From positions 1 through 40,905 of the forward strand of contig PLUB01000008.1 of the NCBI GenBank assembly GCA_003164755.1: DNA of 40,905 nucleotides, read 5' to 3'. Shown piece after piece: positions 1-40,905 of the stretch (the stretch's first letter is position 1; the number at the start of each line of letters is the position of its first letter). The notes beneath the pieces are model-generated. The model searched no databases, was not told the DNA's origin, and saw only the letters and a program-made list of their open reading frames with translations. The DNA comes from Methanosarcina sp. GTDB lineage: Archaea > Halobacteriota > Methanosarcinia > Methanosarcinales > Methanosarcinaceae. The position numbers and the translations under genes are program-made.

Positions 1-245
1 AGTACCATCTTACATTCAATAGGATAATATCTCCTTCATAATGCTTCCATTTAAAGGAATTAGATAGCATATTACTATCTTTGGTTTTCGTTTTATTCTA
101 TTGTATCATTAGAAAGGATTTTTTGCAACGGAACCTCCATGGGGCTCCACTGCCTCTGGGAGAGTGATTGAATAGCTGAGAAAAAAGGAATTAGGAATAA
201 AGGAATTAAGTATTTTTAAGACTCATCCGCAGGCTGAACTTGGAA
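1..245. other. Intergenic region downstream of rps6e
   Basis: No gene seen. Reading with the minus-strand operon, the bases after the rps6e stop become T-rich within about 60 nt (pyrimidine runs near 178-230), as expected for archaeal factor-independent termination; that role is inferred. Positions 118-135 hold an 18-base sequence repeated exactly at 5528-5545. Confidence 0.5.
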
Positions 246-653
246 TTACTCTGCTTTTGCTCCTTCTGTGGTTTCGAGGCCTAAAAGTGCCTTAATGGAT
301 TTGTTCCCGTATTCAACAACTTTGGCGTTGATCTGAACGATGTCAGGAGCAATTTCTTTACCCCGCATCATTTTTCTCCTGCGTTGTCCAGGGAGTTTAG
401 GGGTGTAACCTACACCTACTGCCAGCAAAATTTTCTGCCTTCTGGGACCTTGGAGATCTGGTTTCATAACAAAACCGCTACCATCGCAGCCACCAGTTAT
501 CTTGACTTTGTATCCTGCCAGACCGAAGATGGTACCTTCAACAACTTCACCAATTGACTTTCCGATTAATGCGTTTGCTTCCGCGTCTTTTATGTTGAGC
601 TGATAAGCACGCCCTTCTTTTGGGTCAGAAATTACGACTCTAAAATTTGCCAT
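246..653 (-). CDS. rps6e: 30S ribosomal protein S6e
   Basis: Small-subunit ribosomal protein of the archaeal/eukaryotic type. The 135 residues begin [11 protein letters not shown] and contain the S6e core with the G-[GC]-DGSGF stretch near residues 54-62 and the basic segment [10 protein letters not shown] near 89-98. Length is normal for archaeal S6e, which lacks the phosphorylated eukaryotic C-terminal tail. It lies last in a minus-strand cluster, 123 nt after the aIF5B stop codon, and could be cotranscribed with it. The ATG start is the family's usual one. No oddity seen. Confidence 0.96.
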
Positions 654-776
654 TTAATGAATCCTCCAATATCAGTTTTATCTGCAATAATTACGTTGCC
701 TTACCTTGTTTTCTTTACCAGAATCCCCACCTGAATTTTTAAAGATCCTGAACTTAGCATTTATCTTCAATATCCG

Positions 777-2552
777 TCATTTTGCCCAAAATGGATTATC
801 TTTTCTTTTGAGTACAAGTAAAATATCAAGAGTTTCCTTTTCATCAGTTGAAAGGGACTCATAAATCTCCTGTTCAAGAACTTTAGCATGCCTCTCAGGA
901 ACATTGATATATAGCACGTCTTCTTCTTTGATTTGCCTACCCACAGTTGCACCGTCAATTGCCATTGCAACTTCCTTGCCTACCCTTGCAGAAGGAATAT
1001 TTTCCCCTTCCGCTTGTAGTCCCTTGATCTTACCCACAACGCTCCCATTTTCGAGAATAATATCTACGTTCGTTCGCACAACTCCACCAAGTACTCTTAC
1101 CCCTACAACTGCGGGTTTGCTCTGACGAAACACGCATCCTGGCAGAATTTTAAATTTTCCCGGGCGAATAATAGTTTCAAAAATCTTTTTTTCTGACATT
1201 TCCTGCTGTTCTTTTACATACTTCTGGTAATCTTCAATCAGACGGTAGATTACATCATTAATAAATATCTTCACATTACTACTTTCTTGCAGGAAATCTC
1301 TGGCATCAGAGTGAATTTTGACATTGAAACCGATAATTACCGAATAGAGTGGGTCTTCAACTGTAGAAGCACCAACAACATCCCTGTGTGAGATGTCTCC
1401 GACCTCAGCTTTCCTTATTGGAACGTTATTTTGGAACTCGTGCGCAAGGGCTTCAAGGGAACCTATAGTATCGGCTTTGATCATTATCCCAGCAGAGCCT
1501 GTATCAATCCTGACTTCATCAATCTCAGACTTTACTTGGGCTACAATTTCCTCAAGGGTTTCTTCCGTAGCAACTCTTATGGGAGCACCAGCAATAGCAC
1601 CTTCGAGATATGGAGCCGATATCTTTACACCAGCTGCAGCAATGACCTTATTAACCTGCTGAAACTTGCTCTCGTAGCGGATCTCGGAGAGTTCCCTGGG
1701 CTTCAAGAGAGCCCTTATTTTCGTATTGATCGGTTCTCCTAGGCTCCCTATAATAATAGTATCTCCTTTTTTCAACATGCCGTCGTAGAGGATAATATCA
1801 AGTGTTGTACCCAAACCCTTTTCTTCCTTAACCTCAAGAACCGTTCCGACTCCAGGGCTCTTGGAGCTGTACTGCAGGTCTGCTTCAAGGAACTTCTGAG
1901 CCAATCCGATGAGTACCATCAGGACATCGGGAATTCCTTCTCCTGTAATAGCACTTACAGGCACTATACCTAGAGTTTTCTGGAAGTTCGTGACCCGATC
2001 ATAGCGTTCAGCTGCAAAACCCTGGTTGTATAGTTCACCAACTAATTCATAAAGTTTTGTTTCTAGTCTAAACTGGACATCTGCCAATTGTTTTTTGAAA
2101 GTAATGGCAAAAGATAGGTCTTTTTGTGAAATCCAACCCCTTATCCTGTCTATCTTGTTGGCGACAATAACGAAAGGCGTCTTGAATCGTTTTAAGATTT
2201 GCAAGCTTTCGTAGGTTTGGGGCTTGAAACCCTCATTTATATCCACTACAACAATCGCAAGATCGGCAAGAGCTCCTCCTCTGCTTCGAAGAGTTGTAAA
2301 GGCATGATGTCCAGGTGTATCAATAAAAAGCAAACCAGGTACTAAAAAGTGATCAATAAGCTTTGGATCCCCAAGTTTCTCGGCAATTACTCCGATTTTA
2401 ACTTCAGTTGCTCCAATATGCTGGGTGATAGCCCCTGCTTCTCCACTAACAATTGTAGTACCCCTTATCTTGTCCAGGAGAGTAGTTTTTCCGTGATCTA
2501 CGTGCCCCATCACGCAGACTATAGGAGTCCGCAAATTTTTTTTGTCGATCAT
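777..2552 (-). CDS. infB: Translation initiation factor aIF5B (IF-2)
   Basis: GTPase that promotes subunit joining during initiation. Counting from the chosen start, the G1 loop GHVDHGKT is at 16-23, G3 DTPGH at 78-82 and the G4 motif NKID at 132-135; domains II-IV follow to residue 591, normal for archaeal aIF5B without the long eukaryotic N-terminus. An in-frame ATG exists 18 nt upstream (2570), but the ATG at 2552 is preceded by GAGAGG and gives the N-terminus MIDKKNLRTP, which fits the family better. It lies between ndk and rps6e in the translation cluster. Confidence 0.96.
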   Translation of the reverse strand: MIDKKNLRTPIVCVMGHVDHGKTTLLDKIRGTTIVSGEAGAITQHIGATEVKIGVIAEKLGDPKLIDHFLVPGLLFIDTPGHHAFTTLRSRGGALADLAIVVVDINEGFKPQTYESLQILKRFKTPFVIVANKIDRIRGWISQKDLSFAITFKKQLADVQFRLETKLYELVGELYNQGFAAERYDRVTNFQKTLGIVPVSAITGEGIPDVLMVLIGLAQKFLEADLQYSSKSPGVGTVLEVKEEKGLGTTLDIILYDGMLKKGDTIIIGSLGEPINTKIRALLKPRELSEIRYESKFQQVNKVIAAAGVKISAPYLEGAIAGAPIRVATEETLEEIVAQVKSEIDEVRIDTGSAGIMIKADTIGSLEALAHEFQNNVPIRKAEVGDISHRDVVGASTVEDPLYSVIIGFNVKIHSDARDFLQESSNVKIFINDVIYRLIEDYQKYVKEQQEMSEKKIFETIIRPGKFKILPGCVFRQSKPAVVGVRVLGGVVRTNVDIILENGSVVGKIKGLQAEGENIPSARVGKEVAMAIDGATVGRQIKEEDVLYINVPERHAKVLEQEIYESLSTDEKETLDILLVLKRKDNPFWAK

Positions 2553-2706
2553 ATGCAAAACCTCTCTCATTCCTGCGTCTTATTCCCTGCAGGTCCAGAT
2601 GGATCAGAGTTTCCCACTACGGACCCATATTACAAGTACGAAGAATCTAAGCCTGTAACCATACTCTAAACGTTTCATAAATATTAAAATCTTTGATGTA
2701 CCTGCT

Positions 2707-3156
2707 TTATTCGTAAATACAGACCTCATCAATCTTGGAATATTTCCAGATTTCGGAGTCTTTGAAGTGGATTGCAATTTCCCTTGCTGCAGCATCAGTG
2801 GAATCGGATGCATGAACTACGTTCCTGCCTATATCCAGAGCAAAATCTCCACGAATAGTTCCTGGAGTCGCATCTACAGGATTTGTAGCGCCGGCAATAG
2901 TTCTCATGACCCGAATTGCATCTTTCCCGGTAACTACCATTGAAATTGAGGGGCTGGAGACGATAAATTTAACTAGGGATGTGAAAAAAGACTTTGTCTC
3001 ATGTTCAATGTAGTGTTCCTTGGCAGTGGCTTCCTTGATAACATTTATCCTGAGGGCGATTATTTTCAAACCTCTCCTTTCTATTCTGGAAATAATCTCT
3101 CCAACCAGCCCACGTTGAACCCCATCAGGTTTTACCATAACATAAGTTTGTTCCAT
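2707..3156 (-). CDS. ndk: Nucleoside diphosphate kinase
   Basis: Transfers the gamma phosphate of ATP to NDPs through a phospho-histidine. The protein is 149 residues from [12 protein letters not shown]; the active-site segment NVVHASDS places the catalytic His at about residue 115, and the [14 protein letters not shown] stretch typical of the family is intact at 91-104. The reading frame extends three codons upstream, but the ATG at 3156 follows AAGGTG and starts the protein where homologues begin. It sits between rpl24e and infB, a conserved archaeal arrangement. Confidence 0.96.
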
Positions 3157-3203
3157 TCTATACACCTTGACATATCCGAATCATTAATAGATAATTCCTT
3201 CTA

Positions 3204-3392
<189 letters not shown>

Positions 3393-3408
3393 TTATCTCA
3401 CCGCTTTC

Positions 3409-3645
<237 letters not shown>

Positions 3646-3654
3646 TTATCAGAA

Positions 3655-4062
<408 letters not shown>

Positions 4063-4179
4063 TCATAGTTTTTTTAACACATATTTGTCGACATTGAAAA
4101 TCCAAATTCCGAAAAAAGAACCTGAAATTCTTCTATGTGTAGAGTAATTTAGCTAAAATACATATCAATGCTGGCTAAA

Positions 4180-4192
4180 TGCTTATATCGGA
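4180..4192 (-). promoter_or_regulatory. Candidate TATA box for the rpl7ae cluster
   Basis: Read on the minus strand this is CCGATATAAGC, an archaeal-like TATA box about 165 nt before the rpl7ae start. It would give a leader of roughly 140 nt. Sequence-only suggestion; no start site is known. Confidence 0.35.
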
Positions 4193-4361
4193 CCTTACAA
4201 GTACATAGTTACCTATAAACTTTCTGCTTGAATACAAGGATTACAATCGAAATACAAGTGCAAAGCAACAAAGATAGGTATGTAAAAGAGTATTTCCAAT
4301 CTAGGGATAAGAAATAAATCAATACGCTATGGTTATAAATAATGTAATAATTTTGATTCTC

Positions 4362-4979
4362 ATGGACACAATTTGCTATGAAGCGTATAAAAATCTATAC
4401 ATTAACCTTACTAATCGTTGCAGTGGAGACTGTATATTTTGCATCCGCAACTTTGCAAACGGAGTTAATGGATATGATCTGAGGCTTTCAAAGGAATCGT
4501 CAATAGATGAGGTCATCGAAGTACTTGAAAAACAGGATCTTTCTGAATATGACGAAATAGTATTTGCGGGTCTTGGGGAGCCTACACTCAGATTCGAAGT
4601 AGTGCTCGCAGTAACACAATGGCTTAAAAACAGAAATTTCAAAGTCAGGCTAAACACCAATGGACATGTGGCCCTCATAAATCCCGGAAAAAATGTAATT
4701 CTCGAATTGAAAAACGTAGGAATAGATTCCATATCTGTTAGTCTGAATGCCGAGTCCGAAGAAAAATATAATAAACTTTGCAGACCAATTCATAAAAACG
4801 CTTACAGTGCAGTACTTGATTTTATTAAGGGAGCAAGGAAGGCAGGAATCTGTGTAAGAGTTACAGTAGTTAACTTGTTCAAAATAGATGTTGATAACTG
4901 TAAAATGATTGCAGAAAAGCTTGATTCCGAATTCCATGTAAGGGCTTTATATGAGTCCAAAAATAACGAAATTTATTAG
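4362..4979 (+). CDS. Radical SAM protein, TatD-linked type
   Basis: Predicted radical SAM enzyme of 205 residues. The 4Fe-4S motif C-SGD-C-IF-C follows YINLTNR near residues 22-29, a GLGEPT motif (SAM amino-group contact) lies near 71-76, and LNTNG follows. These features and the short length fit the family often annotated as TatD-linked radical SAM; substrate unknown. The ATG at 4362 (MDTICYEAYK) is preferred over one 33 nt upstream because homologues start with this segment. No TatD gene is in this window. The stop is TAG; reading through would add only 11 residues. Confidence 0.85.
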   Translation: MDTICYEAYKNLYINLTNRCSGDCIFCIRNFANGVNGYDLRLSKESSIDEVIEVLEKQDLSEYDEIVFAGLGEPTLRFEVVLAVTQWLKNRNFKVRLNTNGHVALINPGKNVILELKNVGIDSISVSLNAESEEKYNKLCRPIHKNAYSAVLDFIKGARKAGICVRVTVVNLFKIDVDNCKMIAEKLDSEFHVRALYESKNNEIY

Positions 4980-5527
4980 GTATTTAATACCAGAGTCAAA
5001 ATTAGTGTATTGTAATAAGATTGAGACTTGTGCAGTTGACTGAAATATCAATCCATTTACACCTTTAATTGTCTAATATAACATTCCACTAATTTATAGG
5101 CAATGATTTTCAAAACCAGATCTCTTTATTTCAATATAGATGCATCTGTTTTCAGTAAACATAGTAGTTTATAGGCAACTACTATGAATACCTATATTGT
5201 TTACAACTATCGCTTGTCACTACTTGGAAATTAATTAATGTTTCTCTCGTAAAATAAAAAACATATTATCTTTTTCTGTGACCCTATAAGATTTCACGGC
5301 AATTGTAGGAAAAAGCTGTAATTTTCTGTATCTGATTATATAATAAGACTCTCAAATTGAGCGCCTCAAACATTTAATGTTATTTATATATAGAGATTTT
5401 TATAGTAGGCCAGAATAGACCCAAAAAGCTGGGAAATCGCTTAATTTTTCGTTATACTTCATGATATTTAATCACTAGTTAGCAAGTTTAGTGAGCGAAA
5501 ACTCTAAAGAATCTTCGCTTTTCCCCT
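4980..5527. other. Intergenic, no gene seen
   Basis: About 550 nt of AT-rich sequence with no convincing ORF, RNA or repeat beyond short AT tracts. Confidence 0.5.
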
Positions 5528-5660
5528 ATTTTTTGCAACGGAACCGAAACAAGAATATTAGTTTCTACTGGACTTCTTATTTTGTTTTTGGTTCTAAGTT
5601 TGGTGGCAGTGAACGCAGAACCCCTATTAGTAAAATCAGCATCTCAACAAGTTTAATATC
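5528..5660 (+). pseudogene. Relic of a secreted-protein 5' end (signal peptide)
   Basis: One plus-strand frame (about 5543-5656) encodes a convincing signal peptide without a start codon: TRILVSTGLLILFLVL followed by SLVAVNAEPLL, then a stop after about 36 codons. No mature protein follows in any frame. The 18 bases at 5528-5545 repeat exactly at 118-135. Best read as the remnant of an exported protein; low certainty. Confidence 0.4.
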
Positions 5661-5676
5661 GATTGCCTTTTTATTT

Positions 5677-5737
5677 TCACGATTATAAGTGGGATACCCA
5701 CTGCTTCAGGTGTCGATCCCTTACCTTATAATCGTGA
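5677..5737. repeat. 13-bp perfect inverted repeat
   Basis: TCACGATTATAAG at 5677-5689 is matched by its exact reverse complement at 5725-5737, with a 35-nt loop that itself contains GTGGG/CCCAC. It lies between a signal-peptide relic and an IS5-type relic. It could be a small mobile-element end or an RNA hairpin; no flanking target duplication was identified. Confidence 0.6.
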
Positions 5738-5742
5738 TACAC

Positions 5743-5975
5743 AATATAGAGAATTTCGATAAACTCACATGCATTTGAGCATTGGGAGTTTGAATCTCTT
5801 GACAATAATTTCTACTTATGAAAACTTTTACTGATTTTGTTCTTAAAGAGGAATATAAACGCCTTCAGTTGGTGGAGACAAACTTGTTGAAATTGATTTC
5901 TTTAATTGATTGGAAATCTTTTCGTATCATTTTTGAGTCCATATATTTTAACAAAACAATTTCATAAGGCAGACC
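5743..5975 (+). pseudogene. IS5-type transposase relic, copy 1 (5' end only)
   Basis: Strongly similar at DNA level to the relic at 22715-23330, including upstream of the start codon. From ATG 5818 it encodes 49 residues (MKTFTDFVLKEEYKRL..., then KSFRIIFESIYFNKT) and stops where copy 2 continues SVGRPEAD. The N-terminal sequence resembles IS5-family transposases common in Methanosarcina. Homology ends at about 5975, exactly where an ATP-grasp-like fragment begins. The left boundary sequence 5743-5765 recurs inverted at 18750-18772. Confidence 0.75.
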
Positions 5976-6327
5976 CTGGCTCCTTGAAGTAAATCCCAAT
6001 CCTGGGTAGTGTTGGGATGGGCACTTGGCAAAAATGGCAGCTTATGCTGATATTTCCTATTCAGGAATGTTTGAAGTTATACTTGAAGCTGCAAAAGAAA
6101 GGTACAGTATCAGGATTGCAGAAAAAAATGAAAATTTTAGGAAAATACCTGAAAGTTCTCGCAGAAGCAGTCCGGCTGAATATGCTGATGAATTAGAGCA
6201 GGAAATTGAAGCCAATAACTCTATGGATTCTGAAAATAACAAAAGAAAAGAAGTGTTTTTCCTAATACTTCTGAAATATTACAGGCTCTTGAGGGCACAT
6301 AAATTTGAAATGCATAGACGATTATAA
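5974..6327 (+). pseudogene. 3' fragment of an ATP-grasp (D-Ala-D-Ala ligase-like) gene
   Basis: In one frame the bases read PWLLEVNPNPG, a TAG stop (6007-6009), then CWDGHLAKMAAYADISYSGM and about 85 further residues. E-V-N-x-N-P-G followed by a GH/LAKMA helix is the C-terminal metal/ATP site of D-alanine-D-alanine-ligase-like ATP-grasp enzymes; the later Glu/Asn/Ser-rich tail is not diagnostic. The N-terminal two thirds are missing and replaced by the IS5-type relic. The TAG probably replaced a tryptophan codon. From 6025 the frame is open for 100 codons, but an independent gene is unlikely. Confidence 0.55.
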
Positions 6328-6485
6328 AGTTTCTTCTCTTTATTTACAAAATTAATAAAACGGTAGTTCCTTGATTCATGATCAAAAATGAAAGCAAATA
6401 TAGAGTGAGAGTCTTTGATTACGGTTTTCAACTATTTATTGACATTAACCAAAAATTGAACTTAACTATTTAAAAATTTATCTGC

Positions 6486-6977
6486 TTACTTAAGACTATC
6501 TTTCGATATATTGCATATTCCACAGCTCGGATCACAGAAATGTCCTATATTTTCTCCCCTTTCATCTTCACTTATTTTTTCTTCACTCGAAAATTCGGAT
6601 GCAAGTGCTCTCGTACTATCTGCAAGCACTGCGGCATTTGAAAGAGATGCTCCTATCATTATAGCATAAAATATACTCACTTTATTAATCCCTCTTCTTC
6701 TTGCAACTCTAATATGCATTTTGAGGCAATGGTCACATCGAAGGGCAGAAGCCACGCCTATTGAAATAAGTTCAACTACATCCGGATCGAGACTCTGTAA
6801 TCCTCTCATGATAGAGTTATCATAAATTGTTTTCGGGATAAATATTTCAGGGAAATCTTTCATAAAGTTTGTAATATAAGGAACTTCTCCATACTGCTTC
6901 CGAACATCCTCAAGGAGTTCTGGAACTGCTTTTTCAGGAGAATTTTTCAAAATTTCCACAATATCCTCAAGTTTCAT
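6486..6977 (-). CDS. Carboxymuconolactone decarboxylase/AhpD-like protein with Cys-rich tail
   Basis: 163 residues with the CMD/AhpD core: C81-DH-C84 followed by H88 (CDHCLKMH), the thiol-disulfide site of AhpD-like proteins, within the helix ISIGVASALR. Such proteins usually act as thiol peroxidase partners or reductases; the exact substrate is unknown. The last 20 residues add C148-x3-C152-x2-C155, which is not part of the usual fold and could bind a metal or cluster. The gene ends the minus-strand block, 140 nt after mmp7, and has GGTGG upstream of its ATG. Confidence 0.85.
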   Translation of the reverse strand: MKLEDIVEILKNSPEKAVPELLEDVRKQYGEVPYITNFMKDFPEIFIPKTIYDNSIMRGLQSLDPDVVELISIGVASALRCDHCLKMHIRVARRRGINKVSIFYAIMIGASLSNAAVLADSTRALASEFSSEEKISEDERGENIGHFCDPSCGICNISKDSLK

Positions 6978-7117
6978 AAAAAACCACCATTATGCACAAC
7001 GTGGAAACTGTATTCCAACTTCGTTTTTCAGGTAAACGTTACTGTATAAAGGATTAGTGAAAAGTCACTAAACCAGTCAAAGTTTAAAATATAACTTTTA
7101 ACTCAATAGAAAATGGG

Positions 7118-8050
7118 TTAAATTGCAAAACCAACTTCAGATTTAGATTTGATCTTTATCAATATATAATTTTTCATCTTTGACCTTGAAATATTTGCAA
7201 GCTCAGAAAGGATAACGCCTTCATCAAATTCCAGCTTTTCAATTTTTTCATGAAATTCATCATATGGTAGTTTGACCCTGATCCCATCGAGCTGAAGGGT
7301 AAGCGGAGCAGGAGAAAGCGCACTGTGAATCTCCGGGATCTGATTTTCGATCTCTGTCATGACTTTGGCAGGAATAACTGAGAGTGGATCTTTTGACTGT
7401 TGTCTACGAATATCATCAGCTATTTTCCCAATCTCTTTACTAAGTTTATCAAGGGCGTTAACTTCGTCTGCTTTCCTTAATCTATGAGAGGTCCTTCCGA
7501 TATTTCCAACATAAAGGTCTGCTCCTGGAACTTCTTCAGTTTTCAGATCAGGCCCCCCTGTCACAACAATGGGTATTTCGATACCTTCGAAGAGTTTTGG
7601 CTTCTTATTAATAATGCAGTCACTGAAAGCTCCGAATGTGAATACTGCAATATCATGTTCATTGATAAGTTTTCTTTCATAGTCCATAGATAGGGATACC
7701 CTTCGTCCCATACCTCTGGCGAGACCTATCATGTTTGTGTTAGCTCCAGGACTGCGAAGCGATTCCGCTACATCACAGGCTGAATGCGGAAGATGGTGAG
7801 AGGCAAGAGTCGGCGAAACAATTGCAATCTCCACACCTGTTAGGGGAGCTTCTGTAATGATTCCAAGAAGTTTATCAGATTGCTTTTTTACAATCGGAAC
7901 ATCCTTTTTAGGGATAAGCATTATAAGGTTGACTTCAGTCCCAGTAACTACTTTTTGGATTAGGTAGCCTCCTAGATCTTCCAGCAGTTCAATTAAAAGC
8001 CCATGTTTGTGGACACCACCGGTGTAAAGATAGGGAGAGAGTACAGCCAT
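7118..8050 (-). CDS. mmp7: Methanogenesis marker protein 7 (Mmp7)
   Basis: 310 residues matching the Mmp7 family: LSPYLYTGGVHKHGLLIELL at the N-terminus, the conserved SPTLASHHLPHSACD segment, GLARGMGRR and FSDCIINKKPKLFEG. Mmp7 occurs in methanogens and has been associated with the ATP-dependent complex that activates methyl-coenzyme M reductase together with McrC, Mmp3, Mmp17 and component A2; this role is from family knowledge. A GTG at 8062 is also in frame, but the ATG at 8050 lies 2 nt after the mmp17 stop codon with a GGAGCAGGTGA site upstream. Last marker gene of the operon. Confidence 0.92.
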   Translation of the reverse strand: MAVLSPYLYTGGVHKHGLLIELLEDLGGYLIQKVVTGTEVNLIMLIPKKDVPIVKKQSDKLLGIITEAPLTGVEIAIVSPTLASHHLPHSACDVAESLRSPGANTNMIGLARGMGRRVSLSMDYERKLINEHDIAVFTFGAFSDCIINKKPKLFEGIEIPIVVTGGPDLKTEEVPGADLYVGNIGRTSHRLRKADEVNALDKLSKEIGKIADDIRRQQSKDPLSVIPAKVMTEIENQIPEIHSALSPAPLTLQLDGIRVKLPYDEFHEKIEKLEFDEGVILSELANISRSKMKNYILIKIKSKSEVGFAI

Positions 8051-8051
8051 C

Positions 8052-8651
8052 TTATTTTTCACCTGCTCCCGTCAATTCTTCGAGCATCTCTTCTGCCTCG
8101 ACGATCCATTCATTTTTTAATGCTTCCTCGGACGCTACAAAAATAAATCGATTACCTTTATATAGATGGTAGCGAACTCTAAAACCTTCTGGAGTGACTC
8201 GAATTGCAAAATCAACCAGATTTTCGTGGATCCTATGCCTTGGATCTGCAACCATCATTTCTCTAATAAAAGCCGCTTCTTCTTCTGACCTATCAGTACT
8301 TATAACTACAGTCAAGCGATCTGGCTGGCTGATGTTCGCTTTTCCATAAAATTCCCAAAGTTTTTCTAACAGCTCCGGAATATACTGCTCCGTTTTGATA
8401 GAAATTATTATCTTCTTGGCAAAAGATTTTGATTCCACGTCGGCAATATCAACTGTCTTAATCTTGCTACCGACATCCCTGAGGATTATTACCATCTGAA
8501 AGAGGGAATCTCCTGGTCTTAACACGACCTTAATCCTTCCAACTGCCGGAGCAAGCTTGAGACTTGCAAGGTTATCCTCGATAATTTTCCTGTAAAACTC
8601 CTGCTCCGAAGCGATTACTGAATCTACAACAAAGGTCTCAAGAGAATCCAT
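8052..8651 (-). CDS. mmp17: Methanogenesis marker protein 17 (Mmp17)
   Basis: Protein of about 199 residues of the Mmp17 family, recognised by FVVDSVIASEQEFYRKIIED near the start, PAVGRIKVVLRPGD, and the C-terminal RVRYHLYKGNRFIFVASEEAL. Mmp17 has been placed in the methyl-coenzyme M reductase activation machinery. The frame opens further up: ATG 8666 overlaps the mmp15 stop (ATGAGTGA) and is the other plausible start; 8651 is chosen because GAGTGAGAG precedes it. Tightly packed between mmp15 and mmp7. Confidence 0.9.
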   Translation of the reverse strand: MDSLETFVVDSVIASEQEFYRKIIEDNLASLKLAPAVGRIKVVLRPGDSLFQMVIILRDVGSKIKTVDIADVESKSFAKKIIISIKTEQYIPELLEKLWEFYGKANISQPDRLTVVISTDRSEEEAAFIREMMVADPRHRIHENLVDFAIRVTPEGFRVRYHLYKGNRFIFVASEEALKNEWIVEAEEMLEELTGAGEK

Positions 8652-8658
8652 CTGTCTC

Positions 8659-9906
8659 TCACTCATCCACAAAGCCAGAAGCGAGCAAAGCGGCTCCTAC
8701 AGCTCCTATTAAGTGGGAATTTTTCGGCACAAGGACATTGAGCTTAAGGAGCTTTGTGAGAGCTTTTGGAACTCCTTCTATAAGAGAAGATCCGCCTACC
8801 AGAATCAATGGCTCTTTAACATCTACTTCCTGAAGTTGCTGCTCGTAGATCTGTTCCACAACACTATAGCAGGCTGCAGCTGCCACATCTTCAGGACTAG
8901 CTCCTTTGGCAAGAGAATTTACAAGAGATTGTATTCCGAAAACTATGCAGTAACTATTCATAAATACATTTTCTTGCATTCCTTTGACTGCCATAGCTCC
9001 GAAATCAGTAATATCTACACCAAGACGCTTTGAGATCATTTCAAAGAAGCGCCCTGAAGCTCCGGCACAGATACCTCCCATTGTAAACATTCCAGGAATA
9101 CCATCCTCAACTGATATTGCTTTATTGTCCATACCACCTATATCAATAACCGTTGCAGAGCCTTTCTGCCTATTCGCAAGATAAACAGCTCCCTTAGAGT
9201 TGACGGTGATTTCTTCCTGGATAAGTTGTGCTTTGAAATGGTTTCCTACTAGGAAGCGTCCATATCCAGTAGTGCCCAAGGCCTGGATTTCTTCTATGGA
9301 AACCCCAGCTTCTTTCAGGGCAAGAGAATATGCTTCTTCTGCGCTTTCAATAACCTTTGTTGTGGGCACCCAGCCTTTACCTATAATTTCATTATCTTTC
9401 ATAACCACTGCTTTTGTAGTTGTTGAACCAGAGTCGATTCCTGCAGTCAGTCCTGACTGAATTTCTCTTGTAAGAAGGTGCTTGTGCCTGACAATGGTTG
9501 TCAAAGCTTCCAGACGAGTAAGCAAGGTGCCTGCACTGGTGCGTTCGGTGAACGAATAACTAATTACCGGGACGCTTGAGTTCTTATGGATGTACCTTCT
9601 AACCTCATTTCGGACAATAGCCCCTTCAGCACAGCGGAAGCATGTGGTAATAAAAACTCCATCTACATTGGTTGTTCCCTCAACAACAGCCTTTGCACGT
9701 GCCATCATGAGCCTCAGGTCTCCGCTCGCAACCTCAAGACCGAAATCCCTACTTATTGTATCCATGTATGCGATGTCAATCTCAGGGTAAACGAATTTTG
9801 CATTCACTTTGTCTGCAGCAGATTCAAACTCAGGCTGAACCCCGGAATACTCAGAACCACAGGATACAAGGGCAATCTTGACAGGTTTCAATTCTTCAGA
9901 ACTCAT
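8659..9906 (-). CDS. mmp15: Methanogenesis marker protein 15 (Mmp15), ASKHA ATPase
   Basis: 415 residues. The C-terminal two thirds form an ASKHA ATPase like the activators of 2-hydroxyacyl-CoA dehydratases: phosphate loop [10 protein letters not shown] at 156-165, TTGYGR near 212-217, IDIGGMD near 255-260, and cysteines C280 ([11 protein letters not shown]) and C320 (NSYCIVF) where activators hold a shared 4Fe-4S cluster. The N-terminal ~145 residues carry a CFRC motif (89-92). Family members are methanogen markers; ATP-driven electron transfer during reductase activation is inferred. ATG overlaps the mmp5 stop (ATGA), with AAGGAG upstream. Confidence 0.93.
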
Positions 9907-10406
9907 TTTCCGGTCTCCTTTTCTGAAGGTTCTTTATCTGCTACTTTTTCATCATGTCCCAGCTTTTCTTTAGGCAATGATTTCAGAAATTCTACTATTT
10001 TACTCACGAAGTCATGAGCTTCCTCGTCTAACTCCGGATACTTTATCTCTAGAACTGGTACCCCTTTCGAGCGAATCAAATATTTCATCAGTTCATTAGT
10101 ACGGTTACAGCCCACGCAACCGAAGTTTGTAGGTGGATTTTCGACTATTATTGAAGCTTCTGCAGCTTCTATAAGGGGACCTATTAGGGCCATCCTGCCT
10201 CTGACTCCTGGAGGAACTTCAATTGCGGCATATCGAAGCCCTAATTTAGGATCTTCAGGAGTAATATTCAAAGGGGGAGAATCCAAGCTAATACTTGTAA
10301 CCTTTTCTCTTATTTGGTTCATGATGACAAGGGGTTTGTGCCCGAAGCGCTCAATAAGGTCAGCCAAAATAAGACTATTTGCAGGATAAATGAAAACCTT
10401 TGCCAA
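9903..10406 (-). CDS. mmp5: Methanogenesis marker protein 5 (Mmp5)
   Basis: Small methanogen-marker protein of about 167 residues, recognised by [21 protein letters not shown] at the N-terminus and [16 protein letters not shown] and [12 protein letters not shown] (a C-x2-C pair) in the middle. Function unknown. There is no ATG: a TTG at 10406 (AKVFIYP next) with GAGGTGA just upstream is the most likely start, although the frame is open to a TTG at 10433 inside mmp6. The last ~20 residues are charged and low-complexity. Overlaps mmp15 by four bases. Confidence 0.88.
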
Positions 10407-10410
10407 CAAC

Positions 10411-10854
10411 TCACCTCGCAAGCTCCTCTTCAATAATTTTTTCCAAAACAGAAACTTTAATCCTGGATTTCTCCTTAAGTTTTTCTCTTAAAGGTGCTTT
10501 TTCTTCCAGTTCATCCAGTGCAGCTCCTATGGCAGGGAGCATCTTGACTTCTTCTCTAAGGAAATGAAATCCCGGCCGTGGCCCCCCTCCAAGGGTTGCA
10601 CGACAACGCCTTTTGTCTCCTGCAGGAAATCCTCTATCTTTGATAAAAATATGATTTTTATCCAGCTGCCTAATTCTTTCGATCACTGTCTGGACCTCAT
10701 CCTTCGGTCCTGTTACTATAAGTCCAAAACAGGTCTCTTTCACCGTAACCGAGAACTCCGATTCATAGATTTTCATAGCTGCATCTGATGGCAGCACTTT
10801 ATCTGAACTGATTACAATGTACTTTGTAACCGTTTCATTTTTTGTTTCCGTCAT
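10411..10854 (-). CDS. mmp6: Methanogenesis marker protein 6 (Mmp6)
   Basis: 147 residues of the Mmp6 family: KYIVISSDKVLPSDAAMKIY near the start, FGLIVTGPKDEV, then RGFPAGDKRRCRATLGGGP and GFHFLREEV. Role unknown but confined to methanogens and always near the other markers. The frame runs 93 nt further up, but ATG 10854 is preceded by GAGGAGAG and starts the conserved region. Its stop TGA overlaps the ribosome-binding region of mmp5, so the two are translationally linked. Confidence 0.9.
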   Translation of the reverse strand: MTETKNETVTKYIVISSDKVLPSDAAMKIYESEFSVTVKETCFGLIVTGPKDEVQTVIERIRQLDKNHIFIKDRGFPAGDKRRCRATLGGGPRPGFHFLREEVKMLPAIGAALDELEEKAPLREKLKEKSRIKVSVLEKIIEEELAR

Positions 10855-11150
10855 CTTTTGTCTCTCCTCAGCAACGGGAAACTTTAAATTCGATGGATTC
10901 ATACCGCGAATTTCTTTAAGCACCCACGTTATATTTAACAAGCACATTACAACGAGTTAACTTACTCATTAGCAAGCTTTTATCACAGTAGCAGCCAGCT
11001 TATTTGTTAGTTTTTAATTTACCTTTTATTACTACGATAAAGTATGAATAACATCTTTTCATATATTACAACTAATATTTATTAGATTAGCTATTATCTC
11101 ATCTTCTTCCTTTCAGTCTCATTTTCTTAGCATTTTATTTCAGTTTACTT
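10855..11150. promoter_or_regulatory. Long leader between mmp3 and mmp6 with candidate promoter
   Basis: A 296-nt AT-rich gap interrupts an otherwise tight operon. On the minus strand TTAAATATAACG (about 10928-10939) resembles a TATA box and would give a leader of about 50 nt before mmp6. This suggests the distal genes mmp6-5-15-17-7 may have their own promoter. Inference from spacing and sequence only. Confidence 0.4.
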
Positions 11151-12701
11151 TTAAAATACTTCACTTATGTATATCGCATCTCCTTCCTCGATATCTTTAA
11201 GCTTCGAAGGCTCGATGATCCGTCCTATAAGGTTGGTTGAGGAAAATTTTTCTCCAGTGGGGCCGAAAAGATCATCATCTACGAGTTTGACCCCTATAGT
11301 CCCCATCCTCTTTGCTGCCTGGTTTGTGATCCCTATTTCCCCAGCAAGTATCTTGTTCATTGGCGTATTTTCTGGGAGGATTTCTTTATATTTTACGGTT
11401 TCTTTTTCAGTTTTGAATAGGTAGGTATTATCATATATCATGTAGACAGGCAATTTTCCAACTGTTTTTGTCTTAAGTCCAAGAGAATGACGGAAGAATT
11501 CCACAGATTTAGGCGCTTTATCAGGGTAAAGTTCAATTTCAATACGTTTTGCCTTGGAAACCGCATAAGCAGTTACTTTTGCTTCTCCAAGAATTTCCAG
11601 CGTTGTAGATGGATCATGGCTGACAATTACTGCATCCTTTCCAGTATATCCGGCCTTTACTAGTTCAATTCCTATGGAGGAAAGTACGGGATTGATCTCT
11701 TCAAAGCTATGGCCAAGAAGTACTATCTGGGGAGGGATACTTTCAACTGATATTTTCTGTCCCACTTTTGCCAGCTTTATAAGTTCAAGACCTTTAGTTA
11801 CATGCCCTACAACCGAATGTACAAGACTTGAAGGCAGTTCTTCTTTGGAGATATAGGTTCTGCCTGTTCCGTATCCTACTGTGCGGATCGAAATGGTCCC
11901 CTCGTTTCTCGGCTCAAAATTTTCGTATGGAACAGGTTCTTCTTTAAGGCTATCATCCGAGATAAATGAGCTAGTAAACACATCCACAGTGAGTGCCCCT
12001 TCTCGGGTCAGGGCATAAAATTGTTCTGCTCCTATTGGAGAGTTTCTGGAAAGCTCAGCCTCGAGATAAGTGAATATCCCATTTCCATTTTCAAGTGGTG
12101 TAGAAAGGTCAGTAGTGGATGTTTTTTTTGCGAGTTGTTCCCATTCTATAATAGGCTTGATATTCAAAATGCTATCCTCTCTCGAAAGTCTGAACAAAAT
12201 TTTTCTCCCTGTAACAACTTCTGCAAATGCACTGTCATTAGGAGCCCCATACTCTGCAGTATGCCTTTTTCGTGAAAATATAAGATGAGTATTACTGGGG
12301 TCAAAACCTCCTGCACCGAAAAGGACATCAAACGCTTCAAAGCTTTTGACTTCATGCGAAGGCTTAATATCAGCTTCAAAAGGCCCGAAAGCCAGAGCTT
12401 CAGGACTGGCCCAGTGGACAGGTTTTCCTTCATATTCTTTAAAATGCTCAGCCCATAATTTTCCTGAGGGAGACTCACGATTTTTAAGTTCGATCCTGAA
12501 TTCCCCCTTAGGAGTATTGATAGCGTATTCAGTGATTATCTCCATCCTTTTCTCAGCAGTCTCTTCCAGAATAACAATTGCAGTATCAGCTATGTAGGGA
12601 GCTCTGGAAATTTTAAGGACATCTCCAAGGGTAGAGCCTTCAGGTAAAGTATATTTTTGACCGTTCACCTCTACGCTGATCTCATTACTCGTAATCAGCA
12701 C
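11151..12701 (-). CDS. mmp3: Methanogenesis marker protein 3 (Mmp3)
   Basis: 516 residues of the Mmp3 family. The N-terminus (VEVNGQKYTLPEGSTLGDVL) looks like a ubiquitin-fold TGS/ThiS-type domain; the middle carries FGAGGFDPSNTHLIFSR and HSVVGHVTKGLELI, and the C-terminal part has a cyclophilin-like segment (IEIELYPDKAPKSVEFFRH). Mmp3 has been assigned to the methyl-coenzyme M reductase activation complex. Start is GTG at 12701; no ATG lies upstream in frame, and GTG is only weakly supported by the adjoining AATGAG. It follows atwA by 43 nt. Confidence 0.9.
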   Translation of the reverse strand: MLITSNEISVEVNGQKYTLPEGSTLGDVLKISRAPYIADTAIVILEETAEKRMEIITEYAINTPKGEFRIELKNRESPSGKLWAEHFKEYEGKPVHWASPEALAFGPFEADIKPSHEVKSFEAFDVLFGAGGFDPSNTHLIFSRKRHTAEYGAPNDSAFAEVVTGRKILFRLSREDSILNIKPIIEWEQLAKKTSTTDLSTPLENGNGIFTYLEAELSRNSPIGAEQFYALTREGALTVDVFTSSFISDDSLKEEPVPYENFEPRNEGTISIRTVGYGTGRTYISKEELPSSLVHSVVGHVTKGLELIKLAKVGQKISVESIPPQIVLLGHSFEEINPVLSSIGIELVKAGYTGKDAVIVSHDPSTTLEILGEAKVTAYAVSKAKRIEIELYPDKAPKSVEFFRHSLGLKTKTVGKLPVYMIYDNTYLFKTEKETVKYKEILPENTPMNKILAGEIGITNQAAKRMGTIGVKLVDDDLFGPTGEKFSSTNLIGRIIEPSKLKDIEEGDAIYISEVF

Positions 12702-12744
12702 CTCATTTTAGCATTTGTTTTCATACAAAAAGGTGGCAGAATAT

Positions 12745-14358
12745 TTATAGTTCTTCTGCAGCTTTGATCCATTCTTCTTCAGTGAGGTGTGAAAGTACAT
12801 TCTTCGGTTTCCCTATATCCACGATCTTCCCTTCTCGCATGAGTGCTACCCTATCACATATCTCGTTTATAAAGTCCATGTCATGAGAAACTATAACAAA
12901 GGTTTCCCCGATTTCTTCTCTAGCTTTAAGAATGGAGGTTGCCACAGACATCTTAGTAATTGGATCCATTGTTCCTGTAGGTTCATCCATTATTACGATT
13001 CTTGGTTCCTTTATAAGTACCTGCGCAAGTGCAATTCTATGCCGCTCTCCTTCACTTGTTTCATCAGTCATTTTGGGTAAAATGGCTTTTGCTTTTTCTT
13101 CTTCAAAGCCTGCAGCTTTGAGGGTGATTAAAGCTTTTTTGACACCAAGCTCGAAAGGCAAGTCCAGGCTGATAGATTCAGTTAGGTTATCTACTACGGA
13201 GCTTTGAGTGTAGAGACCGTATTCTTGGTGTAGGAATCCCATATATTTAGTTGCCCTTCCTTTATTTTTCACTCCCAGCTGTGTCATATCAACCCATTCA
13301 TCTCCTACCCGAACCTCAACTTCTCCAGAAGTAGGTGGTAAAATTCCCATCAAAATCTTCGAGGTGGTAGTCTTGCCTGCTCCGCTAACACCGACTAGCC
13401 CAAAGATCTCTCCTTCTTTTACATCAAAAGAGATTTTATCCACAGCTCTTACTACACCACGATCTACCGATATATAACGTTTAGAGAGGTTCTTTATTCG
13501 TATAATAGGCTCTCCGATCATGGTATTCGTTTCTTGTTTCACCATGCATATGCTCTTCATAAAAACTGCAGAGACCTCTACTGAGTTCCCTTCCTGAACT
13601 ATCTCTCCGTTTTCAAGAAGAATTGCTTTATCTGCTAGATTCTCGATGACCTCAGGCCAGTGGGAAGTAAAGATCATGCTCATATTGTAATTTCTTACTG
13701 CTTTAATAATTGCATTATGTACTAACTTTGCAGTCATTGGGTCGAGGGTACCTGTGGGCTCGTCGGCTAACAAGAGCAAGGGATTTCTTACCAGCTGTCT
13801 CGCAAGTACAACTCTCTGTTTTTCTCCGCCTGAAAGTTCTCTTGCAACATGCATCATTCGGTGGCCCAGATTTACTTCTTCCAGCAATTCAACTGCCTTT
13901 TTTACGGAATTCTGCCCCTGATACCCAATCTCATGTAGGGAGTTTATAACGTTTATAATAACTCTTTCGTCGCCATAAAGGGCAAAGGAACGCTGCAGCA
14001 TGATTGCAATTCTTTTGGTAATATCTTTCCTTATCGGATCATAAAGGGAAAGTTTTATAAAATCAGCTTCAAAAGTTTCGAGTATCTCTCCACAAACCAG
14101 GCACTTCTGGTTCGCCATGCTTGGGCGTTCTATGAATCCGCACTTCTTACAGCGGGCAAGATGGTAAATTACTTCACCTGATATATTTTCATAAGTTTCA
14201 GTCCCGCGCAATACATGCATCAGGATTGTTTTTCCTGACCCACTTTTTCCCAAAACTCCAACTATCTCCCCTTCATTGACACTTAAATTTAAATTTTTCA
14301 GCGCTTTAAGACCATCAAAATCTACATTTAAATTTTTAATTTCAATGAAAACTGGCAT
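12745..14358 (-). CDS. atwA: Methyl-coenzyme M reductase activation component A2
   Basis: ABC-type ATPase of 537 residues with two nucleotide-binding domains and no membrane segments; provides ATP hydrolysis for reductive activation of Ni-F430 in methyl-coenzyme M reductase. Domain 1 has GVLGKSGSGKT (Walker A), LSGGEKQR (signature) and LLLADEPTG (Walker B); an insertion near residues 69-90 carries C-x2-C ... C-x2-C, a probable zinc finger. Domain 2 has GLVGVSGAGKT, a variant signature TSEGERHR, and IVIMDEPTG. ATG follows GGAGGAGAATTA. First gene of the seven-gene marker operon. Confidence 0.95.
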   Translation of the reverse strand: MPVFIEIKNLNVDFDGLKALKNLNLSVNEGEIVGVLGKSGSGKTILMHVLRGTETYENISGEVIYHLARCKKCGFIERPSMANQKCLVCGEILETFEADFIKLSLYDPIRKDITKRIAIMLQRSFALYGDERVIINVINSLHEIGYQGQNSVKKAVELLEEVNLGHRMMHVARELSGGEKQRVVLARQLVRNPLLLLADEPTGTLDPMTAKLVHNAIIKAVRNYNMSMIFTSHWPEVIENLADKAILLENGEIVQEGNSVEVSAVFMKSICMVKQETNTMIGEPIIRIKNLSKRYISVDRGVVRAVDKISFDVKEGEIFGLVGVSGAGKTTTSKILMGILPPTSGEVEVRVGDEWVDMTQLGVKNKGRATKYMGFLHQEYGLYTQSSVVDNLTESISLDLPFELGVKKALITLKAAGFEEEKAKAILPKMTDETSEGERHRIALAQVLIKEPRIVIMDEPTGTMDPITKMSVATSILKAREEIGETFVIVSHDMDFINEICDRVALMREGKIVDIGKPKNVLSHLTEEEWIKAAEEL

Positions 14359-14730
14359 TAATTCTCCTCCAAATTGTGAGCAACAATAACTTTATGGTGG
14401 TTCTTTCTTGCCTGCTTGAGCATGTCGTTGAAAGTGAAAAGCTATGATTTCAAGTAAATAATATACTATATAAATATTACATTTCACCTATTTGAGCAAC
14501 AATTACCTGAGAGGAAACATTACATGAATATACCTTATTATTTTTCCACTGTTAAAATTAAAAATTCGGATCATTTATAAATTTGTTCCATTAACATTAG
14601 TTCGAGTTATTATAGAGGATTTCAATAGAAACCATAAATTTAGTCATATGCCAATAAATTTTATATAAATGACTCATTAAAATCAGAGTTTATTAGAATC
14701 CTATCTTTAGTTACATGTCATACAGGCCAA
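14359..14730. other. Upstream region of the atwA operon
   Basis: 372 nt with no gene. It holds the candidate atwA promoter (14464-14478) and AT-rich sequence; the far end adjoins the 3' end of the HAD-like gene. Confidence 0.5.
14464..14478 (-). promoter_or_regulatory. Candidate TATA box for the atwA-mmp operon
   Basis: Read on the minus strand: AATATTTATATAGTA, a good archaeal TATA box about 105 nt before the atwA ATG, with GGTGAAATG further upstream. Predicted from sequence only. Confidence 0.5.
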
Positions 14731-15531
14731 TTACAGACTTTTTACTACATTCACAACTTCAATTATATCATCAATTATCATATCCGCTGCTTCTCTTAGT
14801 TTTTTAGGTCTTTGGTCTCCCTGTTGTGTTGTCATTATCCCCACGTCTGCTGCTCTGAGAGCAAGTATATCATTGATCCCATCACCTACCATAACTATTT
14901 TTTCGTACTTCCTTTTTAGTTCAAGCACTAGGTTCTCCTTCATGGAGGTGTTTGAAAGAGCAAAGACCTTTTTCTGAGGAATGTTTATGAATTCAGCAAG
15001 TTTCGTAAGGGCGAACACTCCATCCCCTGATGCTATATAAGTATCCACTTTCATGGCATGGAGTGTCCGAATAGTTTGTAACGTAGTGCTGAATACCTGC
15101 CCGCCTGTACTAAGCACATAGGGCACGCTTCTGGCTTCTGAGTCAATTATCAAGCCAGAAGCGCGATAAAATATGTCAGGGCAACGGTATGTAACCATTT
15201 TCAATACATCATGCAAATCGCTCATGAAGAGTGTTGCTCTCTCTATAATCTCGTAGGCAATTGCTGAGGGAAATTTTCCTTTTGAACAGCTTATACCTAG
15301 TGAAATTCTGTGTTCTCTTATAAACTCAAACAAAGGCATATCTTTCCTTGAACCCAGGATAATATCGCTTTCAGTATTTAGAACAACGAGCCCACATCCA
15401 TTTTTTTGAGCGACGATATCAGTGCTCTCTATATTTTCAAGAATATTACCGGTGCTGGTTTCCTTTGCAACCCTATACATACGTAGGAGGGTTCCAGCAC
15501 TGTCAAAAACCACTGCAATTTTTTTAGCCAT
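14731..15531 (-). CDS. HAD-superfamily phosphatase-like protein
   Basis: 266 residues resembling the soluble P-domain-type HAD phosphatases of archaea. Motif I is VVFDSAGTLL with the nucleophile D10, but the usual second Asp (D-x-D) is Ala (A12); motif II is ASGDG, motif III a Lys in the helix MKENLVLELKRK, and motif IV is VGDGINDILAL. Absence of the second Asp is typical of P-type-ATPase-like HADs that act on phosphoaspartate or phosphonates, so ordinary phosphomonoesterase activity is uncertain. ATG 15531 (MAKKIAVV) is preferred to one 39 nt upstream. Follows the presenilin-like gene by 110 nt on the same strand. Confidence 0.8.
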   Translation of the reverse strand: MAKKIAVVFDSAGTLLRMYRVAKETSTGNILENIESTDIVAQKNGCGLVVLNTESDIILGSRKDMPLFEFIREHRISLGISCSKGKFPSAIAYEIIERATLFMSDLHDVLKMVTYRCPDIFYRASGLIIDSEARSVPYVLSTGGQVFSTTLQTIRTLHAMKVDTYIASGDGVFALTKLAEFINIPQKKVFALSNTSMKENLVLELKRKYEKIVMVGDGINDILALRAADVGIMTTQQGDQRPKKLREAADMIIDDIIEVVNVVKSL

Positions 15532-15641
15532 ATTGAGTGATAAGTTGTAAAATAAAAAAAATTTATGCAAAATCCAAACGAATCAAAAGAATCGAAATTT
15601 TATAAAAAAACTAAAATGTGGCTTAAATCAGATTTCTCCTT

Positions 15642-16538
15642 TCAAGTAAGTGATGCCCCTGATAGTAGGACACCGATAAAAAATCCAAGGATTACTCCTG
15701 AGTTCAGGAAAGGAAGCCCTGCCTGTGGTTTTCCTTTCATTACAAGAACAAAAAGCACTACAAACCCTGCAAGAGTACCTAACATTGCTCCTAGTACGGG
15801 ATATGTGCTTCTTCCAGTTGTATGAGTAAAAATGCTTGCGGAGACCACAAGAAGCGTGGGCATTATGGCATCCCCAAGGCCCATGAAAAAAGCTTCGTGT
15901 TCCTCTCCCTTTTTAAAGTTTTCTTGTAGGAAGGAATACTTTGAGTGCTTTGGGATAACGAATAGAAGGGGAAGTTTTAGATCCATAATACCCTCGGCCA
16001 TTGTTATCATATGCTTTGTCCTGTACACAGATATGGCATCATAGACTGCAAGGAGCATTAGGAGAAACACAACAGGGATAACTGAAAGGGAAATTCCTAT
16101 CAAAGCGCTGACTCCACTTGCAGTGCAAACTCCCACAAGGTCAATTAAGTACCATTCAGGATACTTGTAAAGCAGCACTGTCACTCCTACAGATGCCAGA
16201 ATTGAGACAATAGCTTCAAACCCGGAGAGAGATGGTAGGAAGGTAAAAAGAGCGTAGAATACATAATAAAGAGTGCTTATGATGGCGAAATAGATGAGGA
16301 AACTGATAATAAATTTCATATTTTTCTTTATTGCGATCAAGGCAAATAAAGTGAAAACCAATATTAATCCCATATAATAGATCGCGTTGGACAGTTGGGT
16401 TGGGTCCTCAAAAGTTTTCATCCCGCTAACTTCCATGGGTGTGGATAAAAACAGTGCAAAAACCTGTACCGTAATGATAAGCCCTCCCATAGGGAGAATA
16501 GGTAAATAATCTTTAATTGATCGGTCGCTGGAATTCAA
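15642..16538 (-). CDS. Presenilin/signal-peptide-peptidase-like aspartic protease (A22)
   Basis: Polytopic membrane protein of 298 residues with about nine hydrophobic segments. The two catalytic aspartates are in AVYDAISV (D167) and FMGLGDAIMP (D223), and the third family motif appears as AGLPFL (274-278) where PAL is usual. This matches archaeal homologues of presenilin, which cleave transmembrane helices within the membrane; the natural substrate is unknown. The ATG has GAGGAGTTT upstream. Likely cotranscribed with the HAD-like gene. Confidence 0.88.
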   Translation of the reverse strand: MNSSDRSIKDYLPILPMGGLIITVQVFALFLSTPMEVSGMKTFEDPTQLSNAIYYMGLILVFTLFALIAIKKNMKFIISFLIYFAIISTLYYVFYALFTFLPSLSGFEAIVSILASVGVTVLLYKYPEWYLIDLVGVCTASGVSALIGISLSVIPVVFLLMLLAVYDAISVYRTKHMITMAEGIMDLKLPLLFVIPKHSKYSFLQENFKKGEEHEAFFMGLGDAIMPTLLVVSASIFTHTTGRSTYPVLGAMLGTLAGFVVLFVLVMKGKPQAGLPFLNSGVILGFFIGVLLSGASLT

Positions 16539-17267
16539 GTAATAAACTCCTCAATTCGTAGAAGTATGCCTTTTTACACCTTTGTATATTTAACGGCCTT
16601 CTGTCTTCTTGCATTATATATAATATTCCCTTTACAGGCAATTTTTTTTATTTTCAACCTTTTTCTTAAGTAAGGAATATTTTTCTAATAAAAGCTGAAA
16701 TAGAGCGGAATTTTATGCCACTTTTCAACATCATCTATATAAAGGACTCGGCTTTCTATTCAAAGCCAGGTCTAGTAGCAGAGAAGCTTATCTTGTATCA
16801 ACTTTTAGATGTTTATTATATCAGGAAAGTATCTCTACAATGTGGACTTCCAGTTAAGTATTAAGCGTTTTATGAAGGTAACATTTTGATCAAGGTAGAG
16901 ATTTTGTGCTCCTTAGCATCTAGATCCTATCCGAAAATTGTTGTGACGTGTTACAACATTTACAATCGCTATATTGACAAATTAAATGATACTCGATGTT
17001 ATACATCTTATGTAACTTCTAAAACATGCTATTATTAACTCTTGGGGTAGGTCTTTAGATACACATATTTAAATTCAAATTCTATTGCTAAGACTTGATA
17101 TTTAGAATTATTTATTTGTTAGGTTGTTGATCCTTCATCTTTCAAGGTTTTTAATACAGTCTGGATTATTGATTGAATGCAGTTAATTGCTAGTGAAATT
17201 AATGATAGATTTTGACTACAGCAGAAGATATTAAAAAGTATCAAAACTCTCTTTTCCAAAGTATGTC

Positions 17268-17383
17268 GGACTTACGCAGCGGAAGTGGGAAATCAATAGC
17301 ATTAAACATAGAACATTCTAAAAATTAATTTTTTCACGATGATATTATCATACCTGATTTTGCATCATTAGTGCGTAAGTTCC
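17268..17383. repeat. MITE-like element, copy 1 (116 bp)
   Basis: Bounded by GGACTTACGCAG at the left and TGCGTAAGTTCC at the right, a near-perfect terminal inverted repeat with one extra base. The interior has no ORF. Similar in length and partly in sequence to the element at 18604-18718. Confidence 0.65.
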
Positions 17384-18603
17384 AATATTAATAATATCCT
17401 GTTACTTATTGGAGATCTCTATTTTTTATTCTGCTTCTTTATTATTCATTCAAAGTTTTATTTTTCTCTTTCTTGAAAACGGCTTGCTGATTTTCTCTGT
17501 CATCCTACGAAGTCTATTTGTAGGGCTTTAACAAGGTGTTTCAATGCCTTGAAAAGTGTACATTTTTAGTCCCGAGTCTCCTAGCTCCATATGCTCTATA
17601 GTCAGATAAGCTCCATGAGTTAATGGTAGCAATGTTTTCTGATTTGTATGAAACTGAGGAAATTCAGAGATTTTAACACATAACTTGGGAAAAGTATTTT
17701 TAGGTAGTTGTGTTCTACCTTAAAATCGAGCTTTGAACTTGTAATAGGTTTAAGTTTAAATTTGTTTATAATAACTGTTTTGTAATTTAAATGTTGTTGT
17801 TTTTATGATAATATTAAAATTCATATAAATTTAATGACTAAATATCATGAAACAACGGTTTTAATAAATCAAAAAATATACTTTTTCAATATAACGTTTT
17901 CTTTGTTGAGTGAAGTATTATCCATTTTTATTTTTGTAGTTGTTTCTTCTCATTAATATCTAAAACACATCGAGAGGTTTAAAATAAAAAAAGCTAGATA
18001 TTGCTATTGTTATTTTTGCTATTACTTGTAGAATACATGTATCTTTTTTTGTAATAGTTAATTATATTTAGACAAAGAGGTGAACAAATTACTTGATGAA
18101 TGTTCATTTAATTAAATTCAAGACAACACAAATGCGTATAGGCATAACATTTTACAAAATCCTTATTTTGGCTTAATTCTTATAATAACTATTATTATTG
18201 TGCAATATTTGTTTTACTGGTGAGATTAAAGTTACCTGGTATAATGGTTATAACACCTGTGTTAAATGTATTCCAATATATAGTGTAACAACAGGATATT
18301 GTGAAAACATGACAATAAATTTGACCAAAAAAACGTTGATGGTAATATCTCTATCCTAGAATTTATTAAAGATGCATCCTGTAAGTAATTCAAATGAAAT
18401 GATTTCTGGTAACTATTTACATATTGTGCTTTAGATTATGAAGAATATAAAGTTTTTTGGAGACTACAAATTTGCTGCAAGGATATTATGAATTATCATT
18501 CCCTAAAAATTTTTAATAATTGTTAATACCATCCAATTCTACGAAAGAAACATTTAATAGGCTGTATTTGGTAAAATCAAACCACTAATTAGTTGTAACG
18601 AAT

Positions 18604-18718
18604 AGGACTTACGCAGTTTAAGAAAGATATCAATAAGTTTTAACCTTAAATTATTTAAAGAACAAATTTAATTACAATGTTAAATGTATTCGATTTTAGA
18701 TCTCAGTGCTTAAGTCCT
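18604..18718. repeat. MITE-like element, copy 2 (115 bp)
   Basis: Begins AGGACTTACGCAGT and ends AGTGCTTAAGTCCT, an inverted repeat with one or two mismatches; same terminal sequence and length as copy 1, with a diverged AT-rich interior (shared ATCAATA segment near the left end). It ends about 120 nt before the AAMDC-like gene. Confidence 0.65.
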
Positions 18719-18749
18719 AGAGAGTATATAAACGATCAATTTAATCAGA

Positions 18750-18772
18750 AGTTTATCGAAATTCTCTATATT
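18750..18772 (-). mobile_element. Solitary IS5-type left-end sequence
   Basis: These 23 bases are the exact reverse complement of 5743-5765, the boundary of the IS5-type relic copy 1, and similar to the sequence before relic copy 2. No transposase remains here, so it is a solo end or part of a small derivative element. Confidence 0.55.
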
Positions 18773-18840
18773 AAGAGCAAAAATTAGAAGAAAAATATAC
18801 AAAATGGAAATGAAAGAGATAATTATGAAAGGGGATAGCC

Positions 18841-19203
18841 ATGAAACCGAAGATAAATTCAACCCGTTTTGGTTCTATTACGGTTAAAAGTAAGATCTCT
18901 GAGCACGATATAGTTTTACGTAAGAATGGGCAAACAAAAAAACGCAGGAAAAAGCTTTCGGAAAAAATCTATGGAACCTCCCACAAAATTTCACTTGCCG
19001 AGGCTAAATATATCTATGACAAGGGAGCAGATGAGCTAATTATTGATACCGGCCAGACTGGATACGTTGAACTTTCAAAAAAAGCTGAGAAGTTTTTCGA
19101 AGAGAGCTATTGCAAAACAAAACTACTTCCCACCCCAAAAGCAATTAAACTATGGAACAGAAGTAAAGGAAAAGTAATTGCAATGTTCCACGTAACCTGC
19201 TGA
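18841..19203 (+). CDS. Mth938/AAMDC-domain protein
   Basis: 120 residues matching the small Mth938-like (AAMDC, DUF498) fold: INSTRFGSITV at the start, the LSEKIYGTSHKIS segment in the middle and the ELIIDTGQTGYVELS strand-turn, a conserved signature of this family. Function is unknown in archaea. The ATG is well placed after GAAAGGGGATAGCC. The gene stands alone among mobile-element relics, but its reading frame and ribosome-binding site are intact. Confidence 0.8.
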   Translation: MKPKINSTRFGSITVKSKISEHDIVLRKNGQTKKRRKKLSEKIYGTSHKISLAEAKYIYDKGADELIIDTGQTGYVELSKKAEKFFEESYCKTKLLPTPKAIKLWNRSKGKVIAMFHVTC

Positions 19204-19626
19204 AATTTATCTTGACTTCCACAATTTTTAAGGCCAAAGATCTATCTTAGATTAAAAAGCGAAAAAAATAGGATAAGAGACAAAATATGAACAAATAGCA
19301 TTAAAACGGATTTTGAAAAACCTCAGATTTAAACAAATTCTTATATAGGATTTATAAATAACTGACATAAAACTAGGGATTATCTAAATCCTCTAATAGA
19401 AATAAATCGAGTTTGAATGAAAAAGTTTAAACAATTGGTAACTCGTATCATTCTCAAATCCGATCAAATTTTTCAATAATTTATTCCCTAATCCCATTAC
19501 ACCATGAACTATTTACTCGATATTTGTTTTTATTCTCTGAAACAACATTCTTTTTTCGATATTCAATTCTGCCGTAGTCTTCCGAGAAACGTCGCTTCAA
19601 ATTTCATTTATGCTCAATCCGCTTGC
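19204..19626. other. Intergenic, no gene seen
   Basis: About 420 nt of AT-rich sequence between convergent genes; no ORF, RNA or repeat recognised. Confidence 0.5.
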
Positions 19627-19863
19627 CTACCCTATAAGCTGGACAGTTTTTTCTAACGAATCAATTACTTTAAGATTCTCCAGTAGATATATTTTTGTGG
19701 GTATATCTGTATTGTCCCCAAATGGCATTGTTTTATTCTTGCCCTGGGTAAAATAGGTATACTCAATATAGAAATTCTGGTAAAAGCTTTTGACCCCTAT
19801 TAAATGAGTTTTGACGATTAGAGCGACATTCCCCTCTCTTTTTACAGTGCTTTCTGAATCCAA
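19627..19863 (-). CDS. Small hypothetical protein or 3' gene fragment
   Basis: 78 codons rich in alternating hydrophobic residues (VALIVKTHLIGVKSFYQNFY...), suggesting beta structure; I do not recognise it. The only start is a TTG directly after a TAA stop, without a clear ribosome-binding site, so this may be the 3' end of a larger lost gene. It ends with TAG. Another 5'-broken coding fragment lies just upstream on the same strand. Confidence 0.35.
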   Translation of the reverse strand: MDSESTVKREGNVALIVKTHLIGVKSFYQNFYIEYTYFTQGKNKTMPFGDNTDIPTKIYLLENLKVIDSLEKTVQLIG

Positions 19864-19921
19864 TTAGATACTTTTTTATACTGCCTTGGTGCATCAAATT
19901 ACGAGATTAACTCAGCTCAGC

Positions 19922-20151
19922 TTAAGTTAACAGCTCTTCTGGAGCTTTTCTGGTACATTCAGTAAAATGTTTCACGGCTAGCAAGTAATTTTTTTCAGTG
20001 CTCGGTAGAGAGTTTAGAGTATTAATCAACTCAATAATTTCAGGATCGTTGCGTAAGTCATAAAATATTAAAAATTTTCCGCAATATGGATATACTTCCT
20101 TTTGGACTAATACCTTAATACAAGCATCTCCACATAATAAATTTGAAGCAT
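19922..20151 (-). pseudogene. 5'-broken small zinc-ribbon-like protein
   Basis: On the minus strand a 71-codon frame with no start codon reads CGDACIKVLVQKE, VYPYCGK, then DLRNDPEIIELINTLNSL and ends TRKAPEELLT. Two C-x2/3-C-like pairs (CGDAC, YPYCG) suggest a former zinc ribbon. An ATG at 20151 lies in the neighbouring frame and would reach this frame by a one-base shift, so the gene is probably inactivated by a recent indel. The C-terminal part is perfectly open and protein-like. Confidence 0.5.
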
Positions 20152-20200
20152 TTTATAAGATACTAAAAAAAAATTTTACAGGTACACTAGAGGTATAACG

Positions 20201-20524
20201 ATGGAAACTAGAGACACAGTATTTCTTGTTGTGATGGTTCTATCATCCTTCCTTTTATCCTTTGAATGGCTTAGAAGATTTGAATATGCATCCACAAATC
20301 CTCTAATTATTCTCTCGGTTATGATCTTAGTCGGAACACTAGCTGTTATGATTATCTCTATCAACAACAAGCTTCAGGAATTTGAAGATAAGATAGAAGC
20401 AAAAGATCGTACCCTAAAAGTAAATATGGAGAGTACGGAAACAAAAATTGACGAAAGAATGAATGAACTCTCAAGCAAAGTTGAGAATGCTATTTGCGAA
20501 TTCAACCGCAGGAAATACCATTAA
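20201..20524 (+). CDS. Small membrane protein with coiled-coil tail
   Basis: 107 residues: two hydrophobic segments at about 5-22 (TVFLVVMVLSSFLLSF) and 34-54 (LIILSVMILVGTLAVMIISI), then a charged coiled-coil-like tail from 55 to the end (KLQEFEDKIEAKDRTLK...). Function unknown; comparable short proteins occur in Methanosarcina. The ATG is preceded by AGGTATAACG. It stands alone between gene-poor spacers. Confidence 0.65.
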   Translation: METRDTVFLVVMVLSSFLLSFEWLRRFEYASTNPLIILSVMILVGTLAVMIISINNKLQEFEDKIEAKDRTLKVNMESTETKIDERMNELSSKVENAICEFNRRKYH

Positions 20525-21042
20525 ATTTTACTCATTACCATTAAGCGTGCTCATAACTTCACTTCTTTGGTAAAAATGAAATTTAGAATTTATTATTAAA
20601 GAAGATTATTTTGTTGATTTGAAATTTTTCTGACAAATAATTCTAATTGTGTATGTGAAAATCGGTAGAAGTCTAGCAATTCATCCTTTACGATATTTGA
20701 TCTACTCTCTGAAAAGAGTAAGTTATAAACACTACCAAATAAATTACTGAGTAATATTTTGATTTTACACGATTTTAATAAATTAATTCAAATTCATCAT
20801 CATTTTAATTGGAAATATGTTAATTTTTTTCATTTTAAATCATATCAATTCAGGTGTTTCAAGGTCAGGCCCAGCTGTTTGGTAAAGTATATCTATTTGT
20901 TATTATGTACAATTGAGGAATATTCAAAACCCAAGTAATTCTAAATATAATGAATCAGATATTCCACATCTTAAATTATTATTCCTCAGAGTTCGTATTA
21001 TTTGATGGTACTTTTGTTAACAGGTCAAGAAGGAAAGCTAAT
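20525..21042. other. Intergenic, no gene seen
   Basis: About 500 nt of AT-rich sequence. The reading frame of the next gene is open from 20950, but its true start is placed at 21043. Confidence 0.5.
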
Positions 21043-21345
21043 ATGCACCTCAATCTAGAACCGATTGGCATCATTAAGAAGATTGCAAATAAGTCGGAGA
21101 TTTTAATTTATTCTGATTTTGAACAGGTCATACAAAATATTTTTTCCACAATTGGAGAAGGAGCTGAAGTTGGCCAAAAAATCCTGGTTATTCACAAAAA
21201 CAACAATAAGAAACTGGTAGATGGTCATCAGGTTCAAGTAACAAAAGCGACATTATTAGGAAGAAAAGGTAATTTGCTGACAATATCCAAAATTGAAGCA
21301 AACGAGGATTCTGTGATCGATGTTCGACTTGATCTTATTGCCTAA
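21043..21345 (+). CDS. Conserved hypothetical protein, YrxI/TrmO-like N-terminal motif
   Basis: 100 residues starting MHLNLEPIGIIKKIANKS. The LEPIGIIKK start recalls the first strand of TrmO/TsaA-type proteins, but the rest (FEQVIQNIFSTIGEGAEVGQ, LLGRKGNLLTISKIEA) is much shorter than TrmO and lacks recognisable SAM-site residues, so I do not assign that function. ATG 21043 is chosen because AGAAGGA lies 8-14 nt upstream; an in-frame ATG at 20950 would add an unlikely N-terminus. Intact and probably expressed. Confidence 0.65.
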   Translation: MHLNLEPIGIIKKIANKSEILIYSDFEQVIQNIFSTIGEGAEVGQKILVIHKNNNKKLVDGHQVQVTKATLLGRKGNLLTISKIEANEDSVIDVRLDLIA

Positions 21346-21705
21346 TTTTTTAAGTTATCTCTAAACTAAAAGCAGGTAAAGCTCACTTATTCTTGAATTC
21401 CTCTTTCTTTCCTTGCTAGAAAGATGATAATCTTTTAGGAAAGTTTAGGCCGTGTTCCAAATAATTGAACAGGAACTCTAACATTTACAATTATTTTAAA
21501 TTCCATAGCGATAGTTATCTTTCAGCATAACTGGAATTCTGGTAGTATCTGTGAGTTCAGTACTTCACTAACTCTTAATCGAAAACTCAAAAATAGAATC
21601 TACTTTTTGTAGCTCTTATAAAGCATTATTGACAGCACAGAAGTCTCTTTTTTGTTTAGTAAAAAAATTATTGAAAACCGATTTAGAAAATTTATCTGAA
21701 AGAGT
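21346..21705. other. Intergenic between convergent genes
   Basis: 360 nt, no gene or repeat recognised. Confidence 0.5.
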
Positions 21706-22575
21706 TTATACTCCGGCAATGAAAGCTAGAAGAGCAAAGAACATTGCGATTTTGAACATTTTCGAAGATTTCGCTGGATTTTTGAGGGTGAGGATCTGGT
21801 GAATAGCCGCGAAGAACCCCAAGTCTGCCAGAAGGACGAAGTAAAGATAACGCAGGCCAAGTATTGACATAAGATAAGGAAGAGGGCTTAAAAAGATGGC
21901 AAGAAAACCTATTAGCACTGCGATATAGCTTGCTTTTTTTGCTCCTATCCTAAGAGGTAGGGTATCTATTCCCTCCATCTTATCTCCTTCCATATCTTCA
22001 ATATCCTTAACAATTTCCCTGGCAGTAATAGCAAGAGCTGAAAGCACAAAAAGCACAAAAAGAGCTTTAAGCCCTTCAAATCCAAAAACAGAAGCTCCGA
22101 ACAAGAATGTCGAACCCGTAAGATAGCCTATACTTAGGTTTCCTAAAAAAGGTGTACTTTTAAGGGTTTTTGCATAAAGGATAAGCATCAAAGAATTAAA
22201 AAAAGCAATAACCCCACAAATCTGTTGGATCGAAAAAGCCGTAAAAGTTCCCAAAGCAAAAAGAAGATAAGAAAAATATAAGGCTTCCTTTAATTTCACC
22301 CTTCCGGAGGGGATAGGTCTTTCAGGACGGTTGATTGAATCTATCTCAAAGTCATAATAGTCATTAATGGCATTTCCTGCACCTGAAATCAGAAATACTA
22401 CCCAAAATACAAGTCCCATATCAAGAAGGGGGTAATTTTTCAAATGAAATAAGTCAAAGGTATCTGATGCCATAATATTTTTAGCTATAAATGTTCCTAT
22501 TGTAGCCGCAAAACCTGCCATCAGGCAATTTTTGTACCTAATAAGTTCCATATATGTGCGTACCCTGGCAGACAT
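21706..22575 (-). CDS. ubiA: UbiA-family prenyltransferase, probable digeranylgeranylglyceryl phosphate synthase
   Basis: Membrane enzyme of 289 residues that would attach the second geranylgeranyl chain in archaeal ether-lipid synthesis. The first Asp-rich motif is [20 protein letters not shown] (68-87) and the second is [11 protein letters not shown] with following TLP; about eight to nine hydrophobic segments alternate with these loops. ATG 22575 is directly preceded by an in-frame TTG; the ATG is preferred. Other UbiA substrates cannot be excluded, but the archaeal context and motifs favour the lipid enzyme. Confidence 0.85.
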
Positions 22576-22714
22576 CAAGAGATAGCAGCATTATTAAGTA
22601 TTAAAAGTATCGGATCTTTCCAACCTAAGTTTTCCAGCCTAGTTTCTCTTCTACGATTCCTTACTATAGTACTTTATTGTGTAAGCTGTTGCATTTCCAA
22701 CTGTATTATAAATA

Positions 22715-23330
22715 TATTTTAGTGAATTTCAATGAATTACTATGCACTTGAGCATTGGAGAGTTGAAATCTCTTGACAATAATTTTCATTTATGAAAACT
22801 CTTACTGATTTTACTCTTGAAGAAGAATACAAAAGTCTTCGGTCAGTTGAGGACAAAGTTGCTGAAATTGATTCCTTAATTGATCGGAAATCTTTTCGTA
22901 TCATTTTTGAGTCCATATATTTTAACAAAACAGTTTCAGTTGGCAGACCTGAAGCAGATGTCATTATTATGTTTAAAATGATTGTTTCACTGAAATAGCA
23001 TTAGCTTTCCGACTTTGAACTTTAGAAACAAAGGATTGCTCAGATTTCTTTCAGGAAATTTCTTGGTTTTCCTGAATGCATACCATAAAGTACCACAGTC
23101 TGAACATTCAGAAAAAGAATTATTGATAACTACATAGAAGAAGAAATATGTGGACATTTGCAAAGCCAACTTAATTGCTTTGGTTTTGAAAATAAAAAAG
23201 GGAATGATTCCAGATGCTACTTTTATCCATTCAGATCCTTAACATGCAAAAGCGGATAAACATCGAGAGAATGAAGCAAAACAAAAATAAGCATAAAAGG
23301 AGCCTAGACAAAAAAGGATAGTAAGTTATA
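22715..23330 (+). pseudogene. IS5-type transposase relic, copy 2
   Basis: From ATG 22792: MKTLTDFTLEEEYKSL..., KSFRIIFESIYFNKTVSVGRPEADVIIMFKM, then frameshifts and stops; further homologous pieces follow, including a FRKFLGFPE-like stretch near 23050, KKGMIPDATFIHSDP near 23200 (first catalytic Asp) and KADKHRENEAKQ. The C-terminal catalytic region is missing. It lies immediately after the 3' end of the iscU-like gene and is related to copy 1 at 5743-5975. Confidence 0.8.
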
Positions 23331-23337
23331 CTTTCCT

Positions 23338-23973
23338 TCATGCTATAAACACTACATTTATCCTTTTCACATCCCATAAAGACCTCAGCTTTTCTGAAAT
23401 GTCCTCTTTGATTGCCGAAGCAAATTGGTGATCTGCAGGCAAATCTACAACCACCCTCACCACTCCATCTTCAATACTTGTTTTAAGGATAAGGTTCGTG
23501 CGGATAATATCAAGGCCCGTTAGTGGATTCATGACGTGCTTGAGCCTGCTACGGACAACTTCTTCGGTTGTAGTTTCTTTTTCGATAACAAGCCCGTGCT
23601 TTTCTTCGTAGTCCCGAATCGCAGCACGCAGGCCCTCAACTGCAAGCACTGAGCAGTGGGCTTTGATTGGAGGGAGCCCTCCAAGTTCTTCAGAAGCCAG
23701 TTTCCATGTTATCTTCTTTGCCTCGTCGAGAGTCTTCTCACGTGCAAGGTCTGTAATGACAGAAGCTGTGGCAATATTTGAGGCACAGCCGTAAGATTCG
23801 AATTTTATGTCTTCAATAACCTTTGTTTCGGGATTTACTTTAATATAAACTGCAACCATATCTCCACATGCCGGGCTTCCCTCAAGGCCTTTTCCATCAG
23901 GATTTTCTATATTTCCCACATTGTGTGGGTTCCTAAAATGCTCCAGCACCTTTTCACTGTAAGGAAACTTCAT
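23338..23973 (-). CDS. iscU: IscU-type Fe-S scaffold fused to a DUF59/MIP18 domain
   Basis: 211 residues in two parts. Residues 1-130 are an IscU scaffold with all three ligand cysteines: C36 in PACGD, C63 in YGCASN and C107 in AHCSVL. Residues 141-211 (RLKHVMNPLTGLDIIRTNLI ... WDVKRINVVFIA) match the DUF59/MIP18 fold found in SufT and Fe-S targeting factors, although the usual Cys of that domain is absent (PADHQF). This replaces the NifU C-terminal domain. The gene follows the iscS-like gene by 88 nt, so the pair likely forms one Fe-S assembly unit. An IS5-type relic abuts its 3' end. Confidence 0.88.
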   Translation of the reverse strand: MKFPYSEKVLEHFRNPHNVGNIENPDGKGLEGSPACGDMVAVYIKVNPETKVIEDIKFESYGCASNIATASVITDLAREKTLDEAKKITWKLASEELGGLPPIKAHCSVLAVEGLRAAIRDYEEKHGLVIEKETTTEEVVRSRLKHVMNPLTGLDIIRTNLILKTSIEDGVVRVVVDLPADHQFASAIKEDISEKLRSLWDVKRINVVFIA

Positions 23974-24061
23974 TGTCTCACCGATCTCTCCGTCTTTAAT
24001 CTATTATCCTGCCTTCCATCTATTCTAATTTTCCTGTGTTATGTTTCCCCTTCATTGGATT

Positions 24062-25228
24062 TTATTTTCTTCCAAGGGGGCTTATTTCCCTGAGCCTTGC
24101 CACAATTTCACTCATTGCTTCGATTGCTGCATCAGCATCTACCATGTGATTGTAGCGCCCGAAGGTAAAGCGTACCGAACCATGAGCTCTCTCATGGTCT
24201 CCTCCTATACCTCTGATTACGTGGCTGGACTCAAGAGAACGGCTAAAACAAGCTGAACCTGTGCTCACTGCAAAACCCTTCATATCCATAAGCAAAGTTA
24301 TGGATTCCCCCTCTACATAATGGAAAGTCAGGTTTGCATTATGTGGTAGGCGTTTTTCTCGGTTTCCGTTGAGGGTTACATCAGGGATTTCGGAAAGAGA
24401 TTTATCAATTACCCGGTCTCTCATTGCCTTAAGATGTCTTATTTCCTCTTCGGTTACGAGTTCTACAGCCTTTCCAAATCCAATAGCTCCGGGTATATTT
24501 TCTACCCCTGCCCTCAAGTTGAATTCTTGAAAACCTCCGTCCATGAATTTATTTATTTGGGTATCTTTCCGGATAAAGAGAGCCCCTATTCCCTTTGGGC
24601 CGTGAATGGTATGAGCGGACATTGTTATTAGGTCTATGGGCAATTCTTTCACACTAAGGGGAAGCCGTGTAAAGCTATGGGTAGCATCGGTATGCAGGAG
24701 CACATCTTTTTCTTCACAGATTTCTGAGATAGCCTTCAGGTCCTGCACTGTTCCTATTTCCTGGTTTCCGTGCTGAATCGAGACAAGAACTGTCTCTTTT
24801 GTGATCGCTTTTCTTAATCCATCAATATCTGCAAACCCCTCTGCATCCACGTCCAGAAAAGTCACATCAAAACCCTGTTTTTGGAGGGCTTTTGCAGTGT
24901 TCAGCACAGAAAAATCCTCTATCTTCGAGACAATAATATGCTTGCCTTTCTTATCCTTAAGAGCCCAAGATACTCCTTTAAGTGCTGTATTGCTCGACTC
25001 CGTGTCACCAGAAGTGAAAATTACCTCTCCAGAGCTTGCTTCGAGTTTTGAAATTATGCTTTCACGGGCTCTTTCAAGTCCTTCTTTTGATTCTGTGCCC
25101 ATAGAGTAGCCAAATTCAGATGTAGCTACTGCATATCTATCAAAAAAATAAGGCGTCATTGCCTCAAGTACCCGTTCATCCAATCGGGTGTTTGCGGCAT
25201 TGTCAAGATAAATTATATTCTCAACTAT
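24062..25228 (-). CDS. iscS: Cysteine desulfurase homologue lacking the PLP lysine (IscS-like)
   Basis: About 388 residues of class-V aminotransferase fold. The N-terminus IIYLDNAANTRLDERVLEAM is encoded upstream of every ATG, GTG or TTG; at the expected start an ATA (25226-25228) follows GGAGGG with 6-nt spacing. If translation instead began at TTG 25183, the conserved LDNAANT strand would be lost. The catalytic Cys is present (TGSACFS, C327), but the PLP Schiff-base Lys of SAHK-x2-GPKG is Thr (SAHTIHGPKG, T207), the PLP-stacking His is Asp (KIEDFSVL) and the Gln of DAVQ is His (DATHS). A PLP-independent or scaffold-partner role with the IscU-like neighbour is likely. Confidence 0.85.
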   Translation of the reverse strand: MVENIIYLDNAANTRLDERVLEAMTPYFFDRYAVATSEFGYSMGTESKEGLERARESIISKLEASSGEVIFTSGDTESSNTALKGVSWALKDKKGKHIIVSKIEDFSVLNTAKALQKQGFDVTFLDVDAEGFADIDGLRKAITKETVLVSIQHGNQEIGTVQDLKAISEICEEKDVLLHTDATHSFTRLPLSVKELPIDLITMSAHTIHGPKGIGALFIRKDTQINKFMDGGFQEFNLRAGVENIPGAIGFGKAVELVTEEEIRHLKAMRDRVIDKSLSEIPDVTLNGNREKRLPHNANLTFHYVEGESITLLMDMKGFAVSTGSACFSRSLESSHVIRGIGGDHERAHGSVRFTFGRYNHMVDADAAIEAMSEIVARLREISPLGRK

Positions 25229-26000
25229 TTTTTTCCCTCCTCAGTTTGGATAATGAATTCTTAATTTTAAATTTAACATTTTAGAGTTTCCAGCAAATTG
25301 ATGAAATATTAGGATTAGAATTCTATATCTAATAATTTCGTTTATGATAGCAGATTGGAGTCGAAACCTAAAATAGTTTCACGTCTTTAAATATAGAAGA
25401 ATATATTGCAATTGAAATAAAAATGATCGCTGCAGCATACTCCCTCAAACAATATTAAGTATTGGGAATTGCAATCAAAAATGAGTCCCCAGAGTTTTTT
25501 ATTGAAGAAGTACTATTTAGATCTATAGAAGATCCTGTTAAACTAGAATAACCTAGCTATATCTATTTAAATGTATAAGAGTCAATTAGATAGATGTCAA
25601 ATATTCTGTTGTTATGATTTTAACTATCTTGCTATTAAGGCTATTAGAATTGCAATTATAGTAAATATTAAAAAGGCTAAATACGGTAATATTATTATTG
25701 GTACATGAGACAAGTTCTTTATCAATAATAGCGTTTCATAATTTTTACTAATATCTTACCCATAATACACCGGCTCTTACTCCAAATATAAATTCAATGG
25801 TATCCTATAATAATGGATATATAATTTCAAACATCTTTAACATCTATAATATCAAATTTTGAAGCATCCAACATAGCAATCTGCAAAAAAAAATAATATA
25901 CATTTTTATGACTTCAGTTATGAATATTACTGAACCTATATCAATACTTATCTATCATAAAACATCAAATTTTCAAGATAAATAATGGCGAGAAAAAAAG
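25229..26000. other. Intergenic, no gene seen
   Basis: About 770 nt of AT-rich sequence; the first part holds the iscS ribosome-binding site (25235-25240). No gene or repeat recognised. Confidence 0.5.
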
Positions 26001-26216
26001 TTATGAAGTAGTGGAACTAATACCACTTTGCACAAAAGATACGCAATTTTTCCGAAGTGAAGTAGATCTGTTGATGTATGCAGCATCAACAGTATTATCC
26101 AAACCAATTCGTGATGAATTTTGATTTTCATAATGGTTAATTCTTCTAAAGCTCGGACATATATTCATACCTCTTGGGGCTTTCGTATCTCCTATATGAG
26201 ATGTCTCATGCCATTT

Positions 26217-26477
26217 CTAATCCAAACAATAAACATTGTCATCCTGAGTTGTGTTATGAGATCCTGAAGAGGTATGAGCATAAATAATCGCCGAAGATGA
26301 ATTATTTGGTTCTACAGCAAACGATCCTGCTAAAAGGATTATTACCAACAAAACTCTTACCGCTTCTGATACTGAAATATCCAACTCTGATTCAATCAAG
26401 TTTGAAATCGGCGGAAACAATACAAAAACTGCCATAAATATGAATACAGCTGAAAAGTATTCACGTTCGATAATCAT
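26217..26477 (-). CDS. Membrane protein, 5'-truncated or non-canonically started
   Basis: 86 residues with two hydrophobic segments (YFSAVFIFMAVFVLFPPI and VRVLLVIILLAGSFAV) separated by SNLIESELDIS. The frame is also open upstream to 26549 and encodes RWIFGLFFIIIALG, a plausible first membrane helix without a start codon; together these resemble a family of archaeal small membrane proteins with FILGLLFLLLGL-type helices. The ORF ends with TAG, after which the same frame stays open to a TAA at 26001 (72 more codons). Either decayed or amber-read-through; function unknown. Confidence 0.5.
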   Translation of the reverse strand: MIIEREYFSAVFIFMAVFVLFPPISNLIESELDISVSEAVRVLLVIILLAGSFAVEPNNSSSAIIYAHTSSGSHNTTQDDNVYCLD

Positions 26478-26814
26478 TCCTAAAGCGATTATTATAAAGA
26501 ATAATCCAAATATCCAACGGAGTATGCAGGTTAACGTTATTTTTATGGGTTATTTTGGATCCATCTCTATATTCCAAACAATTTTTCTATTTAATATAAT
26601 AAAATAATGATATTTATATTAATGTATAATACTTGATCTCGGTTTTTGCAAAGTTAAATATTTGATTTAATTTTTTCTGATCATAAATATCCAAAAATAG
26701 GTAAAATCAGAAGAACTCTGCATATCTTGACAACTATAGCTCAAAAATTCTTCAAAAATCCAATGAAGAGATTTGCATTAGAATCCCTTGCTTTTTGGAT
26801 CTACGAGCCCAAAA

Positions 26815-27175
26815 TTCACCGTTAAAGATCGATTCAATTCTAAGCCCTTATTTCGTTATGCCCATGATTTCATGATAATTTCGGTGGATATAATCTTTCA
26901 TCGGATTTCCTTGAAATCATTCATTTGTCTTTCAAATGGAGCAAATTAGCCTTATTATTCGTCTTTTTTACCATAATCCTGCCAAATCCCAGCATATTCA
27001 TCTTAGGAAATAGCTTTTTTCAAGCTCTCCTTTCTCCAATCTCATTAGCTCCCAGAAAGTGAAATAGCATAAAGGTTTACGTGCCCATTTCCAAGGCTCA
27101 GTTTTCAATTATCAGTATATGATACCTCTTGTCCATATCACCACTGTGCAATACAATTACCGTCTTTTCTTCCAT
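26815..27175 (-). pseudogene. DsrE-family protein, broken
   Basis: Begins MEEKTVIVLHSGDMDKRYHILIIEN, the typical DsrE/peroxiredoxin-like N-terminus, then TGA (27098-27100). The same frame continues ALEMGT-stop-TFMLFHFLGANEIGERRA-stop-KKLFPKMNMLGFGRIMV, matching the family's FF-FWGL and KMNMLGLG segments; later pieces lie in shifted frames. At least three nonsense codons show inactivation. AAAGGAA precedes the ATG, 12 nt after the end of the read-through tusA frame, so it was once cotranscribed with tusA. Confidence 0.65.
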
Positions 27176-27186
27176 TTCTATTCCTT

Positions 27187-27414
27187 TTACCTTCGGATCT
27201 TTATCTCCCACTCTTTTCCTCCTTCTTTATCCTAGATTTTCAGCACTTCGAGCCCCATTGGTTTGCAGGCCATAGGAATCTCTTTCTTAGATGCCAGATG
27301 CGTGTCCTTTACAATCAAAATGTTCCCTGGAGATGCTCTCTTGAATGCTTTTCTGCATATTACCAGCGGAACCGGACAAGTCTGCTCACAAACGTCGATT
27401 TCCATTTCTGCCAT
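27187..27414 (-). CDS. tusA: TusA-like sulfurtransferase with in-frame TAG
   Basis: Small TusA/SirA/YedF-type protein. The first 60 codons include the signature C-P-x-P in VCEQTCPVPLVICRKA and end GLEVLKI at a TAG (27232-27234). The same frame then continues DKEGGKEWEIKIRR to TAA, exactly the missing last strand of the fold, giving a normal 75-residue protein with the TAG at position 61. In Methanosarcina TAG can be read as pyrrolysine; alternatively a CAG-to-TAG nonsense mutation occurred, which fits the broken dsrE neighbour. Extra cysteines (DVC, MAC) are present. AGGAGTAGGA precedes the ATG. Confidence 0.75.
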
Positions 27415-29765
27415 TATTCCTACTCCTATATTCGAGAAATAGAAGTTTCTTGAAACAGTTTCTGCTGCCTAACCCTAAATTCATGTATTTAAAAAATATA
27501 TAATTTTATCGTGTTGTAAATATTATTTAGGAATCACCCTGACCCTCTTATTCGGAACTGTCGTTCTATTCAGAGTGTTCTCCTGATTTACTAAGGGCAA
27601 TTCTCTCTTAAAATGATTAGCTTACCATATTTATTTAGGTGAATGTTAACACATCATGCCCTTAGGAATCTTCTTTAAATCAGCCTTGGATCTCTAGAAG
27701 CAAGAATCATTTAACGATAGATTGAACTCACTTCTGTTCAGACACTAACTCCTCTATTTGTTATTATTTTCTGGAGTTGTCAAAATTTAATATTGATTCC
27801 TAGCAATCAACCAACTTCAAAAAAACCCAGAAGGCAAATATAAGTCTCATATTTATTTTAGACATAACTTGAGTTCTTGTTCTTGAGTCATTATCAAATA
27901 TGGATAAAAGAGAGCATATCACTCTTTTTGGGGAAAATACAAAAAATTATTGTGCTTACTATTTTCAGTAACTCAGGGGCATGACTAAATGTTTGAAATA
28001 AAATTATCTCTTTACTTAAGAGCACACTCCTAAAAGGATATAAAAAGTGAAAAATATTCGAAAAAAGGAATTTTTGATCTGAGGAACGTCAATACTTACG
28101 TTCAATAATTTGAATTTAGTTACTCAACGTTTGTATCCTTTTTTTATTTTAAAGATTGTTGTTACTGTCCCTTCCTAATCGAAATCTTCCGTCATCAAAA
28201 CCAGTTCCTAGCCATCTTTCCTGATACTTTCGGGCTCGATTATCTGCGGCTGCAGATGTACGTCGTAAATCTTGGGAGAATCATATTTCCATAGTTTTAT
28301 CACTTAATAGCTCTATGTTAGCGAAAAAAGGAATGTTACAATTAATTAATATTGAAATGAAACTGTAAATAACCCGGACAATAGTTCGGTATCAAAACCC
28401 TCAAGCTCATTTTTTTGCATATTCAAAAAAGTTTGTTTTATTTCCTAAATATTTTATTTCTATGTTGTTGGATCTGTCATCCGGTACCACAGTTGCAGGT
28501 ACTCAAGAACCAGAAATAAAGGCAACATTTTCTGTTAAAACATTGCTATTTTTCCGATTTTGCACTTAATTTTGGTATATTTTTTTCCTTCAAAAGATAA
28601 AAATAGGGACATTTTTATATTCTGTTGTTTCATGGATTTTAGGAAAACAATGCATTTTCCCTAAATTTCGGTAAAAATGTCCCATAATTTCGGTAAATGT
28701 GTCTTAATTTTAGCTGAAATTGAAGTAATACATGGGATTTGAAATAAAAAACCTGTTCATAATAAATTTAATTTATTTTCAAGTTCTACAGGGAACTGTC
28801 TTCATATTTTTATGCAATTAGTTGAAAGGTTTGATAGATCAAGTTTTTGATCATTTTGGGATCATATCAGCATATATTAGTTGTTGACTTGATTGTTAAT
28901 CATTCAAAATTTTTACTCGCTACCCAGTCATCCAAATGCATACTCTAAACTCCATCTGTAGGAGTACTTGAAAACCTTTGACTTCACCGCTCACTCCAAT
29001 ATTAACCTGTATCAAACCACTAACTACTTTACTCAATCAACAAGTTCACAATTGTATCCAGAATAAATTCAAATGCGGTAAAATCTGGAAAAGAGCCCAT
29101 GAATTCATTCCCATAACAAGTTTAGCCACACAACGATCCGAGATATCCATCGCATGGATTATCACTGTACAGTAGCTTTTATAGTACCCACTATCAATGT
29201 CACTTTCGTTTTCTTAGCTAAGTCCTCTGTAAAGTATTATATTATGCTCCCAAAATTCTTCAAGGTGAAAAAGACGAAAACATGGCAGACAAATTTATAA
29301 TTTGTAAATTTATGATTTCCCAGCAAAATCAGCATATAGCTGGATTTTCAATCACCACAGCAAGCTGCTATTTTATTCGACTGAGATAATAAAATGTGAA
29401 TTAGCTGCTGACTTGACCGTTATTTGAAGAGTTGTTAATTGAATATAATAGCTTAAAGATTAATTTTATGCATCGTATTTAATCATCAAGAATAATTTGG
29501 ACTGTATTAGTCTGATCCCAGTGACTTTTTCTAAATTAAGTATAGTGGTTAGATATCAGAAAATATGATTCGTTTGTATTTATATCCATAAGTGGATATA
29601 ATTTAGCTATAACTATTTAAAATCCAATTTGAGTTTTGATAGACATATCTGATTAATTATGTGCGTAGTAACAAATTAATGTGCACATTGTATTCAAAAA
29701 TTATAGAAGAACAAAAGTTAAATTTGTATAACTCATCAGAAATTCGTAATTAAGAAGGTGTAAAA
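27415..29765. other. 2.3-kb gene-poor spacer
   Basis: No intact gene recognised. Around 28160-28290 the minus strand has a locally G+C-richer, coding-like stretch (RRTSAAADNRARKYQERWLG in one frame) that I cannot assign. A 20-bp palindrome TATATCCA-TAAG-TGGATATA lies at 29581-29600, about 165 nt before the next gene. A 65-codon plus-strand frame at 28978-29175 has no gene-like features. Confidence 0.5.
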
Positions 29766-30218
29766 ATGGTAAGGTTAAGATTTAGTGAAATATTGGTGAA
29801 ATTTGCTATTCTAGTGGCTGCACTTATTATTATATCTGTCACAGTGGCAGCGGATTTTATACAATATCCGGATAAACCTATGGAGAAGAGTGGAAGTAGC
29901 GGAAATTGGAATGACGGTAGATATATAAATTACTTGAAAAGTGGAAATGCAATTTCTGGCGCAAATAGATGTGTCAACGGTTACTGTGGCCCAGAAACTG
30001 GACATGCAATTTACGGTGAAAACAGATGTATCAACGGTTACTGTGGCCAAGAAAATGGACAAGCAACAAAGTTCAGAACGCGTAGTGAATTTCGTGAAGA
30101 GGAGAACATTTTGCATACCAAAAATCGAGAGGAGAATAGAGAAGGTGAAATGATAGGCACAGGTATAGGTATCAACGGGGGTGGAATGTACTACAAGGCA
30201 CGGCCCCAAATTCTATAA
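29766..30218 (+). CDS. Small secreted protein with Cys-x3/4-Cys repeats and shared C-terminal module
   Basis: 150 residues. An N-terminal signal peptide (LVKFAILVAALIIISVTVAA) predicts export. Residues about 61-98 hold two 19-residue repeats, NAISGANRCVNGYCGPETG and HAIYGENRCINGYCGQENG. From GYCGQENG on, the sequence aligns with the C-terminus of the secreted protein at 39879-40553 (TKF, then HTKN, then MYYK). Function unknown. The ATG follows AAGAAGGTG. Downstream, 30266-30282 matches 40563-40579 at 16 of 17 positions, so the homology includes the 3' flank. Confidence 0.7.
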   Translation: MVRLRFSEILVKFAILVAALIIISVTVAADFIQYPDKPMEKSGSSGNWNDGRYINYLKSGNAISGANRCVNGYCGPETGHAIYGENRCINGYCGQENGQATKFRTRSEFREEENILHTKNREENREGEMIGTGIGINGGGMYYKARPQIL

Positions 30219-31137
30219 AATATGGGGAAAATCGCTTAACATAGCGACTATACATAAATAAAGTGTGATCATTTATGAAATGAATTGTCTTTTATTTTAG
30301 AAATGCTTCACTGATGGATCGAGTACAACCGAACAAAACGTCCATATTCAACCATTTTTGAGGCTTTAGGATTAAAAGCTGACAAATTTTAGATATCTGT
30401 GATAAAATTTATAAAAACTGCCAGATGCTTTATGAAAAATTTGAGGTTTCATTCCATATATAATTTACACTTCCAAACTAAGGAGGATTTCGATAAACCC
30501 ATAATTTTAGCGAGCCATTTGTTTACCTGTCATAACATAGGATAAAATCAAGGGTTTATCCAAATACTATAAGATTTTTGAATTGGCAAGTGTAAGCTGC
30601 CAACGTGATCAAAATTCGATTAAAAACTCTGAAAATAAGGGAAGAGATCTATTTTAAGTTCAAGTATTACGATAGTTTCCTTTACTCTTTCTCTTAATCG
30701 CTTGGAAACATAAATTTTTGAAACCTCAGGAGAGGTGTGATATAGGTAAATCAGTGATATAGTTCAGTGATATAGTCGCTGATTCTGATGTCAGTTAGTA
30801 TATCAAGACCATGCTATATATCCTCTGGATTATACATAATCAACTTGATTTCACAATGCTTGTTTTCGGTCCCAAGCAGTGATTCACCTTTCGATTCTCA
30901 ATAAACTCATTCCTGGTAAAATTATCTTCTGTGAGTTTCTGGATATTTCACTTCGTCTCCTAAGGTTCACATAAGGCCAGAGTACGAACTAACTTGTTTT
31001 AAGATTCTGTCTGTATCAAGCATCAGTTACTTTACGCAACTGATTTTTCCTATCTAAGATGAAATACTAAGTGCTGATCTGCAGTTATCAGTATCCTCAA
31101 CATTCATTGTTTATGTATGAGGTATGCAGGGGCTCAA
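30219..31137. other. Spacer with decayed coding fragments
   Basis: No intact gene. At 30300-30390 (+) the frame IEYNRTKRPYSTI resembles the C-terminal end of a DDE transposase. At 30487-30567 an inverted repeat ATTTCGATAAACCC / GGGTTTATCCAAAT (one mismatch) encloses about 55 nt. At 30765-31030 the minus strand reads through several stops with protein-like pieces such as ENKHCEIKLIMYNPEDI and HGLDILTDIRISDYI, an unrecognised broken gene. Confidence 0.45.
30487..30567. repeat. Small inverted-repeat element (81 bp)
   Basis: Fourteen-base arms, ATTTCGATAAACCC and GGGTTTATCCAAAT, pair with one mismatch. The arm shares TTTCGATAAAC with the IS5-type boundary at 5752-5765, so this may be a miniature derivative of that element family. 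No ORF inside. Confidence 0.45.
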
Positions 31138-31536
31138 TTACCAAGTGTGACCGCAATTATTACCGCACCCACCCTGGTTCATGCGTCCAAAATTACTGAA
31201 TAGGTCTTTGCAACCAAAATTAAAATTATTTCCCCAGCCGGTAAACCCAATCTCATTGCCCCCACAGTTGTTTCCACCAAATCCATTGTTATAGCAATTG
31301 TGTTGGTCACCGCATCCACAGTTATTTTGGTTCCCGCACCCGCAGTTATGCTGGTCCCCGCACCCACCGCTGGGTTGGTTGGGGCAAGGGCAGTTGCATA
31401 CAGTGGAAGTGGTGGTTTGGCAGGTGCCACTTGGGCAGTCTGCAGCAGCTGCCGCAGCTGTCAACGATACTATAAAAAAAACTACCAGCAATAGGCTAAG
31501 TGTCTTTTTTATCTTATTGATTGTTAGTTTTACCAT
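31138..31536 (-). CDS. Secreted Cys/Gly/Asn-rich protein A
   Basis: 132 residues. The signal peptide (LSLLLVVFFIVSLTAAAAAA) is followed by a mature region with 15 cysteines: CPSGTC, TVCNCPCP, then an 8-residue repeat CGCG[DN]Q[HN]N in about three copies, and a Gly/Asn/Phe-rich tail with GGCGNNCGH. No known family recognised; disulfide-rich or metal-binding surface protein is a guess. ATG 31536 follows TTGGAGTG. A tandem paralogue (B) lies upstream at 31759-32175 with the same domain order, the same cysteine number and a matching upstream region. Confidence 0.75.
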   Translation of the reverse strand: MVKLTINKIKKTLSLLLVVFFIVSLTAAAAAADCPSGTCQTTTSTVCNCPCPNQPSGGCGDQHNCGCGNQNNCGCGDQHNCYNNGFGGNNCGGNEIGFTGWGNNFNFGCKDLFSNFGRMNQGGCGNNCGHTW

Positions 31537-31631
31537 TTTAATACACTCCAAAATTTTGTCCTATTTGATAGAAATTTAAGGTCTTTTGCTTTTCAATTTA
31601 CTTCCGTTGGCAGATACTCTGCGCAAAAATT

Positions 31632-31647
31632 ATTCTATACATAAATT
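31632..31647 (-). promoter_or_regulatory. Candidate promoter of secreted protein A
   Basis: Minus-strand AATTTATGTATAGAAT, about 100 nt before the start codon, resembles an archaeal TATA box and is conserved in the copy upstream of protein B. The following block (TTTGCGCAGAGTATC) is also conserved and may include the transcript start. Confidence 0.5.
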
Positions 31648-31758
31648 GTCCAGCTTTTTTTTTGAAAGATACATCACTATCAATTAAATAGTCTCATTGT
31701 ATGTCGAGAAAGTGATTTCAAATAACATCAACAGATTATTATTTTTTAGACAATATAC

Positions 31759-32175
31759 TCAAAAGTTGTTAAAACAATTGAACATGTCGTGGTCATGGAA
31801 GTCATTATTGTTTTTTTGTTCATCACACATTTTGTTACAACATTTTTGTTGGTTATCGTTCGCACAGTTGTATTGGCCCCCGCATCCACAGTTGTTTTGG
31901 TTCCCGCACCCACAGTTGCTTCCAGCAAATCCGTTGTTACAACATTTTTGTTGGTTATCGTTCGCACGGTTGTACTGGTCCCCGTACCCACTGTCTTGAT
32001 GGCCACTTGTGAAAGGGCAAGGGCATTTGCATACAGTGTTAGTGGTGGTTGTACAGTTGTAATCGTCAGGATGTTCTGCCGCAGCTGCCCATGATGTTAA
32101 AGTAACTACTGTAAAAAAGACTAGCAGTAAAATGCCAAGTGTCTCTTTTGTCCTCTTAAATGTTTGTTTCCCCAT
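31759..32175 (-). CDS. Secreted Cys/Gly/Asn-rich protein B
   Basis: 138 residues with a signal peptide (LGILLLVFFTVVTLTSWAAAA) and 15 cysteines. It shares TVCKCPCP and CGCGNQNNCGCG with protein A and adds two copies of ANDNQQKCCN, encoded by a ~35-bp direct DNA repeat (around 31830-31865 and 31932-31970). The acidic Asn/His/Asp tail (NNNDFHDHDMF) could bind metal. Unrecognised family. ATG follows TTTGGAGTG. A and B arose by tandem duplication of about 640 bp including their upstream regions. Confidence 0.75.
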   Translation of the reverse strand: MGKQTFKRTKETLGILLLVFFTVVTLTSWAAAAEHPDDYNCTTTTNTVCKCPCPFTSGHQDSGYGDQYNRANDNQQKCCNNGFAGSNCGCGNQNNCGCGGQYNCANDNQQKCCNKMCDEQKNNNDFHDHDMFNCFNNF

Positions 32176-32266
32176 TTAATACACTCCAAATCTTTTTTTG
32201 ATACAACTTTAAGGTTTTTTGCTTTTCAATTTCCTTCCATCGGCATGATACTCTGCGCAAATATTA

Positions 32267-32282
32267 TTCTATAAATAAATTG
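32267..32282 (-). promoter_or_regulatory. Candidate promoter of secreted protein B
   Basis: Minus-strand sequence ending CAATTTATTTATAGAAT matches the element before protein A and lies about 95 nt before the start codon. Conservation between the two copies extends roughly 200 nt upstream of each gene (31537-31735 and 32176-32390). Confidence 0.5.
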
Positions 32283-32390
32283 TGCCGATTTTTTTTTGGT
32301 TATAGATGTACTTGTCAATTCTCACATCGTGTTATATACCGAAGAAGGTAATTTCAAATAACAACAACAGAGTATTATTATTCAATCAAT

Positions 32391-33329
32391 ATAACAAATA
32401 GCGAAATATAATTAAGAAACCAACATTAATTAACAATTAATATTAATTAAAAAAATTATAATTGTAATAGATAAATTTTGGTTAGAAATCAATATCCTTT
32501 AACCTAATTTCTGTGTGTTCTCACATGGAATTTAACTCTAAGGCAAGGAATCCCCTTCCTCGACACGCATCATCTTGGCAGGTGGGATGAAAGCTGTCAA
32601 CTTCAAACTTTTTTTAAAATATAATAAATACTTGTAGTCATTTTATATACGATAACTATAAGGTATAATCCGATCCATCGGAGTCATTATCTCTATTAAC
32701 ACACTACTATTTTGTGTAAAGTGTACACCCAGAAAAAAACTTTTTATTAGTCAATAGATTGTGGATTTACTAAAATCCATGAAGAAGTAAAATTTTTGAG
32801 GTAGAATTTTTAACTGTTGAGTATGTTCTAGATCATTTTCACATGATTTTCACCTCAAAACCAATTTGGGTAATAAAATATTTGGAGATCAATTGCTTTT
32901 TCAGATTAATTATTATCCAAAAAAGAATGAGTACCTGCCTGAAAAAATAAAATGAGGTTTAATGGAATCGTACGGATATTTTTGTTTTTAAAAATTCTTT
33001 GTGAGTACGGTATTTGTAATAAAAATTAGATGATAAATATTTCAAAAGTTGATCTCTTTCAAGTTATCGATGTTTCTCAAACTTATGCTGTGTCCTCGTC
33101 AAATCGGATATTTTTGATCAGAAATAAATGGATGTATAAAAAACTAACAAATTTTGTGGCTATAACCACTCTATCAACTGATTTTGTATCATGAGTAAGA
33201 GATGCTACAACACTCGAAAACACATTGATTAATATTCTCCATTAGAGAATATTATGTTATTGTTTACCTGTTCAACAGTATCGAAAAAAGGGATTGAAAT
33301 AAGTGATCAATAAATAAAAGTTCTATTCG
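32391..33329. other. Spacer, mostly empty
   Basis: About 940 nt, AT-rich, with no gene seen apart from the IS200/IS605-like right-end hairpin at 32535-32601. Confidence 0.5.
32535..32601 (+). mobile_element. Solitary IS200/IS605-like right end (omegaRNA-like hairpin), copy A
   Basis: Reads ACTCTAAGG ... GGAATCCCCTTCCT ... GACACGCATC ... GGTGGGATGAAAGC ... GTCAAC. The AATCCCC-hairpin-GGGATGAAAG-GTCAAC layout is typical of the right end of tnpB elements, which overlaps the guide RNA (omegaRNA) scaffold. It aligns over its whole length with 38435-38503. No tnpB is attached. Confidence 0.5.
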
Positions 33330-33800
33330 ATATCCATAGTTTCAATAGCTATTATTTTAATGTTGGTAAGTATTGCAAGTGCAGTGACATTTGCTAATAT
33401 TACAAACCTTTACAGCAATAATGTCTCTGTAATTGACGCAGCAACTAACACTGCTATAGCCACAGTAAATATCAGAAACATACCTTTTTGAGTTCGTCAC
33501 CCCTGATAGAACAAAAGTATGTGTGGCAAACAACGGTGATGACACTGTCTCTGTAATTAACACAGCCACAAACACTGTTGGAACCACGCGGTATATGTCG
33601 TATCCTATACCGAGTTGTAATCACCTATGAAGGAAAAGTAGGTATAAGGTGCTGATATCATCAGTAACAGTGTCTTTGTAATTGACATTTCAAAGAAAAC
33701 TGTTATAGCCAAAGTGCCTTTAGACAATAGTTCTTATGTCATCTTGCAGTTTATCAAAAAAGCAGCTACAACATTTGCATAAAGTAACCCTGTTAAAATA
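33330..33800 (+). pseudogene. YVTN beta-propeller surface protein, broken
   Basis: A signal-peptide-like start (IVSIAIILMLVSIASA) lacks a start codon. In changing frames follow YVTN-type repeat pieces: NNVSVIDAATNTAIATVNI, then KVCVANNGDDTVSVINTATNTV, then NSVFVIDISKKTVIAKVPLD. These are the 40-residue repeats of archaeal surface-layer-like propellers, common in Methanosarcina. Several frameshifts and stops; only about 3 of the usual 7 or more repeats remain. Confidence 0.7.
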
Positions 33801-34109
33801 ATCTAAAGGATTCAAACCCTGTTTGTAGGAATGATTGAGGTATAAAAGCAGAAGAATCTATACTTGATGAAAACTAAACCCCTATATTGAAAAAATAAGA
33901 CATCTTGTACACGAGACAGGTAACAGAAGTTATTATATAATCTGGGGTAATCTTGGAAAATCTGTCTCAATCTGAAAAGACTGATGAATTAAAAAACAAT
34001 AAGTTACACAAAAGAATAGATGGAAAAATAATGCAAGTTAACATCAGAAGTAAACCAACTGATAAATCGTTTGCTTCGTTTTTAGTTAAGTCTTAATAGA
34101 TATCATTTA

Positions 34110-34750
34110 TGCAAAAAAATTGGTTATCGATATGTATAGTTGTTGGTATCAATAGCTTCCTAACACTCTTTAACGGTCAATACGCACTTAATCCTAAATT
34201 TCTTGTTATAAAAAAAAAACCCTGGCGAAAGCCAACGAAACTTGTCAAAGCTCCGAAAGGAACTACGATAAGAGCGAAAGCATAGAATAGTCGAAGATAT
34301 ACATGAAAAAATAGGTAACAACCGAGAGAATTTTGTGCGAAAAGTAAGTTTGAATCTCGTGAAAGCTTATTATTTGATTACTGTTGAAGATTTTAATGTT
34401 ACAAGAATTACCAGAAATCATTGCCTTGCGAAGATATAGCTGATACATTTTTGAGAAAATGGATAACCATCACGACTTACAAAGCAGAATGGAATGTAAA
34501 CGTTTAGAACTTGTTAATCCAAGAAATACACCTCAAATGTTATCATGTTGCAGTCAAATTATTAAAAAATAATTTCGGAAAGAACATTAGTTGTCCGCTA
34601 TGCGGTCTTGGTCTTTATAGGATCATTATGTTGCTATTAGCATTCTCAGCCCGGAATTTAAGTTTGTGGCGCAAGCATAGATGCCTGGAGACTTTAGTAG
34701 TAGGAATAGTCACATCCGATTCTGCCTTAGCAAAAGGAATCTAATTATAT
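34110..34750 (+). pseudogene. tnpB: TnpB (IS200/IS605) relic
   Basis: Successive frames encode TnpB landmarks: INSFLTLFNGQYALNPKFL (first RuvC strand region), NLSKLRKELR and DIHEKIGNNRENFVRKVSLNLVKAY, then LITVEDFNV with the catalytic Glu, RLELVNPRNTPQM with a damaged zinc finger (LSCC, later CPLCGLGL), and a final SPEFKF stretch. Multiple stops and frameshifts; the first catalytic Asp is lost (VVGI for GIDVGI). No right-end hairpin directly follows, unlike the two solitary ones at 32535 and 38435. Confidence 0.75.
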
Positions 34751-34979
34751 CTTATTGTCTGGTTTCTAATTATATATGCAGGCATTATTACTAAATCGAG
34801 CGATTTTCAACAGTGTCTAATTTTGAATTGTGTTTTGTGCATATGGTATGGTGGTATATCCATCTATAAAGATATCATTCCATAAAACAAATGAATCTCT
34901 CCAGCTCTCATTAAGCATATTCTGTTCAAGTTTTTGAAATTTTCGGCGACAAAGGTAGAATCAATGATTTGAATTATTC

Positions 34980-35210
34980 ATCAATGCAGAGTGCTACAAT
35001 ATTGGATTTTTATTTTTGTCGCCATATTCGCTTAATTTGAATTTCATTGAAAGATTATGGAAATTTTCAAAAAACAAGTTGTCAAACAATAAAGACTATG
35101 ACAAATTTGAGAAGTTTTCTAGTTAAGTAGACAGCTTTTTGGAATATATTGGTCAAAACGGTTCAGAATTGAAGTAATTACTAACTCAAAAATTTAAAAG
35201 TTTATAAACT
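34980..35210 (+). pseudogene. IS630-type transposase C-terminal relic
   Basis: One frame reads FLSPYSLNLNFIERLWKFSKNK, the classical PYSPxLNxIExLWxxxK motif of IS630/Tc1-type DDE transposases with the last catalytic Glu, followed by DKFEKF and in-frame stops. Only the last ~75 codons remain. Confidence 0.7.
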
Positions 35211-35579
35211 AATTATTATATTAGTTCCTGTTACTAGTCCCTTATGGCTAGTATGAAGACACATTGAACTCCCAAGTGAATCAGATTCTCTTCGATTCCG
35301 TTGCCAACACTAGTTGGAATGCCAAGTATGTCGTGAACCAGAAATTAATTTGACTACGGCTTCATGATCCTATATCCAAATGTTCACTACCAGGATTTTG
35401 ATAAATCATATTGACATTAAAGGGTTTTAAGAGTGGAGACAGCACCATCCGAGACTTCGGACAATGAGATAATTCAATATTTAGTCTCACTCTTTATGCG
35501 AGTATGCTAACCATTGGAAGTATCAATCAACATTGAAATTATTGTTATATTTGCATGGTCATTGACGTGCCGATGGTTT
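35211..35579. other. Intergenic, no gene seen
   Basis: About 370 nt without a recognisable gene. Confidence 0.4.
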
Positions 35580-35908
35580 AATCTACCTCCTTTTGTTCAT
35601 AGATACCTGTACATTGTGAAGTGGTGAAATTATCTAATAATATGGTTAAATTTGCTAGAACTGTTTAAGTATTTGTAGCAGTAACCGTGAAATTTTCTTT
35701 TTGTCCTGGAATTAAGCTATCAGCAGGAATGACCAACGACGGCATTGTATCTTCAGTTAGATTCAGAGTTGCTATTTGAATTAGAGAGAATATGGATATT
35801 CAGTATCTGTAAATGAAGAAACTACTGGAGCGGCTAATTGGTAGCGGATTCCAGAACGATAATGGCTAATGGAATGAAAAAGCGTGAAATAATTATTTTT
35901 TTGATCAT
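35580..35908 (-). pseudogene. Secreted Ig-like/surface protein, broken
   Basis: ATG at 35908 follows GGAGAGG and starts a signal-peptide-like MIKKIIISRFFIPLAIIVLE. After stops and frame changes come APVVSSFTDTEYPYS and then LTEDTMPSLVIPADSLIPGQ with KENFTVTATNT, an extracellular beta-sandwich pattern. Frameshifted throughout, ending near 35580. A decayed surface protein. Confidence 0.6.
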
Positions 35909-36316
35909 TTATTTATCCTCTCCTTTTATATAATTCCCTTATTCATTCCCTTTATATTGTTACATACCTGAATTTAATTTTTTTTAAATTATACTTCTAA
36001 TATCGATTCGCTAGTTCTAAGACTTGCAATTGAAACTATGTACTCTCCTTCGATGTCAGTTCAACTGCAATAAATTCGAAACCCAGAAAATAATAAAAAA
36101 TCTTTTGCCTTGCAAGTTAAAATGTTGTTATTTGATGGTATTCTGAGAATTTTGATAAGTTCGCAAATTTAATGGAATATAAAAAATCATTTTAGTAAAA
36201 ATGTAAATATGATTACATAGTCGAAAAGTTTAATTTTCAGAGCGAAGTATTCTAATTTATATTCGTGTAGTCATTTTTTACCATTATCTATCCAAACGTC
36301 CATTAAGAGGCTGAAA
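35909..36316. other. Intergenic between divergent genes
   Basis: About 400 nt, AT-rich. It probably contains the promoter of the TPR gene; no clear element singled out. Confidence 0.4.
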
Positions 36317-37567
36317 ATGAAAAAAATGAGATATCATAAAGCAAGTAAAGGGCATACAATCATAAAGGTTTTTGGATTCTCAATGCTAGTATTTTTAATC
36401 ATAGTGAGTATCGCAAACGCAGAGGCCTTTGAGGGTATTCCGAACTCCAGCAGCAACAATGTCTCGAATTTAAATAAAACACTTGAAAACGACATAAAAA
36501 CCCAGGACATAGCAATTGAAATTAACCCACAGGATTCAATGGCTTGGAACAATAAAGGAATTGATTTAGGCTTATCCGGCAAATCCGATGAAGCAATAAA
36601 AGCATTTGAAAAAGCAATTGAAATTAATCCACAAGATTCCAAAGCTTGGTACAATAAAGGAAACGTTCTGTCTGACCTAAATAAATCCGATGAAGCAATA
36701 AAAGCATATGATAAAGCAATTGAAATTAATCCACAAGATTCCAAAGCTTGGTACCATAAAGGGAACGTTCTGTCTGATCTAAATAAATCAGATGAAGCAA
36801 CAAAAGCATATGACAAAGCAGTTGAAATAGATCCTCACTATTCAGATGCTTGGCGCAGCAAAGGAAATGCTCTGTGCAAATTAAATGCATCCTCTGAAGC
36901 AATAAAAGCATATGACAAAGCAATTGAAATAGATCCACACGATCTCAAAGCTTGGTACAATAAAGGAAACGTTCTGTCTGATCTAAATAAATCAGATGAA
37001 GCAATAAAAGCATATGATAAAGTAATTGAAATTGACCCACAGGATTCAAAAGCTTGGAATAATAAAGGAGCTGCTCTTAATAGTTTAGGCAAGCTCGAAG
37101 AAGCAATAAAAGCATATGACAAAGCAATTGAAATTAACCCACAGGATTTTAAAGCTTGGTACAACAAAGGAAAAGCTCTATCTGACCTAAATAAATCCGA
37201 AGAAGCGATAAAAGCATATCATAAAGCAATTGAAATTCACCCCCAGTATTTAGAATCTTTAGACAATAAAGAAAATGCTTTATCTAACGTAAATAAATTT
37301 GATGAAAAAATAAAAGTATTTGACAAATCAACTGAAATCAACCCGCAGGATTCAGATACTTGGTATAATCAAGGAAACCCTCTATTTAACCTAAATAAAT
37401 TTGATGAAAGAATAAAAGCATTTGACAAATCAACTGAATTCAACCCGCAGGATTCAGATACTTGGTACAATAAAGGAAATGCTTTATCTAACGTAAATAA
37501 ATTTGATGAAAAAATAAAAGCATTTGACAAATCAACTGAAATCAACCAGCGGGATTCAGATACTTGA
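36317..37567 (+). CDS. Secreted TPR-repeat protein with decaying C-terminus
   Basis: 416 residues. A signal peptide (VFGFSMLVFLIIVSIANAEA) precedes ten 34-residue TPRs from about residue 75. Repeats 1-7 follow the AWYNKGNVLSDLNKSDEAIKAYDKA consensus with good DNA identity. Repeats 8-10 share a variant, NKFDEKIKAFDKSTE, in which the small residues at TPR positions 20 and 27 are Lys and Ser, which should disturb helix packing. The stop TGA (37565-37567) replaces a Trp codon; an eleventh repeat continues in frame, and frameshifted TPR traces reach about 37900. Probable extracellular protein-binding scaffold. Confidence 0.8.
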   Translation: MKKMRYHKASKGHTIIKVFGFSMLVFLIIVSIANAEAFEGIPNSSSNNVSNLNKTLENDIKTQDIAIEINPQDSMAWNNKGIDLGLSGKSDEAIKAFEKAIEINPQDSKAWYNKGNVLSDLNKSDEAIKAYDKAIEINPQDSKAWYHKGNVLSDLNKSDEATKAYDKAVEIDPHYSDAWRSKGNALCKLNASSEAIKAYDKAIEIDPHDLKAWYNKGNVLSDLNKSDEAIKAYDKVIEIDPQDSKAWNNKGAALNSLGKLEEAIKAYDKAIEINPQDFKAWYNKGKALSDLNKSEEAIKAYHKAIEIHPQYLESLDNKENALSNVNKFDEKIKVFDKSTEINPQDSDTWYNQGNPLFNLNKFDERIKAFDKSTEFNPQDSDTWYNKGNALSNVNKFDEKIKAFDKSTEINQRDSDT

Positions 37568-37910
37568 TACAATAAAGGAAATGCTTTATCCAACGTAAAT
37601 AAATTAAATGAAAAAATAAAAGCATTTGACAAATCAACTGAAATTCCAGCAGTATTTAGCTATTTGGTAAAATCAAGGAAGCACTATGCATAATTTAGCT
37701 AAGTCCAATGAACCAACATAAGCATTTTGCAAAGTGTTTGAAATTACTCCACAATAGTCATATCTTTGGTAGAATCATCCACCTATTTATTATTTCATCA
37801 AGAACAAGGATAAATTAATCCCAATGCAAAAAAAGCCATTGAGTTTGACTTATCGTATAAAAAATATGTAAAAAACGACACTTTTAAAAAACTATGGATG
37901 GACTCGCAGT
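37568..37910 (+). pseudogene. Decayed TPR repeats, former 3' end of the TPR gene
   Basis: Directly after the TGA the frame continues YNKGNALSNVNKLNEKIKAF for about 40 codons, then shifts; further TPR-like pieces (NLAKSNEPT, NPNAKKAIEFD) are visible in other frames to about 37910. The original gene was therefore at least four repeats longer. Confidence 0.6.
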
Positions 37911-38434
37911 TTAAATGAATTATTAAATAAAGCTGAATAGTTATTATAATAGTTATCCTTAAGTTACTTAAAATTTTATGGAGGCTTCGATATAACCGAA
38001 ATTTTTAGTTTATTTTTATAAACACTATACAAGCAATTTATTGAAATCTGGTGTCTATCAAAATTCCATAGAATCACGGAAAAAAATGGACAGATACCAA
38101 ATTGCTTTTTACTTCGTCCTTTCCTTGCGTATTTCCCATGATCCAACTCTAAGTTTCAGATAAGTGAGAAAATGTTGCGACTTTATATAAATGCACTTTC
38201 AGCTTTTATAAAGTGATGATTTTTCCGGTGCTCTTTCTTTAATTAGTTGACATTTTAAAAACCTTGTAATTTAGCAGTTCACTTAGCATCCATTTGAGTT
38301 TAGTTATTTGTCATTCTTTTGCGGGTGTATTCTGTTCCAGATCTCTATTTTCCTTTTCTTTTGTTAATTTCGTATGATCTCTGCAAAAGTTAAAGTGCGC
38401 GCAATAAAGCTTCATTTGATTGTAGAACCATTTC
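37911..38434. other. Intergenic, no gene seen
   Basis: About 520 nt of AT-rich sequence leading into the right-end-like hairpin at 38435. Confidence 0.4.
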
Positions 38435-38503
38435 ACTCTAAGGTGAGCAGTCCTCTTTCTAGACACGCATCAGCGTGGCACGTGGAGGGGGAAAGCCACT
38501 AAC
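38435..38503 (+). mobile_element. Solitary IS200/IS605-like right end (omegaRNA-like hairpin), copy B
   Basis: ACTCTAAGG, then TCCTC ... GACACGCATCAGCGTGG ... GGAGGGGGAAAGCC ... CTAAC. CACGC-ATCA-GCGTG forms a compact hairpin inside a TCCTC/GAGGGG stem. Homologous along its length to 32535-32601. No tnpB is attached. Confidence 0.5.
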
Positions 38504-39878
38504 CTGCAACTCTTTTTCGATAAAAATTATATAACGAATTAAAGTTCAATATATCGAACACACAACTAATAAATGTTTTTATCGTGAAAAAATCCATTAT
38601 ATGCCTTCTTGTAAGCGAGTTATGATTTGTGATTACGGGAACAATATTGATAAGGATCTATATAGTTCTATCGAGATTATGTTACGTTTTCTATCGCAAG
38701 TAACTTGTGACGGGCTATCAAAAATTGTTGATAATCTTCGACAACTCAGAACTGAACAAAACTGTAGCAGCCAGTATTATATAATTGTTAATTACAACAT
38801 TTTCTTTTTGCACTTCATCTAATGAGAGTTTAAATAATTGATATAACTTGTGTAGTCAAATAATCTGTAATTTACGATCTACTCAGGAGTTTGACTATAA
38901 ATCTACATAATAATCCTTTAGAACGCTGTTGATTTGATCTTTGAATAATAATCTCCATCTATTTCAGCCATGAGGTTAGGAAGTTCACTTTTTCATTATT
39001 GTCATCATCAGTGTTTTGTTTTAACAGCTCTAAGGGAATTTTTGGCTCAAAGTTTACAAATGAGTAAAACTTAGTGTTTCCATGAGTTTTGCTCAAATCA
39101 AAAGCTTCCCACTTATCCTCATATGTACTACTTGTTGTCACATACTAAATTTTTATTTTTCTACTTTTCGTTGTAAATTTTGTGAAAAAATTGCGTAATT
39201 CGTTTGATTTGCCTTTGAAGGAATAATTCCAATTTTCTCAAAACAATCAGTGCTATGCCCCTTCAATTTTTTAGCATTTTATCTACTCATCGTACCATAA
39301 TGTTTGTCGGGAATTTGTCTAAATTCCGTTTTCAGTTTATCCATCTGGAATAAAATATTCGGATCTTTTAAACTAATTACTATGAACAAAAAAAGATAAG
39401 TGGAAATATTGTCCTGAAGAATTTAGTTGCATTCCCTAAGCTTCTGGAAGCTTTTGAAATCTTTTGTGCCAATGATTATTGAATCCGAGAGTTCAGCTTT
39501 TAGCATGAATATCTAAAACATTGCTTTGCCCTTTATGTTAGCTTCTTTTACAAAAATAAGCCTTTTACCAATTAATACTTCGATTTTAAGTTTTACTAGA
39601 CATGTCTAAATACAATTTTATAAACAACTTGAAAATTTATTGAATATATTAATATTAAGGAAGAAGAGTTCTAATAGATTTATAACTATAACGATATATT
39701 ATCATAATATACACATCAATGGTTATATATGTGTATTTTTATTAAAATATAATTGTTTATGTATGTACCAGGATAAATTTAGACATCAATTGTTAAAAAA
39801 TAGATTTCCAGATCAGTATTGAATTTGTCTAACTTATCCACAATGCTCGCGAAAATTTAAAGAAGAAGGGGGTAAATA
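38504..39878. other. Spacer with faint coding traces
   Basis: No intact gene supported. On the minus strand 38959-39360 holds protein-like pieces (MDKLKTEFRQIPDKHYG, then after stops TTSSTYEDKWEAFDLSKTHG and PKIPLELLKQNTDDD), possibly one broken unrecognised gene. A 73-codon plus-strand frame at 38601-38822 is not convincing. The end contains the AAGAAGGGGG ribosome-binding site of the next gene. Confidence 0.4.
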
Positions 39879-40553
39879 ATGCGAAAATTAGTAGTATCCA
39901 AAACAAATAGGCCACTCGCTATTCTACTAGCCGTCTTAGTTGTGACCTTTTTGACATCAGTTGCAGCAGCAGGCACAAATAGTATGTATTTAATAAAAAC
40001 AGCATATCCAACAACTTATTGTGATGTAGGGGAGAATATCACATACCTTTATACTGTGATTAACATAGGTGATGGGGATCTCACTGGAAATTTCACGGTT
40101 ACAGATGACCATATCTCTAGCCCAATTAAGATAGCTAACAGTGATCTTAAGCATTCAGATAGTGTTTCAGGATCAGCTATTTATACAATATTAAAGCAAG
40201 ATCTTGATAAAGGTTATGTGACCAATTCAGCATATGCAACAAACGGTGATATAAAGTCAAACACGAATTATATGACAATAAAAGCAGTTCCTCGTTGTGG
40301 CAACACTTGTGGTGCCAAAAGTTCTGATGGTAGTGATGGGGGAAAAGGATTTTGTGGTCAGGAAAAAGGATTTACTGCAAAGTTCAAATCAACTGATCAA
40401 ATAAATGAAGATGAGAATACGTGTCACACCAAAAATATTAAGGAAAAGAAAGAATATGTGTGGCAAGACAGAAACATCGATGAGCACGCCATGATCTACA
40501 AGCCAGTATACTCAGATGTACAAAAAGAAGAAAGATGGGGAATCCATCATTAA
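39879..40553 (+). CDS. Secreted protein: DUF11/DUF7507-like repeat plus shared Cys module
   Basis: 224 residues. Signal peptide (LAILLAVLVVTFLTSVAAAG), then a single beta-sandwich repeat of the DUF11/DUF7507 type at about 40-135 (VGENITYLYTVINIGDGDLTG ... TILKQDLDKGYVTNSAYATNGD). The C-terminal ~85 residues begin with CGNTCG, then GFCGQEKG, a KF pair, CHTKN and MIYK, aligning with the C-terminus of the protein at 29766-30218. Probably displayed on the cell surface; function unknown. ATG follows AAGAAGGGGG. Confidence 0.75.
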   Translation: MRKLVVSKTNRPLAILLAVLVVTFLTSVAAAGTNSMYLIKTAYPTTYCDVGENITYLYTVINIGDGDLTGNFTVTDDHISSPIKIANSDLKHSDSVSGSAIYTILKQDLDKGYVTNSAYATNGDIKSNTNYMTIKAVPRCGNTCGAKSSDGSDGGKGFCGQEKGFTAKFKSTDQINEDENTCHTKNIKEKKEYVWQDRNIDEHAMIYKPVYSDVQKEERWGIHH

Positions 40554-40905
40554 ATTAATTGCTGATCATTGATGAAATGGGTTACCTCTCGGTATAAAAA
40601 GATGCCTATCTACGATGGTAGAATAATTTACGTGGAAATCTGAACTTGTAGCCCCACTCTCAGTGGTGAAAAATAAAAATTATGATAGTGTAAACATTCC
40701 CCGCTGCAAACAACTGGGTATGTTTACGCTAAAGATATAGATATAAAGGATAGACTTGTGAAATTGAACCCAAAACAAGAAGTAAAATATTTTATACTAT
40801 CGCATTTTTAATAATTATAACTGGTTATCATTATTTGTTTTGGAATGAAATGCATAAATTCTATCTCAAAATTTTTTTTCTTTTCAGCCTTTGCACTTTT
40901 AATTT
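40554..40905. other. Intergenic to window end
   Basis: 350 nt with no gene seen. It holds the 17-nt match to the 3' flank of the 29766 gene (40563-40579) and a terminator-like hairpin (40690-40727). Confidence 0.5.
40690..40727. terminator. Hairpin, possible terminator
   Basis: GTAAACAT at 40690-40697 pairs with ATGTTTAC at 40720-40727, with CCCC/GGGT extending the stem. It lies about 140 nt after the secreted-protein gene. No strong T-run follows, so the role is uncertain. Confidence 0.35.

Follow-up and report, generated by a model that had tools for sequence, protein, structure and literature searches.

IscS1 of a Methanosarcina species carries threonine in place of the Schiff-base lysine of cysteine desulfurases, and the same set of pocket changes defines, on sequence comparison, a clade of Methanosarcinaceae and bacterial proteins that is described here for the first time. 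The loss of Lys from IscS1 and its comparison with Archaeoglobus fulgidus IscS are already in print, in passages of Deere 2020 (PMC7585200). A further new feature is that Lys loss appears, from gene neighbourhoods, to be tied to TusA/DsrE neighbours in two clades, including that of A. fulgidus. Because most of the Lys-less relatives are encoded next to sulfur-carrier genes, we propose that IscS1 may act as a PLP-free persulfide relay from TusA/DsrE2 through Cys327 to the scaffold IscU-DUF59, a reading to which we assign a probability of about 0.45.

Pocket residues of IscS1 and their conservation

The iscS1 gene lies in a stretch of 40,905 nucleotides (contig PLUB01000008.1; the window), where its frame runs uninterrupted through 388 codons and a stop (Table 1). 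Its product has the class-V aminotransferase fold, and the solved structure nearest to it by sequence is A. fulgidus IscS (4r5f/4eb5). Foldseek with an AlphaFold2 model of moderate quality (13-row alignment; mean pLDDT 71.8, <50 at residues 1-43, 207-212, 227-242 and 322-347) returned 1p3w as the top match (E 1.8e-34), in agreement with an IscS fold. IscS1 stays under the NCBIfam cut-offs in the best 25 of the 41 families matched, including NifS (434 against 530.75 bits) and IscS (375.5 against 643.2 bits). Among the features expected of an active IscS/NifS enzyme, the fold and the catalytic Cys loop are present, and the Schiff-base Lys and the stacking His are replaced by Thr207 and Asp105.

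In E. coli IscS, we take Lys206 to form the Schiff base to PLP, His104 to stack on PLP, Gln183 to contact its O3′ and Thr243 its phosphate, Cys328 to be the sulfur carrier, and Asp180 and Arg354 to be cofactor and substrate contacts. The original prediction, made from the window alone, had named an intact fold and catalytic Cys together with three changes at the PLP site, and the fold, the Cys and the substitutions of Lys and of the stacking His are all as it described. Its third change, DAVQ to DATHS, stands only for Gln183 to His, E. coli IscS itself reading DATQ, and the pocket differs at two more residues than it counted, Asn155 (Gln) and Thr243 (Val). Thr76, Asp180, Ser203, His205 and Cys328 are unchanged in IscS1. 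Judged by these residues, the pocket looks hostile to PLP. A sequencing error or a pseudogene is unlikely, given the intact frame and the dN/dS values below.

Table 1. Features of the iscS1 region, by window position. Pocket sites were read by alignment with E. coli IscS, and their conservation was counted over 26 rows.
Feature	Position	Strand	Evidence
iscU1, NifU_N scaffold domain and DUF59 (FeS_assembly_P)	23338..23973	-	profile matches
iscS1, Lys-less IscS paralogue, 388 aa	24062..25228	-	Aminotran_5 (PF00266), E 2.9e-70
Cys327 (E. coli Cys328), in STGSACFS	24248..24250	-	26/26
Val242 (E. coli Thr243)	24503..24505	-	non-Thr 25/26, Thr in one
Thr207 (E. coli Lys206), codon ACC	24608..24610	-	Thr 25/26, Met in L029
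His184 (E. coli Gln183)	24677..24679	-	26/26
Gln156 (E. coli Asn155)	24761..24763	-	26/26
Asp105 (E. coli His104)	24914..24916	-	26/26
ATA start of iscS1	25226..25228	-	ATA in 33/33 close relatives
GGAGG, Shine-Dalgarno-like, 7 nt before ATA	25236..25240	-	similar site in 33/33
dsrE2 remnant, 10 stops and frame breaks	26762..27175	-	tblastn with relatives' neighbours
tusA remnant, CPVP retained, one in-frame TAG	27187..27414	-	tblastn with relatives' neighbours

The change at the Lys site is not a local mutation with Lys kept in relatives, since Thr was found there by motif in all 120 homologues listed, the window's own included (7,964 matches; 8,000 candidates scored). The Thr, Asp and His changes were predicted to be conserved in related genomes, and indeed D104, Q155, H183 and T206 (E. 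coli numbering) occur together in 53/53 unique genes of this Thr type, all of which also retain Cys328 and have Val, Leu, Ile or Met for Thr243. Asp180 and Arg354 are likewise invariant (53/53), and Thr76 (52/53) and His205 (51/53) nearly so. The Thr type, complete or partial, was present in 28 of 30 genomes in a search of the genus, and in a phylum sample 55 of the 61 genomes from Methanosarcinaceae, the family of the window, had it and none of 331 others did, the two groups being split by score (≥508 bits for the Thr type, ≤465 bits for the others). The clade also includes 11 full bacterial loci, from Syntrophaceae, another Deltaproteobacterium, Dehalococcoidia, Chloroflexi and Eubacteriales, which are 63-68% identical and share the pocket changes except in L029, where Met occupies the Lys site and Thr243 is kept; a twelfth bacterial locus (L034) is partial. 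As predicted, there is a lineage of Lys-less IscS proteins with IscU as partner, and it is not confined to archaea. Its occurrence in one archaeal family and several bacterial groups suggests a putative inter-domain transfer.

The genome of the window additionally encodes two Lys-containing IscS proteins (L002 and L003) and a further protein of 30% identity (L004), which is SufS-like as named by eye. Elsewhere in the genus, one genome carries two iscS1 copies (G018; L006 and L007), another Methanosarcina iscS1 is frameshifted (L031/L068), and in a 99% complete genome (G023) IscS of either type was not found, the best match being SufS-like at 32%. There is a third Lys-less type, with Gln (L225/L103), which sits on a long branch and is adjoined by IscU and TusA.

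By its pocket residues and its adjoining IscU-DUF59, IscS1 fits the group of M. acetivorans IscS1 (MA0808), the orthologue according to residue numbering and context, STGSACFS falling at 318 if codon 5 is taken as the first. At L061, which we take to be the M. acetivorans locus, IscS1 is 83% identical and agrees at all ten site residues, IscU is 88% identical over 211 aa, and tusA and dsrE2, decayed in the window, are next door. As in the window, M. acetivorans IscS1 is adjoined by IscU1, which has 24.2 kDa according to published passages. In the passages of Deere 2020 (PMC7585200), M. acetivorans IscS1 is described as lacking PLP-binding residues including the essential Lys, and as adjoined by four genes of unknown function; A. 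fulgidus IscS is described there as devoid of desulfurase activity because it has Asp in place of Lys, a replacement that the original prediction had also named, and M. acetivorans IscS1 as a protein that may act like it, the A. fulgidus Cys being a ligand of the IscU cluster. According to Deere 2020, IscS1 produced by itself ended up in inclusion bodies. A. fulgidus IscS (PDB 4eb5, 4hvk, 4r5f) is ~44% identical to the window's IscS1 and has in common with the Thr type the missing Lys, the retained Cys, the IscU partner and the tusA-dsrE association. In contrast, the Asp type to which it belongs keeps His104 and loses His205 and Arg354, whereas the window's protein has Thr207 and Asp105, and A. 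fulgidus IscU is shorter, at about 150-160 aa.

Sulfur-carrier genes beside Lys-less iscS

In relatives of the window, tblastn with neighbouring proteins gives a usual Thr-type gene order of tusA (PF01206), dsrE2 (PF13686), iscS and then iscU-DUF59, and in L022, L026 and L030 (Chloroflexi, Anaerolineae) an order of iscS-iscU-tusA-dsrE2. The Asp-type IscS of Archaeoglobi has the same kind of neighbours. A. fulgidus itself possesses a complete tusA-dsrE-iscS-iscU set, whose IscS is an 87% identical paralogue of the crystallised protein; the crystallised copy has a shortened dsrE before it, and a tusA match is absent within 1.5 kb. These two A. fulgidus iscS-iscU loci (G146; L144 and L145) encode identical IscU sequences, and one of them only has tusA and a full dsrE. 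A Thi4-family gene lies just upstream of iscS in L224 (6840-7697) and in L222 (4121-4906, named by eye); the iscS is of the Thr type in one case and a different iscS of G204 in the other.

The association was tabulated over 145 unique IscS genes (53 Thr, 22 Asp, 1 Gln, 1 Met and 68 Lys type), from which 30 duplicates had been removed. These were drawn from 221 loci, 41 of which have no IscS match reaching 330 residues and 230 bits, including the partial or frameshifted Thr-type loci L025, L031, L032, L034, L067 and L068 and the Asp-type L136; five more (L033, L183, L188, L215, L221), all Lys-type and free of tusA or dsrE matches, were left out for an alignment running past a terminal stop. A tusA lies within 1.5 kb of 48/53 Thr-type, 21/22 Asp-type, 1/1 Gln-type (L103), 0/1 Met-type (L029) and 1/68 Lys-type genes, and a dsrE within the same distance of 45/53, 8/22, 0/1, 0/1 and 1/68, respectively. 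CPxP is retained in these tusA genes (48/48 Thr type, 21/21 Asp type), and the Cys motif, sought with one pattern, in the dsrE genes (45/45 Thr type; 6/8 Asp type, one of the two that miss departing from the pattern solely at the residue before). The Lys-type gene L189 was rejected as an exception, its divergent tusA-dsrE belonging to an Asp-type iscS (L223) in the same locus. With tusA counted on the same strand, 70/75 Lys-less against 0/64 Lys-containing genes have it within 1.5 kb (Fisher p 3.7e-34, ignoring kinship), the test covering the 139 of 145 genes with full flanks or a match and omitting six matchless genes with short flanks. The Lys-type set is not a random one and includes 36 of 40 stretches from the best-scoring canonical matches.

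A tree of 81 of the 145 rows, built without the trait columns, places the losses of Lys at two points in its best topology, one for the Thr, Met and Gln types together (support 100/96) and one for the Asp type (100/100). The prediction had grouped the Methanosarcina protein with that of A. fulgidus; on this tree the Asp and Thr types form separate supported clades, although their union, and with it a single origin of Lys loss, is not rejected (AU p 0.189). Only two independent pairs are available for tusA and Lys loss. With about two losses of Lys, and a single origin not rejected, the association statistics rest on very few events.

Several Lys-less genes have no tusA within 1.5 kb. These are the window's gene and its nearest relative L005 (through decay, or a tusA ~2 kb off), two at contig ends (L007, L027), L084, L029 and the crystallised A. 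fulgidus copy (L116). The genomes of L084, L027 and L029 encode an intact TusA elsewhere, and those of L084 and L027 a like-sized DrsE_2 frame as well; in the L029 genome (G415), the single DrsE_2 match falls within an 825-codon ORF that also has a TusA match. At L017/L226, tusA without dsrE2 precedes iscS1, and a second tusA-dsrE2 pair lies ~2.7 kb downstream. In a literature search of titles and abstract starts, with subscription papers mostly outside it, a link of tusA or dsrE to Lys-less iscS was not found, and the passages of PMC8351635, PMC4175335, PMC10500019 and PMC3035285 contain no mention of a Lys-less IscS.

Decayed carriers and an ATA start in the window

The neighbour of iscS1, predicted to be an IscU-DUF59 protein, is indeed NifU_N fused to DUF59, and the translation retains the cysteine motifs CGD, GC and HCS. 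Upstream of iscS1, ~4.5 kb (25240-29760) hold a single ORF of at least 80 codons and constitute a gene-decay stretch with the tusA and dsrE2 remnants. In L005 the tusA frame is intact and dsrE2 is dead as well, and the genome of L005 (G016) encodes an intact TusA and yields one weak match to DrsE_2 outside the operon. In the window's genome, which is 92.5% complete, an intact TusA was not found, the sole TusA being broken by the TAG, nor was a DrsE_2 match found anywhere; among 11 genomes checked, it alone has neither. Reading the tusA TAG as pyrrolysine was considered, and no PylS exceeded the cut-off in this 92.5% complete genome, which makes a stop likelier without proving it.

Against L005, dN/dS is 0.12 for iscS1 and 0.09 for iscU1, compared with 0.06 for iscS1 in the L017-L006 pair. 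Selection still acts on IscS1 and IscU1 in the absence of the carriers, though it may be slightly relaxed. Since both genes remain constrained though the carriers have decayed, a TusA/DsrE2 relay is not strictly required, and no other result weighs as heavily against an obligatory one.

The boundary given for the gene in the original prediction implied an ATA start, which comparison supports. Among 33 Thr-type genes with at least 77% identity and a readable start, from Methanosarcina and the neighbouring genus g7 and including the window's, codon 2 encodes Phe in 32/33 and Val in the window, codon 3 shows synonymous differences alone (GAG/GAA), and codon 4 encodes Asn in 28/33. No in-frame ATG, GTG or TTG occurs between the preceding stop and the end of codon 5 in the window's gene, and 10 of the 33 genes have none there. 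The 22 more distant Thr-type genes start with ATG (16), GTG (4) or TTG (1), one having no aligned start, and database proteins among the 120 homologues listed start at codon 5 in 90 cases and at codon 1 in 9. The conserved ATA start could possibly serve translational control. Elsewhere in the window, 31138-32175 encodes two predicted proteins, related to each other and rich in Cys and Asn, that contain repeats such as CGCGNQNNCGCG, and 7118-14358 holds a cluster that presumably resembles methanogenesis marker proteins and the ATP-binding Mcr activation component.

A relay through Cys327 and its alternatives

From the observed and conserved residue changes, the association with carrier genes in the operons of relatives and the constraint on iscS1 and iscU1, we infer that TusA would dock on a PLP-free IscS1 and that TusA/DsrE2 would hand persulfide sulfur to Cys327, which would in turn pass it, by a route independent of PLP chemistry, to the adjacent-encoded IscU-DUF59 scaffold for assembly. 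IscS normally donates sulfur to TusA, a flow opposite to the one proposed. The arrangement resembles the E. coli relay of IscS, TusA and TusBCD (DsrEFH-like), in which TusA docks on IscS and persulfide moves between cysteines, except that E. coli IscS is a PLP enzyme and the donor, whereas the window's IscS1 would, on the proposed reading, accept sulfur and conduct it onward. According to passages of PMC2854127, TusA stacks on Trp45 of E. coli IscS, and TusA and IscU occupy different sites on it; the Trp45 position is hydrophobic in 52/53 Thr-type, 22/22 Asp-type and 7/68 Lys-type genes, a lead noticed after the fact. In passages on A. vinosum DsrEFH, the DsrE protein carries a persulfide for onward transfer (PMC3397948). 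A minimal ISC system (MIS) is described in passages of PMC12192291 as IscS and IscU with no dedicated carrier, like the window, although with a cysteine desulfurase, whereas the window's IscS1 lacks the catalytic Lys.

Against a relay, the window's genome keeps iscS1 with no working TusA/DsrE2 found, dsrE2 is dead in L005, and L029 has Met and no tusA nearby. As TusA/DsrE2 have decayed in the window's genome, sulfur would have to reach Cys327 there by another way, be it sulfide, polysulfide or a canonical IscS. The same constraint in the apparent lack of working carriers favours a role in which IscS1 gives no sulfur and its Cys is an extra ligand of an IscU cluster formed from free sulfide, as passages of Deere 2020 report for A. 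fulgidus IscS and suggest for M. acetivorans IscS1 (PMC7585200). The original prediction, which envisaged sulfide use or a structural partner, had overlooked the tusA and dsrE2 remnants upstream, which suggest a relay instead; we regard the ligand role as a serious though doubtful alternative, which gives no account of why tusA accompanies Lys-less and not Lys-containing iscS, Archaeoglobi included. The decay upstream of iscS1, together with a dN/dS about twice that of the L017-L006 pair, might also mean that iscS1 itself is decaying in this lineage after the loss of tusA and dsrE2. With dN/dS far under 1, 388 intact codons and all clade residues retained, this is very improbable.

The remaining alternatives concern what docks on IscS1 and what its pocket holds. 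IscS1 could bind TusA and IscU and divert sulfur from IscS2/IscS3 as a dead-enzyme competitor, the flow being reversed or regulatory, and both docking partners are indeed encoded alongside in relatives and canonical IscS is present in the window's genome. However, three of the 11 bacterial genomes (G406, G407 and G410, all MAGs) have the Thr type and no canonical IscS match, and the conserved Cys motif exceeds what a competitor needs, so this role is improbable. The invariance of Asp180 and Arg354 and the near-invariance of Thr76 and His205 would not be explained by a bare relay and may leave room for another pocket ligand. Indeed, the new residues are themselves invariant, which suggests that they are used, and Lys227, a candidate for a shifted PLP lysine, is present in 13/13 rows of alignment A1, in a part of the model with pLDDT <50. 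A pocket rebuilt to bind PLP with no Schiff base, to use another Lys such as Lys227, or to bind a different ligand is still a decidedly improbable reading, the stacking His, the O3′ Gln and the phosphate Thr all being changed.

If the persulfide relay through Cys327 is correct, we tentatively envisage that Methanosarcinaceae, Archaeoglobi and several groups of bacteria have a branch of Fe-S assembly that does not depend on PLP, in which a dead desulfurase would be the gate through which inorganic persulfide from TusA/DsrE2 enters IscU, and cluster sulfur would never pass through cysteine. The proposal bears on two puzzles, namely how Fe-S assembly in sulfide-rich anaerobes receives its sulfur without cysteine desulfurase, and what feeds A. 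fulgidus IscS, so far a structural curiosity for which a source of sulfur has been lacking. Were TusA/DsrE to feed Lys-less IscS, both puzzles could be put to the test in M. acetivorans, which is genetically tractable. The window's species, in which the carriers are apparently lost and IscS1-IscU1 are kept, would serve as a natural experiment to tell which component is indispensable.
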